64,000 nucleotides of DNA from Actinobacteria bacterium IMCC26207 (GTDB lineage Bacteria > Actinomycetota > Acidimicrobiia > Acidimicrobiales > Microtrichaceae): contig LCZK01000008.1 in the NCBI GenBank assembly GCA_001025035.1, positions 124,001 through 188,000 of the forward strand. Direction: 5' to 3'. Positions 1-64,000 of this stretch are shown here, in pieces (position 1 is the first letter of the stretch; every line of letters starts with the position of its first letter). Under the pieces are notes generated by a model, which worked only from the letters and a program-made list of their open reading frames with translations, did not search any database and was not told the origin of the DNA. Both the position numbers and the translations under genes were made by a program.

Positions 1-350
1 GGGAAATACGGCGGCTGAATAAACGCCTTGACGGCCTCGGTCAGGGTGCAGTCCTCTTGACGCGGCCCATACACATTGAGTTGCGCACCCTCGCACAACA
101 TCGGGCTAAAAAACGGAACCCCCTGCACATGATCCCAATGCAGATGACTCACTAATGCTGTGCCTCGAAATGGCTGATCACAGGGAACCGTCATGCCAAA
201 AAACCGCAACCCGGTTCCAAGGTCCAACACGATGGGGTCCTGCCCCGGCGATTCAATGACCACGCAGGAGGTGTTGCCTCCGTAGCGCCTATTCGCGTCA
301 CTCGAACATGGGGTCGAACCGCGCACACCGTAAAACGTTACGTTCAACAC
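1..350 (-). CDS. MBL-fold metallo-hydrolase, N-terminal part (runs off window)
   Basis: Reading leftward from about 350, the minus strand encodes a metallo-beta-lactamase-fold N-terminus: NVTFYGVRGSTP, then RYGGNTSCVVIE, VLDLGTGLRFFG and the metal-binding motif SHLHWDH. The GVRGSTP...RYGGNTSC start is typical of the phosphodiesterase-like branch of MBL hydrolases, which cleave phosphodiester or related bonds with a dinuclear metal centre. The coding frame is still open at position 1, so the C-terminal part, including the remaining metal ligands, is outside the window. GTG codons at 350 and 365 or a TTG at 347 could start it; an in-frame stop lies just upstream of 365. Family assignment is firm and substrate unknown. 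The 233 bp between this gene and the next one shows no clear signal. Confidence 0.85.
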   Translation of the reverse strand, partial: MLNVTFYGVRGSTPCSSDANRRYGGNTSCVVIESPGQDPIVLDLGTGLRFFGMTVPCDQPFRGTALVSHLHWDHVQGVPFFSPMLCEGAQLNVYGPRQEDCTLTEAVKAFIQPPYF

Positions 351-583
351 CGAGCTAGCACCCACGGCTCAAAATGTAGTGACCCATAACGCTCCTGAAG
401 CAGTTCAACAAGCAACCTGAGAAGTGGATGACCCCATACGAGAGGTACCCAAACGCAGACATCCAAACCAGATAGCAGACAGTAGGTGAACAAGTAGTAC
501 AAGCACACCTATATGTGACTGAAGTCTCTAGTGGTCGTTCCTGAAGGCACCAAGAAACCTCGCCCAGTTACTAAGGTCTCCCC

Positions 584-1528
584 ATGACGCCTCCCACCGA
601 CTCAGTTGAGCCTCTTGCAAGCGCTGCCGCACAGGAGACTGCGAAAATGCTTGGCTTGGAATTCGCATCCGTGAAGTTGCCCGAGAATGGCCTCGAGGTT
701 GCGTACCTTGCTGCAGGCTCAGGCCCACTCGCACTCTGCCTGCACGGGTACCCGGACTCGGCGTGGACTTGGCGCTACCTTTTGCCAGCCCTAGCAGCAG
801 CGGGGTACCGAGCTGTCGCGCCGTTTAGCCGCGGCTACGCACCAACCACCTTGGCTGCCGATGACAACTATCAGTCCGGAGTGTTGGGTGTAGACGCCAA
901 CTGTTTGCACCGTGCACTCGGTGCAGACAGCAGCGCAGTTGTCATCGGCCACGACTGGGGTGCAATGGGCGCATACTCAGCCGCCACACTCGAACCTGAA
1001 CTCTGGCGTCGAGTAGTCACCGCAGCAGTTCCCCCAGGACCTGTCATGGCTCAAGCATTCTTCACCTACGACCAGCTTCGCCTGAGCTGGTACATGTTCT
1101 TCCAGCTCAATCCCCTGTCCGACATGATGATTCCAATGAATGAGTTCGAGTTCATCACTCGCTTATGGCAGGACTGGTCTCCCGGCTACGACTGCGCAGA
1201 GGACGTCGCCTACTTCGCATCCTGCATGCCAACTCCGGAACACGTCGCGGCAGCACTTGGCTACTACCGCCAGACCCTGCAATCAGAGCTTCAGGACCCG
1301 GCCCTAGCTCAGGCTCAGGCTGCAGTTTTTGAACTCCCCCCGCAACCGCTGCTCTACCTGCATGGGCAGACCGATGGGTGCATGGCACCCGCCCTTGCCG
1401 GTACCACAGGCGATTACCTCAACGTAGAGGGCAGCCGGGCAGTGATGATTGAAAATGCGGGGCATTTTCTTCAACTTGAACAGCCAGCCGAAGTGAACGC
1501 AGAGATTCTGGCTTTCCTCGCGAAGTAA
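584..1528 (+). CDS. alpha/beta-hydrolase (epoxide hydrolase / haloalkane dehalogenase type)
   Basis: A 314-residue alpha/beta-hydrolase. The oxyanion-hole segment is LHGYPDSAWTWR, the nucleophile elbow is GHDWGAMG with an Asp nucleophile, a candidate acid is Asp in LHGQTDG, and the catalytic His is in ENAGHFLQLEQP. An Asp nucleophile in GHDWG points to the epoxide hydrolase, haloalkane dehalogenase and fluoroacetate dehalogenase branch rather than to Ser esterases. No signal peptide or membrane segment is seen, so it should act in the cytoplasm on a small hydrophobic substrate. It is transcribed alone on the plus strand and is convergent with the threonine aldolase gene, whose stop lies 7 bp beyond its own. 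The exact substrate cannot be read from the sequence. Confidence 0.88.
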   Translation: MTPPTDSVEPLASAAAQETAKMLGLEFASVKLPENGLEVAYLAAGSGPLALCLHGYPDSAWTWRYLLPALAAAGYRAVAPFSRGYAPTTLAADDNYQSGVLGVDANCLHRALGADSSAVVIGHDWGAMGAYSAATLEPELWRRVVTAAVPPGPVMAQAFFTYDQLRLSWYMFFQLNPLSDMMIPMNEFEFITRLWQDWSPGYDCAEDVAYFASCMPTPEHVAAALGYYRQTLQSELQDPALAQAQAAVFELPPQPLLYLHGQTDGCMAPALAGTTGDYLNVEGSRAVMIENAGHFLQLEQPAEVNAEILAFLAK

Positions 1529-1535
1529 GCCAGAA

Positions 1536-2624
1536 TCAGGTTGGGTGGCCGCCCGCCAGAATCTGAGCAATTCCAGAGCTGAAGGCGCCAACATCTTTAG
1601 GCGTGGTGTCATAGCTACAGACCCACCGCACCAGGTCCTGCTCTTGATCCCACACATAAAACGGAGACCACGCAATGATTGGCTCAAGGGACCACGCTGG
1701 CAAGGTCGCAAACACTGAATTGACCTGCGGTGAGCGATGCAGTTCAACTCCTGGAATATCAGCAACCTGTTGAGCAAGCAGTTCTGCCATTGCATTCGCA
1801 TGACCAGCGTTACGCAACCACAAGTTGCCGTCTAGCAGGGCAGAGAACTGGGCCGCGATGTAGCGCATCTTTGACGGCAGTTGTGCGGCCTGCTTTCGGA
1901 CGAACCGAGCATGCTCCGCCAACTCGGGCTGCAAAAAAACCACAGACTCTCCAAACATCATGCCGTTCTTCGTACCGCCAAACGTAACGACATCCACCCC
2001 TGTCTCGACCAGCATCGTTGCAGCTGTGCATCCGGCAGCTGCGACTGCATTGGCAATTCTCGCTCCGTCTAGGTGCAACAGCAGACCGGCTCCGTGGCAG
2101 GTATCTGCAAGCTCACCAATCTCTTCTGCCGAATACAAGGTGCCCAGTTCGGTGGACTGAGTGATCGAGACCACCCTCGGCTGAACATGGTGCTCATCAC
2201 CAAGGCCATGCAACTGCCCGTGAATCTGCTCTGGCATGAGCTTGCCGTCTTCAGATGGCAGGTCAATCAGCTTGCAGCCAAGAAAGCGTTCAGCAGCACC
2301 GCATTCGTCTACGGCAATATGGGCTGATTCGGTGCAGATCACTGCCTGCCAAGGCCGCAACAAGCACTGCAGTCCCACCAGGTTTGCTCCGGTTCCACCA
2401 AAGGTGAATGCAATCTCAACGCGCTGTTCGAAGAGATCTTCGAACAGTTCTTGCGCTTGGCGAGTCCACGGATCTTGTCCGTAGGCCAGTGCATGGCCGG
2501 CATTTGCGCTCTGTAAGGCCTCCATCACTTGGGGGTGAACCCCAGAAGCATTGTCGCTCGCAAATAATCTCTCGGGCGGGGAAGGAACCGCACCCGGTGC
2601 AGTTTCGGAAAAGTCATCAGGCAT
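1536..2624 (-). CDS. ltaE: low-specificity L-threonine aldolase (PLP enzyme)
   Basis: About 362 residues of the beta-eliminating lyase/threonine aldolase family, fold type I PLP enzymes that split L-threonine or allo-threonine into glycine and acetaldehyde. The opening FASDNASGVHPQV, the segment FGGTGANLVGLQ, the LHLDGARIANA block carrying the cofactor Asp, and the Schiff-base Lys in FGGTKNGM are all visible. I take the ATG at 2624 (MPDDFSE). The longer reading back to 2705 adds 27 residues unlike the family and would run into the divergent yibE/F start. The 80 bp up to 2705 therefore hold both promoters. No strong Shine-Dalgarno is seen, so the message may be leaderless or have a short leader. 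Confidence 0.9.
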   Translation of the reverse strand: MPDDFSETAPGAVPSPPERLFASDNASGVHPQVMEALQSANAGHALAYGQDPWTRQAQELFEDLFEQRVEIAFTFGGTGANLVGLQCLLRPWQAVICTESAHIAVDECGAAERFLGCKLIDLPSEDGKLMPEQIHGQLHGLGDEHHVQPRVVSITQSTELGTLYSAEEIGELADTCHGAGLLLHLDGARIANAVAAAGCTAATMLVETGVDVVTFGGTKNGMMFGESVVFLQPELAEHARFVRKQAAQLPSKMRYIAAQFSALLDGNLWLRNAGHANAMAELLAQQVADIPGVELHRSPQVNSVFATLPAWSLEPIIAWSPFYVWDQEQDLVRWVCSYDTTPKDVGAFSSGIAQILAGGHPT

Positions 2625-2704
2625 AGGAGAGACCGTAGCCAACCTTCGAAACTTTGCAGCCGGGTGACCCACCTGCTGACTGCAATGTAGAAGAATGACC
2701 AGCA

Positions 2705-3931
2705 ATGAAGACCGCTGAACAGACCCAAAAATGGGTAACCCGAGCGATCATTGCTGTCTCGATTTTGACCCTCCTAGGCCTTGGATTGCTCTGGCCGCGG
2801 GGGGAAGCGCCCGACCTTGGTAATCAGCCCTCTGAGTTTGTTGATGCAACAGTCACCAAGGCTGTTCGCACCACCTGCGATGCAATTGAAGCCAACGCCT
2901 TAGCCGGATGCCAAGAGGTCTCGGTCGAAATCACCTCAGGGAAGAATGCTGGTGACACCGGCGTGTTTCTGATTCGAGATACCGACTTTCGAATCCCGCA
3001 GATGAAGGGTGGCGAGCAGGTCGTGCTGCTCGACGTTGCTACAAGTCCGGTGCCCTACCGCTACTCGTTCTCAGACTTCCAGCGCAGCACCCCCATGTGG
3101 TGGCTGCTCTTGCTCTTTGTCGCAGCCGTGATCTTTGTCGGAAGATGGCAAGGGGTACGCGCTCTGATCGGCCTGGCCGCAAGCGGGCTGATTCTGGTGG
3201 CCTTCATCGTGCCCTCGCTACTTCGCAACGAATCAGCCGTCCTAGTGGCCCTGGTCGGAACCGTCGCCATTGCCTACGTTGCGCTGTACTTAGCCCATGG
3301 AGTGAACACTGCAACGACGGTTGCGCTCGCAGGCACGCTGTTGAGTTTGGTTCTGATCGTCGGCCTTGCCCTTGTCGCAGCTGAGCTCTGCAATTTGTCT
3401 GGCCTAGCTAGTGAGGATGCGCAAGTACTCCGCGTGACTGCTTCTGCACTTGACCTTCGTGGCCTGTTAGTTGCGGGCATTGTGGTTGGCGCTCTTGGGG
3501 TGCTCGACGATGTCACGGTGACTCAGGTGTCGACTGTGTCTGCGCTACGAAGAGCCAATCCGAAGATGAGCAGAGTTGTGCTGTACCGAGAAGCCATAAC
3601 TGTGGGACGCGATCACGTGGCGTCGACAGTCAACACGCTGGTGCTTGCATATGCAGGTGCTGCGCTTCCCCTGGTGCTGCTCTTTAGCCAAGGCAACAAG
3701 TCCATTGGCCGCATTCTGAGTAGCGAGATTGTGGCTATGGAGATAGTGCGGATGTTGGTGGGATCAATCGGATTGGTCATCTCGGTTCCGATTACCACGG
3801 CTTTGGCCGCTGCAGTGCTGACTGGACGGGAACAAATCCACGCAGGACATAACCACGGCGGGCCGGACCCAACGCCAACAGAGAGCCCCGCAAACTGGGA
3901 TGATTTCGGTCCGCAGGATCACGCAATCTGA
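2705..3931 (+). CDS. YibE/F family multi-spanning membrane protein
   Basis: A 408-residue integral membrane protein of the YibE/YibF family. One N-terminal transmembrane segment (about residues 14-30) precedes an extracytoplasmic region of roughly 100 residues, followed by six or seven hydrophobic segments from residue 130 onward. The family-typical stretch GALGVLDDVTVTQVSTVSALRRANP and the short polar His-rich tail (EQIHAGHNHGG) are present. The biochemical role of YibE/F proteins is not established; they are often proposed as exporters or permeases. The tail could bind metal, but that is inference. The gene is monocistronic and convergent with the hemolysin III gene. Confidence 0.85.
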   Translation: MKTAEQTQKWVTRAIIAVSILTLLGLGLLWPRGEAPDLGNQPSEFVDATVTKAVRTTCDAIEANALAGCQEVSVEITSGKNAGDTGVFLIRDTDFRIPQMKGGEQVVLLDVATSPVPYRYSFSDFQRSTPMWWLLLLFVAAVIFVGRWQGVRALIGLAASGLILVAFIVPSLLRNESAVLVALVGTVAIAYVALYLAHGVNTATTVALAGTLLSLVLIVGLALVAAELCNLSGLASEDAQVLRVTASALDLRGLLVAGIVVGALGVLDDVTVTQVSTVSALRRANPKMSRVVLYREAITVGRDHVASTVNTLVLAYAGAALPLVLLFSQGNKSIGRILSSEIVAMEIVRMLVGSIGLVISVPITTALAAAVLTGREQIHAGHNHGGPDPTPTESPANWDDFGPQDHAI

Positions 3932-3936
3932 GGAGT

Positions 3937-3957
3937 CAACGCTCAAACATTGCGTTG
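3937..3957. terminator. short hairpin between convergent genes
   Basis: CAACGC and GCGTTG form a perfect 6-bp stem with a 9-nt loop in the 37-bp gap between the convergent yibE/F and hemolysin III genes. There is no T-tract, so it is at best a weak bidirectional terminator. Confidence 0.3.
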
Positions 3958-3968
3958 GCCAGCAATCG

Positions 3969-4712
3969 TTAGGCCAGCATCGTTGCGATAAGCGCAAAGT
4001 GACATGAGCCTGCAGCGATCGTCATGGAGTGCCAGACCTCGTGATAGCCAAACTTGTCAGGGCTCGGGTCTGGTCGATGCTTGCCAAGAACCACTGCACC
4101 CAAGGTGTACAGCAGTCCGCCCGCTGCTAGCAGCAGTAACTGCACCCAGCTCAGATTCATGATCAGCACGGGCAAAGTAAGAACCGCTGCCCAGCCCATC
4201 ACGATGTAGAGCCAAGACCCACTCGGGCCGTTATCAAGTCCCAGCCGAATCATCTTCATCGTGATACCGGCAAGCGCAGCCGTCCAGATCAGGACCAGCA
4301 TGGGAATTCCCCAAATCTTCGGCAAAATCAGCAGACAAATCGGGGTGTAGGTCCCTGCTATCAACACGTAAATCATGGAGTGGTCAGCCCGACGAAACCA
4401 CAGCACTGAGGTAGCCGAGCGGGCAAGCCTGTGATAGCTGGCACTGGTTGCGTAGAGGCCAGCAAGACTGGCCCAGTACACCAGCACGGCGACTCGTGCC
4501 GCAGTGGTTTGCGCCAGGCTCAAGAGGTAGAGGCCTGCCGGAATCACGGCCAGAAAAGCTGCCGCATGCAGCCATCCTCGCCAGAGTGGCCGGTGGCCGT
4601 ATGCGTCAACTTTCCCCGTGGCGCTCTCTGCGTCCGCACCGCCCGCCAATACCTGCGGATCCGAACTGTCTGGTTCTGCAGGCTCACCCTCCACTACCCC
4701 CATGCCCGTCAT
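3969..4712 (-). CDS. hemolysin III / PAQR family membrane protein (TrhA-like)
   Basis: A 247-residue protein of the hemolysin III (YqfA/TrhA, PAQR-related) family with about seven transmembrane segments. The first 40 residues are hydrophilic and acidic. The family markers are SASYHRL after TM2, FRRADHSMIYVLIAGTYTP, and a C-terminal EVWHSMTIAAGSCHF, which supply the conserved Ser/Asp/His set thought to form a metal-bound hydrolase-like centre. Bacterial members affect membrane lipid homeostasis; haemolysis is not implied here. The gene lies downstream of a strong hairpin that should separate it from the SHOCT gene, so it probably has its own promoter. Confidence 0.9.
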   Translation of the reverse strand: MTGMGVVEGEPAEPDSSDPQVLAGGADAESATGKVDAYGHRPLWRGWLHAAAFLAVIPAGLYLLSLAQTTAARVAVLVYWASLAGLYATSASYHRLARSATSVLWFRRADHSMIYVLIAGTYTPICLLILPKIWGIPMLVLIWTAALAGITMKMIRLGLDNGPSGSWLYIVMGWAAVLTLPVLIMNLSWVQLLLLAAGGLLYTLGAVVLGKHRPDPSPDKFGYHEVWHSMTIAAGSCHFALIATMLA

Positions 4713-4744
4713 GGTTTCAGGGTATCGGGAACCTAGACGCGAAA

Positions 4745-4782
4745 CTGCCCGCCTACTGATACAAGATCAAGTAGGCGGGCAG
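4745..4782 (-). terminator. 13-bp perfect stem-loop terminator
   Basis: CTGCCCGCCTACT (4745-4757) and AGTAGGCGGGCAG (4770-4782) are exact inverted repeats around a 12-nt loop. On the minus strand the hairpin begins 18 bp after the stop of the SHOCT gene and is followed by TTTCG, as expected for a Rho-independent terminator with a short U-run. Confidence 0.65.
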
Positions 4783-4800
4783 ATTCAATTGGCTTCAAAC

Positions 4801-5196
4801 TCAGGAAAGAATCTTGGCCTTCTGAGCATCAAACTCAGCATCGGTGAGCTTGCCACTGTCATGAAGTGCAGCAAGCTTGGTCAGCTGCTCAGCTGACGAC
4901 TCACTAGAGCCTGCAGTCTCTTTGACATATGCGGAGAACTGATCCTGTGATGCCTTGGCTGCAGCAACTTGGTGCTCCTGCATTTTGTGACCACGAGCGA
5001 GCAGGTAGACCAGAACGCCAAGGAACGGAACGATGACAATGAAAAGGAGCCAAAGAGCCTTTGCAAAGCCACCCATGTCGTGGCTGCGGAATACATCAAC
5101 GAGCACCGTGATGGCAATCCAGATCCAAAGGAAGAACAGGAAGAACCACATCATGGTGATAACAATCTGTAACAGCGGGTAATCGTATGCGAGCAA
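4801..5196 (-). CDS. small membrane protein with PLDc_N-like hairpin and C-terminal SHOCT domain
   Basis: About 131 residues from a TTG start at 5196, chosen because GGAGG lies 5 nt upstream. The reading could extend to 5277, but the extra 27 residues do not resemble relatives. Two transmembrane helices (around residues 6-28 and 40-62), with FRSHDMGGFAKALW between them, form the PLDc_N-type cardiolipin-synthase N-terminal hairpin. A charged, Ala-rich linker and a C-terminal SHOCT motif (LTKLAALHDSGKLTDAEFDAQKAKIL) follow. SHOCT segments usually accompany membrane or oligomerising proteins; the precise role is unknown. The gene ends at a strong terminator and is divergent from the FGE gene. 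Confidence 0.85.
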   Translation of the reverse strand: MLAYDYPLLQIVITMMWFFLFFLWIWIAITVLVDVFRSHDMGGFAKALWLLFIVIVPFLGVLVYLLARGHKMQEHQVAAAKASQDQFSAYVKETAGSSESSAEQLTKLAALHDSGKLTDAEFDAQKAKILS

Positions 5197-5375
5197 GACA
5201 GCCTCCAAAATTTGTTCTCGGCACGTGCCGAGAAGAGTCGTTGCCCCACTTAGTCCGCAGTGCAACTGCAACAACATAGTGCAGAACGGATTTCTATTGG
5301 CGGACCGCCCCTAGAGTTGTGATGGAGCTCCAGTCCCGAACGACTGAAGCTCCTCCCTCAGCAACCCGTGAGACG

Positions 5376-6365
5376 ATGACCAAACCCTGCTGCAGTCCCT
5401 CATCCAATGACCGCTCCGCCTCGGAACCGGGCGCGCCTGTTGGTTCGAACCAGGGCGTAGAACAAGAAAGATCTCCTGAGCGGCCGTTGCCAACTAGTTC
5501 TGGACCTTCTGCGAAACAAACCTTTGTTTCGATACCTGCCGGCAGCTTCTTTATGGGTTCTGAGGAATCGGCCTACCCAGCAGATGGGGAGGGTCCCGTC
5601 AGAGAGATTTCACTCAATGCTTTCGAGATCTCCCCAACTGTTGTAACTAACGCAGAGTTTGCCGAATTTGTTGCCGCTACTGCTTGGCTCACTGAGTCCG
5701 AGCGCGAGGACTCCTCGTTCGTGTTTGGGGGACTCTTACCAGATGACTTTCCACCCACGCAGGGGGTCGCCTCTGCGCCCTGGTGGAGACTTGTGCTGGG
5801 GGCCAACTGGCGACACCCAGAGGGGCCACAATCCACGATTGAGGACCGACAGGACCACCCGGTGGTGCATGTCACATGGGAAGACGCGAGGGCCTACTGC
5901 GAGTGGGTCGGGGCGCGACTGCCAACCGAGGCCGAATGGGAGTGCGCCGCTCGAGGCGGATTAGAGCAGATGCGCTACCCCTGGGGTGATGAGCGGGAAC
6001 CCGACGGCGAGCATCGCATGAACGTCTTCCAAGGGGAGTTCCCAGGCCACAACACTTCGGCTGACGGCTTTGCTGGAACTGCGCCCGCCGACGCCTTCGG
6101 CCCGAACGGGTACGGCCTCTTGAACACCTGCGGAAACGTCTGGGAGTGGTGCGCTGATTTCTTTGATCACCGGTTTCATCTCACTGCGCCTCCGGAGAAC
6201 CCTTCTGGGCCTCCCACGGGCACTCATCGAGTCATGCGTGGCGGTTCCTATCTCTGTCACGAGTCCTATTGCTGGCGGTACCGGGTCTCTGCTCGAAGTG
6301 CGAACACCCCGCAGAGCAGCGCCGGCAACATGGGGTTTCGTGTTGTTCGTGACATCAATCTTTAG
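5376..6365 (+). CDS. formylglycine-generating enzyme (sulfatase-activating)
   Basis: About 329 residues of the SUMF1/FGE family. FGEs use Cu(I) and O2 to oxidise the Cys of a CxPSR motif in type I sulfatases to formylglycine. Diagnostic parts are IPAGSFFMGS, the block HPVVHVTWEDARAYCEWVG, RLPTEAEWECAARGG, NTCGNVWEW, and near the C-terminus RGGSYLCHESYCWRYR with catalytic Cys about 294 and 299, spaced five apart as in mycobacterial FGE. This separates it from non-catalytic FGE-sulfatase-like proteins. The chosen ATG gives MTKPCCSPSS at the N-terminus; GTG 5319 and ATG 5322 are alternatives adding 18-19 unconserved residues. A CVPSR sulfatase lies in the same window (49152-51803) and is the obvious client. 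Confidence 0.92.
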   Translation: MTKPCCSPSSNDRSASEPGAPVGSNQGVEQERSPERPLPTSSGPSAKQTFVSIPAGSFFMGSEESAYPADGEGPVREISLNAFEISPTVVTNAEFAEFVAATAWLTESEREDSSFVFGGLLPDDFPPTQGVASAPWWRLVLGANWRHPEGPQSTIEDRQDHPVVHVTWEDARAYCEWVGARLPTEAEWECAARGGLEQMRYPWGDEREPDGEHRMNVFQGEFPGHNTSADGFAGTAPADAFGPNGYGLLNTCGNVWEWCADFFDHRFHLTAPPENPSGPPTGTHRVMRGGSYLCHESYCWRYRVSARSANTPQSSAGNMGFRVVRDINL

Positions 6366-6393
6366 AACTGCAGAAGTTCCGCAGTAGCTCGGC

Positions 6394-6921
6394 ATGAGTC
6401 CTAACATCTCGGATATGGGAATCTTGAACCGCTCAAAAAATGCAACGCACAAGTTTCAGATGCACGAAAGACTCATGAGCTTTGGTGACGATTCTTGGAT
6501 TGAGAATGAAGCCGGAGACAAGGTCTACAAATCGGACGGCAAGGCTATGCGCATGCGCAAAACCTTCATCTTGGAAGATGCTTCCGGAAAAAATATGGCC
6601 GAGATTAAAGAGCGGGTATTGAGCGTCCGGGACAAGATGTCTCTCAAGCTGCCCGACGGGCGCTCCGCAACAGTGCACAAGAAGCTCATCGGAATTCGCG
6701 ATCGCTACAAGATCGAAATGGATGGAGGAGACGATCTTCATGCCCACGGGAATATCGCCGATCATGAGTACGAGATCGAGCGCGATGGCGACACCATCGC
6801 AACGGTCTCGAAGAAGTGGTTCCGCGTACGCGATACCTACGGCATAGAAATCCTTGACGGCGAAGACGATGTCCTTCTCTTGGCTGTCACGATCTGCATT
6901 GACGCCCTCTCGGACGAGTAA
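6394..6921 (+). CDS. LURP-one-related (tubby-C-like) protein
   Basis: A 175-residue protein of the LURP-one-related/YxjI family. The characteristic alternation of short beta-strands is clear: MHERLMSFGDDSWIENEAGD, VYKSDGKAMRMRKTFILED, IKERVLSVRDKMSLKLPDGR, VHKKLIGIRDRYKIEM and VSKKWFRVRDTYGIEI. The fold is a 12-stranded barrel around a central helix, related to scramblase and tubby C-terminal domains, and is thought to bind lipids or to lie against the membrane; bacterial function is unknown. An internal ATG at 6415 could be the true start. It follows the FGE gene by 28 bp on the same strand and may share its transcript. Confidence 0.85.
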   Translation: MSPNISDMGILNRSKNATHKFQMHERLMSFGDDSWIENEAGDKVYKSDGKAMRMRKTFILEDASGKNMAEIKERVLSVRDKMSLKLPDGRSATVHKKLIGIRDRYKIEMDGGDDLHAHGNIADHEYEIERDGDTIATVSKKWFRVRDTYGIEILDGEDDVLLLAVTICIDALSDE

Positions 6922-6961
6922 GCATTATCGCGAGGCCAAGAGGAACCCTCATCTGCAGCGC

Positions 6962-9043
6962 TTAGCGGAGAACAGGAGTTGTCGAGCGCAGCACGAGCAC
7001 TGAATCCAGAACCCCGAGCGCAAGCTCGGTGGACTTCGGTGGGTTGATAACCACTTCACCAGTGCCCCCAAGCCGATAGCCCAGAGCAGTCTGATTCTGC
7101 AGCGAGGCAGCAGCTACGACGTGCGCAAACGTCTGCAGCGCCTCGGCCCCATAGGCAATGGCGGGTCGCAGTTCAGTTACACACCCCGACGGATCGAATA
7201 AGTCTCGAAATACCAAATCAAGTTCTTGACGCTCAGATAGCTGTGCAATCAGCAAACTCGTCAACTCCACACTAACGATGAAGTCATCGGCCCCAGTAGC
7301 CACGGCCAGTGGCGTATGTCGCTGCTCAAGCAATTCAGCAACAATCCTCACGTCGCCTAATTCATGGTTGTCGACAAGCTGGTTAAATGCCATCAGTGTC
7401 AGCAAGGTGCGAGCATCGGCATCATCGCTAGAGATTCGATCTCGATAGCCAAGGACAATGACCTCGTCGAAATGGCGTCGGACTGCATAGGCCGTCACCT
7501 CCTCGGGTCCGCCACGAAATGCAGCGACTTCTATCTGTACATTGTTCACCGAGATCGATGGCTCGATCTGCTCAACCTCGACCTGATCTGGGTCCGCGAT
7601 AATTTCAATGACAGTTTCTGGGCTGAGGAACTCGTCTAGCTCTGCAAGTACTCGCGGGCCTAACACGCTCCAACCAACAACCAGAATTCTGGTTGGCCCG
7701 GCCGTTTCTGGAAGTGTCAGAACTGCTGGAACATCAGGAGCGGCCCGGAATCCGCCGCACAGGAACGTGGAGTCATCCGATGCAATGCCGATGAGTTCGT
7801 CTTGCTCATGCAAAACGGTCTCGGGGGCCGGATTTAGCTCCACGACTCCGTCCTGGGTAAGGCGTCCCATGATTGCACTGTCTTCAAATGCGAGTTGCGC
7901 CTCGGCAAAGGTGCGCCCAGCGACCTCGGGGAATCGGCTGAAGTAGACCTCATCACCATCGAAGTCCAACAGTTCACGAAACACCGTACTCAGTCCGCGT
8001 TGGCGACAGGCCTGAGCAGTCAATTCGGCCACGATCTGATCAGAGTTGACCGTGACCACTCGGGAGCCAAATAGGGAGCGGATTGATGTTTCCGTTGACT
8101 CCGAATTCGTCTCCACAACCAGGTGAGCGTTCTCGAAAGCAGGATCGATGGATCGCACCGCAAGCAACGTCTTGATCACCGTCGAATCGTTCTCGTCCAC
8201 CACGATGATTGACCTGGCACCGCTGACGTTCACCAGATCAAGATCGGCGGGGAGATCAGTGTGACCTCGGCGACAGACAAGTCGAGTTGTTAAGAAATCC
8301 GGCACGTGATCGCGCAACTCCTCTTCCATCACGGACTTCTCTTCGTTTGCAAGTACGACCACTACCCCGCGTCGAAGGCTCTCATTGGCTAAGACCAGTT
8401 CGCTGACGATTACTGGCACACGACTTGACCACCCCAGAATCAGAGTGTGGTTCGTCTCCAACACCGTGCTGCGACCCTTGCGAAGTCCATCAACACGCTG
8501 ATCCACAGAGTTGGCGATGAGTCCGATCAGGCTGCCAGCCAGAAAAATTCCAGCAAAAGTGATTGCCAAACCCAGCATTCGGGTTGGCCAACTGCTGTCT
8601 CCGGCAAATGTTCCGGCATCAACAACGCGGAGCATGGCCTGCCAGAACGCTTCACCGAAACCCAGGCGAGCCCCCCCATTCACTCCGACCAAACCCAAAA
8701 AGGTCATCAGTAGCGCAGCCAGCAGAATCACTAACAGAGTCAGCAGACCTAGCCAACCAATGACCACTGATGGGCCCCGGGAAAGACCGGTATCGAACAT
8801 GTAACGAAGCCGCGCTCCGATGCCTGCCGGCTGAGTCGATCCGCTAGTTGCCGAGGCTGCAGCGCCGGTCGTTGAGGCAGCCGAACTTGTGGCTCGGGTG
8901 GCACTTTGCTCGCCGCGGCCACGCCGGTTCACTGCTTTACCCTGCCGGCGCGGAGGCCTAGCAGGTGGGTTCGACACTGGCTTTGCGGCAGCTGGCTGTG
9001 ACTGCTCTGACGGATTCACATAACTCCTTGGGGATGGGAGCAC
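6962..9043 (-). CDS. CASTOR/POLLUX-like ion channel with tandem RCK-type domains
   Basis: A 693-residue protein. Residues 1-80 are low-complexity, basic and Ser/Ala/Thr-rich. Two transmembrane helices (about 93-118 and 152-180) flank a pore-loop-like segment, followed by NSVDQRVDGLRKGRS and two Rossmann-type regulatory domains. The first begins NHTLILGWSSRVPVIVSEL and the second RILVVGWSVLGPRVLAELDEF. This order matches the CASTOR/POLLUX (DMI1/SYM8) family of cation channels, which have RCK-like gating rings. It probably conducts K+ or another cation across the cytoplasmic membrane under nucleotide or ion control; selectivity is not deducible because no canonical GYG filter is present. It is monocistronic, on the minus strand. 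Confidence 0.85.
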   Translation of the reverse strand: MLPSPRSYVNPSEQSQPAAAKPVSNPPARPPRRQGKAVNRRGRGEQSATRATSSAASTTGAAASATSGSTQPAGIGARLRYMFDTGLSRGPSVVIGWLGLLTLLVILLAALLMTFLGLVGVNGGARLGFGEAFWQAMLRVVDAGTFAGDSSWPTRMLGLAITFAGIFLAGSLIGLIANSVDQRVDGLRKGRSTVLETNHTLILGWSSRVPVIVSELVLANESLRRGVVVVLANEEKSVMEEELRDHVPDFLTTRLVCRRGHTDLPADLDLVNVSGARSIIVVDENDSTVIKTLLAVRSIDPAFENAHLVVETNSESTETSIRSLFGSRVVTVNSDQIVAELTAQACRQRGLSTVFRELLDFDGDEVYFSRFPEVAGRTFAEAQLAFEDSAIMGRLTQDGVVELNPAPETVLHEQDELIGIASDDSTFLCGGFRAAPDVPAVLTLPETAGPTRILVVGWSVLGPRVLAELDEFLSPETVIEIIADPDQVEVEQIEPSISVNNVQIEVAAFRGGPEEVTAYAVRRHFDEVIVLGYRDRISSDDADARTLLTLMAFNQLVDNHELGDVRIVAELLEQRHTPLAVATGADDFIVSVELTSLLIAQLSERQELDLVFRDLFDPSGCVTELRPAIAYGAEALQTFAHVVAAASLQNQTALGYRLGGTGEVVINPPKSTELALGVLDSVLVLRSTTPVLR

Positions 9044-9100
9044 TAGGTGGTGCGCTCTGAACCCGCACCCGTCACATTACCGGCCTGCACCACCCAAACC

Positions 9101-9125
9101 TCTCTAGCAGTGCTCTGGCTAGAGA
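9101..9125 (-). terminator. 8-bp stem-loop downstream of carotenoid oxygenase gene
   Basis: TCTCTAGC (9101-9108) and GCTAGAGA (9118-9125) pair perfectly around a 9-nt loop, about 57 bp past the stop of the minus-strand carotenoid oxygenase gene. It is followed on that strand by GGTTTGGG. A plausible but weak terminator. Confidence 0.4.
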
Positions 9126-9181
9126 CCAGCGTGATGCGGCGCGCTAGTCGGAATCAACAGGTCTGAGCGCTGCGGGCCTCG

Positions 9182-10573
9182 CTACTGCTGAGCCATCCAG
9201 TTGCCGTGAAAGCCAAATGGCACTCTGCGCGGCAGGTGAACTCGCCCAACCTCGGTCATCTCTTGGGCGTCAAGAATGACGAGTGCCGACTCCGTTGAGT
9301 TCTGATCACTGACAATGTTCAGCAACCAGCCCGCATCCTCTTCGGTCCGGTCAGGGTCGGGAGCAAACACGGCCTCCCCACAGACTGAGTGATCGCCGTA
9401 GATGTGTGTAACCGAGGTCCCCTCTTGTAGGTCGTGGCGCGTCACACCATCAAAGACAACCTCGTCTTCCTGCCAGCTACGAGTGTGACCCAAGTACCCA
9501 TACCTAGACTTCAGCCCCGCAAATGCATCATTGATTCGTGGGAAGTCGGCGGGTCGATCATCCAACCTCTCTTCAGAGACCGTTCCAGCTAGCGGGTTGA
9601 TGCGCCAACGATGCAATGACGGCCTCACGGTGTCGCCAACGATGTCATCACCAAAGCTGACATTGAGACGATCCGACCGGCATCCCTCAACAACAACGGT
9701 GTCTCCATCGTCATAGGCGTTCAGGAAGTGGAAGACAAAAAACGGGTCGACCTCAATCCAGCGCACACCAAGCTCGAGTGCTTGGCGGTCCAGAACCCCA
9801 ATTCGAGCCCCGTTTTCTGGCGCCCACTCAATCGCAGCCCCGCCGGCCAACATCGCATCAAGATCAAAGACCGCAGGCAGATCAAAGAAGACGACGTGGC
9901 GGCGGGAAACTGCAAAGTCATGCATCATGACGGGATTCGGCAGGTTGATCTCAATGCTGTTTATGAGCGTTCCCGAAGCATCGGCTTGATGGAAACGCAG
10001 ATAAGGCGGAAAGGGGCTGTAGCCAAAGAACAACAACTCTCCAGTTTCTGGGTCTTCTTTGGGGTGAGCAGTCATCGGGCCGATCAGAGCGCCAGCAAAA
10101 TCCCACTCGCCAAGAGTGGCTAACTCGTTATTCATCTCGATTGGCTTGCCTGCTTCCATGAGCGCAAGCAGTCGGCCCCCGTGCTTGACGATGTTGGTAT
10201 TGGCCGTGTTCTTCATCATGCCGGCCTCGGCAAGAAGCTCCTCGGGCGGCATCCGAAACTCCGATAGGCCTCCAAAAAGCGCCTCGCCTTCTCGCCGCTC
10301 AATCAACAACCCCTTCGACTCGACATACCGGTTGTGATAACTCGCTCGGCCTTCACCTAGGCGAACAGCGTGAAGCATTCCGTCGCCATCGAAGACGTGA
10401 TAGCGGGTCAGCGGGTCGAACTGCGGGTTCGGCCCGTTGCGAATGTACATTCCATCTAATGCCAAGGGAATCCTGCCCGTGACCCGAAGGCCTTCGACAT
10501 CAAGTTCATCCCTCACAGGCTCGTACTGACCGATCAAGAACGGGTTTGCACTAGCTAGCGATTCGAGTGACAT
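9182..10573 (-). CDS. carotenoid oxygenase family (RPE65/lignostilbene dioxygenase) protein 1
   Basis: About 463 residues. The family N-terminus GMYIRNGPNPQF...YHVFDGDGMLHAVRL is intact, and the four non-haem Fe(II)-binding His are in place: about H170 (MTAHPKEDP), H218 (MMHDFAV), H282 (VFHFLNAYDDGD) and H456 (FGFHGNW). These enzymes cleave C=C double bonds of carotenoids, apocarotenoids or stilbenes with O2. The length is normal for a bacterial member. The ATG at 10573 is preferred over a TTG at 10582. A 15-bp palindrome sits 31 bp upstream and recurs at two other promoters, so the gene is very likely controlled by the adjacent TetR. The substrate is unknown. Confidence 0.9.
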   Translation of the reverse strand: MSLESLASANPFLIGQYEPVRDELDVEGLRVTGRIPLALDGMYIRNGPNPQFDPLTRYHVFDGDGMLHAVRLGEGRASYHNRYVESKGLLIERREGEALFGGLSEFRMPPEELLAEAGMMKNTANTNIVKHGGRLLALMEAGKPIEMNNELATLGEWDFAGALIGPMTAHPKEDPETGELLFFGYSPFPPYLRFHQADASGTLINSIEINLPNPVMMHDFAVSRRHVVFFDLPAVFDLDAMLAGGAAIEWAPENGARIGVLDRQALELGVRWIEVDPFFVFHFLNAYDDGDTVVVEGCRSDRLNVSFGDDIVGDTVRPSLHRWRINPLAGTVSEERLDDRPADFPRINDAFAGLKSRYGYLGHTRSWQEDEVVFDGVTRHDLQEGTSVTHIYGDHSVCGEAVFAPDPDRTEEDAGWLLNIVSDQNSTESALVILDAQEMTEVGRVHLPRRVPFGFHGNWMAQQ

Positions 10574-10604
10574 AGGGGTCAATGTATCCCTCGAGCCGCG
10601 ATCT

Positions 10605-10619
10605 GTAAACGGTGTTTAC
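10605..10619. promoter_or_regulatory. palindromic operator, copy 1 (GTAAAC-N3-GTTTAC)
   Basis: GTAAACGGTGTTTAC lies 31 bp upstream of the carotenoid oxygenase 1 start, between that gene and the 3' end of the tetR gene. It has six-base perfect half-sites around a 3-bp centre. It is the reverse complement of copy 2 and differs from copy 3 by one base; TetR-family dimers bind sites of this architecture. Confidence 0.8.
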
Positions 10620-10643
10620 CTCTCGGGCAGATCCCCCGGCCAG

Positions 10644-11243
10644 CTATTGAGCTAGCGGATGGACTTGTCCGGCAAGAACAGTGTTAATCACCGAGTCCAT
10701 CAGTTCCACCGAGGCTTCCTCGTCAGCTGCGAACCCCAGCAGCAATACCTCTGCCACTCCGTGGATTGCCGCCCACATCGTCATGCTGGCTACACCCGGG
10801 TCCGTCACAGCTAGTTGACCAGCCGCAATTGCCTCAGAGGTAGCGGCCGACGCCGCATCAAAGGCTCGAGTTGCCGCTGGAAACGCGTCAACCCCAGGAA
10901 CGGGCGTTGGAGGGTAACGAAACATCAGATGAAATAGCGCCGGTGAGGACAGCGCGTGCAACACATAAGCCCGGCTCAACGCTCGGATTCGCTCGAGAGG
11001 GTCTGCTTGATCAATGGCGTCGAAACGTTGAACGAGTTGCTCAAAGTGCTCGGTTGCAACAGCTTCGAGCAGGTCATCTTTGTCTTTGACATAGGCATAC
11101 AGCGCTGGAGCAGTGACTCCGAGTTGCCGAGCAAGACCGCGCAGCGAGAGCTGTCCAACGCCTTCAGACTCCAACTGCTGTCGAGCAGTTTCAATCAAAA
11201 GTTCCCGAGTGAGGGGTGCACGCATACCCACAGCTTGCCTCAT
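10644..11243 (-). CDS. TetR-family repressor (WHG-type C-terminal domain)
   Basis: About 199 residues. The N-terminal helix-turn-helix is clear (LLIETARQQLESEG...SLRGLARQLGVTAPALYAYVKDKDDLLEAVA). The ligand-binding half contains AAIHGVAEVLLLGF, typical of TetR proteins with a WHG-type C-terminus. I take ATG 11243 (11225 is also possible). The open frame reaches 11345, but it would then translate through the operator at 11292-11306. The repressor is expected to bind the GTAAAC-N3-GTTTAC palindrome upstream of itself, of both flanking carotenoid oxygenase genes and of the ABC-importer operon 9 kb away, and to release DNA when bound to a hydrophobic ligand, perhaps the imported substrate or its cleavage product. 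The ligand is inferred, not shown. Confidence 0.9.
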   Translation of the reverse strand: MRQAVGMRAPLTRELLIETARQQLESEGVGQLSLRGLARQLGVTAPALYAYVKDKDDLLEAVATEHFEQLVQRFDAIDQADPLERIRALSRAYVLHALSSPALFHLMFRYPPTPVPGVDAFPAATRAFDAASAATSEAIAAGQLAVTDPGVASMTMWAAIHGVAEVLLLGFAADEEASVELMDSVINTVLAGQVHPLAQ

Positions 11244-11291
11244 CAGAGCAAACTGATTCGCAAGATCAGTTGCAACTAATCCCGATTGCGG

Positions 11292-11306
11292 GTAAACACC
11301 GTTTAC
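11292..11306. promoter_or_regulatory. palindromic operator, copy 2, shared by divergent tetR and carotenoid oxygenase 2
   Basis: GTAAACACCGTTTAC, extended to 19 bp by GG/CC flanks (11290-11308). It lies 48 bp upstream of the tetR start and 20 bp upstream of the carotenoid oxygenase 2 start, so a single bound dimer could repress both genes. Confidence 0.85.
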
Positions 11307-11326
11307 CCATCCCATCTGGAGCTCAT

Positions 11327-13057
11327 GTGCCACTGCCCCGATCAATCTTTAGCCAGTCCACGCCGCAAGACCATGACTTGACGCTCCTGAGCGGAATCTG
11401 GCCCCAGGATCTAACTGGCGAGCTCCTTCTGAGCGCGCCGCACCCGAGCACATTCGACAACCCTCATCCGTTCTTTGGCGATGGCATGACCTACCGTCTC
11501 TCGCTCGAGGCTGGAACGCACGGAGCGCCTCAGGACTCGTTTGCTTGGCGGCAGCGGATCATTGATTCCCCCTCGGCTCGCCTACGGACCCTGCGGCCTG
11601 ACGTCTTCTCTGCGACTCATATGGGAGTGCAGTCTCCATTCGGTATGAGCAACGCTGCCAACACTGCGCCTTTACCTTGGGGGGATCGCCTCTTTACGAC
11701 TTGGGACGTTGGGCGACCAGTCGAGATTGACCCTCTCACGCTGGGCTTTCTTGGCGAGGTTGGCCATCGCTCCGAATGGAAAGACTTCGAGATTTTTGAC
11801 CAGCCGATCCTGCCGCTCGTCATGAGCACGGCACACCCCGTGATCGACCCCGACCGAGATGTTCTCTGGACCGTGAATATCTTCTGGGGAGAACTCCACG
11901 TGGTGCGCTGGGATGGAGTGAATCCGCTCCAGATGTGGCCGATTACTGGCGGGCTCATCCCTCAGTCAGTTCACACCATTACCCAGACTCGCGACTGGCT
12001 CATCATTGGCGATTGCGCATTCAAGGTGGAACCCCAGGTGCTCACTGGAGGCGACCGCTTGGAGCCAGCAAATGCCTCCGGCCCGGTGTACCTAATTCGT
12101 AAAGACGCTCTAGAAGCCGTTCCCCCGGGTACTCCAGTTGCGGCAAACGTGTTTGAGATTGCCCCCGAAATCAACCACTACTACGCCATGTACGAGGATG
12201 CAGATGGCATTCAAGTCCTGTTTGAACACACGCAGAATGCAGACTTGGCAATGACTCAGGGCGCCGGCGATATTGACGCTCTCGGCCGACCTGTCGACCC
12301 TGCCCTGTGCGGCCTTTTTGGATTTCCCATGAGCCCAGATCGCAATACTCTCATTGAGTTCAATCCAGAGACCGGCAAGGTGCACGAGCGCGCCGAGCAG
12401 CGTGACCCCTCGCTGCTGTGGAGTAGGCAACTGAACGCCATCGATTGGTCTACCGAAGGGCGCTCCAAACCAACAATGCACCACCAGGTTCATTTTGGAT
12501 GGCGCCCCGAGGCCGTCACGCAAAAGATGCTCGCTTTGTATGCAGACCGCATCGACCGTTCCGAATGGCCGGTGGATGAGACACCTCCACTGTTGACAAC
12601 AACCTCGGTGCCGGACCTGCAACTCCAGACGCACCACGAGTTTGCAATGGACGATATGCCAACCTCTCCGATATTTGTCCCTCGTGACCCAGGCTCGGTG
12701 CCGGGAAGTAGCCGATACGCCGGATCAGATCCCGGCGGACATGATGGCTATGTGGTCGTTCCCGTCGTGAACGATAAGGGGTTTCGGGTCGAAGTATTCG
12801 ATGCAGCTTCGGTTGGATCAGGGCCACTTGCAACACTCTCCGGGACGACGGCGGCCGGATCTGCGGTAGCAGTTCCATTCGTCTTGCATTCGGCTTGGAT
12901 GCCCAGAGTTATTGCATCGCAGGATCTACCGCGGCTCAAGTTTTCAGCCGAGCTTGACCGGATTGACCAGCTCCCGGAGGACCTAGCAGCAGCGGCAAGG
13001 CAAGTGGCTCGAGACCTAGACGAAGGCATTCCAATGGATGCCCCGGCAATGAGCTAA
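11327..13057 (+). CDS. carotenoid oxygenase family protein 2
   Basis: About 576 residues, longer than the first copy and only distantly similar to it. The GTG at 11327 is chosen because GGAG lies 5 nt upstream and because the longer reading from 11216 would translate the operator. FGDGMTYRLSLEAG matches the family N-terminal blade. His candidates for the iron site are about H170 (MSTAHPVIDPDRD), H216 (QSVHTITQTRDW), the His in VLFEHTQNADLA and the C-terminal FVLHSAWMP. It is predicted to be an Fe(II)-dependent double-bond-cleaving dioxygenase in the cytoplasm or at the membrane surface. It is divergent from tetR and shares its operator. Two diverged paralogues in one regulon suggest sequential or complementary cleavage. 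Confidence 0.88.
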   Translation: MPLPRSIFSQSTPQDHDLTLLSGIWPQDLTGELLLSAPHPSTFDNPHPFFGDGMTYRLSLEAGTHGAPQDSFAWRQRIIDSPSARLRTLRPDVFSATHMGVQSPFGMSNAANTAPLPWGDRLFTTWDVGRPVEIDPLTLGFLGEVGHRSEWKDFEIFDQPILPLVMSTAHPVIDPDRDVLWTVNIFWGELHVVRWDGVNPLQMWPITGGLIPQSVHTITQTRDWLIIGDCAFKVEPQVLTGGDRLEPANASGPVYLIRKDALEAVPPGTPVAANVFEIAPEINHYYAMYEDADGIQVLFEHTQNADLAMTQGAGDIDALGRPVDPALCGLFGFPMSPDRNTLIEFNPETGKVHERAEQRDPSLLWSRQLNAIDWSTEGRSKPTMHHQVHFGWRPEAVTQKMLALYADRIDRSEWPVDETPPLLTTTSVPDLQLQTHHEFAMDDMPTSPIFVPRDPGSVPGSSRYAGSDPGGHDGYVVVPVVNDKGFRVEVFDAASVGSGPLATLSGTTAAGSAVAVPFVLHSAWMPRVIASQDLPRLKFSAELDRIDQLPEDLAAAARQVARDLDEGIPMDAPAMS

Positions 13058-13063
13058 ATCTCT

Positions 13064-13207
13064 GCGCTCGCTCGGCCAGACGAGCGCTCTCATTCCGGGC
13101 AGCGCGCTCTACTACATAGGCTCGCTTGACCAAAGCAGCGGTCTCGACCACACCGGAGCGCTTGACTACACCGGCGCGCTCCACCAAACCAGAGCGCTTA
13201 GAGCTTT
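13064..13207. repeat. eight degenerate 18-bp tandem repeats
   Basis: Units at 13064, 13082, 13100, 13118, 13136, 13154, 13172 and 13190, each 18 bp, share a GCGCT core about 5 bp in and a GACCACAC-like end (for example CGGAGCGCTTGACTACAC at 13154). On the minus strand they would read as a hexapeptide series such as GVVKRS, ALVKRA, YVVERA. There is no convincing gene here: the only frame runs into the antisense of carotenoid oxygenase 2. The last unit is partial. Confidence 0.8.
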
Positions 13208-13223
13208 GTGGTTAATGGGTTGT

Positions 13224-13340
13224 GAGTGTCACTCGCAAGCAGTACGTTAGAACGTGTGTTCGATCCCCGGTCCCCAGGGTGAACACCTGACTAACCAAGT
13301 AGCACTCACTTGGTCCGCCTGACAGATCTTTCTGCCAGGC
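13224..13340 (+). other. hairpin-rich leader upstream of the DUF222-HNH gene
   Basis: Three stem-loops follow one another: GAGTG/CACTC (13224-13234), ACCAAGT/ACTTGGT (13294-13314), and GCCTG-CAGA/TCTG-CAGGC with one mismatch (13317-13340). They end about 58 bp before the proposed ATG at 13399. This may be a structured 5' leader or part of the repeat element that carries DUF222 genes. No known riboswitch class is recognised. Confidence 0.4.
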
Positions 13341-13398
13341 AACGGGCTTGGGTGTTGTAGCTGTGACTTTTTGCGGTATAGGCCGCTCAGGGGACCCT

Positions 13399-14931
13399 AT
13401 GTGTACTGACCCAATCAAAGACTCGGATTCAACTCCGAAACCTGAAACAGCGCCGGCAAGCACCTCCGCTGATGCTGCTCATGCTCGTACTGCCGCTGGT
13501 GCTGGTGGTGCCGCTGCTGGTGCCGCCGGGTCTGGTGTTTCCCCTGATGCTGGCTCTGCGGGTACGGCTAGTTCTGCGGGTACTGGTGCGGGTACGGCCG
13601 GTGCGGGTAGTCGGTCTGGTTTTGGTTTGGGTGTGGAGTTGGGTGTTGTTGCGGAGCAGGGTGCGGGTGGTTTGGTTGCGTTAGCGAATCTTGTGGCCGG
13701 TATGAGTGCGCGTGGTTCTGGCGGTTCGGGCGGGTCTGGGTCTTCTGGGTCTGGTTGTGGTGGTGGTGTGGGTGTTGTGTCTGACGAGGTGCTTGTCGGG
13801 TTGTCTGATGTGTTGGAATCAGCCCAACGTGCGTTGGATTCAGCACGGTTAACAGTCGTGGGTGAACTCGACGCCCGGAACGTCTCGTTACGCACCAAAG
13901 GCCTTGTCATGAACGCCTGGTTAGGCCACGAATACCTCCTCGCGCGCCCTGTTGCATCCCGGATGGTCTCCACTGCCCGCAAACTACGCTCCGTGCTACC
14001 TCAAGTTGCTGAAGCGTTACGTAACGGGCTCATCACCGCCGATCACGCTGCACTTTTGTCCAAGCTGTGTGTCACACGGGTTGAACCCATCATGGTTGCG
14101 TTACAAACAGAGTTCATCAGCCTCACAACAGGTGTCCGGTTTGAACAATGGGCAAACGAAATCCGCGCACTCATCGATCTTGCTGACCCAGACGGGGCAC
14201 ACCTACCAAACCCTGACCACAACCGGATCAACATGAGCGACGGCCTCTCAGGCGAACTCCACCTCGACGGCGATTTCGTAGCCGACACAGCAGCAACAAT
14301 CCGAGCAGCACTCCTCACCGAAACCGACCGCCGTGTTACACATCACCGCAAACTCAAAACAGCTAACCCCGATCACATCATCCCGGGGAGACCACAACTC
14401 CTAGCTGAAGCACTCACCGAACTCATCCGCAGAGCTATCAGCACCCAACCAGGAACCACCAACAACCCGGCAACTGACATCACCCTTGTCATCGAAGCCT
14501 CAGACCCCGTCCACGCCACCACACCAGACGGTGTCCGCCTCCAAGACGGCACCACCCGACTCCTCAACTGCGACCCCAAAATCCAAGCACTCATCATCAA
14601 CAGCCTCGGCATCCCACTCGACCTCGGAACCGCTGTTCGATACGCAACACCCAACCAACGCAAAGCCATAGCCATCAGAGACCAAGGATGCGTCGTCCCC
14701 GGATGCGACGCACCACACAACTGGGTCGACCTACACCACGTCAAAGAAGCCCAAGACGGCGGTCCAACAGATCTCAACAATCTGGTCTCCTTATGCAAAC
14801 CACACCACGCACTACTCCACACCAACGGCTGGACCATCACCGAAAACCCCAACAAACCCGGCCGCTACATCATCACCACACCAACCGGCACCCAACTCAA
14901 CACCCAACACAACGGCAAACCCAGCCCATAA
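13399..14931 (+). CDS. DUF222 / 13E12-repeat family HNH endonuclease
   Basis: About 510 residues from ATG 13399, which has AGGGGA 4 nt upstream; a TTG at 13348 would add 17 residues. Residues up to about 125 are low-complexity Gly/Ala/Ser. A DUF222 domain follows (GLSDVLESAQRALDSARL through LTELIRRA), then a C-terminal HNH nuclease with zinc-knuckle-like cysteines: CVVPGCDAPHNWVDLHHVKEA..LNNLVSLCKPHHALLH. Such proteins are multicopy in actinobacteria and linked to REP13E12 elements; their substrate is unknown, though DNA cleavage or mobility is likely. Base composition flips within the gene: 13480-13850 is G/T-rich on the coding strand, while 14170-14930 is A/C-rich. A tandem-repeat array lies just upstream. 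Confidence 0.9.
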   Translation: MCTDPIKDSDSTPKPETAPASTSADAAHARTAAGAGGAAAGAAGSGVSPDAGSAGTASSAGTGAGTAGAGSRSGFGLGVELGVVAEQGAGGLVALANLVAGMSARGSGGSGGSGSSGSGCGGGVGVVSDEVLVGLSDVLESAQRALDSARLTVVGELDARNVSLRTKGLVMNAWLGHEYLLARPVASRMVSTARKLRSVLPQVAEALRNGLITADHAALLSKLCVTRVEPIMVALQTEFISLTTGVRFEQWANEIRALIDLADPDGAHLPNPDHNRINMSDGLSGELHLDGDFVADTAATIRAALLTETDRRVTHHRKLKTANPDHIIPGRPQLLAEALTELIRRAISTQPGTTNNPATDITLVIEASDPVHATTPDGVRLQDGTTRLLNCDPKIQALIINSLGIPLDLGTAVRYATPNQRKAIAIRDQGCVVPGCDAPHNWVDLHHVKEAQDGGPTDLNNLVSLCKPHHALLHTNGWTITENPNKPGRYIITTPTGTQLNTQHNGKPSP

Positions 14932-15111
14932 CAGAAACACGCTGAAGCTCGCCCGATCGTGCCACTCGACCAGCCAGCGGCGCAGCGGCGACAGTTGCTC
15001 TAGCCTCTCCGCGGCCCTACCCCCACCGGCGAAAACCCGAGCCTCAGCATGCAGGGCAGCGCCCCAGCAGACCAGAGCGTGCCGGTCACTGAGTCCCGTC
15101 AGCCAGTCGGG

Positions 15112-15975
15112 TCACTCCCCGAAATAACCTGCCTCAACAAGGTCAGGGTCCGCAGACAACTCTGCAGAAGAACCCGACAGGGTGGCTTTGCCGCGCCTCA
15201 GTAGGTATGCCCGGTCAGAAACTGCGAGCGCCAAGTGCACGTGCTGCTCGACTATTAACACACCGGCACCTGTTGTCTGAGCAAAGGTCCGAAGCACTGG
15301 CAGCAATTGCTCAACCAGAATCGGAGCAAGTCCCAGACTCAGCTCATCTACCATCAGCAACTTCGGCTGACTCATCAATCCCCTGCCAATCGCCAACATC
15401 TGTTGCTGACCCCCAGACAACAGCCCCGCTGGCTGATCAAGCAACCCAGTGAGTGCCGGGAAATAGCCCAAGACCTGATCCAAGATCTCTGAACTATCAA
15501 GTTGGTGCTCACCTTGGTTCGTATCGTCCTCGACTTGGGAGGGCGCCTGCTTTCTTCCCAGTGACCCATGCTTGCGGTCTGACTTCCTCTTGAGTCCAAG
15601 CCGCAGATTTTCTTGAACAGTCAGATCAAAAAAGAGAGCCCTATCTTCTGGCACATGAGCGATTCCCGATCTGGCTCGGTCTAGGACTTGCTGCGATCTT
15701 GCGGAGTGATTGCCCCCGCCAATGGGCATCCTGCGAGAGGCCTCAAGGTCTCTACCCTGCAATTCAATAGATCCTCCCAAGAGCGGAATAAGCCCCGAGA
15801 TTGTCAGCAGAGTGGTGGTCTTTCCAACCCCGTTAGCCCCGAGCAGCGCAACAACCTCACCGGCACCAACGGTCAGATCAAGTCCGTTCACAACAGCTAG
15901 CCCGTCGTGGCCCGCAACAACTCCAGTACAGCGCAGGATGGGATCCTCCGTTGGGCTCACCTGAGGCACACTCAT
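15112..15975 (-). CDS. livF: branched-chain-amino-acid-type ABC importer ATPase (LivF-like)
   Basis: A 287-residue ABC ATPase. Walker A is GANGVGKTT, the signature LSGGQQQM, Walker B LLMVDELSLGL and the switch His is in IVEQHVHLAL. DELSLGLAP and the order of genes fit LivF. It energises substrate import with LivG on the cytoplasmic face. Two charged insertions are unusual for the family: one after the first strands (ASRRMPIGGGNHSARSQQ) and one of about 30 residues in the helical domain (from RKSDRKHG to HQLDSS), making the protein about 50 residues longer than usual. The start overlaps the livG stop by 4 bp (ATGA). It is the last gene of the importer operon; the 180 bp beyond it carry no obvious terminator. 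Confidence 0.9.
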   Translation of the reverse strand: MSVPQVSPTEDPILRCTGVVAGHDGLAVVNGLDLTVGAGEVVALLGANGVGKTTTLLTISGLIPLLGGSIELQGRDLEASRRMPIGGGNHSARSQQVLDRARSGIAHVPEDRALFFDLTVQENLRLGLKRKSDRKHGSLGRKQAPSQVEDDTNQGEHQLDSSEILDQVLGYFPALTGLLDQPAGLLSGGQQQMLAIGRGLMSQPKLLMVDELSLGLAPILVEQLLPVLRTFAQTTGAGVLIVEQHVHLALAVSDRAYLLRRGKATLSGSSAELSADPDLVEAGYFGE

Positions 15976-16778
15976 GATTCTGATCCCGCACCAGGAGCAG
16001 GCTCGTCGACCCCAGAACTGCCATGGCCCAGATAGGCGGAAATGACGAGTGGATCAGATCGAATCTGTTCGGGAGTACCACTTGCGATGATCGAACCAAA
16101 GTCCAAGACATGAACCTGATCGCAAACCCCTAGGACCAAACTCATATCGTGATCCACTAACAAGACGCTCACACCGCGATCTGGCAGCGACCGCAGCAAC
16201 TTGCTGAGTTCCGCCGTCTCAGATGGATTCAGGCCTGCTGCTGGCTCGTCAAGAAGCAGCAACTTCGGCTTACCAACAAGCGCCCGCCCTACCGCTACTA
16301 AGTGCCGCTGCCCATTCGAGAGGTGTTCCGGTCGATCCTCAGCAAACCTATCTAACCCGAGCAGCTCAAGAACTTCCTCGACTGCGGCATCAACCTTGCG
16401 CTTTGGCCAGAGCGCATCGGTCAGGGTAGAGATCCATGTGGGTGTGGCAGCGGCAACTCTCAAGTTGTCTCGCACCGTCAGGTCATCAAAAAGCTCGAGG
16501 GACTGAAAAGTACGGGCAAACCCCAGGCGAACTCGACTCTGAGGTGACAGACGGTCAATCGATCGGCCCAAAAAGCTGATGTAACTAAAGGACGGGTTAC
16601 GAGCGCTCGGAGTGGTGAACCCACTCAGTGCATCAATACATGTGGTCTTGCCCGCACCGTTAGGACCAATCAGTCCAACGATTTGACCATCGGCCACGTC
16701 AAAGCTGACCGAACTCAGCGCCAACACGCCGCCGTAGCGAACACTCAGATCCCGGACCTGCAAAACCACTTCACTCAT
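15972..16778 (-). CDS. livG: branched-chain-amino-acid-type ABC importer ATPase (LivG-like)
   Basis: About 268 residues. Walker A is GPNGAGKTT, the signature LSNGQRHLV, Walker B LLLLDEPAAGLNP and the switch His is in LVDHDMSLV. ATG 16778 (MSEVVLQVRDLSVRYGG) is chosen: it has GGAG 9 nt upstream, and it overlaps the 3' end of the permease gene by 8 bp, whereas the longer frame to 16862 would translate antisense-like Leu/Val-rich sequence. It pairs with LivF as the motor of the importer. The tight overlaps with both neighbours predict translational coupling and equal expression. Confidence 0.92.
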   Translation of the reverse strand: MSEVVLQVRDLSVRYGGVLALSSVSFDVADGQIVGLIGPNGAGKTTCIDALSGFTTPSARNPSFSYISFLGRSIDRLSPQSRVRLGFARTFQSLELFDDLTVRDNLRVAAATPTWISTLTDALWPKRKVDAAVEEVLELLGLDRFAEDRPEHLSNGQRHLVAVGRALVGKPKLLLLDEPAAGLNPSETAELSKLLRSLPDRGVSVLLVDHDMSLVLGVCDQVHVLDFGSIIASGTPEQIRSDPLVISAYLGHGSSGVDEPAPGAGSES

Positions 16779-18891
16779 GGTGAGGCTCTCCTTCACCAGG
16801 TCCAGCGCCAGCACCAAGTCCGGCACCCGCAGCGGCACCCACACCCGTCCCGCCACCGGCACCCGCGCCCGCGCCCGCGCCCGCTAACAAAGTCTGCTGT
16901 GGTGGCTGCGCACCAATTCCCAGAGACCTTTGCAAGTGCTGAGCCCCTTGACGAACAGCCCCAGTGATGCCGTCTGGTGCAAAAATTGCCATGACAATCA
17001 GGCCGAGCCCGCTGATAGCAAACACATAGGTTCCGGCCTTGCCATCAGTACCACCATTTGCCAACAGGGTGAACAGCCCCGCCTGAGCCAACAGCCCCGC
17101 GATGAGCGCCCCGCCGATGCTTGCGATACCGCCGAGATAGGTAAGCGCTAGCGCTACTAGCGCTCCGATCACCATGAATGAGTTTGTAGACAGCGTCGAA
17201 GTGGAATAGGCCAAAAGAACACCGGCAAGCCCTGCGATACAGGAGGAAACCGCAAAGGCGCCAATCTTGGATCTGGCCACATTGATTCCAGCGGCAGCAG
17301 CAGCTCGCTCGTTGGATCGAACTGCTAGCCAACGCAGACCGGTGCGATTTCGGCGCAGGTTTGCCACCATCAGGCAACTCACGGTGAGCACACCCAGAAC
17401 AAGGAACCCGAAGATCGGTCGGAAGTTGTCAGCGCCACGAGCAGAGATACCGAAGTCCACACCGAACAGCACAGGCCTCGGCGCAGACCTACCCGCGACA
17501 CCCCCCGAGAACCCCTTGCTTGACAGAACCAACTGCTCAAGTGCGACCGCCATTGCAAGCGTTGCAATCGCCAGGCTCATCCCCCTGACTCGCGCCGCAG
17601 GTAGGGCCACAACAACTCCCACTGCGGTGGCCACGAGCGTTGCAACTAGCGCTGCAACCGGGAACGGCAATCCGTCGTTCGCCACGTTGATCACCGTGAA
17701 GCCAGCAACACCAGCAAATGCCAGTTGAGCAAGCGAGATTTGCCCCACATAGCCAGTGATAACGACTATCGACAGCGCCAATAACGCGCTCACCATGGTG
17801 ACAATCAGCGCCTGTCGGTACGCCGCATCAAACCCCAAAAGCGCGACCGACGTAGCTCCGACAAGAAGGATTGTCCAAAGGGTCACATGTCGTGGCGTGG
17901 GCGAGGACGGCAGTCGCTTATCGACAAGATAGGCCCGATCAGGAAGCGCGTCACCGCGCCAGACCAGTGCGATCAAAACCAGAATGACCGGGACAGCTTG
18001 TTGCAGACCTGTGCGAGGCACCCACTCTGGAATCCATGAGGTACTCGGTCGCACCGTGTAGCCCAAAATGAGCGACTGCAGCATCCCGATTCCAAGACCG
18101 GCGCATGTTGCAATCGCGAACGAACTCAGCCCACCTAGCAAAGCCGCTGCTAGCGCGGGCAGTACCAACAGACTCGTGGTGATCGGATCGAGCCCCGAGA
18201 TCGGCTCAATCAGGATGACGGCAATTCCGGCGATCACGGTCGCAATCATGGAGTTGATCAGGCCAATTCGATCGGGCGAGATTCCAACCAGCATGGCCCC
18301 CTTCTGACTACCTGCTGCTGCCCTGGTTTGCAGACCAAACTTTGTGTATCTGAAGAGCGCTGTCAGCGCCACCGTGGCCAGCACCACGAACACGACCAAG
18401 AGCAGGCGGTTCGCAGTAACCGCAGTGCCCAAAAACCGGACAGGTCGTTCAGGCAGGACGCCCATTCGCACGACGGTCGCTGCGCTGCCTGTCGGAAAGT
18501 TCAGGCGCACAACCTCTTGCAAGTACAACATCAATCCAAGCGAGGCAACCACACTTGCGAGCGCCGGTGCTCGACGTAGAGGCCGAAATACCAACCAGTA
18601 GGTTGCTGCACCCAGAACAGCCGAGAGCAACACAGCCATGAGCAACGCCGTAAACAAAGTAGGCGTCGCGAGCAGGTGAATTCTTGAGGGGATGAAAATC
18701 ACTGGCAGGATCAAATCGCCGTTATCACGGAACTGGAAATAGGCGAAGGCGACGTACATTCCCATCGCCCCGAATGCGAAGTTGATCACTCCTGTTGCAC
18801 GGTTCGTGAGAACCAACCCGAGTGCAAGCGCGGCAACTACTGCACCTCCACCAAGTCCGGCCAGGATGAATCCCGAATACTCGCCAATCAC
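16771..18891 (-). CDS. fused LivH-LivM ABC importer permease
   Basis: A 706-residue permease carrying both membrane subunits of a LIV-type importer in one chain. LivH-like sequence occupies residues 1 to about 300 (GLGGGAVVAALALGLVLTNRATGVINFAFGAMG) and LivM-like about 330-650 (VVITGYVGQISLAQLAFAGVAGF). The last 45 residues are a Gly/Ala-rich tail encoded partly by a 6-bp tandem repeat. It starts with GTG, 9 bp after the substrate-binding protein gene. The fusion fixes the 1:1 ratio of the two permease halves. The substrate could be branched-chain amino acids, amides, urea or aromatic compounds, since LIV systems are broad. Operator copy 3 upstream of the operon links it to the carotenoid oxygenases. 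Confidence 0.9.
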   Translation of the reverse strand: MIGEYSGFILAGLGGGAVVAALALGLVLTNRATGVINFAFGAMGMYVAFAYFQFRDNGDLILPVIFIPSRIHLLATPTLFTALLMAVLLSAVLGAATYWLVFRPLRRAPALASVVASLGLMLYLQEVVRLNFPTGSAATVVRMGVLPERPVRFLGTAVTANRLLLVVFVVLATVALTALFRYTKFGLQTRAAAGSQKGAMLVGISPDRIGLINSMIATVIAGIAVILIEPISGLDPITTSLLVLPALAAALLGGLSSFAIATCAGLGIGMLQSLILGYTVRPSTSWIPEWVPRTGLQQAVPVILVLIALVWRGDALPDRAYLVDKRLPSSPTPRHVTLWTILLVGATSVALLGFDAAYRQALIVTMVSALLALSIVVITGYVGQISLAQLAFAGVAGFTVINVANDGLPFPVAALVATLVATAVGVVVALPAARVRGMSLAIATLAMAVALEQLVLSSKGFSGGVAGRSAPRPVLFGVDFGISARGADNFRPIFGFLVLGVLTVSCLMVANLRRNRTGLRWLAVRSNERAAAAAGINVARSKIGAFAVSSCIAGLAGVLLAYSTSTLSTNSFMVIGALVALALTYLGGIASIGGALIAGLLAQAGLFTLLANGGTDGKAGTYVFAISGLGLIVMAIFAPDGITGAVRQGAQHLQRSLGIGAQPPQQTLLAGAGAGAGAGGGTGVGAAAGAGLGAGAGPGEGEPHHE
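16862..16885. repeat. 6-bp tandem repeat in the 3' end of the permease gene
   Basis: Four head-to-tail copies of CCCGCG (the last ends in T) encode part of the Gly-Ala tail of the LivH-LivM fusion. Such a tract can expand or contract in frame without disrupting the protein. Confidence 0.75.
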
Positions 18892-18900
18892 GTTGGTGGC

Positions 18901-20235
18901 TCAGCCCATCCCATAGATCTTGCCGACATCAACCCAGTCGCCGATCTGGTTCAGTTGCCGGTCAGTCATCAGACCCAGCATCTGTTGCGGCGCACACACC
19001 GCCGGCAGGCCCTTGAACTGTTTCCCGTTGCAGGTGTAGGGGTGCCCCATGAAGCTTGAAGCATCGACTTTGCCACGCAGTGCACTTGTCACCGTGTCCG
19101 CCGTGATCCCATCTGCGCCGAGCTCACTCAACACCACATACAGGTTCATAAAGGCCCGAAACGAAACCGTTGCTGCACCAATTGCGTCCAAACCATTGCC
19201 ATATTCGGCAATGACAGCGTTATACAAGTTGGTGTCTGGGTCGGGATTGGTACGACTGATTGGACCTTCGACATTGAAGATTGCACCTTCGGAATCTTCG
19301 GTCGGCACCCCCTCAATAATTTTGGGCGCAGCGCAGGCACCGGTATAGAACGCCTGGGCTTTCAAACCCACAGTGGCAAGCCCCTCAAAGGCAGCCGTGC
19401 ACCCTGTGTCAGCAGTGAGCAACATGATGGCATCCGGGTTTCCCGCTGCCGCAACTTGGATTGCAGAGCCCAAGTCGGTCTCTAGAATTGGGTACGGCAC
19501 CATCTGCACGTTTTCAACCCCCAGCTTCTCGAGGGTCTGTTTGCCGTAGTTGGCACCATCGGCCACCGAGCCGAAGTCTCCGTACAGGATTGCCACCGAT
19601 TTTGCTTTCAACTCAGTAGCGGCATAGTCGGCAAAGGCAACCATTGCTCCCCAGGAGCCGCCGCTGAACTGAAACGAGTTCGAAGCAGTCATCGACTGAG
19701 TGCTCACTGGAATTCCGCCGATAAAGGGGATTTCATTCTCTGCTAGCAGGTCGATTCCATTGCCGAACACGTCGATACCGCCTAGAACTGCCGGCACACC
19801 TTCAGCTACAAATTGCTGTGCGCAACTTGTAGACCCCTCTGCCGAGAACTTGGTGTTACACACTTCGAGTTCAACTGGTCGGCCATCGACCCCACCAAGT
19901 TGATTGTTCACAAAGTCAATGGCCGCCTGAACGCCCTGACTTAATTCTGGAAACGATCCAACTGGCGTGTTCTCTTGGTTGATCATGCCCAAGACCAAGG
20001 GCTTGCCAGTGGCTTTGGTGACCTGAGTCGGCACCTGAGCAGAAATCGAAGACGCTTCAGCACAATCGATGAGGTCTGGAGTGCCACACAGGTCGGTCAG
20101 CACTGCTGTGGTTTCTGACTTCTCGCCACCGTTGCTGACGCTGCTGCGATCCTCGCTACATCCAGCAAGAGCCACTAGGCATGTGCAGGCTAGAGCTGCG
20201 ACTGCAACACGGAAAAGACTGCTCGAACTTGGCAT
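18901..20235 (-). CDS. LIV-type ABC importer substrate-binding lipoprotein (LivK-like)
   Basis: A 444-residue type I periplasmic-binding-protein with a lipoprotein signal peptide: a hydrophobic stretch, then the lipobox LAGC with Cys26. The mature part starts with a short Ser-rich linker. PLVLGMINQENTPVGSFPELSQGVQAAIDFVN is the typical LivJ/K first strand and helix. The segment between Cys120-like and Cys140-like residues (CNTKFSAEGSTSCAQQF) and later Cys pairs suggest disulfides, common in actinobacterial members. It captures the substrate outside the membrane for the LivHM/LivFG importer. ATG 20235 has AGGGGG 5 nt upstream, and a TetR-type operator lies 22 bp upstream of the start. First gene of the operon. 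Confidence 0.92.
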   Translation of the reverse strand: MPSSSSLFRVAVAALACTCLVALAGCSEDRSSVSNGGEKSETTAVLTDLCGTPDLIDCAEASSISAQVPTQVTKATGKPLVLGMINQENTPVGSFPELSQGVQAAIDFVNNQLGGVDGRPVELEVCNTKFSAEGSTSCAQQFVAEGVPAVLGGIDVFGNGIDLLAENEIPFIGGIPVSTQSMTASNSFQFSGGSWGAMVAFADYAATELKAKSVAILYGDFGSVADGANYGKQTLEKLGVENVQMVPYPILETDLGSAIQVAAAGNPDAIMLLTADTGCTAAFEGLATVGLKAQAFYTGACAAPKIIEGVPTEDSEGAIFNVEGPISRTNPDPDTNLYNAVIAEYGNGLDAIGAATVSFRAFMNLYVVLSELGADGITADTVTSALRGKVDASSFMGHPYTCNGKQFKGLPAVCAPQQMLGLMTDRQLNQIGDWVDVGKIYGMG

Positions 20236-20257
20236 TGTCCCCCTTTTTCAGCCCCAA

Positions 20258-20272
20258 ATAAACACCGTTTAC
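20258..20272. promoter_or_regulatory. palindromic operator, copy 3, upstream of the ABC-importer operon
   Basis: ATAAACACCGTTTAC matches copy 2 at 14 of 15 positions; the first base is A instead of G. It is centred about 30 bp before the LivK start codon on the minus strand. It is 9 kb from the tetR gene but keeps the same spacing to the start codon as the other copies. Confidence 0.75.
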
Positions 20273-20336
20273 CGAGAAAGGAAAGTTAGCCCGAATGGAT
20301 TATTCGTACAACCCTCTTGAGAGAGTTCTTTGACCC

Positions 20337-21827
20337 TTAGGCCAGTTCTTGAACTGAATCCTTCTCTCCATTAGGGCGCTGCTCATCATCAGGAGTCTCG
20401 GCTTCATCCTCGTCCTCGTCCTCAACCTCCGAGGCATCAGCAGCCGGCTCGACGAGTTCAGTCTTCGAAGATGCACTGTTGGCTAGCAACTGCGCCAAGG
20501 CAAGTGGAATCAGCGTGAGTACTGCTATGAGCAACACCACCTTGCCAGTAGGGCGACTCCAAGTCACCAGAACACCAATTGCGATCACCAAGATGACTGC
20601 CCGAACTGCCGAGAGGTGGGCTGCGACCCACTTGGGAACGGGACCAAGATCAACATTGTTTCCAATGCCTTCTCCGCCTCGTCCAAGCACTCGGTCCCAG
20701 AGGCTCCGAATCCACACGGCAACACCCGAGGGTCCAGCTATCCAAGCGGCAATCACCATCACGGCACCGAGCGCAAACAGAACTCTGAAGGCCTGCAAGA
20801 CAAATCGCGTAAGTGTGTCGAAGATCGATGTTGCTGCTGCGGTATTTACGCCCTTCGGAAGGTTCGCAATGTAGCCAGAGCGAGCAAACGAGAGTGCCAA
20901 CAGCGTGATCGTCATGGAGACCACGATCCCTATACCAACACGAAGCACTCCCTTGCGTCGCTTCGGTGCGGCAAAGATTGCTCCGATGAAGCATCCAAAG
21001 GCCAAGAGCACCATGACCCAAGTGAGCGTGTTGAGCCACTTAATCAAGCTCTGCAGCGATGCCAGTTGCGGTGAGTCAATAAGGGTGAACTTAATGTCGA
21101 TTTTGTCAGCTGGGATTTTCGAGGAGAGATCCAGACCAAACTTTTTGTCGATTCCATCAAGAACTTGCTGAACGATCGGCTCGAGCGAGAGCACGACCTT
21201 GCCGTTTTCGGCGTCGAGCACTTTGCCTTTCTTGCCTGTGAGCAGAGCCACAAGAGCTTCGTGTCCGTCCTTGTTGGCAGTAATCCAAATGGTGTCGAAC
21301 TGCTTGGAATTGAGTGCCTTTGAGGTGACGGTCCCGATCAGACCGTCTGCCCCAGAGGCTATAGGCGCGGCCAAAATCTTGAGATTGTCGGGGAGCTTTT
21401 CTTCAACCACGGATTTTACGTCAAGCTTATCTTCAATGGCGGTACTAATCCGAGTAGTCAAGGCATCAATAACTGCCGGGTCATTCGACAGTGGTGCAAC
21501 AGTTTCCAAGTAGCGGTCAGTATTGAGTACCTGATTGCGGGTCCAGACGGTCAGCGCAGCCAGCGGCAGCAAGATTGCCCCTAAGACCACGAGCGAGACG
21601 GACAGCACTGCACGACTACGAAGAGATTTCTTCGCAGATGATGCGGCACTCGCCACCTCTATCTGATTGTGCAGACGAGCGTTTTCTGCCCGTAACCGGT
21701 CGACCTCTTGTTCTGCGGTCTCAGCACTCGGGGTGCCCTCAGCCTCGACTGGAACTGAAGCTTTGCTGCCCATGTCCTCTGTATTGGTTGAGTCCTCAGA
21801 GCTTGCAGTCTTGTCGTCTTCGGTCAC
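20337..21827 (-). CDS. actinobacterial multi-spanning membrane protein with N-terminal coiled coil, function unknown
   Basis: A 496-residue protein I cannot name. Residues 1-70 are acidic, with a short coiled coil (ETAEQEVDRLRAENARLHNQIEVA). One transmembrane helix (about 75-95) leads into an extracytoplasmic domain of about 190 residues (TDRYLETVAPLSNDPAVIDALTTRIS...), followed by four transmembrane helices and a strongly acidic C-terminal tail (DEDEDEAETPDDE). The domain with NTDRYLETV and LSNDPAVID is common among uncharacterised actinobacterial membrane proteins. The gene stands alone between the LIV operon promoter and the ABC-exporter operon. Confidence 0.75.
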   Translation of the reverse strand: MTEDDKTASSEDSTNTEDMGSKASVPVEAEGTPSAETAEQEVDRLRAENARLHNQIEVASAASSAKKSLRSRAVLSVSLVVLGAILLPLAALTVWTRNQVLNTDRYLETVAPLSNDPAVIDALTTRISTAIEDKLDVKSVVEEKLPDNLKILAAPIASGADGLIGTVTSKALNSKQFDTIWITANKDGHEALVALLTGKKGKVLDAENGKVVLSLEPIVQQVLDGIDKKFGLDLSSKIPADKIDIKFTLIDSPQLASLQSLIKWLNTLTWVMVLLAFGCFIGAIFAAPKRRKGVLRVGIGIVVSMTITLLALSFARSGYIANLPKGVNTAAATSIFDTLTRFVLQAFRVLFALGAVMVIAAWIAGPSGVAVWIRSLWDRVLGRGGEGIGNNVDLGPVPKWVAAHLSAVRAVILVIAIGVLVTWSRPTGKVVLLIAVLTLIPLALAQLLANSASSKTELVEPAADASEVEDEDEDEAETPDDEQRPNGEKDSVQELA

Positions 21828-21856
21828 GGATGACTCTCCCTAATCGTTTGCAGTTC

Positions 21857-21876
21857 AACCTCGTTCAGACGAGGTT
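21857..21876 (-). terminator. 7-bp stem-loop after the ABC exporter operon
   Basis: AACCTCG and CGAGGTT pair perfectly around a 6-nt loop, 58 bp past the stop of the last exporter gene and upstream of the next minus-strand gene. There is no U-run, so it could be a terminator or merely a leader hairpin. Confidence 0.3.
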
Positions 21877-21933
21877 CGCACCTGTAGTCAAGCCCAGATT
21901 CAACCGCCCGTGCGGCGTTTTAGCGAATCGCCT

Positions 21934-23916
21934 TTACGCAACCTCGGTCATAGCTGCAGCAAACTGAGCGTTGTACAGCCTTGCGTAGGCACCTTGTGCG
22001 AGGAGTAATTGCTCGTGACTCCCCTGTTCAACGATTCGGCCGGCTTCCATAACCAATATGGTGTTGGCCTCACGAATCGTTGAGAGTCGGTGTGCAATAA
22101 CAAAGCTCGTGCGATTCGACCGCAGAGCAGCCATTGCACTCTGAATCAAAACCTCTGTGCGCGTGTCAACCGAACTTGTGGCCTCATCGAGAATCAGGAT
22201 GGCCGGATCGGCAAGGAATGCGCGAGCGATCGTCATCAACTGCTTCTCACCAGCGCTAATGCGGCCACCCTCGTCATCGACAACGGTGTCATACCCATCG
22301 GGCAGAGAGCGCACAAAGCGGTCAACGTATGTAGCTCGTGCTGCCTCAACGATCTGCTCCGCAGAAGCCTCGAGATTGCCGTAGGCGATGTTTTCACGAA
22401 TACTCCCGCCGAACATCCAGGTGTCTTGCAGCACCATGCCGATGTTGGAGCGCAACTCAGAGCGCCGCATCTGCGAGATATCGCGACCATCAAGTCGGAT
22501 CACGCCTTCGTTCAACTCATAGAACCGCATAATCAGGTTGACCAAAGTGGTCTTGCCTGCACCAGTCGGACCAACAATCGCAATCGTCTGCCCAGGCTCG
22601 GCCACAAGAGAGAGGTTCTGAATCAGAGGGCTCTCGACGCGGTACGAGAAGCTGACATTGTCGAATTCCACTCGCCCCGCAACGGCAGATACTCCTGACT
22701 GCGCCGGTGCTGGCAGTTCGAGCCCAGTCTGAACAGCCTCGGGTTCTTGTTCGGGTGCATCTAGTAACTGGAATACTCGCTCGGCAGAAGCAACTCCAGA
22801 TTGAAATACATTGGCCATTGATGCCAATTGCGTGAGCGGTTGAGTGAACTGCCGTGAATACTGAATAAACGCCTGGATCCCGCCGATTGTCATTGCGCCA
22901 GAGGTGACTTGTAGGCCGCCAACTACTGCGATCACAACGTAATTGAGGTTGCCAAAAAACATCATCGCTGGCTGGATAGTTCCCGAGATGAATTGAGCAC
23001 CGAAGCTTGCCTTGAACAGTTGCTCGTTCTTCTCACTGAAGGACTCTTCAACGTCTTGAGTGCGGCCAAAGACTTTGACCAGCGCGTGCCCCGTGAAGGC
23101 TTCTTCTACTTGAGCGTTCAGCGAGCCTGTATGGGTCCATTGCGCAACGAATCGGGACTTAGATTTTCCGGCAATGAGTTTGACCGTATAGAGCGAAACA
23201 GGAACGGTAATCAGTGCCACCATCGCTAGGAGCGGCGAAATCGTGAACATCATGATCATCACGCCAAAAATGGTGAGCACCGAGGTCAGCATCTGACTCA
23301 GCGTCTGCTGCAGGCTCTGTGCCACATTGTCGATGTCGTTCGTGACGCGGCTGAGCAAATCACCTCTCGGCTGACTATCTACATAACCCAAAGGCAGGCG
23401 GTGGAGCTTGTCTTCGACTTCACTGCGCATTCGTTGCATCGTGCGCTGGACTACTCCGGCCAAGACGTAGGCCTGCCCATAGGCCATCAGCCCCGAAGCG
23501 ATGTAGAGCATCAGGACAAAGGCGAGCAGGCGGTGCAGTTTGAGGTAATCAATCCCATCAGGTCCCATCATCCCGTCGACGATGATGTTGGTTGCGCCGC
23601 CAAGCAGCTTTGGCCCAATCACAGAGAGCGTCACGCTGCCAACTGCGAGCAGCAGCACCAGCATCATTCCGCTTCGCTGAGGCTTTAGCTGTGAAAGCAG
23701 CCGACTTGTGGAGTTTTTGAAATTCTTTGGCTTCTCTGCAGGCATGCCTGCACTCGCCCAGCGGTTACTAACTGATCGGTTATCAGTGACTGGTGGGCGG
23801 ATGGATTCGAGTGCATCCTCTGTGGGCACCTCTTGCTCAACTTGCTTGATGACCTTGTCAGCAAGTTCAGCGCCAGCAAGTTCAGCGCCACCAAGTTCAG
23901 AGCCGTCCTCGGTCAT
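21934..23916 (-). CDS. heterodimeric ABC exporter subunit (catalytic-site half)
   Basis: A 660-residue half-transporter with a polar N-terminal extension of about 80 residues, six transmembrane helices (about 85-370) and a C-terminal ATPase. Walker A is GPTGAGKTT, Walker B LILDEATSSVD with the catalytic Glu, and the switch His is in IAHRLS. The signature is ISAGEKQL instead of LSGGQ. The partner subunit immediately upstream has a canonical signature but Asp in place of the Walker B Glu. In heterodimeric exporters such as TM287/288 and LmrCD this arrangement creates one active and one degenerate nucleotide site. Probable export of drugs, lipids or metabolites. Start overlaps the partner stop by 4 bp (ATGA). 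Confidence 0.92.
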   Translation of the reverse strand: MTEDGSELGGAELAGAELADKVIKQVEQEVPTEDALESIRPPVTDNRSVSNRWASAGMPAEKPKNFKNSTSRLLSQLKPQRSGMMLVLLLAVGSVTLSVIGPKLLGGATNIIVDGMMGPDGIDYLKLHRLLAFVLMLYIASGLMAYGQAYVLAGVVQRTMQRMRSEVEDKLHRLPLGYVDSQPRGDLLSRVTNDIDNVAQSLQQTLSQMLTSVLTIFGVMIMMFTISPLLAMVALITVPVSLYTVKLIAGKSKSRFVAQWTHTGSLNAQVEEAFTGHALVKVFGRTQDVEESFSEKNEQLFKASFGAQFISGTIQPAMMFFGNLNYVVIAVVGGLQVTSGAMTIGGIQAFIQYSRQFTQPLTQLASMANVFQSGVASAERVFQLLDAPEQEPEAVQTGLELPAPAQSGVSAVAGRVEFDNVSFSYRVESPLIQNLSLVAEPGQTIAIVGPTGAGKTTLVNLIMRFYELNEGVIRLDGRDISQMRRSELRSNIGMVLQDTWMFGGSIRENIAYGNLEASAEQIVEAARATYVDRFVRSLPDGYDTVVDDEGGRISAGEKQLMTIARAFLADPAILILDEATSSVDTRTEVLIQSAMAALRSNRTSFVIAHRLSTIREANTILVMEAGRIVEQGSHEQLLLAQGAYARLYNAQFAAAMTEVA

Positions 23917-25646
23917 GCTGCATCCTCATCGGTCATCTGCGAGGCAAGTATCTGAACATAGGTAGGGCAGTCCGACAGGAGCTGCTCGTGCGTGCCGAGA
24001 CCCACCTGACGGCCGTCCTCTAGGACCAGAATCTGATCGGCCGTCGCAATCGAAGACACCCGCTGCGCAACCACGATCATGACGGAATCGCGGGTGACGG
24101 GGACGAGTGCAGTTCGGAGCTTGGCGTCGGTTGCTAGGTCTAATGCCGAGAAGGAATCATCGAAGAGGAACACACGAGGCTTTCGGATTAACGCTCGAGC
24201 GATCGCTAACCGCTGACGCTGCCCGCCCGAGACGTTCGTGCCACCTTGGGTGATCGCTGAATCCAAGCCATCAGGCATCTGCTCAACAAAGGAACGGGCC
24301 TGAGCTGTCTCGAGTGCCAGCCACAAATCTGCATCGGTTGCATCAGGGTCGGCATGTCGCAGGTTGCTCGCAACAGTTCCAGAAAAGAGATAGGGCCTCT
24401 GCGGCACAAGTCCGACCTGAGACCAAAGCAACTCCAGGTCTAGATCCACAACATCAACTCCACCCATACGGACGGAGCCCTCGGTGGCATCAAATAGCCT
24501 TGGGATCAGATTCATGAGCGTGGTTTTGCCCGAACCAGTACTGCCAATAATGGCCATGGTGCTCCCCGCCGCAGCCGAGAAAGAAATATCGGTCAGAACC
24601 GGCAATTCCGCCCCGGGGTAAGAGAACCCCACGTTGCTGAACTGCAAGGCGGCCTGTGCCGGCAGGCTCCTGATCGGCGTAACCGGCGCAACGACAGTGG
24701 AATCAGTCATGAGCACCTCTTGGATTCGATCGGCGCAGACGGCCGCCCTCGGTGCCATAACTGCAACAAATGTGGCCATCATGACCGACATAAGGATCTG
24801 TACTAGGTAACTCAAAAATGCAATCAGCGCGCCGATCTGCATCTGGTTAGCGCCGATGCGATCTGCGCCCAACCAGATGGCTGCCACGCTCGAGATGTTC
24901 AGGACTAACAACACTGAAGGAAACATGAACGCCATAAGTCGACCAGCGCGAAGCGATGTGACCGTAAGGTCTTGGTTTGCCTGGCCGAAACGCTCGGCCT
25001 CATATGGTTCACGCACAAATGCACGAACCACGCGCATGCCCGTGATCTGCTCACGCAGCACTTGGTTCACTCGATCAATGCGCACCTGCATAACTGAGAA
25101 CTGCGGCACAAGTCGCACCACCACTAGGCCTACGCTGATAACCAATGCTGGGATACTCACCAACAACAGCAGTGACAGCGGACCATCTTCTCGCACCGCC
25201 ATAATCGTTCCGCCAACGATGGTGATTGGTGCCGTCACGAGCAGGGTGCAGGACATCAGCACCAGCATCTGTACCTGCTGAACATCGTTGGTAATGCGCG
25301 TAATCAATGAGGGCGCGCCAAATCCTGCGACCTCTTGAGTGGAAAATCCCATGACCTGATGAAACAGCCCTTTTCGAACGTCGCGCCCAAACCCCATCGC
25401 TGCCGAGGAGGCGTAGTAAATCGCACCGATTGCAAAGGCAACCTGAACGCAGGTCAGCAACAACATGAGTCCGCCAACCTTCAAGATGTACTCAGTGTCT
25501 CCGGTCAGAATGCCGTTATCGATAATTTTTGCATTCAAAGCCGGAAGCAACAGAGCCGCTGCAGTTTGCACGGACTGCAGGATCACCACTGCCAACAACG
25601 GGCGTTTGTATCGAACAAGAAATGTTCGGAGCAGAGAAATCAACAT
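23913..25646 (-). CDS. heterodimeric ABC exporter subunit (degenerate-site half)
   Basis: A 577-residue half-transporter with six transmembrane helices followed by an ATPase domain. Walker A is GSTGSGKTT and the signature VSGGQRQRL is canonical, but Walker B ends FLFDDSFSALD, with Asp instead of the catalytic Glu, and the switch His is replaced (VAQRVS). Both changes mark the degenerate half of TM287/288-like exporters. The start ATG lies inside the stop region of the MFS gene (7-bp overlap), and its stop overlaps the partner start, so the pair must be made together. It sits in an operon with SulP, a PAS-GGDEF-EAL protein and an MFS exporter. Confidence 0.92.
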   Translation of the reverse strand: MLISLLRTFLVRYKRPLLAVVILQSVQTAAALLLPALNAKIIDNGILTGDTEYILKVGGLMLLLTCVQVAFAIGAIYYASSAAMGFGRDVRKGLFHQVMGFSTQEVAGFGAPSLITRITNDVQQVQMLVLMSCTLLVTAPITIVGGTIMAVREDGPLSLLLLVSIPALVISVGLVVVRLVPQFSVMQVRIDRVNQVLREQITGMRVVRAFVREPYEAERFGQANQDLTVTSLRAGRLMAFMFPSVLLVLNISSVAAIWLGADRIGANQMQIGALIAFLSYLVQILMSVMMATFVAVMAPRAAVCADRIQEVLMTDSTVVAPVTPIRSLPAQAALQFSNVGFSYPGAELPVLTDISFSAAAGSTMAIIGSTGSGKTTLMNLIPRLFDATEGSVRMGGVDVVDLDLELLWSQVGLVPQRPYLFSGTVASNLRHADPDATDADLWLALETAQARSFVEQMPDGLDSAITQGGTNVSGGQRQRLAIARALIRKPRVFLFDDSFSALDLATDAKLRTALVPVTRDSVMIVVAQRVSSIATADQILVLEDGRQVGLGTHEQLLSDCPTYVQILASQMTDEDAA

Positions 25647-27253
25647 GCAGCGGGAGTATCTTCTCTCTGGTATTCCTCAAGCAACTCAGTCTCCTGATTA
25701 TTTTTGGGGAACTTGAAGTAGACCAAGATAAACCCCAAAACGATGGCAACGCTGCCAGCCAAATAGGCCCAGTCTTGACCTTGGATAAACGAGGTTTTTG
25801 CAGCGGAAGTAATCTGTGAGGCGTATTGGGGATATTGCGCCGCCACCGACTCTGCACTCGCAAAGGACTTTTCCAATTCCGACTGAACTTGGTCGCTAAT
25901 CTGCTGCTGGCTCGATGCTTCTGCGGCTGTGATGTCGGCGGCAAACGCAGATGCATATCCGATCGTGAGCAGTGCCCCGAGGATTGACTGCATGATTGCG
26001 CCACCTAGGTCGCGCTGCAGATCCGCCGTACCCGATGCCATGCCGGCGCGATCTACGGGCACTGAACCCGTCAGCGAATGAGACGCAGGGGTTCCTGCGA
26101 GACCCACCCCAACACCCACAAGGGCGTATGCCAATCCGACTTCCCAAAAGGCGCTTCCCTCATTCCAGAGAAACAGCATGGTTAAGAAGCTCAGCAAGCA
26201 GAACGCGTAGCCCAGAAGAAGGGTAAATCGCGACCCGTGACGATCGATGAGTTTTGCCGATCGTGGTGCAACGATGACCATCGCAATTGCTGCAGGCAAG
26301 ATGGATGCGCCAGAGGCCAGAGTTGAGTAACCAAGAACGTTCTGCAAGAACTGCTGTCCGATAAACATTGCCCCCATCAGAGAACCGAACACAACAATTC
26401 CGGCCACCGCTGCAACCCAAAATATTTGGCGTCCAGCTATGTGGAGATCGAACAGCGGCACCTTGGCACGGCGCTGGCGGATCACGAATCCGACTGCAGC
26501 GGCAACAGCCAAGACTGCGAGTCCGGCAGCTAGGGCAGCTGCGTTCGGTACGGCAGCAAAGTTGATTGCTAGGACTAAGGCACCCACCATGATAATGGAG
26601 AGCATGCCGCCCAAGTTGTCCACCGGGTCAGAGTCTTCATTCACGTGGGCCGGAACAAACTTGAAGGCCAGGCCCAGCGCCACAACTGCAAGTGGCAGAG
26701 TCACCAAGAAGACTGAACCCCAGTAGAAGTACTGCAGCAAGAATCCGGCGATCAGCGGCCCAAGTGCCGAGAGGGCGCCACCTACACCAGACCACAAAGC
26801 AATCGACTTGGTCCGCGCTGGACCCGACCACAGCGCAGTGATCAGGGCGAGCGTGGTCGGAAAGGCCATGCCCGCCGAAAGTCCCCCTACTAACCGAGCG
26901 AGGAACAACACTTGAATTGTTGGCGCAAGGGCTGCAAGCAAACAAGCCGGAATCGACAGACCGATCCCCAACATGAGCATCAGTTTTCGGCCGTAACGAT
27001 CCCCCAGGGCACCGAGGTAAATCACCGAGGCCGCAAGGCCGAGCGAATACCCGATTGCCACCAGATTGAGTTGCGTCTGAGAGGCATTAAAGGCCTTGCC
27101 GATATCAGGCAAAGCCACATTTGCAACGGCAAGGTTCAAGTTGGCGACAGCTGCCACCAAAATCAGCGAAATAAGGACCCATTTGGCTGCTTCGGGAGCA
27201 GTTGAAGCCTCGGCATCGGTGCCGCCTGGGGGTGTGGTCATCGCGCTATCCAT
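25640..27253 (-). CDS. MFS transporter, DHA2 (14-TMS) type
   Basis: About 537 residues with roughly 14 transmembrane segments. The family loop YLGALGDRYGRKLML (motif A), a motif-C-like stretch SALGPLIAGFLLQYFYW and the C-terminal extracytoplasmic segment rich in Gln and Ser before the last helix are typical of EmrB/QacA-type drug:H+ antiporters. ATG 27253 is taken; a TTG at 27265 and an ATG at 27241 are alternatives. It overlaps the 3' end of the GGDEF-EAL gene by 8 bp and the following ABC subunit by 7 bp. The operon thus combines two independent export systems. The substrate is unknown. Confidence 0.9.
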   Translation of the reverse strand: MDSAMTTPPGGTDAEASTAPEAAKWVLISLILVAAVANLNLAVANVALPDIGKAFNASQTQLNLVAIGYSLGLAASVIYLGALGDRYGRKLMLMLGIGLSIPACLLAALAPTIQVLFLARLVGGLSAGMAFPTTLALITALWSGPARTKSIALWSGVGGALSALGPLIAGFLLQYFYWGSVFLVTLPLAVVALGLAFKFVPAHVNEDSDPVDNLGGMLSIIMVGALVLAINFAAVPNAAALAAGLAVLAVAAAVGFVIRQRRAKVPLFDLHIAGRQIFWVAAVAGIVVFGSLMGAMFIGQQFLQNVLGYSTLASGASILPAAIAMVIVAPRSAKLIDRHGSRFTLLLGYAFCLLSFLTMLFLWNEGSAFWEVGLAYALVGVGVGLAGTPASHSLTGSVPVDRAGMASGTADLQRDLGGAIMQSILGALLTIGYASAFAADITAAEASSQQQISDQVQSELEKSFASAESVAAQYPQYASQITSAAKTSFIQGQDWAYLAGSVAIVLGFILVYFKFPKNNQETELLEEYQREDTPAAC

Positions 27254-29426
27254 CTTCGTGCTCAATTCTCTGCGGAGCTAAGGGGCGATCCGAAAGCAGG
27301 AGTCTAACGAAGTCGTCTGGGGGCATGGGCCGTGCAAGGAGGTATCCCTGCACATAGTCAACTCGTAAGTCCATCACGATCTCGAGTTCGGCCTGCGTCT
27401 CAACACCTTCTGCCACGCTCCGGCACCCCAGCGCGTGGGTCATCTCGAGTGCCGTTCGCAGAATGATGTAGTCGGCCGAGTCACGTTGTTCAGTGAGGAA
27501 TGACCGGTCGATCTTGAGCGTATCCAAGGGCAGGTCTCGTACTTCATTAAACGAGGCATAACCCGAGCCGAAATCATCAACAGCTAACCACAGGCCCTTT
27601 TCACGAAATTGCCTCAAGGCCTCGGCCGCCCGCTCGCGAATCACAGGAAGGACAAGTTCAGGCACCTCAACCAAAAAGGCCACAGGGTCAACCTGATGCC
27701 GCTCAAGCAGAGAAAAGATCCATTCGGCAAGATCCGGTCGAGCAAGCGTTGTATCTGACAAATTCACGCCAATGACTGGCAGACCACGTGGGCATCTGCC
27801 GACTAGCGATCCGAGCAGTTCTATGACGGGTTCAACCACAGCAGCATCGACAGCGCTTGACAGCCCGGCGCTGACCGCCACCTCGATCCACGCGGCGGCA
27901 GGGACCAATCTGCCATTGTCATCCCTCAGTCGGGCCAAGGCCTCGGCTCCGCTGATCATGCCCGTGTAAGGGTCAACCACTGGTTGCAGTGCGTACTCGA
28001 TTCGGCCAGCACTTAGCGCAGCGCGCAACACGCCTTCGAGACGCTTCTGTTCACTGCGAACAGCCCGCAGACTCGCATCGCAGTGGAGAATCTGGTCGCG
28101 TCCTGTGCCCTTTGCCAACCGCAGCACTGCGTTGGCCTCGTCAAGGAGCACTCCTACAGTCTGACCCGCCTGTGGATCGAACACTGCAACACCCACGCTG
28201 GCAGTCACTAGAACATGCAAGGTTGCGAGCGCCGTGCGCTGAACCGAAGCCCTGAATCCAGCGGCCAACCGATCGAACTCAGCTCGGTCATTGCACTGAA
28301 CTGCGAGTGCAAACTCATCCCCACCGATTCTTCCTAGGTGAATGCTGGTAGTTCCACCTGCGCTCAGGGATGCTTCAGTGTTGGTGCCGAGTTGAGCAGT
28401 GTTGGTGCCGAGTTGAGCAAGGTCGGCGCTGAGCTCGGCAAGGAAGCGGTCCGCTTCACCATGACCATGGCGTTCATTGATGGACTTGAACCGATCGATA
28501 TCGCAAAAGAGCACCCCGAACAATGTGTTCCCGCTCGACTGCGCACCCGGCTGCTCGCCCGACTGCTGAACGGTGGCTTTCAGCAGGGACTCTGCTGCTT
28601 GGATGAAGGTTGATCGTTTGAGCAAGCCGGTCAGGTCATCGCGGGTGGAACGCAGGTAGAGCTCCTGTTGCATCTGATGCATTTCGGTTACGTCCCGGAG
28701 CAACATGATGATCCCTGGCGTCCCATCCTCTCGATACTTGACGCGACGGCCATCAAAGGAGATCACTCGAGACACGCCGTCTCTGCCAACGATTGTGGCC
28801 ACCTGCGAGGAGACTCCAGCATCCTCGAGATAGCGAAGGGCAGGATGCAAGTTCGCATCCACGCAGTCCTCAGGGTGGCACTGCACTTGCACTCTGAGGT
28901 CTTGAATTCGCCCAAAGAGTTCCTCCCCCTCATAGCCATGTTGCATCGATGCAGCAGCATTGGATTCATGAATCTCGCCGTGAGGATCACAGCGCAGGAT
29001 GCCGATTCCGATGTCATCGGCAACCTGACGAACACCAAGTCCAAGTTGCCGGCGCGCCACCAGCAAAAAGTGGGTGCCATCTGGGCGGCTCAGCCTCCGG
29101 CCGACTATCTCGACCACAACCGCTTGCCCGCTCCTGTGTAGCAGTCGAAGCTCGGGGCGATAGGTCTCTTGGCCATCAGCAAAGCGCTTCATGTTTGCCA
29201 TGACACGGTCGCGATCATCAAGGTGAATCAACTCCAGCGCAGGTCGTCCAAGCAGTTCCTCTGCTGCTATGCCCAAGAATGACTCTGAGTCTCCGCCCAC
29301 CCCCTCAATTCTGAACTCTGGATCAACGCAGACCACCAGGTCGGGGGAATTCAAGATCACTTCGGCTGGCTCAATGGCGCTCCCGGGGAGAACCTTCCAC
29401 TCTCCGGGTTGCTTAGGAGTTTGCAT
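27246..29426 (-). CDS. PAS-PAS-GGDEF-EAL cyclic-di-GMP enzyme
   Basis: About 726 residues, no transmembrane segment. Two PAS-like domains (about 15-130 and 135-260) are followed by a GGDEF domain with intact IGGDEFALAV and an EAL domain with GAEALARL, VEVPELV, DDFGSGYASF, LKIDRSF and SVAEGVET. Both catalytic cores look competent, so it could make or break cyclic di-GMP according to PAS input. ATG 29426 (MQTPKQPGEW) is chosen; it overlaps the SulP gene by 14 bp, while the 29543 start would add 39 unconserved residues. A 21-bp duplication adds AQLGTNT to a GGDEF loop. Co-translation with transporters suggests the second messenger is tied to transport. Confidence 0.9.
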   Translation of the reverse strand: MQTPKQPGEWKVLPGSAIEPAEVILNSPDLVVCVDPEFRIEGVGGDSESFLGIAAEELLGRPALELIHLDDRDRVMANMKRFADGQETYRPELRLLHRSGQAVVVEIVGRRLSRPDGTHFLLVARRQLGLGVRQVADDIGIGILRCDPHGEIHESNAAASMQHGYEGEELFGRIQDLRVQVQCHPEDCVDANLHPALRYLEDAGVSSQVATIVGRDGVSRVISFDGRRVKYREDGTPGIIMLLRDVTEMHQMQQELYLRSTRDDLTGLLKRSTFIQAAESLLKATVQQSGEQPGAQSSGNTLFGVLFCDIDRFKSINERHGHGEADRFLAELSADLAQLGTNTAQLGTNTEASLSAGGTTSIHLGRIGGDEFALAVQCNDRAEFDRLAAGFRASVQRTALATLHVLVTASVGVAVFDPQAGQTVGVLLDEANAVLRLAKGTGRDQILHCDASLRAVRSEQKRLEGVLRAALSAGRIEYALQPVVDPYTGMISGAEALARLRDDNGRLVPAAAWIEVAVSAGLSSAVDAAVVEPVIELLGSLVGRCPRGLPVIGVNLSDTTLARPDLAEWIFSLLERHQVDPVAFLVEVPELVLPVIRERAAEALRQFREKGLWLAVDDFGSGYASFNEVRDLPLDTLKIDRSFLTEQRDSADYIILRTALEMTHALGCRSVAEGVETQAELEIVMDLRVDYVQGYLLARPMPPDDFVRLLLSDRPLAPQRIEHEDG
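28377..28418. repeat. 21-bp perfect tandem duplication inside the GGDEF domain
   Basis: Two adjacent identical copies, 28377-28397 and 28398-28418, add seven residues in frame (LGTNTAQ-type unit) to a loop between the first GGDEF strand and the GGDEF motif. It looks like a recent slippage event. Confidence 0.85.
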
Positions 29427-31098
29427 CAGGTTCGCTGCTCTGGATTGCCTCGCTGACCGAGTTAAAGAAGGAACCCTCGCCCGCAGCTTCGGAAATGCCG
29501 TAGCGGTCCATCTCGGCTCGGACGCTTGGCTGAACATCAGCAAAGACCAATCTCACCTCACGCTGCTCAAGTGTGGAGCGCAACTCTTTCAGGGTCTTCC
29601 AACCTGAGTAGTCAACATCGCCAATTCCACTGGCATCCAGACAAATGCAATTGACATCGGGGGTTCCAGCCAGTTCAAGCACCTGCGTGGAGAAGCCATT
29701 TGCGTTCGCATAAAACAAGTCTGCGGCAAAGCGAAGCACAATCAGCCCGGGAGCGGCGAGGGTGTGTTCAGACACGGGGCTTGCGTGGAGGTTGCCCTCT
29801 TTGCCGATACTCATCAATGACATGTTCGGCCGATAGCCGCGGCGCACATAATCCAAGATCGACAACACAATGGCCAAGATGACGCCCTGCTCAACGCCCA
29901 CAACCACGACCACTGCCGCAGTCACAGCAGCAATGGTGAACTCATCTTTGCGGACCTTCCAGATGCCGCGCATTCCCGCCACGTCAACTAACTCCACGCC
30001 AATCAGAAACACCACCGAGGCCAGCACGGCATTGGGCAGGTATTGCAGCGGACCCGTCAAGAAGAGCAGCACGATGAGCACCACAAAGGCTGTACTTAGC
30101 TGAGATATTTGGCTTCGACCCCCGGCCCCGTCCACCATCTGGGTCTTGGTAGGACTGCCGTTGACCACGAAGGCTCCGGAAAGACCAGCAGCAAGGTTTG
30201 CCACGCCGAGGCCAACCAAGTCTTCATTCTCCGAGAACTCCTCCTCGTACTTGGCTGCATAGGCACGAGAGGTTGCGGCGCTCTGAGCCAACACGACTAG
30301 CACGATTGCTCCAACCGTGGCTGTGAGCGGCGCTAGATCAGACCAACTCACGTCGGGCATGCCGAATGAGGGCAAGCCGCCAGGAACTTTTCCAATCGTG
30401 CTTACTCCGTCAGCGGACAGGTCACGGTTCCAACTCACCAAAATGGCGCCCACAATCGCAATCAGCGCACCTGGAATCCGCTTATTGATCTTGGCGCTGC
30501 CAAGGATGACCACCAGAACCGTTGCAGAAACTGCCAGCGTTGCCATATTGGTTTGCCCCAAGTTTGCCAACGTGCCCAATAGCTTGTGGATCGAGCCACC
30601 CGTGCCACTCGGTACGCCAAACATTGCACCTACCTGGCCCATAGCCACTTGGATTCCCACGCCGGTCAGAAAGCCAATCAGCACACTCCGACTCAGAAAA
30701 TCAGCCAGAAACCCAAGCCGGATCAGTCGGGCGACGATCAACACAACCCCGGTCATAAGCGCCGCAAGCCCCGCCAACGCGACGTACTGCGGAGATCCGA
30801 CGGAAGCTAAGCCAACGAGTCCGGCTGCGAGAATGACGGCAGTGGCGGAATCGGCACCGACTACAAGATGCCGAGATGAGCCCAAGATTGCGAAGACCGC
30901 AATCGGAATCAGGATTGTGTAGAGCCCCGTAATCACGGGCATGCCGGCGATTTTTGCGTATCCCATCACCTCTGGAATACCAAGTGCTGCAAGCGTCACT
31001 CCGGCTAACAAGTCAGTTGGCATCTGCTTGCGATTGAGCGGCAGAATGCCGTTCAAAAACGGCAACGAGCGCTTGCGCCCTCCTTCAACAGTTGCCAT
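29413..31098 (-). CDS. SulP/SLC26-family anion transporter with STAS domain
   Basis: A 561-residue SulP protein. The N-terminal motif LLAGVTLAALGIPEVMGYAKIAGMPVITGLYT is the SulP signature, about 12-14 transmembrane segments span residues 25-420, and a cytoplasmic STAS domain follows (ICLDASGIGDVDYSGWKTLKELRSTL). SulP transporters carry sulfate, bicarbonate or dicarboxylates; which one is not visible here. First gene of a five-gene minus-strand run in which every junction overlaps; the promoter must lie in the 94 bp between it and the divergent aminotransferase gene. Confidence 0.92.
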   Translation of the reverse strand: MATVEGGRKRSLPFLNGILPLNRKQMPTDLLAGVTLAALGIPEVMGYAKIAGMPVITGLYTILIPIAVFAILGSSRHLVVGADSATAVILAAGLVGLASVGSPQYVALAGLAALMTGVVLIVARLIRLGFLADFLSRSVLIGFLTGVGIQVAMGQVGAMFGVPSGTGGSIHKLLGTLANLGQTNMATLAVSATVLVVILGSAKINKRIPGALIAIVGAILVSWNRDLSADGVSTIGKVPGGLPSFGMPDVSWSDLAPLTATVGAIVLVVLAQSAATSRAYAAKYEEEFSENEDLVGLGVANLAAGLSGAFVVNGSPTKTQMVDGAGGRSQISQLSTAFVVLIVLLFLTGPLQYLPNAVLASVVFLIGVELVDVAGMRGIWKVRKDEFTIAAVTAAVVVVVGVEQGVILAIVLSILDYVRRGYRPNMSLMSIGKEGNLHASPVSEHTLAAPGLIVLRFAADLFYANANGFSTQVLELAGTPDVNCICLDASGIGDVDYSGWKTLKELRSTLEQREVRLVFADVQPSVRAEMDRYGISEAAGEGSFFNSVSEAIQSSEPDANS

Positions 31099-31192
31099 CG
31101 CAAGAAACTACCCGTTACGCGAGGACCATGAACGTGTTCCGAGGGCATAGATTAGTAGTCAGAAAAACTCTCGTGTCAGGACGGTCGAAGCA

Positions 31193-32539
31193 ATGTCCAA
31201 CTTATGGGGTCAGTTCAGCCAATTGTCGCCGATCGAACAGCAGCGGTTACCAGTTATCGTGCGCGGCGAGGGTTGCTACGTCTTTGACCAGTCCGGCAAG
31301 CGCTATCTAGACGGTCTATCTGGATTGTTTACCGTTCAGGTGGGACACGGCCGCAAGGAACTAGCAGAGGCTGCCGCCAAGCAGGCAGAGAAACTTGCTT
31401 ACTTTCCGATTTGGTCTTACGGAACAGAACCAGCCCTTGAACTGGCCGCAGAATTAGCATCCTTATCCTCAGGCGACCTGAACCGTGTCTTCTTTACAAC
31501 TGGTGGCGGTGAGGCGGTCGAGTCAGCATGGAAACTTGCACGGCAGTACTTTGCTCAGATTGGCCAACCTTCACGCAAAAAAATAATCTCACGCTATCTC
31601 TCCTATCACGGGACCACGATGGGTGCGTTGTCAATCAGCGGTCTGCCGGCCATCAAAAACGTGTTCGAACCACTTGTCCCTGGCGCTGTCAAGGTTCGCA
31701 ACACAAACAGCTTCCGCGACCCGGATGCAGCTGACATGGAGGCGTTCGCCCTGCGTTGCGCTGATGACATCGCGACGAGAATCGAGATGGAAGGGCCATC
31801 CACAGTCGCTGCAGTGATCCTGGAGCCCGTGCAGAACACCGGTGGCGCACTCGTTCCGCCGCCCGGATATTTTGCACGGGTCAGGGAAATTTGTGATCAC
31901 TACGGGGTGCTGCTCATTTCGGATGAGGTGATCTGCGCTTTTGGCCGCCTCGGCCACTGGTTTGGGTCGCAGCGTTACGAGTACCAGCCCGACATCATCA
32001 CCTTTGCCAAAGGCGTGACCTCGGGCTACTCCCCACTTGGAGGGATGATGATCAGCGAGGCCCTGGCCGAGCCATTCTTGGGCGAGGACGATATGTTCCT
32101 GCACGGCCTCACCTTTGCCGGCCACCCAGTTTCTTGTGCTGTTGCGCTCGCCAATATCGACATCATGAAGCGCGAGAACCTGCTGCAGAACGTGTTGGAA
32201 AACGAGTCGGGTCTGACTGCTCACCTAAGGCGCCTTGAAGATCTTCCTATCGTCGGAGATGTTCGAGGTGAGGGCTACTTACAAGTAGTCGAACTGGTGC
32301 GAGACCCAGTTACCCTCGAGACGTTCTCCCCAGAGGAATGCAAGTGGCTCCTCAAGGGTCTGATCTCGAATCGCCTGTTTGAAGAAGGCCTGATGTGTAG
32401 AACCGATGACCGTGCCGAACCTCTCATCGTCTTGTCACCGCCACTGATTGCCGGCGAACGCGAATTCGCTCTCATCGAGTCCGTGCTCCGCACAGTGCTC
32501 ACCGAAGCTTGGGATGCCCTGCAATCAAGGTCTGCCTAA
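31193..32539 (+). CDS. class III PLP aminotransferase (omega-amino acid / diamine type)
   Basis: A 448-residue class III aminotransferase. Conserved blocks are GCYVFDQSGKRYLDGLSGLFTVQVGHG, FTTGGGEAVESAWKLARQY, the ring-stacking segment YHGTTMGALS, LLISDEVICAFGRLG with the cofactor Asp, and the Schiff-base Lys in TFAKGVTSGYSPLGG. The closest recognisable types are omega-amino acid:pyruvate and putrescine or taurine aminotransferases, so it probably moves a terminal amino group to pyruvate or 2-oxoglutarate in the cytoplasm. It is monocistronic, divergent from SulP and convergent with the K+ channel gene. Confidence 0.92.
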   Translation: MSNLWGQFSQLSPIEQQRLPVIVRGEGCYVFDQSGKRYLDGLSGLFTVQVGHGRKELAEAAAKQAEKLAYFPIWSYGTEPALELAAELASLSSGDLNRVFFTTGGGEAVESAWKLARQYFAQIGQPSRKKIISRYLSYHGTTMGALSISGLPAIKNVFEPLVPGAVKVRNTNSFRDPDAADMEAFALRCADDIATRIEMEGPSTVAAVILEPVQNTGGALVPPPGYFARVREICDHYGVLLISDEVICAFGRLGHWFGSQRYEYQPDIITFAKGVTSGYSPLGGMMISEALAEPFLGEDDMFLHGLTFAGHPVSCAVALANIDIMKRENLLQNVLENESGLTAHLRRLEDLPIVGDVRGEGYLQVVELVRDPVTLETFSPEECKWLLKGLISNRLFEEGLMCRTDDRAEPLIVLSPPLIAGEREFALIESVLRTVLTEAWDALQSRSA

Positions 32540-32557
32540 GTCTGCCCAAGCCAGACT
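32539..32557. terminator. short hairpin between convergent aminotransferase and channel genes
   Basis: AGTCTG and CAGACT form a 6-bp stem with a 7-nt loop starting at the last base of the aminotransferase stop. It has no T-run and is a candidate weak bidirectional terminator. Confidence 0.3.
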
Positions 32558-32572
32558 CATGTAACAGAAGCG

Positions 32573-33391
32573 CTAGGAGTCTTCCTGCTCCGGCACAGCA
32601 TCAAGCGCTTGGTCATGGGGCGGGTCGTACTGGTGGATCAACTTTTTGAGTTGCGCCTCGATGCCGTCAAGACGGCCATGCAGGCCCTCAAGATCACTCG
32701 TAGGCAGAATGGTTCCTACAGCTACCGCTTCGGGCTCAAGGGTCTCAGAACGTGATCCCTTGGTTCGATCGTCCACTTGTTGGCTGAAACTCCACGAAAC
32801 CTGTGCAGTAATAACAGCAAGAGTCAGAATGCCAATGCACATGACGCATGCTGCGGCTATCTGACCCGCCGCAGTTACCGGATAGAGGTCCCCGTAGCCG
32901 ACCGTGGTGACCGTGACAATTGCCCACCAAGCAGCGTCACCAAGGCTAGTGATATTCGCTCCGGCGGAATCTCGCTCATAGAAGTAGACGAGGAGCGCGC
33001 CATTGACGAGGAGTACAAAGTCCGCGGCAAGAAACTTGGCTAAGTGCCCTCGACGAAAGAGCGAGGTGACAAGTCGAATGCTGAACAGGACTCGTATCGG
33101 GGGAAAGCCGATTGCAAGCAATCCAATGGGGTGTGCCCAGACATACGTCCAAGGCTGCGGGGCCAAACGAGCCCGACGGAACATATCCACTGCGAACACG
33201 AATGAGACTGCCAGCTTGGTCAGAATCGAAACCATCAACGCCGTCGTGCTCGATCCGAAGCTGCTGAATGGAATCAAGACAATCCACAGGGTGAGCAACG
33301 CTACAAAATCAAGTTTTGATTCAGTGCGAAGTATGTAGGCCTCGAGTTCGGGCGAGGTGTTTTGCGCTATCGGGAGGTGCTGTTTACTCAC
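32573..33391 (-). CDS. voltage-gated-like K+ channel (2TM pore plus N-terminal helices)
   Basis: A 272-residue channel subunit. Four N-terminal hydrophobic segments resemble a reduced voltage-sensor module (IRLVTSLFRRG as an S4-like basic helix). They are followed by an outer helix, a pore helix with the selectivity filter TVTTVGYGDLYP, and an inner helix. The C-terminal 70 residues are cytoplasmic and end in a short coiled coil (LEGLHGRLDGIEAQLKKLI), a likely tetramerisation helix. It should form homotetrameric K+-selective channels in the cytoplasmic membrane. It lies 85 bp downstream of the pseudokinase-flippase gene on the same strand; co-transcription is possible but not proven. Confidence 0.9.
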   Translation of the reverse strand: MSKQHLPIAQNTSPELEAYILRTESKLDFVALLTLWIVLIPFSSFGSSTTALMVSILTKLAVSFVFAVDMFRRARLAPQPWTYVWAHPIGLLAIGFPPIRVLFSIRLVTSLFRRGHLAKFLAADFVLLVNGALLVYFYERDSAGANITSLGDAAWWAIVTVTTVGYGDLYPVTAAGQIAAACVMCIGILTLAVITAQVSWSFSQQVDDRTKGSRSETLEPEAVAVGTILPTSDLEGLHGRLDGIEAQLKKLIHQYDPPHDQALDAVPEQEDS

Positions 33392-33476
33392 CCGTCTATG
33401 TTCCTTCGCCAGCGGACTGCTGAGGTGGACCCTGAACCAGCAACTCCGCTACTCACAAACTCCGCTAATCACCAAC

Positions 33477-35867
33477 TCAGAGATAGCTGTGTCGCTGTAG
33501 CCACCGAAGAGCGACCCAACCCCAAATCGGCGGCAAGTAGAACGTGACAAGACGAAACAGCAGCGCTGTGGCCGAGGCGGTGGTGGTATCGATTCCAGCA
33601 GCAATCAAGCCAGTCATCAGGGCCGCTTCCATAACGCCGATTCCTCCAGGAACGGGCATCAGGCCACCAAAGAGCGCTGCTGAAACGTAAATCACTAACA
33701 AGGTGGCCAAGTTGAGGCTTCCGCCAAAGGCCCGGAGACAAATTCCGAGTGTGAGCGCAAACAGAATTTGGTTTCCAAGGTTGCCACCAAAAATCTGTAG
33801 CAAGTTCGACAGGGAACGCAGCGAGCGAAACGTCTGCTTGGCCTCGCTCAGCATTGGCCGTACTCGGTTCAAAAATCGGTTTCGGGTTGCCGGAAGCGCC
33901 GCAGCGACCAAGGCCAGAAGGAAGATCACTGCTGCTGCCACAATGAGGAGCAGTGTTAAGTCATCAGAGCCACCTGCAGTTGGGTCCTTCCATGTCAGGT
34001 CTACTCGCCCGAGCCCAAAAACCAAGGTGAGCAGGAGCAACGAGATTTGCACCAGAAATCCACTGAAACCATCGATGGCAGCGATGGACACTGCAGAGGC
34101 CGCCGGGATGCCCTGTCGTTGAAAGAAACGGATGTCGAGCGCAAGACGGCCCGCAGTTGACGGCACCGCAAGTGCCATAAATCCAATCGATAGCTGCAAG
34201 AGCGCAACCGGACCGTAGGCAATAGGTCGCGGGCAAGCACCTCGCGTGGCCACGGCCTGAGTAAAGAATGGGGTCTGACCAACAACGAGTGCTGCTAGGG
34301 CGACTGTCACGGAAGCAGACCCCAGCGCTGCTACAAGGTCGGGAATACTGACCGCACCCAGCGTCACGATGAGCGCTCCGGCCACGAGCAGCAACAGGGC
34401 CAGCATGACAAGTGATTGCAAAGAAACTCTTCTGAGTTGAGCTATCTCGGGAACTTCAACCCCTTCAACAGCAGCTAGGGCCGAGCGCACGGCCTCGATT
34501 CCAAGGCCCGAGGATTTAAGGTCCTCTCGCAATGGCTTGCCTAACGCTGATGGCTGCAGATAGGCCAGCAGATCTTGCACATCTTGGGAATCGAGTTGCT
34601 CTGCCGCAATGACCGTTGCGCGTTCAATGCCGACAAGAATCGCTGTGACCACCATGGTCTGGGCTAGGTCTGTCAGTTGCTGATCACGCGAGGCAGTGCT
34701 CGTGACGGTGGACAAGTCAGTCAGCAGGAATTCTTGGTCAACTAGAGCAAAGCTGTCGAGATCGAGAGCACCGTGTACTAGATCGATCTGATGCAGTGAG
34801 CGCACAATCTGCCAGATTTTTTCAACCGCAACGTTTGGCCCCGGCTCGAGCGGTATGCCCCGCTGCGCGACCGCGAGAAGCGCGTCACCTGAGTCAGTCA
34901 TTCCTGCTACCAAAACCTGCGGAACCGCAATACCGCGACTGGCCGCCAGCATGGTGACAAATCCCTCATGCTCAACTTGCTGCTCGCGAGTCATAGCCGG
35001 ACGGGTAGCACCGCGATACCAGATTGCCCGCCACAGGCGGCTGAGCAGTTGTGTGTCGCGTGCATCTCGCCCATAGACCTTGATATGAACTGCTCCCCTA
35101 GTTGGGCTCATTGCGTCTGCCACAAAGACTCCACTGCTCTGCCTCGGTGCCTCAACTAGGTGATCCACTGGCAAGCCAAGCTGCGCCAACGCAACTCCCA
35201 CCCCGGTCAGGTTTGGACCACCCATGGAAGAACCAAGTCCAAGGTGCACTGCTGCCGCAGCAGCAACTCCAAGGAGCAGGCTGAGCAATGCACCAAATGG
35301 TGTTGAGGACTCGAGCAAGACAACACAGAGCATCGCTGCAAGCACTACCCATCGCCCGAAATGTCGAAATGGCAAGGACAGGTGCGGCGAGGCTGCAGAG
35401 GAAACGGCAACGGCGCAAGCCAGAGAGATCAAAGGAACTGAGCCGGCTGATCCGCCCGAAGCAGCCTGCGAGAATGACGGCCACACACCGTTAATTTGAC
35501 GGGAAAAGGCCAAGGCCACCCCAACTGCAACAACAAGCGCTGCAGCAATATCGACCAGCACCTCTACCCGCAAACGCACCGTCGATGACACCAGGATTAC
35601 GACTACCCACAGCAGCAGGCAGGCAACACCGAGGCGCCACAGGACATCTAAGAAGCTCGGAATCGCTCCAATCAGGTTGACCAGAGCTTGTTCAAAACCG
35701 GATGTAGGTACCGAGAGCCCTGCGAACAACCCTGCTAGCAGCAAGGTGACTAGCAAGGTCAGCAGGTCCGAGACTGAGCGTTTTCTTTTGCCATTGCTGA
35801 GCGCAGCAAAAAACGGGAGTCCGTCAGCCAGTGGCCTCCAGATAGGTTGTGAAACCTGCTCAGACAT
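33477..35867 (-). CDS. pseudokinase-like domain fused between two membrane regions, C-terminal flippase-like (LPG_synthase_TM) domain
   Basis: A 796-residue protein with three parts. Residues 30-215 hold six to eight transmembrane helices. Residues 225-450 form a soluble protein-kinase-like domain (HIKVYGRDARDTQLL with a candidate ATP Lys, LVHGALDLDSFAL in place of the HRD loop, LLTDLSTV in place of DFG). The final 300 residues carry an AglD/YbhN-type lysylphosphatidylglycerol-synthetase transmembrane domain (QRQGIPAASAVSIAAIDGFSGFLVQISLLLL; GGLMPVPGGIGVMEAALM). The HRD-to-VHGALD change suggests altered or absent catalysis. The C-terminal domain is linked to lipid flipping or polyprenyl-glycan transfer, so regulation of envelope lipid traffic is a reasonable inference. 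It starts 26 bp upstream of the PhoD start region on the same strand. Confidence 0.8.
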   Translation of the reverse strand: MSEQVSQPIWRPLADGLPFFAALSNGKRKRSVSDLLTLLVTLLLAGLFAGLSVPTSGFEQALVNLIGAIPSFLDVLWRLGVACLLLWVVVILVSSTVRLRVEVLVDIAAALVVAVGVALAFSRQINGVWPSFSQAASGGSAGSVPLISLACAVAVSSAASPHLSLPFRHFGRWVVLAAMLCVVLLESSTPFGALLSLLLGVAAAAAVHLGLGSSMGGPNLTGVGVALAQLGLPVDHLVEAPRQSSGVFVADAMSPTRGAVHIKVYGRDARDTQLLSRLWRAIWYRGATRPAMTREQQVEHEGFVTMLAASRGIAVPQVLVAGMTDSGDALLAVAQRGIPLEPGPNVAVEKIWQIVRSLHQIDLVHGALDLDSFALVDQEFLLTDLSTVTSTASRDQQLTDLAQTMVVTAILVGIERATVIAAEQLDSQDVQDLLAYLQPSALGKPLREDLKSSGLGIEAVRSALAAVEGVEVPEIAQLRRVSLQSLVMLALLLLVAGALIVTLGAVSIPDLVAALGSASVTVALAALVVGQTPFFTQAVATRGACPRPIAYGPVALLQLSIGFMALAVPSTAGRLALDIRFFQRQGIPAASAVSIAAIDGFSGFLVQISLLLLTLVFGLGRVDLTWKDPTAGGSDDLTLLLIVAAAVIFLLALVAAALPATRNRFLNRVRPMLSEAKQTFRSLRSLSNLLQIFGGNLGNQILFALTLGICLRAFGGSLNLATLLVIYVSAALFGGLMPVPGGIGVMEAALMTGLIAAGIDTTTASATALLFRLVTFYLPPIWGWVALRWLQRHSYL

Positions 35868-35893
35868 TGTGTCTATTCAACAGCAGTGCCGCG

Positions 35894-37510
35894 TCATCCT
35901 CGGGTAATGCTCACCTTCTGCGTACCCGCTGGCCAATCAAAGCGAACTCGACGCTTTGGTTGTGCGCTCGGAGCGCTCAAGTCCGGCGTGCTCGCATTGA
36001 CTGTTCGGTACTCAACGCTGGCATGCGATGGAGTGCAGTTCACCAGTCCGAAACCGCGGCGGCGAAAGTCTGCATAACGAAATCCCGGTCGCAGCGTGCG
36101 AACGGCAGCTTCGGCAGCCTGAGCGAAATCTCCCGCATAGTCAAGACCCTTTGAACTGATGGAACCACACACAAATTCCTGAGCCACCACCGGACTAAAT
36201 GGCTCATCAAAATCTCTCAAAACCTGCGACTGCCAAAAGGCATGAATATCACCCGTCAGGAAACCAAGGTTCGAGATTCCTTCGGCTGCTACTCGCTGCG
36301 TCAGTTGGTCGCGTTCCCAGGAATAGCCGCTCCAGTCATCAAAACTGGCATAGACACCGGCGTGCTTGGGAAGGTCTGGCCGGAGCGCACGAAGTGCAGG
36401 CTCGTCAAGGTCAAGAATGCGAATGGGACTAATCATCACCTGATTGGCCACAAGCTTCCAGGTAACTGCGTCGGCCTGCGCTTGGCTAAAGCCGTCAAGG
36501 AGCCAGTCGCGCTGCTTGGTCCCAAGGATGCTGCGCCCGACATCATGAACTTGGCTGAGCGGCAGGCTTGCTGTGCTGCCGACAAGCAGCCGCTCACCAT
36601 TGGGGCCCGTGATATGCGGGTCGCGATACTGGCGAGTATCAAGCAACGATAAGTCCAAGAGGTTCCCCCACCTGGCGCGGCGGTAGATCTGATCGGCGTT
36701 AATTGGCCATACCGGCTGATACTCAAACCAAGCTTGATAAGCAGCCGCTGCACGCTCTGGAAAGTTCAGAAGACTCATGCGGTCGTAGTCGTTCATGAAC
36801 TCGTGGTCATCCCAAACAGGTGCAAAAGGGTGCGCCGCGTGGGCAGCGCGCAGTTCTGGGTCTGACTTGTACATCTTGTACTTCGCTCGGTAGGAGGGCA
36901 GGTCCGTGGCCTCCACGCTCCCGTCGGCGCGCACATCCAACGCATCTGCGCTCCCTGCGTACTCGTAGATGTAGTCGCCAAGGAACACAACCGCATCTAG
37001 GTCCTCGGCTGCAATTGCGCGCCACGCTGGGTAATACCCAACGGAGTAATTCTGACAACTCGCCACAGCAAGCCTTACCGAAGCGGGAGTTGAGCCCGGA
37101 GCAGGAAGCGTCTTGGTTCGGCCGATCGGACTACTCAGTCCGTCCACCGTGAAGCGGTACCACAGGGTCTGACCCGCAGGAAGATTGTCTGCGAGGACTT
37201 TGATGCATCCATCGTTTTGTGCCGAGCCGGTACCTGTTCCTGACTGAACGATCTGCGCGAACCCAGGGTCTGATGCCACCTGCCAAGCAACCTGGACGGG
37301 GCCGGCAAGCGCCGCTGGTGCAAAGCGAGTCCACAACACAACCGCAGTGTCACTGTGAACGCCCGAGGCAATACCGCAGCTAAATGGACCCAAATCCATC
37401 GGTTCAGGAGGTGGGAGCATCGCCGTACCCGGCGCACACCCGATCAGGCTTGCTGCTGCCGCCCCACTCAGGCCGACTAGGCCACCTCGCAAAAGTCCCC
37501 GCCGATCCAT
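35894..37510 (-). CDS. phoD: PhoD-like alkaline phosphatase, predicted Tat/lipoprotein export
   Basis: A 538-residue PhoD-family phosphodiesterase/alkaline phosphatase. The N-terminus MDRRGLLRGGLVGLSG has a twin-arginine-like pair and a following lipobox (LIGC, Cys25), so the enzyme is probably exported folded and anchored outside the membrane. A fibronectin-like N-terminal domain (SGVHSDTAVVLWTRF) precedes the catalytic part: VASCQNYSVGYY, FLGDYIYEY, PVWDDHEFMNDYD and FLTGDIHAFW supply the Fe3+/Ca2+ ligands known from Bacillus PhoD. It releases phosphate from phosphomonoesters and diesters. It is the upstream neighbour of the pseudokinase-flippase gene (26-bp gap), so the two are likely co-transcribed. 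Confidence 0.92.
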   Translation of the reverse strand: MDRRGLLRGGLVGLSGAAAASLIGCAPGTAMLPPPEPMDLGPFSCGIASGVHSDTAVVLWTRFAPAALAGPVQVAWQVASDPGFAQIVQSGTGTGSAQNDGCIKVLADNLPAGQTLWYRFTVDGLSSPIGRTKTLPAPGSTPASVRLAVASCQNYSVGYYPAWRAIAAEDLDAVVFLGDYIYEYAGSADALDVRADGSVEATDLPSYRAKYKMYKSDPELRAAHAAHPFAPVWDDHEFMNDYDRMSLLNFPERAAAAYQAWFEYQPVWPINADQIYRRARWGNLLDLSLLDTRQYRDPHITGPNGERLLVGSTASLPLSQVHDVGRSILGTKQRDWLLDGFSQAQADAVTWKLVANQVMISPIRILDLDEPALRALRPDLPKHAGVYASFDDWSGYSWERDQLTQRVAAEGISNLGFLTGDIHAFWQSQVLRDFDEPFSPVVAQEFVCGSISSKGLDYAGDFAQAAEAAVRTLRPGFRYADFRRRGFGLVNCTPSHASVEYRTVNASTPDLSAPSAQPKRRVRFDWPAGTQKVSITRG

Positions 37511-37623
37511 TTCAGCCTTTCCGCATACCCAGCCCGATGGTGATATCAGCTAGTCACAGCATGCTGATCTAGCGATTGTTTGAGAGTAAACCACTAGGCG
37601 AGAAAAGGAAACGCCCCTCTCCC

Positions 37624-37665
37624 TGCTTTATTGGGGCTGCTTTATTGGGGCTGCACCGTTGGGGC
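37624..37665. repeat. 14-bp tandem repeat (2 exact plus 1 degenerate) spanning a stop codon
   Basis: TGCTTTATTGGGGC at 37624 and 37638 are identical; a third, diverged copy TGCACCGTTGGGGC starts at 37652. The stop codon of the GGDEF-EAL gene on the minus strand falls in the middle copy, so copy-number change moves the 3' untranslated sequence but not the protein end. Confidence 0.8.
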
Positions 37666-39957
37666 GTGAGCTAGCCGAAGCGCTTCGGTGGCGGGCATAG
37701 CGCGAGCGAACAAGTACCCCTGAGCAAGGTCATAACCAAGAGCTAGCAGGGCATCCGCTTGGACTTGAGTCTCGACTCCCTCTGCAACCGAGGTAATTCC
37801 TAGGGTTTGGGCAACTTGAAGCGCAGCTGCGGCAACGCTTCGACTCGAGGTGGTTGCGGTGAGTCCATCAACAAAGATTCGGTCCACCTTCAAGACGTCA
37901 ACTGGAAACCTGAGAAGGTGCGCCAGCGAGGAGTAACCCGTTCCAAAATCATCGACGGCTAACGAGACTCCAAGGTCATGCACCTCGGTCAATCTGCGTA
38001 CTGCCACATCAGGATCGACGGTGAGCGCACCCTCGGTCAGTTCAATCGTGAGCCAAGAGGGATCAATCCCGGTCTCTGCTAGCACCGAGGCGATACGAGT
38101 GCTCAGGTCTTGAGCCGCGAGTTCCTGCGTCGACAGATTGACCGACACCCAAGCAGGTTCTCGATCAAGTCGGTGCTCATTAAACTCGGCAATAAATCGG
38201 CAGGATTTTCGCAGCATCTCATGATCGATTTGTGAAATTAATCCTGTCTGCTCAGCCACCTCGATGAACTCCGCAGCGGACCGATTCCGACCGGAGCGAT
38301 CGCGCCAGCGAGCTAACGCCTCAAACCCGGCCACCTCGTGGCCATCGAGGTGCACCACGGGTTGAAAGGCAGCTTCAATCTCATTTCGATCGATAGCAAC
38401 CCGAATCTCGTTTTCGAGTTCATGTCGGTTGCGAATAGCCTCTTGAAGGTCCTGATCGAAGCTTCGAGCCCGGCCGCGACCCTGACGTTTTGCCTCGTAC
38501 ATTGCAACGTCTGCATTGCGAATGAGTTGATCAGAATCTCGGGCTGACCCGGCATGACTAGCGGCAATACCGACGCTCCCACCGATGAACCAGCGCAGAT
38601 CCCCAATGACAAAAACGGCCGAGAGCACATCAAGAATTCTCTGAGCCGCCTGCTCTGCGAGTACTTCCGGATTCAAGTCCGACTCGGCCTGACCCATGCC
38701 GCAGAGGGCGACAAACTCATCTCCCGAAAGGCGAAACACTTCTCCAGTTGGCTGCACTGCTGTGCAGATTCTTGCTGCGGCAATCTTCAAGATGGTGTCC
38801 CCAGCGGCATGCCCCGCAGTGTCATTCACCACCTTGAAGTGATCAAGATCAATGAACAGCAGCGCCAAGGAATCAGCGGGTGGGATGCTCGCCAACCGAT
38901 CGAGTAGTGCGTTGCGATTGGGAAGCCCGGTCAGTGGATCTTCCAGGGCCAAACGAGAGAGTTCTCCTTGGGCCTTCTCGGCGGCACGTCGAGCTAACTG
39001 CTCGGCCGACATAATTCTTGCCACCCTCACCATGAGCACGAGAGCAACTGCCACTGCCGAGGCAGCAAACACTCTTGGGTCTACCCCACCTAGGAACGTG
39101 ATTGAGATGACTGCTGTAATTGAGGGAATAACTACTGCCGCACCGAGTAGCACAAACCTGCTGGTACCGGTTTCAGCCGCGGGTTGCTCATCTGCAATCA
39201 GTGGGGCCGTACCGTTGAGCGCCGTGACACCCAGCAAGGTATACGCAACAGCAAAACCAAGGTCGGTCACTGCCAGGAGGGTGCCCCCTTCCGTGCCGTG
39301 AAGCACGACTGCATAGAGCATGTCAGAGACCAAAAAAATGAACAGGTATCCAAAGAGCCCCCAGAGCGCCGGGCTGCGCCGGGTCGTTCCGAACATCAAC
39401 CCTGCGAGGGTCCCGAGAAGCAACAAATCCATGAGTGGGTAGGCCACCAGCAGCAATTGCTGGCTCAGGCTTCCTGCCTCTGCAAGCCCACCCGGCGCCA
39501 CCACCACTGCCTGCCAAGCAAACAATGCCAGCCCAGCGACAACAGCTACACCATCGAGAGCGTGCTCAGAGCCGTTGTGCGGGTCTCTAGCTCGTATCAG
39601 CACCGCCAGAGCGACAAGAAGCACGGGGTAGCTCAACAGGTAGACCAGATCGATGGCCGAACCCGACGGGGTGAGCTCAAAGACTTCGGAAGCAACCCAA
39701 GCAATATCTGCGATCAGATTGCACGCAGCAGAAAGGGCAATGAGCCTCCAGACCAGCACTGCCTTACCTGTGGACCTGCGGGAGGTCCGCACGCACATCG
39801 CTGTGGCAGCGAAGGAGAGCAGCAGGAATGGCAGGTCAGCAGAGTCGAAGACCCAAATTCCGGTCGGACCAAAGAGCACTTGGCTGGCTGTGACGACAAT
39901 CGCAAATCCAGCGATCAGACCGAATATGAGGTTCGACGACCTTGACGGACTGTGCAC
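37642..39957 (-). CDS. membrane-anchored GGDEF-EAL protein
   Basis: A 771-residue protein starting with GTG. About nine or ten transmembrane helices occupy residues 10-320 as an integral-membrane sensor (MASE-like, not assigned to a named class). They are followed by a short coiled segment (ARRAAEKAQGELSRLALEDPLTGLPNRNALLD), a GGDEF domain with SGDEF at the active loop and an EAL domain with GFEALARW, IELTEGAL, DDFGTGYSSL, LKVDRIF and SVAEGVET. The EAL half has all expected metal and catalytic residues. The SGDEF variant of GGDEF is tolerated in many active cyclases, so dual activity is possible. It is one of two cyclic-di-GMP proteins in this window. Confidence 0.9.
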   Translation of the reverse strand: MHSPSRSSNLIFGLIAGFAIVVTASQVLFGPTGIWVFDSADLPFLLLSFAATAMCVRTSRRSTGKAVLVWRLIALSAACNLIADIAWVASEVFELTPSGSAIDLVYLLSYPVLLVALAVLIRARDPHNGSEHALDGVAVVAGLALFAWQAVVVAPGGLAEAGSLSQQLLLVAYPLMDLLLLGTLAGLMFGTTRRSPALWGLFGYLFIFLVSDMLYAVVLHGTEGGTLLAVTDLGFAVAYTLLGVTALNGTAPLIADEQPAAETGTSRFVLLGAAVVIPSITAVISITFLGGVDPRVFAASAVAVALVLMVRVARIMSAEQLARRAAEKAQGELSRLALEDPLTGLPNRNALLDRLASIPPADSLALLFIDLDHFKVVNDTAGHAAGDTILKIAAARICTAVQPTGEVFRLSGDEFVALCGMGQAESDLNPEVLAEQAAQRILDVLSAVFVIGDLRWFIGGSVGIAASHAGSARDSDQLIRNADVAMYEAKRQGRGRARSFDQDLQEAIRNRHELENEIRVAIDRNEIEAAFQPVVHLDGHEVAGFEALARWRDRSGRNRSAAEFIEVAEQTGLISQIDHEMLRKSCRFIAEFNEHRLDREPAWVSVNLSTQELAAQDLSTRIASVLAETGIDPSWLTIELTEGALTVDPDVAVRRLTEVHDLGVSLAVDDFGTGYSSLAHLLRFPVDVLKVDRIFVDGLTATTSSRSVAAAALQVAQTLGITSVAEGVETQVQADALLALGYDLAQGYLFARAMPATEALRLAHAPTVQPQ

Positions 39958-40015
39958 AAGTCAAGGATATAGCCACTACCTCGCCGAGGGAGGAAAGAAT
40001 GCAGCCCAAGGAAAA

Positions 40016-40663
40016 TCAGTTTGCCAGAACAGCTACCTCGGGCTTGATCGCTGCAGTGGATGAACCAGTTGCAAAGAGAATTTTCTCCTGTGACAGCAAT
40101 CGAATCCAGAATTGATACGAGTGACCGACCAGTAGTGCAGTGATGAGTGTTCCAATCCCGGCTTTTGACCCCAGCATCAAGCCGCCGAGCAACAAGGTGG
40201 CCTCCATGGCTAGGCGAACATGGCCGAGCGGAGCGTTCGTCTTTCGCGATAGTCCGCGCATCAGGCCATCCATCCCGCCTACCCCAAAGTTAGCCTGGGT
40301 AATAAATGCCCCTCCCAGCATCATCACCACAGTCCCGAAAGTACATGCGGCGATTTGCAGCGCCAGCCCATGCACAGTCGGGATGAGCGGCAGCGCTAGA
40401 TCAATGATGATGCCACCCAGAATCGGGGCAAGCAGGGTGCCGATTCCAACACCACCTCGGACAACCGCGCTCATCGCTACGAGCACGAGCCCGATGATCA
40501 TGGCTGCGGTTCCTGCAGAGAGACCTAAGTTCCCCTCAAGGGCAACCTGAACCAGAAAAAGTGGTCCCAGTCCGATATCTGCACGAACCGTCAAGCAGTA
40601 CGCGGTGCAAGAGATGATGAGGCCGAGCAGAAAGACTCCAGCCCGCGAGAAAACTTGGTTCAT
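40016..40663 (-). CDS. YitT/YczE-like five-helix membrane protein
   Basis: A 215-residue membrane protein with about five transmembrane helices. LLGLIISCTAYCLTVRADIGLGPLFLVQVAL and GAFITQANFGVGGMDGLMRGLSRKT are typical of the YczE/YyaS/YitT group; YczE of Bacillus influences lipopeptide production, but the general function of the family is unknown. It starts 58 bp beyond the GTG of the GGDEF-EAL gene in the transcription direction, so the two may be one transcription unit with this gene first. Confidence 0.85.
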   Translation of the reverse strand: MNQVFSRAGVFLLGLIISCTAYCLTVRADIGLGPLFLVQVALEGNLGLSAGTAAMIIGLVLVAMSAVVRGGVGIGTLLAPILGGIIIDLALPLIPTVHGLALQIAACTFGTVVMMLGGAFITQANFGVGGMDGLMRGLSRKTNAPLGHVRLAMEATLLLGGLMLGSKAGIGTLITALLVGHSYQFWIRLLSQEKILFATGSSTAAIKPEVAVLAN

Positions 40664-40933
40664 AAAAATATCCAGTGGGGAGTTGCCAGAGGGTGAATCA
40701 GGCAGAAACGGGGGCGGGAAAATGCAGAGAAAAGATGCTGCAAACTTGACCTTTTGGCCGGGTCCGCAGATATTTCGATTTCGGAAATTAGCAGCCCTTC
40801 AGAGCTGCGTCAGGCGAATACTGCGTGACTTTTGTCATTAAAAAGCGCCCGTTTTGCTTGTGTTCATTTGAATTTCAGTCAATACTCTCTCGGCGGGTCC
40901 AATGGGGCTCGCATTGGCGAAATGGGAGCGTTC

Positions 40934-41797
40934 ATGATGCAGACAAGCACTGTGCGGGTACGAGGCGTTTTGGGGGCAACTCTTGCTGCCGGAACCTTGT
41001 TACTTGGAGCCTGCGTAGCTCCACCGAAGCCACCGACTACGACAACAACCACAACCGTTGCTCCAACCACAACGGTTGCGCCGACAACAACCGTGGCTCC
41101 GACCACAACCGTGGCTCCAACCACAACCACGACGACCGTGGCGCCAACCACAACGACGACCACGACGACGACGACGACTACCACCACCACCACGATTGCG
41201 CCCACCACAACCACCACGACTACTGCTCCTCCAGCAGCAGTGCGCACAGCTGTGGCAATGACTTGTCAGGGCACTGCTATTGGACAGTCCAGCACGAGCG
41301 GCCTGAATAGCGGGGTAACCACACTGGTTCCGGGTTCAGTAACGCCAGGAGGTGCCTTTGCAATGAAGCTCACTGCTGACCCCGTGGTTGTTCCAACCAC
41401 TGGTGGCGGCTACAACATCAGCTACCTCAAGTCACTGACAGTGAAGTTTGCGATTCCTGCAGGCTCCACGTTTGTGTCTGCTTCGCAATCAGGCGGGAGC
41501 AACTTGGGTTCTGGCGCAGTCACCGTTTCTGCCTCTGGCAGCATCGTGACCTTGTCGGTACCTGGCAACTTGGCAGGCGGCACAACTGCAATCCTGCCCG
41601 AGGTGACCATCAATCTGCAGGCCACCGGAGCTTCTGGAACCGCACTGAATGCGCAGCTCTTCGGATCGAGCTACTCCAGCTTCAGCATTGGCTTTACTGC
41701 TCGTGTGACCGGAATCCCGCTCTTCGGCAGCACTGATGCAGTCACCAAGTGCTACGCACCCACCAACCCGATTCTGGGAACCACGGTTATCTCCTAA
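40934..41797 (+). CDS. secreted lipoprotein with long Thr/Pro repeat linker and beta-rich C-terminal domain
   Basis: About 287 residues from ATG 40934, which has GGGAG 5 nt upstream; the frame is open to 40832. A signal peptide ends in the lipobox LLGAC (Cys27). Residues 30-95 are almost only Thr, Pro, Val and Ala: four VAPTTT units followed by long Thr runs, the kind of linker that is often O-mannosylated in actinobacteria. The remaining 180 residues form a Ser/Gly/Val-rich beta domain opening with AVAMTCQG and closing with VTKCYAP, two Cys that could pair. I do not recognise the domain. The protein probably sits on the outer face of the membrane with the domain held away by the linker. The 270 bp upstream is AT-richer and should carry the promoter. 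Confidence 0.8.
   Translation: MMQTSTVRVRGVLGATLAAGTLLLGACVAPPKPPTTTTTTTVAPTTTVAPTTTVAPTTTVAPTTTTTTVAPTTTTTTTTTTTTTTTTIAPTTTTTTTAPPAAVRTAVAMTCQGTAIGQSSTSGLNSGVTTLVPGSVTPGGAFAMKLTADPVVVPTTGGGYNISYLKSLTVKFAIPAGSTFVSASQSGGSNLGSGAVTVSASGSIVTLSVPGNLAGGTTAILPEVTINLQATGASGTALNAQLFGSSYSSFSIGFTARVTGIPLFGSTDAVTKCYAPTNPILGTTVIS
41057..41128. repeat. four 18-bp tandem repeats encoding VAPTTT
   Basis: Units at 41057, 41075, 41093 and 41111 (for example GTTGCTCCAACCACAACG) are near-identical and in frame; a longer ACN-rich tract continues to about 41218. Linker length can vary through slippage without frameshift. Confidence 0.85.
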
Positions 41798-41839
41798 GAC
41801 CACAACAATCGGTCGGTGAGCCGATTGCAGATCAAAACC

Positions 41840-41874
41840 AAGAACTCCCCTGGCCAGTGGCCAGGGGAGTTCTT
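41840..41874. terminator. 16-bp perfect stem, bidirectional terminator
   Basis: AAGAACTCCCCTGGCC (41840-41855) and GGCCAGGGGAGTTCTT (41859-41874) pair without mismatch around a 3-nt loop. It lies between the convergent lipoprotein and ferritin-like genes. On the minus strand GGTTTTGAT follows the stem; on the plus strand the stem itself ends TTCTT. Confidence 0.75.
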
Positions 41875-41939
41875 ATGTCTACGCTCTGTTCGCTCAGTTC
41901 TCCGAAGCGCGCTCCGAATAAGTCCAAGCGCTCAGAAAG

Positions 41940-43091
41940 CTATTCGGACTGCGCTGCTGCCCGGTCCTTGGCTACTTCATCTAGTGACTCGTACTCTGCG
42001 CCAGTGTCGGCCCAGTCCTCGAACTGAGTCACGCCAAGCGTGTCGAACCGCTTACGGAGCCAACCATCGTTGGCATCAAGCAAGCCCAGCTTTTTGCAGT
42101 TCGGAACAATCTTAGAGAACAACAGTTGCTGGAACGGGTCCTGGTTCTTCAGTTCCGGGTCATCTTGCTTAAACAGCGAGATTGCCTCCCGAACAGGAAT
42201 GCCAAGGTTCTCCCATACCTCTTGTTGCAAGAAGCGGTCTCTCATTCGGACTGCAGCCTCGAAGGCGAACTCTTGACGTTCCAACAATTCAGCAGAGTTC
42301 AACTCGGTGTAGTACTCCTGCAGACTCAAGACTCCGAAGGCAACGTGGCGAGCCTCGTCGCTCATGACGTACCGAAGCAGTTGCTTGAGCAGCGGGTCTG
42401 GGGTGACCTGATATGCCAGCCCAAATGCGGCAAGGGCTAGGCCCTCAATCATGATCTGCATGCCTAGGTACGTCATGTCCCAGCGGCTATCGCTGATGAT
42501 GTCGTCGAGCAATGCCCGCAGGTGATGGTTGACGGGGTAATGACCTGAGCACTTTGTGTCTAAGTACTTGGCAAAGACTTCGACGTGTCGGGCTTCATCC
42601 ATGACTTGGGTTGAGGCGTAGTACTTGGCATCAATCCAAGGAACAGTCTCGACAATCTTGGCCGTGCAGACCAGCGCGCCCTGCTCGCCGTGCATGAACT
42701 GACTCAGGCTCCAGTTTTGGGATTCAACGGCAAGTTTGATCCACTCTTCGTCACCCCAGCTAGCAAACGAGGTTCGACTCAGGTCGATTCCCAGTTCTGC
42801 AATGAGCGCTGTGTTCATCGTCATCGGAGACTCTCGAGCGATTCGCTCTTGGTCTACTTCAATTGACCAATCCAAGTCAGTCTCGCCATTCCACATGGAA
42901 TGCTTGGCCTTTTCATAGAGCTTGTTCAGGCCGGGGCGCTCACCCTTTTCGTAGTTCCATGTGAAGATCGCGTCAGCGTTATCGGTGACGGCGTGAATCG
43001 ACTCGGAAATGTCGGTATTGGTCAACGCCAGGATTGCGTCAAGGTCATTGACCTCGTCGCGATCAAGGATCTCGGCATCAGTGCGACTCAT
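41940..43091 (-). CDS. ferritin-like diiron protein (R2/AurF-like fold)
   Basis: About 383 residues from ATG 43091, which has AGGGGGAA 4 nt upstream; the 76 extra residues back to 43319 are unlike any family. The helical core carries two matching iron-binding helices pairs: HGEQGALVCTAK with MDEARHVEVFAKYL, and IEGLALAAFGLAYQ with MSDEARHVAFGVL, giving the E...ExxH twice pattern of carboxylate-bridged diiron proteins. Similar proteins occur in actinobacteria as ferritin-like or R2-like oxidases; candidates include N-oxygenase, hydroxylase or desaturase activity. No R1 partner lies nearby, so ribonucleotide reduction is unlikely. Substrate unknown. Confidence 0.82.
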   Translation of the reverse strand: MSRTDAEILDRDEVNDLDAILALTNTDISESIHAVTDNADAIFTWNYEKGERPGLNKLYEKAKHSMWNGETDLDWSIEVDQERIARESPMTMNTALIAELGIDLSRTSFASWGDEEWIKLAVESQNWSLSQFMHGEQGALVCTAKIVETVPWIDAKYYASTQVMDEARHVEVFAKYLDTKCSGHYPVNHHLRALLDDIISDSRWDMTYLGMQIMIEGLALAAFGLAYQVTPDPLLKQLLRYVMSDEARHVAFGVLSLQEYYTELNSAELLERQEFAFEAAVRMRDRFLQQEVWENLGIPVREAISLFKQDDPELKNQDPFQQLLFSKIVPNCKKLGLLDANDGWLRKRFDTLGVTQFEDWADTGAEYESLDEVAKDRAAAQSE

Positions 43092-43241
43092 AAGGTTCCC
43101 CCTGCTGAAGTAGTTACACTCAGAAACTACTGCGCGGAACAGGCAAAACCCATAGCGCGGACTGCAATGAATCCAAAACAAGGATCGAGATGGTCTTTTT
43201 ACCTGTTGACGAATGTCACATGAGTGCCCAACGTAGAGGGC

Positions 43242-44051
43242 ATGAGGAGAGAGGTTGCGATTGGGGTACCGAGCTTGGCGCTCGCGACAGCCGGCGGGCT
43301 GTGGGTTCAGGCATTGCACTCAGCGAATGCTTCCCTACCCCGATTTGCGGATCTTTGTGCAAGCGGAAACTACGGCAATCCCGCCGGGGAACCCGTTCGC
43401 ATCACCATCCTGGGAGATAGTTCCTTGACCGGCCCGGGGCTTGGTGATGGGTCCGAGATTTGGATTGCGCAACTCGTTGACCGGTTGCCTTGGAACGTTG
43501 AGCTCTGCAGCCATGCCAAAGGTGGGTCGCGAGTGCGAGATGTCCTGCTGCACCAAGCAGCTCATGCAGCACTGACGAAGCCCGACCTGTTTGTTCTTGC
43601 AGTCGGCTCCAACGATGCCCTACACGCAACCTCGACTCGGCAGTTCCGAAGGGACCTTCAAGTACTACTCAATCGACTCAGCCACGTAGCGCCCGTTCTC
43701 AGCTTGGGGGTCGGCGACTTGTCAGTCATTCCACGCCTACCAAAAGGTTTGCGGACTCTGGTTTCACATCGCAGTGCAACCCTGGATCAGATTCACACCC
43801 AGGTTGCTGATCGGGTCACTCGAGTGACTCGAGTTCCGGTTCGAGAACTCTCAGATTCCATTTTCAGGTCGTGCACCACGGACCTTTTTGCAGAGGATCG
43901 CTTTCACCCAAACCGTCAAGGCCACACAGCCTGGGCGGACTTGTTTGAACCCTTCTTGCGAACTGCTCTTCAGCCAACAGGGTTTCAAGGTGCGAGCAGC
44001 GCAGCGTTACCTGCACTATCTGTTAGAGCGGCACTATCAGTTACAGCGTAA
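43242..44051 (+). CDS. SGNH/GDSL-family hydrolase
   Basis: About 269 residues. Block I is ITILGDSSLTGPG with the nucleophilic Ser, block III VLAVGSNDALH, and the catalytic Asp-x-x-His is DRFHPNRQGHTAWAD. The N-terminal 30 residues contain a weakly hydrophobic stretch (IGVPSLALATAGGLWVQAL) that may be a signal anchor, so the enzyme could act at the membrane or outside on an ester or acyl group. ATG 43242 is taken; GTG 43224 is possible. It is divergent from the ferritin-like gene (150 bp between starts), and its 3' end overlaps the next minus-strand gene by 11 bp. Confidence 0.85.
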   Translation: MRREVAIGVPSLALATAGGLWVQALHSANASLPRFADLCASGNYGNPAGEPVRITILGDSSLTGPGLGDGSEIWIAQLVDRLPWNVELCSHAKGGSRVRDVLLHQAAHAALTKPDLFVLAVGSNDALHATSTRQFRRDLQVLLNRLSHVAPVLSLGVGDLSVIPRLPKGLRTLVSHRSATLDQIHTQVADRVTRVTRVPVRELSDSIFRSCTTDLFAEDRFHPNRQGHTAWADLFEPFLRTALQPTGFQGASSAALPALSVRAALSVTA

Positions 44052-44862
44052 AGCTCAAATTGCTAGCTAGCTGCAGTGCAAGTTCTTGATCTCCAGCTAG
44101 TAGGACCTGCTCTGCGATGACCTCGCTTGGTTCACAGCGGCCGCCGGTGAGTCGAAAGAACACCATGACGGGCATCGACACTTCAACCGAGGCTGCGGCT
44201 GACAGGTTGTCCACCACACGGGCACGGTCGGTCACTTCAACGAGGTAGGTGCGCTGCACCTCGCCAGTCAGATCGATGCGGATTCTTGACCCTTCTGGCA
44301 AACCCGCTTTACGCCCGACTATGTACCCCAAGGATGGTTCGATCTCTAACAGTGCTGAACCTATAGCCGCTGGGTCTGCTCGATCCTCAAGGCCGAGCGC
44401 CTGACGAATATCGTGTTCGTGCATAAAGGTGTCGTAGTGGCGAATACGCATAAAGCGGCCGTAGGTCTCATCGGCACTCACAGGAGTCCACGAGGGGGCA
44501 TCGAACTGTTCTTGAGTCATGGCCTGCAGCGCAGCGAGTCGCTCAGTCGTGACATCAAGAAATATCTGTAGAACCTCGGCGCCAGAGAGCGACCGCATGT
44601 CTTCTACCCAAACCTCGCCCATGCGGGCAACGTCATTCTTTAGGTGGGTCAGATGCGTTACATCTACCTCTGGGGCGCGTACCCCGTTCAGCATGAGTTC
44701 GATACCCGCTATGTGACTCAACTGATCCTTGACAGTCCACCCGGGAAGGCAACTTTGCATCATGAACTCGGATTCCTGCAGCGTGGAACACATCTCGGCC
44801 ACTGCGGCCCACTCTTCGGCGAGCAACGGAACAATTGTTTCTTTAGCAACGATGGTGGGCAT
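44041..44862 (-). CDS. mycothiol-dependent maleylpyruvate isomerase (MDMPI/DinB) family protein
   Basis: About 273 residues. The N-terminal half has the DinB-like four-helix fold used by mycothiol-dependent enzymes: EEWAAVAEMCSTLQESEFMMQSCLPGWTVKDQLSHIAGIELML with a metal-ligand His, and further His in MRIRHYDTFMHEHDIRQALG. The C-terminal half (DLTGEVQRTYLVEVTD...LLAGDQELALQL) matches the SCP2-like domain of MDMPI proteins. The start ATG shares one base with the stop of the DsbA-like gene (TGATG), so translation is coupled. Typical members isomerise maleylpyruvate or use mycothiol in detoxification; here the substrate is not evident. Mycothiol use fits an actinobacterium. Confidence 0.85.
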   Translation of the reverse strand: MPTIVAKETIVPLLAEEWAAVAEMCSTLQESEFMMQSCLPGWTVKDQLSHIAGIELMLNGVRAPEVDVTHLTHLKNDVARMGEVWVEDMRSLSGAEVLQIFLDVTTERLAALQAMTQEQFDAPSWTPVSADETYGRFMRIRHYDTFMHEHDIRQALGLEDRADPAAIGSALLEIEPSLGYIVGRKAGLPEGSRIRIDLTGEVQRTYLVEVTDRARVVDNLSAAASVEVSMPVMVFFRLTGGRCEPSEVIAEQVLLAGDQELALQLASNLSFTL

Positions 44863-45596
44863 CAGGGCGTGTCCTTTTGAATGGAGACCCAATCACGAGC
44901 CTCAAAGTAGGGAGTGAACTGCTCAGAGATTGCTTCAATATCAGCTGGCCGCTTTGGCCGTTGCAGTTCGTACAAGTGCGGAAACTTCAGCCAAGCCGTC
45001 ACGGCATGCCAGAGCTCAACTGCGGCTTGGCCTCTAGGAGGGTCGATCAGAACAGGCCCAAAAAGCGCCTGCGGGCCGCTTGACAGATGGTCGAAAACCA
45101 AGGTCGGCACTCCCCATCCACCAAGGTCGAGGACCTGCTGATGCTCGGCTGCAACCTCTTCAGTCGTAGTTGGGTCCTCAATGGCTTGGCGCACCATCGC
45201 TGGATCAAGGCCCAGTTCAACAAGGAGTTCCTCCGCAACTTCTAAGCGATGGGGCTTGCGGCCCTCCACATGCAGCGCCGTACCCGCAAGCAGATACCAC
45301 TGATCGAGCAGGCTCATATCGATTCTTCGGAGGAACGCCCCGATTCGCATCATGGACCACCCATAGGACCACTCGCGCTCCCATGGGTGCTTCTTACCCT
45401 CGACTCGATTTACCTCTTCAAGACTAAAGAACCGCCAGTCCACCCGAAGTCCGAGTTGATCTCGCACCTCTCTCATCCATAGCGAGGTTTGAAATGCATA
45501 CGGGCACATCAGGTCGAAATGAAAGGCAACAGCGTTCGGGGTTGTGATCTCGCTAGTGGTATCCACCGAGGCCTGCCCCGGGTGCATTGGACTCAT
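44862..45596 (-). CDS. DsbA-family protein (2-hydroxychromene-2-carboxylate isomerase / FrnE-like)
   Basis: About 244 residues of thioredoxin-fold DsbA family. FHFDLMCPYAFQTSLWMREV supplies the first strand and a single active-site Cys (CPY), and GGWGVPTLVFD the cis-Pro loop. A one-Cys CPxx motif is typical of isomerases or thiol transferases acting on glutathione or mycothiol conjugates rather than disulfide oxidases. ATG 45596 is taken, 10 bp after the DUF1330 gene stop. The order DUF1330-like, DsbA-like, MDMPI in one coupled operon suggests a mycothiol-dependent step in aromatic or electrophile breakdown (inference). Confidence 0.82.
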   Translation of the reverse strand: MSPMHPGQASVDTTSEITTPNAVAFHFDLMCPYAFQTSLWMREVRDQLGLRVDWRFFSLEEVNRVEGKKHPWEREWSYGWSMMRIGAFLRRIDMSLLDQWYLLAGTALHVEGRKPHRLEVAEELLVELGLDPAMVRQAIEDPTTTEEVAAEHQQVLDLGGWGVPTLVFDHLSSGPQALFGPVLIDPPRGQAAVELWHAVTAWLKFPHLYELQRPKRPADIEAISEQFTPYFEARDWVSIQKDTP

Positions 45597-45606
45597 AGCT
45601 GCTGAC

Positions 45607-46497
45607 TCACAGATCTTCGCTGTCCGACAACAAGGCATCTGCATACGAGGCGCCAATGTTGTTGATGAGCGGTCGCACAATCATCGTGTAGGTATCAGAC
45701 ATTGCCGTCTCACGGTGCTCGGCCTGAACGGCAAGCCTTTCTGGGTCAGTGACAACGGCCATAAACGCAGCCCTGCTCGGGAATGCATTAAATCGAACCT
45801 GGTCCCATTGCCTGCCATCACCAATGATGGTGCCCTCAACGTTGAACCATCCTGCGATTTGAACTCCGTTAGCAACACCAATTTTGACTGCATGGTCCTG
45901 ATAGGCAGTCATATGTTCGATGCTTTGCTGCAGGTCAGACTCAGCACGGTCAAAAGCAATGACGTGTACCACCATGACTGCTGGGTCATCTGCCGTGGAC
46001 GGGTGCGGCACCTGTGCAACTTCGGGCAGATCCTCTGGGGCAGCCGGGTGGGCAAATGGTTGGCAGCCCATAATGATTGTTGCCTCCATACCTGCATCTT
46101 TGTGATGGTGCTGATCCTTGAACTCTTTGCGTTCTTGCATGTCCATAAAAGAACGCCGGGTTGGGTATTTCACAACGGCTACGCGATCCCAGGGTGGAAG
46201 ATCGCCGAGTAATTGGGTTTCGACATCTCCAAAAAACACCACCTCAGCCCCAACCGCTGCAAGCGACTCAATTGGAGCGTAAACATCGTCAGCTTCACGG
46301 CCGCTCAACGTAGAGTCCCTGCCATCGGAGTACTGGGCGGTGTCGCGGTATCGCATCAGGTTGACCATCCACACAGGGCCGTCTTCTTCTTCGGAGGTAG
46401 TCGCAAGGCGCAGTCCGTAGTCGAAGTCGATCTGCCCGTAACGAACGGAGAGGTCCGTTACCGAATTTTCAACCTGAGATTTCTCAGTCATCTTCAT
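45607..46497 (-). CDS. protein with two DUF1330-like (ferredoxin-fold) halves
   Basis: A 296-residue soluble protein. Two similar halves are visible: GPVWMVNLMRYRDTAQYSDGRD...WDRVAVVKYPTRRSFMDMQ, and AVMVVHVIAFDRAESDLQQSIEHM...WDQVRFNAFPSRAAFMAVV. Each ends in the R-F/Y-P-(S/T)-R-x-(A/S)-F-M pattern seen in DUF1330 and related dimeric alpha/beta-barrel proteins, so this is an internally duplicated version. Function unknown; members are found near oxidoreductases and may bind aromatic compounds. First gene of the three-gene minus-strand operon; the 138 bp to the divergent LLM gene should hold both promoters. Confidence 0.75.
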   Translation of the reverse strand: MKMTEKSQVENSVTDLSVRYGQIDFDYGLRLATTSEEEDGPVWMVNLMRYRDTAQYSDGRDSTLSGREADDVYAPIESLAAVGAEVVFFGDVETQLLGDLPPWDRVAVVKYPTRRSFMDMQERKEFKDQHHHKDAGMEATIIMGCQPFAHPAAPEDLPEVAQVPHPSTADDPAVMVVHVIAFDRAESDLQQSIEHMTAYQDHAVKIGVANGVQIAGWFNVEGTIIGDGRQWDQVRFNAFPSRAAFMAVVTDPERLAVQAEHRETAMSDTYTMIVRPLINNIGASYADALLSDSEDL

Positions 46498-46635
46498 CTC
46501 GATTTATGTCGCTTGGAGGATTGCAATCAGGGCCTACTAACAAGTAGCACTGATACTGCGCCAACTTAGACCCTGCCGCTGCCGCATCGCTACTGCCAAT
46601 ACATTCTCTGGCACAACTTCTGCCACAATTGAGAC

Positions 46636-47607
46636 ATGACCAAACTTGGACTTCAGATCCCGAACTTCAACTTTCCCGGTGGCAGCCCCGAGAAGATTTT
46701 TCCAACAGTTGTTGCTGCTGCTCAGGTTGCCGAAACATCTGGATTCGACACCGTGTTGGTCATGGACCATTTCTACCAGTTACCTGGTCTGGGAGAACCC
46801 GATGACTTCATGCTCGAGGCGTACACCCTCTTGGGCGCTCTCGCAGCGGTGACGTCTTCGGTTCGACTCGGAGCCCTTGTGACTGGCAACACCTATCGCA
46901 ACCCGGCAATCCTGGCCAAGGCAGTGACCACACTCGACATTGTCTCGGGGGGTCGGGCACAGCTGGGAATCGGATGTGGCTGGTTTGAACTCGAACATGA
47001 TTCCTTTGGCATTGAATTCGGCACCTTCACGGATCGGTTCGAGATGCTTGAAGAGGCTCTACAGGTCATCTTGCCGATGCTTCGAGATGAGCGGCCCTCG
47101 ATCGATGGCAAGCACTACAAAATCACGCAGGCAATCAATCAGCCAGCACCGCTGTCTTCCATTCCCGTGATGATCGGTGGCAGCGGTGAAAAGAAAACTC
47201 TGCGGATGGTCGCGCAATACGCCACCCTAGGAAACCTCACCTGCGAACCGGGAGAGGTTCAGCGCAAGGTCGAGGCCCTTGCCGGGCATTGCGAGCGCCT
47301 CGGCAGAGACCGTGCAGAGATTCAACTCTCATGGAATCGCGTGGCCTGCATTGCTCCCACCACAGCCGAGGCAGAGGCCGAGCGAGATCTCTACTTGGCC
47401 TCCCGGGGAATGGATTGGAACAATCTCCCCGAGGAAATTCAAGAAGTGATTGAAGGAATGATCGTCGTTGGAGATCCGGATACGGTCGGTCAGAAGTTCG
47501 CCGAGTGGAAGGCACTTGGAGTTGACGGCTTTACGGTGTCCCTACCGGCAAACCTTCACCTTCCGGAGAGAGTCGCCCTGTTAGGACAGACTCTGAGTAC
47601 AATTTGA
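46636..47607 (+). CDS. LLM-class F420-dependent oxidoreductase
   Basis: A 323-residue luciferase-like TIM-barrel protein. MTKLGLQIPNFNFPG, TLLGALAAVTSSVRLGALVTGNTYRNPAILAKAVTTLDIVSGGRAQLGIGCGWFELEHDSFG and the C-terminal VVGDPDTVGQKFAEWKALGVDGFTV match actinobacterial F420-dependent LLM oxidoreductases (IMG_306-type). These use F420H2, or occasionally FMNH2, for hydride transfer to ketones, nitro groups or alkenes. A terminal substrate cannot be assigned. It is divergent from the DUF1330-like operon and followed by a TetR gene 114 bp downstream. Confidence 0.9.
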   Translation: MTKLGLQIPNFNFPGGSPEKIFPTVVAAAQVAETSGFDTVLVMDHFYQLPGLGEPDDFMLEAYTLLGALAAVTSSVRLGALVTGNTYRNPAILAKAVTTLDIVSGGRAQLGIGCGWFELEHDSFGIEFGTFTDRFEMLEEALQVILPMLRDERPSIDGKHYKITQAINQPAPLSSIPVMIGGSGEKKTLRMVAQYATLGNLTCEPGEVQRKVEALAGHCERLGRDRAEIQLSWNRVACIAPTTAEAEAERDLYLASRGMDWNNLPEEIQEVIEGMIVVGDPDTVGQKFAEWKALGVDGFTVSLPANLHLPERVALLGQTLSTI

Positions 47608-47640
47608 GAAAGTGTGAACTTCTCGTGAACACTTCAATTG

Positions 47641-47660
47641 GGGCTAATTGGGGCTAATTG
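47641..47660. repeat. 10-bp direct repeat upstream of tetR 2
   Basis: GGGCTAATTG occurs twice head to tail, preceded by a partial copy (CAATTG). It directly adjoins a TTGACA hexamer and may bind a regulator or simply reflect slippage. Confidence 0.6.
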
Positions 47661-47686
47661 ACAAATCTTCAGTCAGTTAGTCGAAT
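47658..47686 (+). promoter_or_regulatory. candidate promoter for tetR 2
   Basis: TTGACA at 47658-47663 is a consensus -35 hexamer. The -10 region 17-19 bp later (within TCGAATACT) is a poor TATAAT match. Only the position, 36 bp before the start codon, supports it. Confidence 0.35.
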
Positions 47687-47721
47687 ACTTTTTAGGACAG
47701 TGACCCGAGGTACTGGCGTTA

Positions 47722-48366
47722 ATGAACGAACCTAGTGAGAAATCCGATATCGGTACTGTTCACCCCGCTTTGTTCGTTGCGTCCGTTGACGGCAGAACAG
47801 CCCGAAAGAACACCAATCGGGATGCCGTTGTTGAAGCCGCACTGCAGCTCTTTGAGGCTGGCACCAAAAACCCCAAGATGGAGGAGATTGCTGCATTAGC
47901 TGGCGTTTCGGTTCGTTCTGCTTATCGCTACTTCTCCAACGTCGAGGAAATTACCGAGGCAGCGGCCGTAGCGAACTTGGCTCGCTATGGCGCGTTGTTT
48001 GAGGTCGAAAACTTGGGAGTTGGCACCCTTGATGAGCGAATTCGGAATATCGTGTCGAGCCGAATGCGGCTCTTCGATGAGGCTCACTCAATGATCTTGG
48101 CCGTCATGGCTCATATCTACGAGGACAATTTCATCGGCAATATGCTGGCGTGGCGTCTTCAGCATATGTACCTGCAGAACCTAGAGATGTTCTCCACTGA
48201 GCTCAGTCGACTGCCAGCCCTAGAAAGTCAGCAGGTCGCAGCGGCACTTGATGGGATCTTGAGTTTTGATAACGCTGAGTCCATGCGTCGGCGGCTGGGG
48301 TTCACCTCGGGCGCTGTTGCAGACGCCATGATCTACGCCTTCCACAGGCTCTTGGATCCTGCGTAA
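47722..48366 (+). CDS. TetR-family regulator 2
   Basis: A 214-residue regulator. DAVVEAALQLFEAGTKNPKMEEIAALAGVSVRSAYRYFSNVEEITEAA is a canonical TetR helix-turn-helix; the C-terminal half is helical with no recognisable ligand class. The first 30 residues (up to RTARKNTNR) are an extra polar extension. No palindrome like the GTAAAC-N3-GTTTAC operator is found near it. Possible targets are the LLM oxidoreductase upstream or the convergent SDR-sulfatase-P450 operon, but nothing in the sequence proves either. Confidence 0.88.
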   Translation: MNEPSEKSDIGTVHPALFVASVDGRTARKNTNRDAVVEAALQLFEAGTKNPKMEEIAALAGVSVRSAYRYFSNVEEITEAAAVANLARYGALFEVENLGVGTLDERIRNIVSSRMRLFDEAHSMILAVMAHIYEDNFIGNMLAWRLQHMYLQNLEMFSTELSRLPALESQQVAAALDGILSFDNAESMRRRLGFTSGAVADAMIYAFHRLLDPA

Positions 48367-48411
48367 TCGCAGAATGGTCTGAGCTAACTGCCAAGCTGAC
48401 GAAGTAACTAG

Positions 48412-49155
48412 CTAAGCCCAACCACCGGCGTAGCTGACGAATTGTCCGGTTGTAAACCCGCTGGTTCCATCAAGAAATGCCATGGCAAACGAAGCAAATT
48501 CTTCCATGGTGCCGAGTCGCTTCATAGGGACCTGTGCTTCTACCAGCGCTCGCACCTCAGGGTCATCGGAACCCACTGCCTGATGGAACTCGGGAAAGTC
48601 CATAAAGTTGGTTCCAAGTGCATTGACCTGAACTCCGGTTGCGGCAATCTCTTGGGCCAAGTTCTTTGCCATCATCGTGGCCCCAGCACGAACTGAGGAG
48701 TACAACGCAGCGCCCTTCGTAGGTCGAGCGCCCGCAGCACTCGTAATCATCACGATCTGACCAGCGCCCTGCGCAATCATCGGCTCAGCCACGGCCTTGA
48801 GGAAACGATACGGGGCTTCGACGCAGCCTTGAAGCAACTTCTGCAAATCCTCGATTGAGGAATCCATGAACTTGCCGGGAATGATCCTTCCAGTAAAGGC
48901 CGCCGCTGCGTCGATTCGCCCGAAGCGATCAATGCCCGCTGCCACCAGAGTTTCGGCAGCTCCGGCGTGAGCCAGATTCGCAACCCCAGCCACGGCTTCG
49001 ACCTTTGCACCCAAGTCGGCCAGCTCAGCGACTAACTCACTCGATGGATTGCCGAGCACTAGGTCGTGGCCACGGCCTGCGAACTCGCGGGCCAATGCGG
49101 GGCCAACATACCCACCGGCCTCATTTACGAGTGCGACTCTGCGCTGCGTGGTCAT
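48412..49155 (-). CDS. SDR-family protein with atypical active site
   Basis: A 247-residue Rossmann protein of the short-chain dehydrogenase/reductase superfamily. The nucleotide-binding loop reads NEAGGYVG instead of TGxxxGIG. The catalytic Ser (ITSAAG) and Tyr (YSSVR) are kept, but the Lys of YxxxK is Arg. C-terminal SGFTTGQFVSYAGGW is as in classical SDRs. Reduced or altered activity is likely, or a non-canonical cofactor. Last gene of the sulfatase operon, with a 4-bp ATGA overlap, so it is probably part of the same pathway. Confidence 0.85.
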   Translation of the reverse strand: MTTQRRVALVNEAGGYVGPALAREFAGRGHDLVLGNPSSELVAELADLGAKVEAVAGVANLAHAGAAETLVAAGIDRFGRIDAAAAFTGRIIPGKFMDSSIEDLQKLLQGCVEAPYRFLKAVAEPMIAQGAGQIVMITSAAGARPTKGAALYSSVRAGATMMAKNLAQEIAATGVQVNALGTNFMDFPEFHQAVGSDDPEVRALVEAQVPMKRLGTMEEFASFAMAFLDGTSGFTTGQFVSYAGGWA

Positions 49156-51803
49156 CGCTCAACTCTTTCGGATCTGGTTGTTGAAGTATTCATGCTGAGC
49201 AGTCGCATCATTTCTCTTGCGACCATCGGTCCGGCATTTTGGTTTTGTCCAGTTACTAGGTTGCCGTCCACCACCCAGTGGTTGGCAAACGGATCGCGGA
49301 AGCGGGTTGAAGACTCAAAAAGGGCACCCCTTTTTCGAAGCTCAGTCTCGGGGTGCTGCGGTGTTGATTCAATTCCTAACTCACGCACCTGCTTATCGGT
49401 TACCGCGCTGACGCGCCGACCTTCCACAAGCGGTCGGCCATCCGGGGTACTTGCGTTACACAGTCCGAGCGGTCCGTGACAGACACCACCGAGAACGAGC
49501 CCTGCGGCGGCGGCCTCTGAGACCTTCTCAGCGAGATCTGCAGATTCGCCGAAATCAAAAGCCGCGCCCCACCCGCCCGCTAGAAAGACCAGGTCATACT
49601 CGCTCATATCTAAGGTTCCGATGGGCAGCGAGTCGGCCACCTTGGAACGCAATTCTTGATCTGCCAAAAAGCGATCATCTGCAGCACACCGCAGAACGGG
49701 AACTAGCGACTGAGGATCAACCGGGATGATTCCGCCTAGCGGACTAGCAAGATCCACCTGCATGCCTGCATCAAGAAACGCATAGTAAGGCGCCGTCATC
49801 TCTGAGGAATACACGCCCGTTGCCTTGCCGATATCTAGCGTTGCATGGTTCGTACATACCACTAGCGCCCGCAGACCTTTCAGGTCACCGGTAAAGGGAG
49901 TTGGGTCATCTGGGTGCATGCCAATCTTGTGAATGGCGCTTCGGATCAAGCGTGCTGGAAGCGGCGGCTTCTTCATTTCGGGGCCAGAATTCGGGTGCCG
50001 CTCGGCATACATCCAAGGGTTGTTCCGCTCAGGTACACAGCGAGCCCGTTCCTCATTTAGTCGGGCACAGAGATGTTCCCGAAGGAGTGCTAGATCTGCA
50101 TCGCCCCATCGGTTCAGTGCCTCAATCGGGTCAGCATCAAGGTTGTACAACTCCCACTGATCGGCAAGTGGATCGGTTCGATAGGTAGGCCCGCCGGGAC
50201 CGCTTGCCGAGAGTTGCCTCACCCCGGGAGTCGTCCACGTAGTCGGGTCATCGAAGGAGCGGACCAGTTTCCAAATCTGCCCGGCACCGCCGCTGCACTC
50301 CTGCTCAGTCACCGTCGTCACGATGCCCTCAAAGTTTGCTCCCACATAGGCAGGCACTGAAATTGCGAGCGGGCCACGGGCAGACTCTTCAATCCCAAAC
50401 CTGCGCGCAAAACCCGAGGCGCTGCTGTCTCCTTCGAGCACATTGTCTCGAGTCATGAGATAGACCGCATGTGAAGGCGCTGATCCTGTGCTGGCCGAAT
50501 CTGGGCTGGCCGAATCTGTGCTGGCTGATTCTGGGCTGCTGCTGAGCAACGGCGTCAGATCTCGGCCTGGCAGCGGGTGAACTTCAGTAAAGCTCAGAGC
50601 GAGTTCAGCGGAGATCTTTGCTTGGTCAATTCCCACTACCGCAAGCAAGGTTGGAATCAGGTCCACATGCGAAGTTGGTGTGTCAGAAATTCTGGCTGCA
50701 CTCGTTGCCTCTGCGCCCGTTCGGACGATCGTAAAGGGGACCCGCGTTCCCTCCTCGTACAGATTGAACCACTTCTGATGAAGACCGCCGTGAGCGCCAA
50801 GTAGCTCACCATGATCAGAGCTGCGCACAAGCACAGCGTTCTCGGAACCGCCCTCGGTCACGGCCTTGCGAACACGGTCAATCGGCCCATCACCCTCTGC
50901 GTGAAGGCGGTAATACAGGTCGCGGTACTGCTGTGCGTTACTCCTATAGATCCGTTCCACTGCAGCCGGTGGGCCATACGCCGAGTAGTAGGCCTCGCGA
51001 TACGCAATCTGCGCCGCCGGTTTGGAGTGCAAATCTTCTGCAGCAGTTGGGGCTTCGGGGATATGTGGTGGGTCCATTGGGGACTCGCTCAGTGGCGAGG
51101 ACCGAACCCATGCTGGAAACAAGACAATGTCGTGAGGGTTGACAAAGCTCGCTACCAACAAGAAGGGCCGCAGCGCATCAAGATCTCCTGCCCTACGGCG
51201 CTGATAGCGATTCTCTAGCCAGGCAACCACCCGCTCAGCAATCAGAGGGTCACGAACCAAACCACAATTCGCGTGGTCTGCACCATGTGGTTCGGGGCCA
51301 ACCCAACCAGAGAACCCAAACTTGTCAAGCTGGTCAGCATCTATGTACGCACGCACCGCTGCAGGAAGAATCTCACCCTCTTTGGTGTTCGTGGCTACAG
51401 CTTTGCCTGTAAGAGGATCCATTAGGTCCTCATGGGAGATGTGCCATTTACCGTCGTAGTGAGTGTCGTAGCCGGCGGCGCGGAACCAATGACCCAAGGT
51501 AGGAACCTCGCCCGGTTTCAACCAGCGCATTCTTGAATCACCAGCCAGCTTTGCCAGGCCATCCGTTTGCGTGACTCCATGCACATCTGGGTACTGCCCA
51601 GTAAAAAGCGTCGGCCTGCTCGGCACGCATGCCAGCGAACCGGTGTAGTGGCGATCAAAGCTCACTCCATTGTCATCAAACCATTCGCGGCCAGTGAGTG
51701 TGTTTCGCCGCCACTGCTTGACTTGCCCTGTCTCGTATGGAGGGATTGCGCGTTCCTCATCGGTCAGAATGATCACAACATCGGGTGTGTTCGCAGGGCT
51801 CAT
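49152..51803 (-). CDS. type I sulfatase fused to a DJ-1/PfpI (Hsp31-like) domain
   Basis: An 883-residue fusion. Residues 1 to about 630 form an arylsulfatase: VVIILTDEERA with metal Asp, and SLACVPSRPTLFTGQ, whose Cys59 should be converted to formylglycine, then YDGKWHISHED and SSDHGELLGAHGGLHQKWFNLYEEGTRVPF. A Ser/Ala/Asp linker with 15-bp repeats lies near residue 425. Residues about 639-880 are a DJ-1/PfpI domain of Hsp31 type, with Cys775 in GGVCHGPLG and Glu668 in GVYSSEMTAPY, so the Cys-His-Glu site is intact. The start 51803 overlaps the SRPBCC stop by 4 bp; the longer frame to 51989 is antisense to that gene. No signal peptide, so it acts in the cytoplasm on an imported sulfate ester. 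The nearby FGE should activate it. Confidence 0.9.
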   Translation of the reverse strand: MSPANTPDVVIILTDEERAIPPYETGQVKQWRRNTLTGREWFDDNGVSFDRHYTGSLACVPSRPTLFTGQYPDVHGVTQTDGLAKLAGDSRMRWLKPGEVPTLGHWFRAAGYDTHYDGKWHISHEDLMDPLTGKAVATNTKEGEILPAAVRAYIDADQLDKFGFSGWVGPEPHGADHANCGLVRDPLIAERVVAWLENRYQRRRAGDLDALRPFLLVASFVNPHDIVLFPAWVRSSPLSESPMDPPHIPEAPTAAEDLHSKPAAQIAYREAYYSAYGPPAAVERIYRSNAQQYRDLYYRLHAEGDGPIDRVRKAVTEGGSENAVLVRSSDHGELLGAHGGLHQKWFNLYEEGTRVPFTIVRTGAEATSAARISDTPTSHVDLIPTLLAVVGIDQAKISAELALSFTEVHPLPGRDLTPLLSSSPESASTDSASPDSASTGSAPSHAVYLMTRDNVLEGDSSASGFARRFGIEESARGPLAISVPAYVGANFEGIVTTVTEQECSGGAGQIWKLVRSFDDPTTWTTPGVRQLSASGPGGPTYRTDPLADQWELYNLDADPIEALNRWGDADLALLREHLCARLNEERARCVPERNNPWMYAERHPNSGPEMKKPPLPARLIRSAIHKIGMHPDDPTPFTGDLKGLRALVVCTNHATLDIGKATGVYSSEMTAPYYAFLDAGMQVDLASPLGGIIPVDPQSLVPVLRCAADDRFLADQELRSKVADSLPIGTLDMSEYDLVFLAGGWGAAFDFGESADLAEKVSEAAAAGLVLGGVCHGPLGLCNASTPDGRPLVEGRRVSAVTDKQVRELGIESTPQHPETELRKRGALFESSTRFRDPFANHWVVDGNLVTGQNQNAGPMVAREMMRLLSMNTSTTRSERVER
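50486..50545. repeat. 15-bp tandem repeats in the sulfatase linker
   Basis: Four 15-bp units from 50486, 50501, 50516 and 50531 (CTGTGCTGGCCGAAT-like), the last diverged, encode a Ser/Ala/Asp-rich surface loop. Confidence 0.7.
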
Positions 51804-52258
51804 GATTTGGGAGTTCCTTTCGCTGTGCTCATGACAATGGCATCTAGGCCGACGAGCATTCGTTGGGAGGCCCGACCCAAGATCAGACCCAGAATTCGGG
51901 CCGCAATCTTGCCCCGAGGAGACGGTCCGGGGTCGATTGAGGTGGTGAGCGACACCCCTGTTGCTCCCCCTACGCTTTCGAGTCGCCAATGATTGGAAAC
52001 CGATTTCACCAGTGGCGGCAACCCTTGAATTGAGTATTCAAGTTCCTGTTCAGGTTCCCAGACTGTGACTGTCTCGATCAGCGCTAGGCGGCCGGCCTGA
52101 ATGCGCCGTGCTGCACCAATACCAGAGGCTTCTGAAGTGATAAGGGCCGAGTGATCAACACCCTTGGCCCAGGTACTAATTGAATCGAATTGCGCAAGCT
52201 GCTCCCAGACCTGCGCAGGAGGAGCAGCAATCTGGCAGGTCTTGATGATCTCTGTCAT
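51800..52258 (-). CDS. SRPBCC (polyketide-cyclase-like) protein 1
   Basis: A 152-residue START/Bet v 1-type domain: KTCQIAAPPAQVWEQLAQFDSISTWAKGVDHS at the N-terminus, a central beta-sheet and a long C-terminal helix (KIAARILGLILGRASQRMLVGLDAIV). The fold binds hydrophobic ligands in a central cavity. It is coupled to the sulfatase-DJ-1 gene (ATGA). Ligand carrier or hydroxylated-intermediate cyclase or dehydratase are both possible. Confidence 0.85.
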   Translation of the reverse strand: MTEIIKTCQIAAPPAQVWEQLAQFDSISTWAKGVDHSALITSEASGIGAARRIQAGRLALIETVTVWEPEQELEYSIQGLPPLVKSVSNHWRLESVGGATGVSLTTSIDPGPSPRGKIAARILGLILGRASQRMLVGLDAIVMSTAKGTPKS

Positions 52259-52346
52259 GGTGCCGTTCTAATCATGTATCACTGCAAGTGCAAACAGCGC
52301 TGGGCTGACGCACTTGAATCGGGTGACCTGCCGGGGCGTCATGCGA

Positions 52347-53555
52347 TCAGGTTCGAGGCTGGTACGAAATCTGCATCTCCTTGATTCCGTTGATCAGATT
52401 GGAGTGCAACCTGCGGGGCGGTGCCTGCAGTTCTATGTCTCCCCATGATGCAATGAGTTCCTCGAAGAGCACGCGAAGCTGCAAGCGTGCCAGATTGGCA
52501 CCCAAGCAGAAATGCTCCCCCACCCCAAAGGAAAGCTGTCGATTCGGGCTGCGGGTGATATCGAAGCGGTGCCGGTCTGGAAACACCGCCGGATCGCGGT
52601 TTGCACCCGCATAGAACATGATCACCTTGTCGCCCTGAGCGATCTGCTGGCCGCCGACCTTCACATCACAGGTCGCAGTTCGACGGAAGTGGTGGATCGG
52701 TGGTTGCCACCGCAGGATTTCTTCCACCGCACCCGGAATGAGCGACGGGTCTTTGCGCAGAAGTTCAAATTGTTCTGGGTGCTCGAGCAGAGCAAGCAGC
52801 CCGTGCGAGGTGGCAGTTCGAGTGGTCTCGTTCCCCGCCACGATCAGGAAGACAAAGAACAGAGTGAACTCCAGATCATCAAGATGGCGACCGTTCACCT
52901 CGGCAGAGAGCAGGTCCCCAGTGAGATTGTCCTCTGGGTTCAACCGTGCACGCTGTGCCATCTCGGAGGCGTAGGCAAAGATTTCTGTAACGGCTTCCAT
53001 GGCTGTCTCTGGGGTTGGTGCAACCTCTGGGTCTTGGTCATCGATGAGCGAGTGGCTCAACTCGTACAGTCGGTGACGATCAGCAACCGGCACCCCGACA
53101 AGCTCGCTAATCGACCACATGGGAATGATGGCGGCAACGTCGGCCACGAAGTCACAGGAGTCTTGCTGCGCAAGCTGTGAGAACACAGCGCGAGTCTCGG
53201 CACGCATTGTGGGTTCGATCGTACTAATTCGCTTCGGAGTGAACGCTCGAGACACCACATCACGAAAGTTGCGATGCTCAGGGGGGTCCATCCCGATGAT
53301 GACCATTCGAAGCTGATCAAGCTCATCCGGTGACGGGTCCAGTCGAAGAGGGCCACCTACCCAACTCGAGAAGTTGCTCGGGTCAATCGACACAGCCCGG
53401 ACATCCTCGTGTCGGGTGATTGCCCAGAACCCAGGGCCGTCTGATTCCTCCTGAAAGTAGAGTCCCTCAGTGTTGCGGACCTCGTCGAGCCAAGTATGTG
53501 GCGTAGCGGCCTCCCAAACAGAGGCGTCCGTTAGGTCAATAGGGGTTGAACTCAT
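52347..53555 (-). CDS. cytochrome P450 1 (CYP125/142-like actinobacterial type)
   Basis: A 402-residue soluble class I P450. The I-helix oxygen-activation motif is AGNETTR, the K-helix ExxR is EEILRW, and the haem loop FGVGEHFCLGANLAR places Cys350 as the axial ligand. The C-terminal LHSNLINGIKEMQISY resembles the ending of the mycobacterial CYP125/124/142 group that oxidises sterol side chains, but this is a hint only. No ferredoxin or reductase gene is nearby. It follows an SRPBCC gene with a 1-bp gap and precedes a second one by 88 bp. A hydroxylation of a hydrophobic substrate would fit the sulfatase operon. Confidence 0.92.
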   Translation of the reverse strand: MSSTPIDLTDASVWEAATPHTWLDEVRNTEGLYFQEESDGPGFWAITRHEDVRAVSIDPSNFSSWVGGPLRLDPSPDELDQLRMVIIGMDPPEHRNFRDVVSRAFTPKRISTIEPTMRAETRAVFSQLAQQDSCDFVADVAAIIPMWSISELVGVPVADRHRLYELSHSLIDDQDPEVAPTPETAMEAVTEIFAYASEMAQRARLNPEDNLTGDLLSAEVNGRHLDDLEFTLFFVFLIVAGNETTRTATSHGLLALLEHPEQFELLRKDPSLIPGAVEEILRWQPPIHHFRRTATCDVKVGGQQIAQGDKVIMFYAGANRDPAVFPDRHRFDITRSPNRQLSFGVGEHFCLGANLARLQLRVLFEELIASWGDIELQAPPRRLHSNLINGIKEMQISYQPRT

Positions 53556-53556
53556 C

Positions 53557-54111
53557 TCAGGCCTCTTCTAGTGCGGGGTCAGACTCCACGTACTTGCGGA
53601 ACTTACGCAGCATGTGGGCATTCATGGGCCGCATCGCAAGTTGAATCAGTGGAGTCATGCGCTTTGAGCCGCCGCTAAAAGTCATGGCCATGGTCCACTC
53701 CACTCGGGATCGGCCATTGCCAAGATCAGTCACGATGTAGTCCTCAGCAAATGCCTCTGGCCCACCCTTGATGGTCTGATTGAAGCGAAACGCCATGCGC
53801 GAGCCTGGCTCCCATGCAATAAATTCCTCCCAGCCAGTCATTCCGCCGCGCATGTGCACTGTGCGGGTAGAGCCAACTTGCAACGGGAACGGCGAGGTCC
53901 ACTCGACCCCCGTGATCGGCATCGCCCAGCGGGTCCACGACACTGCGTCAAGGAAGATCTCAAAGATCCTGTCTGGCGAAGCTGCAATCTCTTGAGATGC
54001 AACCACCTTGCAGGGGGCTGTCTGGAAATACTCGAGGCCCACACGCTCGCACTCAAGTCTGTCGGCTTCCAGTTTGGGTTCGGATTCCTGATGATCCTGC
54101 TGCTTGGCCAT
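53557..54111 (-). CDS. SRPBCC protein 2, first gene of the sulfatase-P450 operon
   Basis: About 184 residues from ATG 54111 (AGGGGAG directly upstream; the frame is open to 54126). A 35-residue charged N-terminus precedes an SRPBCC domain: APCKVVASQEIAASPDRIFEIFLDAVSWTRWAMPITGVEWTSP, then GGMTGWEEFIAWEPGSRMAFRF and a C-terminal helix region. It is only distantly similar to SRPBCC 1. Its stop is one base from the P450 start codon. Two different hydrophobic-ligand domains in one operon suggest that carriers shuttle intermediates. The 294 bp upstream contains the operon promoter and the DUF1330 fragment on the other strand. Confidence 0.85.
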   Translation of the reverse strand: MAKQQDHQESEPKLEADRLECERVGLEYFQTAPCKVVASQEIAASPDRIFEIFLDAVSWTRWAMPITGVEWTSPFPLQVGSTRTVHMRGGMTGWEEFIAWEPGSRMAFRFNQTIKGGPEAFAEDYIVTDLGNGRSRVEWTMAMTFSGGSKRMTPLIQLAMRPMNAHMLRKFRKYVESDPALEEA

Positions 54112-54405
54112 TTCTCCCCTTTGCACGAACTTTCACTCTCGAGAGATGACCCGCAGAAAGTGGGCCAAGGCTAGGCGAAGCCGCACTCCTCGCACCGAAG
54201 TAACTGCCACATCGGACAGCACTGTGGTGCGGAGCTGCTCAATCAGGGTTTCGAAGTGGTCGGAACTGTCCGCGCTCTGTCGAAGGCTGATACCGCTAGG
54301 TCTTCGATCCCATCGGTAGCGCCCGAGCCTCGGAAAGAAGGCCGCCTACGACAATCAGGTCACCTTCGACGTGCTTGACTGGCAGCCGATACCGATGGAA
54401 TCGAG

Positions 54406-54597
54406 ATGATCGCTGGCTCGCCCATGCCAACCATCAAAGAAGCTTCGTTCAGCCTGAACTGGGCAGCGGTCCTTCGCTTCCCGAGTATGGAAGTCGCCGA
54501 GGCTTGGTACCACTCGGCGGAATACCAGCCCTACCTGGACCTTCGCATCAACGAACTCACGGACTACGGAACCATGATTTTCCTCGAAGGTAGTTGA
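54406..54597 (+). pseudogene. DUF1330 C-terminal fragment
   Basis: Sixty-three codons. AVLRFPSMEVAEAWYHSAEYQPYLDLRINE matches the C-terminal half of DUF1330 proteins (FPS-x-E-x-A-x-A-W-Y-x-S-x-E-Y), but the N-terminal strand and helix are missing, and an in-frame TGA lies 33 bp upstream of the ATG. It is most simply a 5'-truncated remnant, at the boundary between the core region and the GC-rich accessory stretch; a tiny functional gene cannot be excluded. Confidence 0.6.
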
Positions 54598-54685
54598 TCC
54601 GCTCATCGCTGGACCGTCTCCGCCGTGCAAATGGCCCCCTCGCCGTGCGAGTAGTTCGCGACTAAATCGCGACTATTTCCACCAC

Positions 54686-54729
54686 GGCAGCACTGCGGCA
54701 GCACTGCGGCAGCACTGCGGCAGCACTGC
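54686..54729. repeat. four perfect 11-bp tandem repeats
   Basis: GGCAGCACTGC is repeated four times without change (54686, 54697, 54708, 54719), in the noncoding 280 bp between the DUF1330 fragment and pnuC. It lies just after two spaced copies of TCGCGACTA (54657-54685). Confidence 0.85.
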
Positions 54730-54844
54730 CAATAAGGAAGCGTTGCTTCTGATCTAGCGCTTGAGCGCACGGATCGCCGCCTTCTTCCTCCTGCCTTCGG
54801 TGACCGGTACGGCGGAAAGACGATTGCCGTCTCGCTTAGAGCGT

Positions 54845-54865
54845 TTAGGGTAAGTGCGACTCTAA
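54845..54865. promoter_or_regulatory. imperfect palindrome upstream of pnuC, candidate NAD-regulator operator
   Basis: TTAGGGT and ACTCTAA (6 of 7 complementary) frame a 7-bp spacer, 12 bp before the pnuC start. The remnant of an NrtR-type regulator downstream makes a regulator site here plausible, but no consensus is recalled to confirm it. Confidence 0.35.
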
Positions 54866-54877
54866 TAGGCGGAGCTC

Positions 54878-55528
54878 ATGCAGAATCTCGTTGGCTGGCT
54901 GAACTTGACTGCGGTGCAACTCTGGGGCGTCGACGTGTCCTGGGCCGAAGTGCTAGGCGATGTCACGGGGTTGGCATCAGTCTGGTGGGCCGCACGAGAG
55001 CGTATCTGGACGTGGCCCGTGGGCATAGTTAACTCGGCGTTGTTCCTGGTGCTGTTCGTCGACGCGAAGTTGTATGCCAACGGCTTCCTCCAGGTGGTGT
55101 TCATCGTGCTCGGGTTCTACGGGTGGTGGACGTGGGTCGGTCGCCACGGACCCCAGCACACGTTGACTGTCATCCGTCGGACGCACAGACGAGAGTGGAT
55201 CGGTCTGATTGCTGTGGGGATGCCAGCGTTGGCCGCATGGACGGCATGGTTGATGTTCCGAACCGATTCGCCGGCACCGTTCTGGGACTCGCTCACGCTC
55301 GTGCTCAGTGTTCTGGCCATCTACGCCCAGGCGAAGAAGCTGCTTGAGTCGTGGTGGATCTGGATCACAGTCGACCTCATCAGCGTGCCCCTCTACCTGA
55401 GCCGAGGTCTGTACCCTACGGCCGGGCTATACGTCGTCTTCGGCGGGCTCTGCATCATGGGGCTCCGTGACTGGACCGCGACGATGAGGTCAGATCAAGC
55501 GGACGACGTGGTTGGAGCCACGGCATGA
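54878..55528 (+). CDS. pnuC: nicotinamide riboside transporter PnuC
   Basis: A 216-residue membrane protein with about seven or eight transmembrane segments. The PnuC motifs WPVGIVNSALFLVLFVDAKLYANGFLQ, GFYGWWTW and WWIWITVDLISVPLYLSRGLYPTAGLY are intact. PnuC proteins facilitate entry of nicotinamide riboside, which the partner NadR phosphorylates and traps. ATG 54878 has GGAG 3 nt upstream. Its stop overlaps the nadR start by 4 bp. The G+C content of this and the next two genes is visibly higher than that of the surrounding core genes, and they sit next to a tRNA-associated island, so transfer is likely. Confidence 0.93.
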   Translation: MQNLVGWLNLTAVQLWGVDVSWAEVLGDVTGLASVWWAARERIWTWPVGIVNSALFLVLFVDAKLYANGFLQVVFIVLGFYGWWTWVGRHGPQHTLTVIRRTHRREWIGLIAVGMPALAAWTAWLMFRTDSPAPFWDSLTLVLSVLAIYAQAKKLLESWWIWITVDLISVPLYLSRGLYPTAGLYVVFGGLCIMGLRDWTATMRSDQADDVVGATA

Positions 55529-56625
55529 TCGTCACCGGCCACGCCCTGATCATCGGGAAGTTCCACCCACCGCACAACGGCCATGAATTCCTCGTCCGAA
55601 CCGCAGCATCGGCATCCGAGCAGGTGAGCGTTCTCGTCCTCGCTCACCCTGACGAGACGATCCCACTCACCGATCGGGTGGCGTGGATGCGTGAGATGCT
55701 GACGGACCTTTCCAACGTCACAGTTGTCGGAGGCATCGATCCGCATCCGATCGACTACGAGAATCCGGCAGTGTGGGACCAACATGAGAGGGAGTTCCGC
55801 GCCACGCTAGCCACGGTGACCAACCGTCCGGTCACAGCGGTGTTCACCTCGGAGTCATACGGCAAGGAACTGGCAGGGCGGTTTGAGGCGCGCCACGTGT
55901 CAGTCGACCCGGGCCGGTTGCTGGTACCCATCAGTTCCACGGCCGTGCGCAACGATCCGGTCGGGACCTGGGAACAACTGCCCCGCCCGGTTCAGGCTGG
56001 GCTCTGCCAGCGAGTGGTCGTGTTGGGGGCCGAATCGACCGGGACCACGACGATTTCAAGAATGTTGACGGAGTCGCTCCGGGCTCGCGGGGGCGCGCAT
56101 GGTCTCACCCGATGGGTCCCCGAGGTTGGCCGGATGGTGAGCGTCACCAAGCTGGCCGGCGCCCGGGCGCAGGCTGCTCTGCGCGACGAGCCGGCACCGA
56201 CGATGGAAGACTTGGCCTGGCCGAGCGCCGAGTTCGAGGCGATTGCGGCCGAGCAGAACCGCATCGAGGACCAGCTCGGCCGGGAAGGGGGACCGATCCT
56301 TGTGTGCGACACCGATGCGTTCGCAACCGGCATCTGGCATGAACGTTACGTGGGCCGACGGTCTGCTGAGGTCGAGGCGCTCGCCCGACGCCATCCCCTC
56401 TACCTCCTCACCCACCACGACGGTGTTCCCTTCCAGCAGGACGGCCTTCGCGACGGAGAGCACATCCGCACCTGGATGACCGAACGCTTCGAGGACGAGC
56501 TCATCGACTCGGGTCGCCACTTCATCACTCTCACCGGCTCGATCAGCGAGCGGCTCGATCAAGGGCTGAATGCGATCAACCAACTCATCGCCAACGGTTG
56601 GGAGATCTCGGGGCCCGGGGCATGA
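55525..56625 (+). CDS. nadR: NadR-type bifunctional NMN adenylyltransferase / nicotinamide riboside kinase
   Basis: A 366-residue protein without the N-terminal repressor domain of enteric NadR. Residues 1-150 form the NMNAT half: ALIIGKFHPPHNGHEFLV (HxGH class) and ISSTAVRND. Residues 160-360 form the kinase half, with P-loop-like GAESTGTTT (168-176), where the Lys of GxxxxGK is Thr, then WVPEVGRMV and CDTDAFATGIWHE. It should turn nicotinamide riboside from PnuC into NMN and NAD. The missing P-loop Lys may lower kinase activity or be a lineage feature; it is not a frameshift, since the frame reads cleanly. It is translationally coupled to pnuC. Confidence 0.9.
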   Translation: MIVTGHALIIGKFHPPHNGHEFLVRTAASASEQVSVLVLAHPDETIPLTDRVAWMREMLTDLSNVTVVGGIDPHPIDYENPAVWDQHEREFRATLATVTNRPVTAVFTSESYGKELAGRFEARHVSVDPGRLLVPISSTAVRNDPVGTWEQLPRPVQAGLCQRVVVLGAESTGTTTISRMLTESLRARGGAHGLTRWVPEVGRMVSVTKLAGARAQAALRDEPAPTMEDLAWPSAEFEAIAAEQNRIEDQLGREGGPILVCDTDAFATGIWHERYVGRRSAEVEALARRHPLYLLTHHDGVPFQQDGLRDGEHIRTWMTERFEDELIDSGRHFITLTGSISERLDQGLNAINQLIANGWEISGPGA

Positions 56626-56639
56626 CGCCAGGGTCGTAG

Positions 56640-57035
56640 CCGATACTCACCACCAATGTCGCAGTTGCCGTCGATCTCGTCATCCTCACCATCCGCGAGG
56701 ACCAGCTGAACATCTTGCTGGTGAAGCGTTCTCTGGCTCCGTTCCGTAATCGTTGGGCGCTGCCCGGTGGCTTCGTGCTCCACGGCGAGGCGATTGGCGA
56801 CGCCGCCGAACGTGAGTTCTTCGAGGAGACCGGATTGCGCCGCCCGACCCTGGCCTTCAACCACGACCAAATCCTGAACGACGGCCTCGATCGCGCCCGG
56901 GCCAAGCTCGAGTACACGACACTGACCACGTCCTTCCTGCCGCCGAAATTCACGATCGCAGATCTGAGATCGGTCTACGAAACGATCTGGAATGTGCCAC
57001 TCGACCCAGCCAACTTCCGGCGCAAGGTCCGTTAG
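56640..57035 (+). pseudogene. internally deleted NrtR-type (NUDIX-wHTH) NAD regulator
   Basis: Reads VAVDLVILTIREDQLNILLVKR, then FRNRWALPGGFVLHGEAIGDAAEREFFEETGL, i.e. a NUDIX start and box, and then jumps directly to LAFNHDQILNDGLDRARAKLEYTTLTTSFLPPKFT and LRSVYETIWNVPLDPANFRRKVR, the winged-helix of NrtR regulators. About 70 residues of the NUDIX core are missing, the usual C-terminal end is absent, and no ATG or GTG start follows the in-frame TAG at 56637. NrtR represses NAD salvage genes, so this is the decayed cognate regulator of pnuC-nadR. Confidence 0.75.
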
Positions 57036-57204
57036 TCCAACCAATTCGTCCGACCCGCAACAGGCACGCCCGGCCGTGACCGTCGCGGCCGGTCTGCCAG
57101 CCTCTACCGACATGGCAACGCCACCCTCCTCCAGCGCCCATTGTTCCGGCCACCATCGGCGACGTGATCTGTCTGATCGCGAGAGTAAACGTCCGCCGTA
57201 GCGG

Positions 57205-57244
57205 TGAAACGTTGAAACGTTGAAACGTTGAAACGTTGAAACGT
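57205..57244. repeat. five exact 8-bp tandem repeats beside the att remnant
   Basis: TGAAACGT occurs five times in a row (57205 to 57244), ending 15 bp before the tRNA-derived direct repeat. Each junction creates the palindrome AACGTT. It is not part of a gene; the position suggests a role in recombination or a leftover of it. Confidence 0.85.
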
Positions 57245-57259
57245 TGCAATCACCGGGTA

Positions 57260-57309
57260 CCCGGGGCGGGACTCGAACCCGCACGGAGGTTTCCCTCCCG
57301 AGGGGTTTA
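57260..57309. repeat. attL-like 50-bp copy of the tRNA-Leu 3' part
   Basis: Identical over 50 bp to 58630-58679, the 3' part of the tRNA-Leu(UAA) gene from the anticodon loop to the acceptor stem. The 5' half is absent, so it is not a tRNA gene but the footprint of site-specific integration. Position 57259 differs from 58629 (A versus G). Confidence 0.9.
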
Positions 57310-57369
57310 GCCACAACAGACTCGCGTGACCAGGTCCCTACAGAGCCCCAGAGTGCAGTGTTTCAGGGG

Positions 57370-57777
57370 TCACGAAACGGTGGCGGCCACCGCTCGGGCC
57401 ACCGTGACGCAACGCGTCGCGCGCTCGACGGCCTTCCGGGCTACTCCGACGGCGACGTCATCCGGTTCGTACTCGGTTGTCGTCTTCAGTGGGAGCAAAC
57501 GGCGCAGTTCCCTTTCGACCTTCACTCCGTCGGGTCCGGCCTCGCGGAGCAGAGCGAGGACCTGGTCGTGGTCTTCACCGGCGGCGCGCTGGCCGAGTCG
57601 GGCTCCGCACACAGCGTCGGCAGCATTGATACCAGCGTGGATCGACAGGCTGGTTGCTGCGATGAACCGGCCTGCGTCTAGTTCGTCGGTTGCGGCGTCG
57701 GCGTACTCCTGTGCCTTTGCGGCATAAGCACGAACTCGTGGCCCTGAGACGGGCTTGGTGCGGACAGGTCTAGGCAT
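57370..57777 (-). CDS. HEPN-domain protein, toxin half of an MNT-HEPN pair
   Basis: About 135 residues from ATG 57777, which lies 8 bp inside the 3' end of the nucleotidyltransferase gene; the frame is open to 57864 but the extra residues are antisense-like. The four-helix HEPN fold is seen in AYAAKAQEYADAATDELDAGRFIAATSLSIHAGINAADAVCGARLG. The conserved RNase-type motif Rx4-6H is present as RAAGEDH. HEPN proteins paired with minimal nucleotidyltransferases act as RNases or as targets of AMPylation in toxin-antitoxin systems. Activity here is inferred from the family. Confidence 0.8.
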   Translation of the reverse strand: MPRPVRTKPVSGPRVRAYAAKAQEYADAATDELDAGRFIAATSLSIHAGINAADAVCGARLGQRAAGEDHDQVLALLREAGPDGVKVERELRRLLPLKTTTEYEPDDVAVGVARKAVERATRCVTVARAVAATVS

Positions 57778-58393
57778 GAACTGGTTCCACGAGTTCGTCG
57801 ATCGTGAGGCCATAGACGGTGACGCCGTCCCGGACAATGTCGCGCCACAGTGTTGCGTTGCCATCGAGTCGCGCTCGTACCTCGTGATGACTCACTTCGA
57901 TAACCTCGACGCGATTGCCAGTGATGGCTCGGGCTTCGCTGCGCCAGCGTTCGACCTCGGCCGCCCAGGCATCGTCGTCCTCGGCGGTTTCATCGGGTCG
58001 AACTACTACGGCGTCTAGGTCGCTTTGTGAGTCCGCCTCGCCTCGGGCCAACGACCCGAATACGATGATGCTGACCGGAGGGACCGAGAGTGAATTGGCG
58101 GCGAACCCAATTCGGTGCATTGCAGTGTCGCGTGAGCGAGCGAGGTCGAGGATTGCCTGTGCGGCGACGTTCTCGTGGTTCAGCCGGAACTGGGAGGAGG
58201 GTGGTACCTCATGCCGTTCGACGAGACCGAGTTCAACAAGGTCGGGCATGACCCGTGAAGCCTGAGCCACGCTTACTCCCGCCAGGCGCGCCAGAGTTCT
58301 GAGGTTGAGGTCAGCTGTGGTCTCGGCAAGGACGGCGAGCACTCGACCTTGGACACCCGGGATCACTGCCCGCACGGGGTGAACGAAGTCCAT
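57770..58393 (-). CDS. HTH-fused minimal nucleotidyltransferase, antitoxin half of an MNT-HEPN pair
   Basis: A 207-residue protein. Residues 15-75 form a winged helix-turn-helix (RVLAVLAETTADLNLRTLARLAGVSVAQASRVMPDLVELGLVE) and 105-140 a minimal nucleotidyltransferase core: IIVFGSLARGEADSQSDLDAVVV with the GS-x10-DxD pattern for metal and NTP. MNT antitoxins neutralise HEPN toxins by transferring AMP to them. The fused DNA-binding domain suggests direct autoregulation through the palindrome just upstream. It precedes the HEPN gene with an 8-bp overlap. Confidence 0.85.
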   Translation of the reverse strand: MDFVHPVRAVIPGVQGRVLAVLAETTADLNLRTLARLAGVSVAQASRVMPDLVELGLVERHEVPPSSQFRLNHENVAAQAILDLARSRDTAMHRIGFAANSLSVPPVSIIVFGSLARGEADSQSDLDAVVVRPDETAEDDDAWAAEVERWRSEARAITGNRVEVIEVSHHEVRARLDGNATLWRDIVRDGVTVYGLTIDELVEPVHA

Positions 58394-58407
58394 GACATCA
58401 ACTCTAT

Positions 58408-58417
58408 CCGATATCGG
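58408..58417. promoter_or_regulatory. palindrome CCGATATCGG upstream of the MNT gene
   Basis: A perfect 10-bp palindrome 14 bp before the start codon of the HTH-MNT gene, in an A/T-rich promoter segment (AAAAAACG, TTGTTACATAAAT follow). A natural autoregulatory operator candidate for the HTH domain. Confidence 0.45.
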
Positions 58418-58627
58418 TCAAAAAACGAACGATTGTTACATAAATGAGTTGTATGCGGAGGAGTATCGCTATCCGTTGGTCGGTGAGGAAGCGAGTTGTA
58501 TTTGATCGGTTGGCGGGCGACACTTAGTGAGTTCAGACGTACTCGGGCCGAGGACCGAAAGGTCGACTAGGCCTCAGCCGTCGGGACATTCGCTTTTCAG
58601 GAAAGCGAGCCCAGCGCCTTCTCGACG

Positions 58628-58712
58628 TGCCCGGGGCGGGACTCGAACCCGCACGGAGGTTTCCCTCCCGAGGGGTTTAAGCCCTCTGCGTCTGCCATTC
58701 CGCCACCCGGGC
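58628..58712 (-). tRNA. tRNA-Leu (anticodon UAA)
   Basis: On the minus strand, acceptor GCCCGGG pairs with CCCGGGC plus discriminator A. The D-arm has GGCGGAATGGCAGACGC, and the anticodon stem GAGGG/CCCTC encloses the loop CTTAAAC, with anticodon UAA. A long variable arm (GGGAGGGAAACCTCC) marks a class II leucine tRNA, and GGTTCGAGTCC forms the T-loop. Length 85 nt, CCA not encoded. Its 3' 50 bp are duplicated at 57260-57309. Confidence 0.95.
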
Positions 58713-58801
58713 CAGCCGGACACCTCGCCCGGATTTCCCATGTTACGGCCAGTGGGGCACGGTGAGAGAACTACAGGGTGGCAGTCACAGAATTTGCGAT
58801 G

Positions 58802-59374
58802 TTATGCCACTCGCTCATTGAGCTCTTCTGGTACCGGACGCCGCCGACTGCGCTGACTAGGCAGCCGCCGTTGCGGAAGAGGTACCGGCCGAACTGCCTG
58901 TGCCGGTATCACCCGAACAGCCGCTCTAGTCGGAAACTCAAGTGCTGACCATGCAGCGCGGCGAAACTGCTCGGCCTGCTCGCCTACAAGAGAATTCGCA
59001 ACAACAACACCTTCGATCACGTCTCCTTGCACTGCTGCAAATGGACGATCTCCTCGCCGAATGGCAATCATGACCGAGCCGTTTGCTCTGCGCTGAATGG
59101 AACGATCTAGTCCAGGCAGCCGAGGTGGTGACCGGAACACGGGGGGTGTCAAGCCTTGGGTCTTCGCCAACCCAACAATGCGCCGGACGCAGTCAGAAAA
59201 ATCGGCTACTGAAGTAACTGACCTAGCCGCACTCTGTGTGCCCGCTGCATCTGACTGCGGCACTGACCGCAGGCCGCTTGCCGTACCCGATGGGCTGCCT
59301 ACAACTGCTGCAGCAGGAGTATCTGCTGGAGCAGGGGTATCGGTAGGGGAAGCACAAGGTGCAGTCGAAGTCAT
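58802..59374 (-). CDS. conserved actinobacterial hypothetical protein
   Basis: About 190 residues from ATG 59374; the frame is open to 59497. The first 45 residues are Ala/Thr/Pro-rich. The core reads VADFSDCVRRIVGLAKTQGLTPPVFRSPPRLPGLDRSIQRRANGSVMIAIRRGDRPFAAVQGDVIEGVVVANSL, a block of mixed helices and strands with several Arg, followed by an Arg/Pro-rich tail. The core looks constrained, but I cannot assign a family with certainty. It is divergent from ssuD, which begins 124 bp away, and its stop is 90 bp beyond the tRNA-Leu. Confidence 0.65.
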   Translation of the reverse strand: MTSTAPCASPTDTPAPADTPAAAVVGSPSGTASGLRSVPQSDAAGTQSAARSVTSVADFSDCVRRIVGLAKTQGLTPPVFRSPPRLPGLDRSIQRRANGSVMIAIRRGDRPFAAVQGDVIEGVVVANSLVGEQAEQFRRAAWSALEFPTRAAVRVIPAQAVRPVPLPQRRLPSQRSRRRPVPEELNERVA

Positions 59375-59497
59375 AGAAGCATTGTTCCCGAAGGGTGTGA
59401 CACTCAGCGTTTGGACTGCAGGAGCAGGGTCCGAGGCGGATTGTGTAGTTTTGCAGCTATCTATCGCTGCGGTTTCCGGCGACAACGTCAGGTGCAT

Positions 59498-60655
59498 ATG
59501 TCAACGATCAAAGTTCACTGGTTTCTGCCCACCGGAGGCGACAGCCGGGACATACTGCCCACCGGCCCTCAGGCACACCGGCGCGGACCGACCCATGACT
59601 ACCTCAGCCAAGTGGCTCAGGCCTGCGATGACATGGGCTTTGAGGGGGTTCTGACTCCCTGCGGGACTGGATGCGAGGATGCTTGGATCAGCACGGCCTC
59701 GCTGATTCCGCAGACCAAACGGCTGAAGTTCTTAGTCGCGTTCCGGCCCGGGCTACTGAGCCCCACTCTGGCGGCACAGATGGCCTCGACCTATCAGCGG
59801 ATGTCCAACGGTCGCATGCTCATCAATATCGTGATCGGCGCTGAAGATGCCGAACTGGCCCGATTCGGAGATTTTGCGGCCAAAGACGTTCGCTATCAGC
59901 GAGCAGCTGAGTTCCTGCAGATCCTGGAGGGGGCATGGGGTGATGAACCCTTTGATTTTGATGGAGATCACTACAAGGTCGAAAAGGCCAGCACCCGCAC
60001 TCCCCCGACAGTTCGGCCGCTCATATATTTTGGTGGGGCATCCCCCGCAGCCGAAGAGGTTGCCGCACGCCATGTGGACGTTTATTTGGCATGGGGAGAA
60101 ACCCCCGACATGGTGAGCGAACGTCTTGACCGCATGCGCGCCAAAGCTGCCGCTAGTGGCCGGCCAGCAGACCGTCCACTGCGGTTTGGGATTCGCTTTC
60201 ACGTCATCTCTCGAGACACCTCCGAGCAAGCTTGGGCAGAGGCTGGGCGCTTACTGTCAGGGATCGACCCTGCAGCAGTTGCAGCGGCTCGCGCTGACTT
60301 TGCAACAACTCGATCAGAGGGTCAGCGGCGCATGGCGGAACTGAGCGCAAGCGCAACCCAAGGGGACGCTCTACCTGATGACCCTCGCGGCTTAGAGATC
60401 TACCCAAATATCTGGTCGGGTGTCGGCCTTGTCCGAGGCGGAGCAGGAACCGCATTGGTTGGCAGCCACGCCGAGGTTGCTGATCGCATCGAGGAGTATC
60501 AGGCCCTTGGGTTCGAAGAGTTCATCCTGTCCGGCTACCCGCATCTAGAAGAGGCCTACGCAACCGGAGAGGGACTCATGGTCGAACTACGAGAGCGCAA
60601 GCTGCTTGCCCCCCTTGACGCAGTTGGTGCTGACCCAACTTTCTCATTCCGATGA
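59498..60655 (+). CDS. ssuD: FMNH2-dependent alkanesulfonate monooxygenase
   Basis: About 385 residues. STIKVHWFLPTGGDSRDI, YLSQVAQACDDMGFEGVLTPCGTGCEDAWISTASLIPQTKRLKFLVAFRPG, QMASTYQRMSNGRMLINIVIG and FGGASPAAEEVAARHVDVYLAWGETPDMV are the SsuD blocks; the flexible active-site loop with several Arg is also present. SsuD splits C1-C14 alkanesulfonates into aldehyde and sulfite using reduced FMN. ATG 59498 is chosen; the 29 residues upstream are unconserved. No ssuE reductase or ssuABC transporter is nearby. Its stop overlaps the amidotransferase start, so the two are co-translated. Confidence 0.9.
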   Translation: MSTIKVHWFLPTGGDSRDILPTGPQAHRRGPTHDYLSQVAQACDDMGFEGVLTPCGTGCEDAWISTASLIPQTKRLKFLVAFRPGLLSPTLAAQMASTYQRMSNGRMLINIVIGAEDAELARFGDFAAKDVRYQRAAEFLQILEGAWGDEPFDFDGDHYKVEKASTRTPPTVRPLIYFGGASPAAEEVAARHVDVYLAWGETPDMVSERLDRMRAKAAASGRPADRPLRFGIRFHVISRDTSEQAWAEAGRLLSGIDPAAVAAARADFATTRSEGQRRMAELSASATQGDALPDDPRGLEIYPNIWSGVGLVRGGAGTALVGSHAEVADRIEEYQALGFEEFILSGYPHLEEAYATGEGLMVELRERKLLAPLDAVGADPTFSFR

Positions 60656-61368
60656 TGCGCATCGGCCTCTTACTCTGCGATCACATTGATCCGCTCATTG
60701 CGGAAGGAATCGGGGACTACACCGAGCTGTATCCTGCAGTTTTTTCACCCGTTGGAATCGACCTGCGAATCTATGAGGCCGCTGCAGGGGAATTTCCCGA
60801 CAGCACATCTGAATGCGAGGGCTGGATTCTCTCTGGCTCGCGGAAATCCACCTATGAGGACCTCCCCTGGATCAGCGATCTCTCGGAGTTCATCCTGAGC
60901 GCAGAGAAGGACCGAGCACCCCAGATGGGAATCTGCTTTGGGCACCAACTCATTGCCAGCACGCTGGGAGGCGAGGTAGCCAAATCCTCGGCTGGGTGGG
61001 GAGTTGGGGTGAAGACCTTTGACGTGGTTGCCACGGCCCCTTGGATGCAAGCTGAACCGGAAATCACCGAGTTCCGCATGTTGATGACCCACCAAGATCA
61101 AGTACTTCGGTTACCACCCGGCGCCGAACTCCTCGCCACCTCGCACTACTGCCCAGTTGCCGCCTATCGCATAGCCGATCACGTGTTTTGCGTTCAAGGT
61201 CACCCCGAGTTTGTTCCTGAGCTCAGCGAGAGATTGATCACCGCACGCCGGAGTATTCTCGGTGACGAACTCGCTGATGCGGCACTGCGCAGCTTGCAGG
61301 ATCTGCCCCAGCACCCTCTGAACCATCGACTTGTAGCCGAGTGGACAGCGCGTTTCTTCCAACGCTGA
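60652..61368 (+). CDS. class I glutamine amidotransferase (GMP-synthase-like, GuaA N-domain family)
   Basis: A 238-residue stand-alone GATase1 domain. GWILSGSRKSTYEDLPW, the nucleophile elbow MGICFGHQLIA (Cys), and VQGHPEF (His, Glu) complete the triad. Similar proteins occur as GMP synthase-like amidotransferases that hydrolyse gamma-glutamyl compounds or supply ammonia. An ATGATG start overlaps the ssuD stop by 4 bp; the second ATG, at 60655, is also possible. The link to a sulfonate monooxygenase is unusual and may reflect a common amino-sulfonate or nitrogen/sulfur starvation role (inference). Confidence 0.88.
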   Translation: MMRIGLLLCDHIDPLIAEGIGDYTELYPAVFSPVGIDLRIYEAAAGEFPDSTSECEGWILSGSRKSTYEDLPWISDLSEFILSAEKDRAPQMGICFGHQLIASTLGGEVAKSSAGWGVGVKTFDVVATAPWMQAEPEITEFRMLMTHQDQVLRLPPGAELLATSHYCPVAAYRIADHVFCVQGHPEFVPELSERLITARRSILGDELADAALRSLQDLPQHPLNHRLVAEWTARFFQR

Positions 61369-61501
61369 TTCACACCTGTCGCTACCATGGTCAAACACGG
61401 TGCACTTCGGTGCGGTCTGGACTGACCTGCCCTAATCAGGCTCTGCCTGCTGGGTCCGTGTTGTCTTGTGTCTGATGTGTCCCTGATGTCTGGAGGATTT
61501 C

Positions 61502-62593
61502 ATGCCACCGCTCATTGTTGGAGTACCAACCGAGATCAAGGACAACGAAAATCGAGTGGCAATTACTCCCGACGGTGTTCGCGAACTTGAGCAGCACGGG
61601 GTTCAAGTTCTGGTGCAATCAGGTGCTGGAATTCGGTCCTCTATTACGGACGAGGAGTATGCGTCCGCCGGGGCAGAAATCCTTTCCGATGTCGAAGAGC
61701 TTTGGGCGCGTTCGGGGATCATCTGCAAGGTCAAAGAACCACAGGCTTCTGAATACCAGTATTTCCGCCCCGGCCTCGTTCTGTTCACCTACTTGCACCT
61801 TGCGGCCTACCCACATGTGGCGGCTGCGCTACTTGAGCATCAGGTCACCGGGATTGCTTACGAGACTGTGCAAGCCGCTGACGGCTCGCTACCGCTGCTA
61901 GCCCCCATGTCAGAAGTAGCAGGGCGCATGGCAACACAGATCGGCGCACATCTACTTGAGCGAGCACACGGCGGCCGTGGAGTGCTGCTTGGTGGTGCCC
62001 CCGGCGTGCGCCCCGGCAGGGTGGTTGTGCTCGGTGCGGGCAACGTGGGCTGGAACGCCGCGTGGATTGCTGCGGGTATGGAGGCCGAGGTGCTGTTGCT
62101 CGACAAGAATCTGGATCGATTGCGATGGGTCGATCAGATTCACCGCGGACGCATCATGACCTTGGCATCGAATCGAGGTGCGGTTGAACGCGCAGTTGCC
62201 GGAGCGGACTTGGTCATCGGAGCTGTTCTTGTTGCTGGGGGCCGGGCACCCACGGTGGTAACCGAGGACATGGTGATCGGCATGAAGGAACGGTCCGTCA
62301 TTGTGGACGTTGCGATCGATCAAGGTGGTTGTGTAGAAACCATCCACGAAACAACTCACTCCGATCCCACCTATGTGGTGCACGAGGTTGTGCACTACGC
62401 AGTTGGAAATATTCCCGGAGCCGTGCCGCACACTTCGACCTATGCCCTCACGAACGCAACGCTGCCGTACTTGTTGCAACTAGCGCTTGGGGGCGAACAA
62501 GCAGAGCTGAGCGAGCCTGCTGTAGCAGGTGGACTCAACACCTTTGCCGGGCGTATCACCCACCAAGCCGTGGCCGAAGCTCTAGATCTCTAA
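61502..62593 (+). CDS. ald: alanine dehydrogenase
   Basis: A 363-residue NAD-dependent L-alanine dehydrogenase: VGVPTEIKDNENRVAITPDGVRELEQHG with catalytic Arg, CKVKEPQASEYQYFRPGLVLFTYLHLA (Lys and His), VLGAGNVGWNAAWIAAGMEAEVLLLDKN for NAD, and HTSTYALTNATLPYLLQLA at the end. It interconverts alanine and pyruvate with ammonium, linking carbon and nitrogen use. GGAGG lies 5 nt before ATG 61502. The 133 bp upstream of the start contain a promoter but nothing specific. It is probably a separate unit from ssuD-GATase. Confidence 0.95.
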   Translation: MPPLIVGVPTEIKDNENRVAITPDGVRELEQHGVQVLVQSGAGIRSSITDEEYASAGAEILSDVEELWARSGIICKVKEPQASEYQYFRPGLVLFTYLHLAAYPHVAAALLEHQVTGIAYETVQAADGSLPLLAPMSEVAGRMATQIGAHLLERAHGGRGVLLGGAPGVRPGRVVVLGAGNVGWNAAWIAAGMEAEVLLLDKNLDRLRWVDQIHRGRIMTLASNRGAVERAVAGADLVIGAVLVAGGRAPTVVTEDMVIGMKERSVIVDVAIDQGGCVETIHETTHSDPTYVVHEVVHYAVGNIPGAVPHTSTYALTNATLPYLLQLALGGEQAELSEPAVAGGLNTFAGRITHQAVAEALDL

Positions 62594-62606
62594 CCTCGTT
62601 CTGTTA

Positions 62607-62638
62607 TGCGCCTGACCCGCTATGGGGGGTCAGGCGCA
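62607..62638. terminator. 12-bp perfect stem between convergent ald and P450 genes
   Basis: TGCGCCTGACCC (62607-62618) and GGGTCAGGCGCA (62627-62638) pair exactly around an 8-nt loop in the 66-bp gap between the convergent genes. Neither side has a clear T-run, but the position supports a bidirectional terminator. Confidence 0.6.
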
Positions 62639-62659
62639 AGACAGAGCATGGCAATGGGA

Positions 62660-63925
62660 CTACTTGAGCTTGTAGCTGATCGGAAGATGCTTGACCCCGC
62701 TCACGAAGTGGGTCGGGGTATAGACCGCTGGACCAGCGAGCTCGACCGAGGCAGTCCGGTCAAGGAACTTTCCGAGCAACGTGCGCACTTCGCGCCGGGC
62801 TACCTGAGCGCCCAGGCAGAAGTGCATGCCCAATCCGAACGACAGCAACTTGTCACTATCAGGCCGGAAAATATCAAAGTTCATAGGGTCAATGAACACA
62901 TCCTCATCTCGATTCGCAGAGGGATACGAAGTCAGCACGACATCACCCTTCGGGATCAGCACTCCCCCAAGCTCAACGTCCTCTTGTACCCAACGGAAGA
63001 AGCTTCGAACTGGACTCGTCCATCGAATGATCTCTTCGGTGGCCTGCCCCAGTAACGCTGGGTCCTTACGCAGTGCCTGTAGCTGATCGGGGTGAGCGAG
63101 CAACTGCTCTAGGCCTCCGCTCAACGAAAACGATGTGGTGTCATGGCCGGCAGTTGCGACGATGATGTAATACCAAAGCAACTCAGCCTCGCCAAGTGGT
63201 GCCCCGTCTACTTCTCCGTTGGCGAGCACCGTGGCTAGGTCATCAGTGGGGTGTGCTCGACGCTCTGCGGTCAGCGCCTCGAAGTAATCCTTGAACTTGG
63301 CAATTGTCGAACCAACAAGCTCAAGTGGATCAGTGAAGTCGCCCAAGTATTCCGGATCGGCAGAACCAAAAAGCCCTTGTGTGAGTTCCATCATGAAATG
63401 TTCGTCACTGCGCGGAACACCAAAGATCGTCATGATGACTCGGATCGTGAACGGGACGGCAAGGTCCTGAGCAAAATCGCACTCCCCGCCCATGTCAGCG
63501 AGCTTCTCGACATACTCATCGGCAATCTGTTCAATCGCCGCCTGCAAGTTTTTGACTGCAGCAGGCTTAAACCAATCGTTCGTGACCTTGCGATACTTGT
63601 CATGCTCGGACCCGTGCAGATGCACCAACGTCCGTGGCTGTTCCAGACCGAGCATGTCGAGCATCTCGTAGGTGATATTTGGGCTCGGTGCCGACTGCTC
63701 TGTGTTGAAAAACACGTCACTTCGCCGTGAGACCTCAAAGACATCCTCATGGCGAGTGACTGCCCAAAAGGGAGTCCATCCCTCGGCTTCGACTCTCAAG
63801 ATTGGCGCATCTCGGCGCAGTTCGCGAGCAATCTCATGCCAGTTTTCCATATCCCCAAATGACTCGGGGTGAATGAAGATCATCCCACGAGAATCGCTAC
63901 CGGGAGACAGAATCGGTTCAGGCAT
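62660..63925 (-). CDS. cytochrome P450 2
   Basis: A 421-residue class I P450. Recognisable are the C-helix/I-helix region with AGHDTTSFS, the ExxR as EEIIRW, and the haem loop SFGLGMHFCLGAQVAR with Cys370. The long N-terminus (HPESFGDMENWHEIARELRRDAPILRVEAEGWTPFWAVTRHEDV) is normal. It is a different branch from P450 1 in the sulfatase operon (the C-termini share only the motif pattern). No redox partner is nearby. It is monocistronic in what is visible, since the next gene lies outside the window; its promoter is in the final 75 bp. Confidence 0.93.
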   Translation of the reverse strand: MPEPILSPGSDSRGMIFIHPESFGDMENWHEIARELRRDAPILRVEAEGWTPFWAVTRHEDVFEVSRRSDVFFNTEQSAPSPNITYEMLDMLGLEQPRTLVHLHGSEHDKYRKVTNDWFKPAAVKNLQAAIEQIADEYVEKLADMGGECDFAQDLAVPFTIRVIMTIFGVPRSDEHFMMELTQGLFGSADPEYLGDFTDPLELVGSTIAKFKDYFEALTAERRAHPTDDLATVLANGEVDGAPLGEAELLWYYIIVATAGHDTTSFSLSGGLEQLLAHPDQLQALRKDPALLGQATEEIIRWTSPVRSFFRWVQEDVELGGVLIPKGDVVLTSYPSANRDEDVFIDPMNFDIFRPDSDKLLSFGLGMHFCLGAQVARREVRTLLGKFLDRTASVELAGPAVYTPTHFVSGVKHLPISYKLK

Positions 63926-64000
63926 GGGACACCTTTAGGTCGGCTTCTAGGTGTGCTTCACCGCATGGCACAGCACTAACGAGTGGAAGAGTATCCCCCA

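Follow-up and report, generated by a model that had tools for sequence, protein, structure and literature searches.

A predicted TetR regulon joining carotenoid-oxygenase-family enzymes to a LIV-type importer in Actinobacteria bacterium IMCC26207 and its relatives

In Actinobacteria bacterium IMCC26207, genes for carotenoid-oxygenase-family enzymes (CCOs), a LIV-type ABC importer and a TetR-family regulator are, on comparative sequence grounds, predicted to form a genuine shared regulon marked by a 15-bp palindrome. The window, i.e., the whole stretch of DNA analysed, comprises 64,000 nt (GCA_001025035.1, contig LCZK01000008.1, positions 124,001-188,000 of the forward strand), and the entire 3.3-Mb genome (G000) was searched with the operator motif. 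The host is assigned by GTDB to Bacteria; Actinomycetota; Acidimicrobiia; Acidimicrobiales; Microtrichaceae. The system is one of freshwater actinobacteria.

The palindrome, GTRAACRSYGTTYAC, would be the operator of the TetR encoded at 10644-11243. A TetR dimer would occupy the core promoters, covering the −35 element of CCO1, the −10 element of CCO2 and the position just past the −10 element of the importer operon. It would repress its own gene, three carotenoid-oxygenase-family enzymes and the importer, together with a secreted lipoprotein and the Rieske oxygenase/amidohydrolase/SDR/ThuA operon. On binding a small ligand, probably either the compound taken up or its first cleavage product, the TetR would be released, and import and oxidative cleavage would therefore turn on jointly. 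Control by a TetR repressor over the uptake and oxidative degradation of a small alkene is very probable. The sequences themselves show that the operator is conserved, that the same genes recur and cluster in other genomes, that the operator co-occurs with the TetR subfamily and that the iron ligands are intact; that the TetR binds, that it represses rather than activates, that a ligand induces the system and that the substrate is a small conjugated alkene (an apocarotenoid or an aromatic alkene) is what we infer.

Operator sites and the genes that they precede

9182-10573, minus strand: CCO1, carotenoid oxygenase 1 (RPE65, Pfam; iron-ligand His 170, 218, 282 and 456)
10581-10609, minus strand: putative promoter TTTACA-N17-TACATT, −35 within operator 1
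10605-10619, no strand: operator 1, GTAAACGGTGTTTAC, upstream of CCO1; kept in all same-genus genomes
10644-11243, minus strand: TetR-family regulator, predicted repressor (Pfam; recognition helix GVTAPALYAYV)
11270-11298, plus strand: putative promoter TTGCAA-N17-TAAACA, −10 within operator 2
11292-11306, no strand: operator 2, GTAAACACCGTTTAC, between tetR and CCO2; kept in the genus
11327-13057, plus strand: CCO2, carotenoid oxygenase 2 (divergent RPE65 family, Pfam; His 170, 216, 284 and 521)
15112-15975, minus strand: LivF-type ATPase (ABC_tran, Pfam)
15972-16862, minus strand: LivG-type ATPase (ABC_tran, Pfam), start probably near 16778
16771-18891, minus strand: LivH-LivM fused permease, 706 aa (BPD_transp_2, Pfam)
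18901-20235, minus strand: periplasmic binding lipoprotein, SBP (Peripla_BP_6, Pfam)
20258-20272, no strand: operator 3, ATAAACACCGTTTAC, upstream of the importer's SBP gene
20283-20311, minus strand: putative promoter TTGTAC-N17-TAACTT, directly upstream of operator 3 (consensus match, kept in relatives)

The motif GTAAAC-N3-GTTTAC is exact in operators 1 and 2 and has one base changed in operator 3, and the motif search of the window returned all three at the positions given by an earlier sequence-only reading. The sites lie 31 bp from the ATG of CCO1 (10573), 20 bp from the GTG of CCO2 (11327) and 22 bp from the ATG of the lipoprotein gene (20235), within the 20-32 bp that had been proposed, and operator 2 is 48 bp from the likely tetR ATG (11243). 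The same reading had found no other copy, which holds for the window, where allowing two mismatches adds a single place, 44298 (4 matches observed at this level against 0.53 expected from shuffling). Unrelated copies are few in the genome as well, where GTAAACACCGTTTAC at up to one mismatch occurs at just the three window sites (3.3 Mb searched); the genome does contain three further degenerate palindromes that look functional, each at other regulon genes. Weak palindromes at G000:C6:211229 (near pstC), C9:710837, C9:612945, C9:41672, C9:255256, C10:122581 and C2:1172 were left uncounted, and one at G009:C71:3492 was rejected, falling within an ORF.

Genus-conserved sites also precede the operon of a third carotenoid oxygenase (CCO3), the Rieske oxygenase-amidohydrolase-SDR-ThuA operon and the secreted lipoprotein gene, and in other genomes a single operator is common to the Rieske genes, a third oxygenase and oxygenase 2. 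The 606-aa lipoprotein gives no Pfam match, and its AlphaFold model has a pLDDT of 27. The regulon first proposed, consisting of tetR, two oxygenases and the importer, is supported by the few genomic copies of the motif and by its conservation in relatives that keep the genes, but was drawn too narrowly, at least three more transcription units being predicted to belong to it.

Conservation of the operator in relatives

All three operators are retained in the sister species, with conservation across all six genomes of the genus and an identical operator 3 in 5 of 5 sister genomes. Identity of the sites far exceeds that of their flanks within the genus; for example, operator 1 is identical to its G008 counterpart at 15 of 15 positions, with flanks matching at 10/30 and 11/30 (33-40% range). 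Conservation among relatives that keep the genes extends beyond the genus: in other genera and families, sites with the consensus GTRAACRSYGTTYAC again precede these genes, which frequently form one compact cluster, and the genes dispersed in IMCC26207 form a single cluster at L106, L108, L110, L157 and L183. Acidimicrobiia of other genera and families have 17 sites in 170 kb against 0.35 expected, whereas CCO2 loci of Streptosporangiales have none; a few Acidimicrobiia likewise have CCO2 without the operator. An upstream site with at most one mismatch was present at 7 of 8 non-redundant SBP loci; the corresponding counts are 15/30 for CCO2, 10/21 for CCO1 and 4/6 for the Rieske gene, and 0/45 for internal or non-regulon genes. 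Across 298 genomes of the order, a blind scan with the motif alone retrieved the regulon gene clusters, with 6 of the 18 exact sites outside G000 (in four genomes) lying at CCO, SBP or TetR genes of the system. Such sequence comparisons make it almost certain that the palindrome is a shared regulatory site.

Predicted enzymes and importer

The oxygenases have the predicted seven-bladed propeller and four iron-binding histidines of the RPE65 family; the structure model of CCO2 shows the CCO fold, and its four histidines are invariant among 23 homologues. The importer comprises a binding protein, two permease domains, fused here as in relatives, and two ATPases, one carrying BCA_ABC_TP_C, all in a single operon. 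None of the importer proteins reaches the LIV or urea equivalog cut-offs.

Substrate, physiological role and regulator

Import plus catabolism is the likely purpose of the regulon, and the judgment is evenly poised as to whether the substrate is an apocarotenoid rather than an aromatic compound. A lignin- or plant-type aromatic alkene (a stilbene or phenylpropene) is a serious candidate, though given somewhat under an even chance. The RPE65 family takes in stilbene dioxygenases, CCO2 finds its best fold match in a lignostilbene dioxygenase, the regulon includes a Rieske oxygenase of the ring-hydroxylating type, and the nearest solved relatives of the binding protein are 4evs and 4f06, which we take to be aromatic-acid binders. 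On the other hand, CCO1 and CCO3 have plant carotenoid 9,10-dioxygenase as their nearest sequence match and are far below the lignostilbene equivalog cut-offs (NF053778, 800 bits; NF053780, 650 bits), scoring 261/231 and 253/188 bits, respectively; the margins between the carotenoid and lignostilbene classes are small both in fold and in sequence. For an apocarotenoid, a tentative extension is that algal or cyanobacterial apocarotenoids may be imported by a dedicated ABC importer and cleaved by two or three carotenoid-type oxygenases and the Rieske enzyme under one ligand-sensing TetR, as an unrecognised route by which lakes and other waters would recycle debris from carotenoids.

It is unlikely that the regulon exists to turn over endogenous carotenoids or to supply rhodopsin with retinal rather than to use an imported compound. 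Phytoene synthase and rhodopsin are present in the genome, and the CcoR-Cco1 pair of Mycobacterium kansasii provides a precedent for carotenes. However, the importer is among the most constant members of the regulon, and the Rieske, amidohydrolase and SDR genes suit catabolism. CCO4, which most resembles the mycobacterial enzyme, has no operator site and was rejected as a regulon member. Rhodopsin occurs in only 5 of 33 family genomes, and within the genus G000 alone has it, apart from a fragment in G008; because of this sparseness, retinal supply as the main role was judged unlikely.

As the regulator of import and catabolism, the TetR at 10644-11243 is assigned to the palindrome with strong confidence on sequence evidence. 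It contains TetR_N (PF00440) and TetR_C_33 (PF13305) above the Pfam cut-offs, corresponding to an HTH and a ligand-binding C domain, and the recognition helix is almost invariant in its subfamily and absent from other TetRs. Sites of at least 12 bits were found upstream of CCO genes in 19 of 48 regions from TetR-bearing genomes versus 2 of 20 from genomes lacking the TetR (Fisher p = 0.02; shuffles 0/1360); both of the latter come from G004, which is fragmented, and the TetR is present in its sister genome G003. It is improbable that a real shared operator is bound by a regulator encoded elsewhere, with the adjacent tetR simply belonging to the set. Several relatives do have the TetR gene apart from the CCO genes and without a site of its own, and a MarR gene lies inside one cluster (L092), but the almost invariant helix and the co-occurrence speak against this, as does the TetR adjoining a site in this genus and at L043, L048, L183 and L184. 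Some relatives with the TetR subfamily have no site near tetR or near some CCO genes, and because of those without one near tetR, autoregulation is not universal. It is hardly credible that the palindromes arose by chance or represent RNA structures such as hairpins or terminators: short palindromes do occur by chance, and of the 18 sites that the blind scan gave outside G000, 12 adjoin no regulon gene, but the fixed placement close 5' of start codons, the conserved palindrome centre, the cross-genus conservation and the strong enrichment contradict it.

Besides an importer, the regulon gives the oxygenases a Rieske oxygenase operon and a predicted ligand-sensing repressor as named partners, kept across several Acidimicrobiia families. 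Because many relatives have this switch together with the same genes, bacterial carotenoid-type oxygenases acquire a testable catabolic role, with the binding protein, the TetR ligand pocket and the enzymes as three handles on the substrate. The operator motif is also a means of finding further regulon members in metagenomes. Were the substrate an apocarotenoid, carbon from phytoplankton pigments would reach freshwater bacteria by way of this system.

Comparison with known systems

The closest known system is the mycobacterial CcoR-Cco1 pair (M. kansasii MKAN_RS18575/18580; M. tuberculosis Rv0653c-Rv0654), in which, according to the available portion of PMC9861118, a TetR/AcrR repressor gene is divergent from a CCO gene, loss of CcoR raises cco1 expression about 100-fold, and the pair acts in degrading endogenous carotene. 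A TetR adjoining a carotenoid oxygenase gene is common to that pair and IMCC26207 (9182-13057), whereas the same portion describes no importer, multi-operon regulon or operator, all of which IMCC26207 has, the regulon and operator being predicted. The mycobacterial enzyme type corresponds to CCO4, which has no site, and none of CCO1-4 reaches the cut-off of the MtCCO family (NF052295, 675 bits; CCO1 352, CCO3 299, CCO4 495, CCO2 without a match); nor did a phylum-wide search find any member above it. TetRs beside MtCCO-like enzymes (L172, L173) have a different recognition helix and no palindrome. In a search of the open-licence literature for a TetR/carotenoid-oxygenase/LIV regulon, the CcoR pair alone was found; the suggestion that this is not a described system stands for the whole set, while its TetR-oxygenase core resembles CcoR-Cco1.

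In the stilbene catabolism of sphingomonads (Lsd/NOV), RPE65-family alkene cleavage is the entry step, as proposed here. CCO1-3 are well under the Lsd family cut-offs, and a review listing Lsd enzymes (PMC12997858) states that no transporter has been linked to the dimers concerned. Plant CCD1 and bacterial apocarotenoid oxygenases have the fold and four-His iron site in common with the CCOs described here, and CCO1 and CCO3 find their nearest sequence match there; CCO2 is remote from all of them (about 15% identity). LIV-type (branched-chain amino acid/HAAT) importers, including those for aromatic acids, have the same Peripla_BP_6 lipoprotein, BPD_transp_2 domains, two ATPases and one BCA_ABC_TP_C. 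The IMCC26207 importer differs from the typical LIV type in that LivH and LivM form one polypeptide and in that a predicted operator links its operon to the oxygenases.

Operator sites and the extent of the predicted regulon

The palindrome GTAAAC-N3-GTTTAC occurs in exact form at 10605-10619 and 11292-11306 and with one base changed at 20258-20272, leaving 31, 20 and 22 bp to the start codons of CCO1, CCO2 and SBP, respectively, in agreement with the positions and the 20-32 bp spacing claimed by the sequence-only reading. Pfam likewise returned the families it had named, two RPE65-family oxygenases, a TetR and a LIV-type importer:

9182-10573, minus strand, carotenoid oxygenase CCO1
10644-11243, minus strand, TetR regulator
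11327-13057, plus strand, carotenoid oxygenase CCO2
18901-20235, minus strand, SBP, the importer's binding lipoprotein

The genome-wide motif search that it had proposed, using the 15-mer GTAAACACCGTTTAC at ≤1 mismatch over 3,316,799 bases on 10 contigs, recovered the three window sites only. The predicted three-unit regulon stands for those units but was drawn too small, as three further units have genus-conserved degenerate palindromes upstream.

Further units of the predicted regulon (contig:position of the site in IMCC26207; sister genomes sharing it)
Third carotenoid oxygenase (CCO3) with DinB_2-like, cupin-like and Amidohydro_2 genes; C9:216703; G008, G009, G010
Rieske oxygenase with Amidohydro_1, SDR and ThuA genes; C10:238082; G008, G010, G011
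606-aa lipoprotein; C10:646449; G007, G009, G010, G011

The 606-aa lipoprotein (L082:4613-6433, on C10) contains an internally repeated region; a Pfam search gave no match and AlphaFold no usable model. A pstC-like gene (C6:211229; L123:5230-5244) is preceded by ATAAACAGCGTTTAT and was left out of the regulon; G009 has two palindromes like this pstC-upstream ATAAACAGCGTTTAT, 27 bp apart.

Conservation and control regions

In five sister genomes of the genus (G007-G011, some fragmentary), every site found precedes the orthologous gene, which bears out the expected conservation in relatives. Between IMCC26207 and G008, whose TetRs are 87% identical, the CCO1, CCO2 and SBP sites are each identical at 15/15 bases, and their 30-base flanks match at 10 and 11, 18 and 13, and 21 and 14 positions, respectively. 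Upstream alignments revealed putative promoters, which are consensus matches rather than mapped starts:

TTTACA-N17-TACATT, CCO1, -35 within the operator
TTGCAA-N17-TAAACA, CCO2, -10 within the operator
TTGTAC-N17-TAACTT, SBP, ahead of the operator

These predicted promoters would plausibly put the operator at positions suited to repression. The site-linked TetRs share a near-invariant recognition helix, G-V-T-A-(P/A)-A-L-Y-A-(Y/H)-(V/M), as expected of a subfamily with one operator in common, suggesting that it binds this palindrome; other TetRs, among them the neighbours of MtCCO-like enzymes, lack the helix.

Distribution and gene clustering

CCO2 relatives occur in 29 named loci, mostly of Acidimicrobiia metagenome genomes, plus Streptosporangiales isolates. 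At ≤1 mismatch, CCO2 loci with CCO1, TetR or the importer contain 17 sites in 170 kb (0.35 expected), loci with CCO2 alone one in 130 kb, and the Streptosporangiales loci none. The latter (L097-L103; Planobispora, Actinomadura, Spirillospora, Bailinhaonella) have CCO2 relatives in another gene neighbourhood, itself conserved, that lacks both TetR and operator. Sites lie upstream of SBP in 7/8 loci, CCO2 in 15/30, CCO1 in 10/21 and Rieske in 4/6, and upstream of 0/45 internal or non-regulon genes. When 298 genomes of the order were scanned with the motif alone, 18 exact sites were found outside IMCC26207, six of them (four genomes) beside CCO1, CCO2, SBP or TetR of this system and 12 beside none of these. 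With a matrix from other loci, a score of 12 bits or more was reached by 19/48 CCO upstream regions where the genome has the TetR subfamily versus 2/20 where it does not (p = 0.02, regions of one genome not being fully independent); both of the latter belong to one fragmented genome, and shuffled sequence gave 0/1360. Three metagenome contigs titled 'Bifidobacterium breve' (L085, L095, L109) carry this acidimicrobial-type locus, and their titles are almost certainly wrong.

The further units adjoin each other in other genomes. Locus L106 reads CCO3-Rieske, operator, CCO2-amidohydrolase-SDR-ThuA, and the CCO3/Rieske/CCO2 arrangement recurs in L108, L112 and L157. In L110 (the locus of L048), an unbroken run of genes comprises CCO2, the entire importer, TetR and CCO1; an exact site precedes CCO2, and degenerate ones lie ahead of SBP and between TetR and CCO1. 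Genes that have a common operator in one genome and are clustered in another provide strong independent evidence for one pathway.

Oxygenases, importer and proposed mechanism

CCO1 keeps His 170, 218, 282 and 456 at the aligned iron-ligand positions, and CCO2, though remote in sequence, has His 170, 216, 284 and 521 invariant across 23 homologues. In structure, CCO2 as modelled with good confidence (pLDDT 89) resembles lignostilbene dioxygenase, apocarotenoid oxygenase and CCD1 to about the same degree. CCO1 and CCO3 are closest to plant carotenoid 9,10-dioxygenase and reach none of the curated bacterial family cut-offs. A fourth carotenoid oxygenase, CCO4, closest to the M. tuberculosis type, adjoins a fumarase gene without an operator (L120:6357-7691, on C9). 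IMCC26207 also has genes for a rhodopsin and a phytoene synthase (L121, C3:199391-200065; L122, C8:45704-46465, respectively) and may therefore make its own carotenoids; rhodopsin is absent from most genomes of the family.

SBP is 52-88% identical across the loci compared. Its nearest solved relatives by profile search (~30 bits) are 4evs and 4f06, which we take to be aromatic-acid binders, a hint at its ligand that is a lead only. LivH and LivM form a single polypeptide of 706 aa whose tail is rich in Ala and Gly (16771-18891), a fusion also present in relatives of other genera. In the genus, a DUF222 gene (13348-14931) separates CCO2 from the importer operon; it looks like an insertion, because CCO2 and LivF are directly convergent in other genera.

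The sites, their conservation, the gene set, its co-occurrence and the catalytic ligands are observations; TetR binding, its repressing role, induction, the substrate and the sequence of steps belong to a proposed scheme. In that scheme, TetR most likely represses all units and is released by the compound on its entry, or by the product of its first cleavage. Outside, the work would fall to the importer and lipoprotein; the oxygenases would split the compound at a conjugated double bond, with the pieces processed by the Rieske oxygenase, SDR and hydrolases.

Comparison with a known system

Among described systems, CcoR-Cco1 of Mycobacterium kansasii comes closest: a TetR/AcrR repressor there controls one carotenoid oxygenase gene (PMC9861118). 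Acidimicrobial MtCCO-like genes (L172, L173) adjoin TetRs that belong to another subfamily and may be CcoR-like; the palindrome is absent there. The core idea is common to CcoR-Cco1 and the IMCC26207 system, whereas the enzyme subfamily differs, and the part of that account covered here does not describe the importer, several oxygenases and Rieske operon under one operator that are predicted for the IMCC26207 system.
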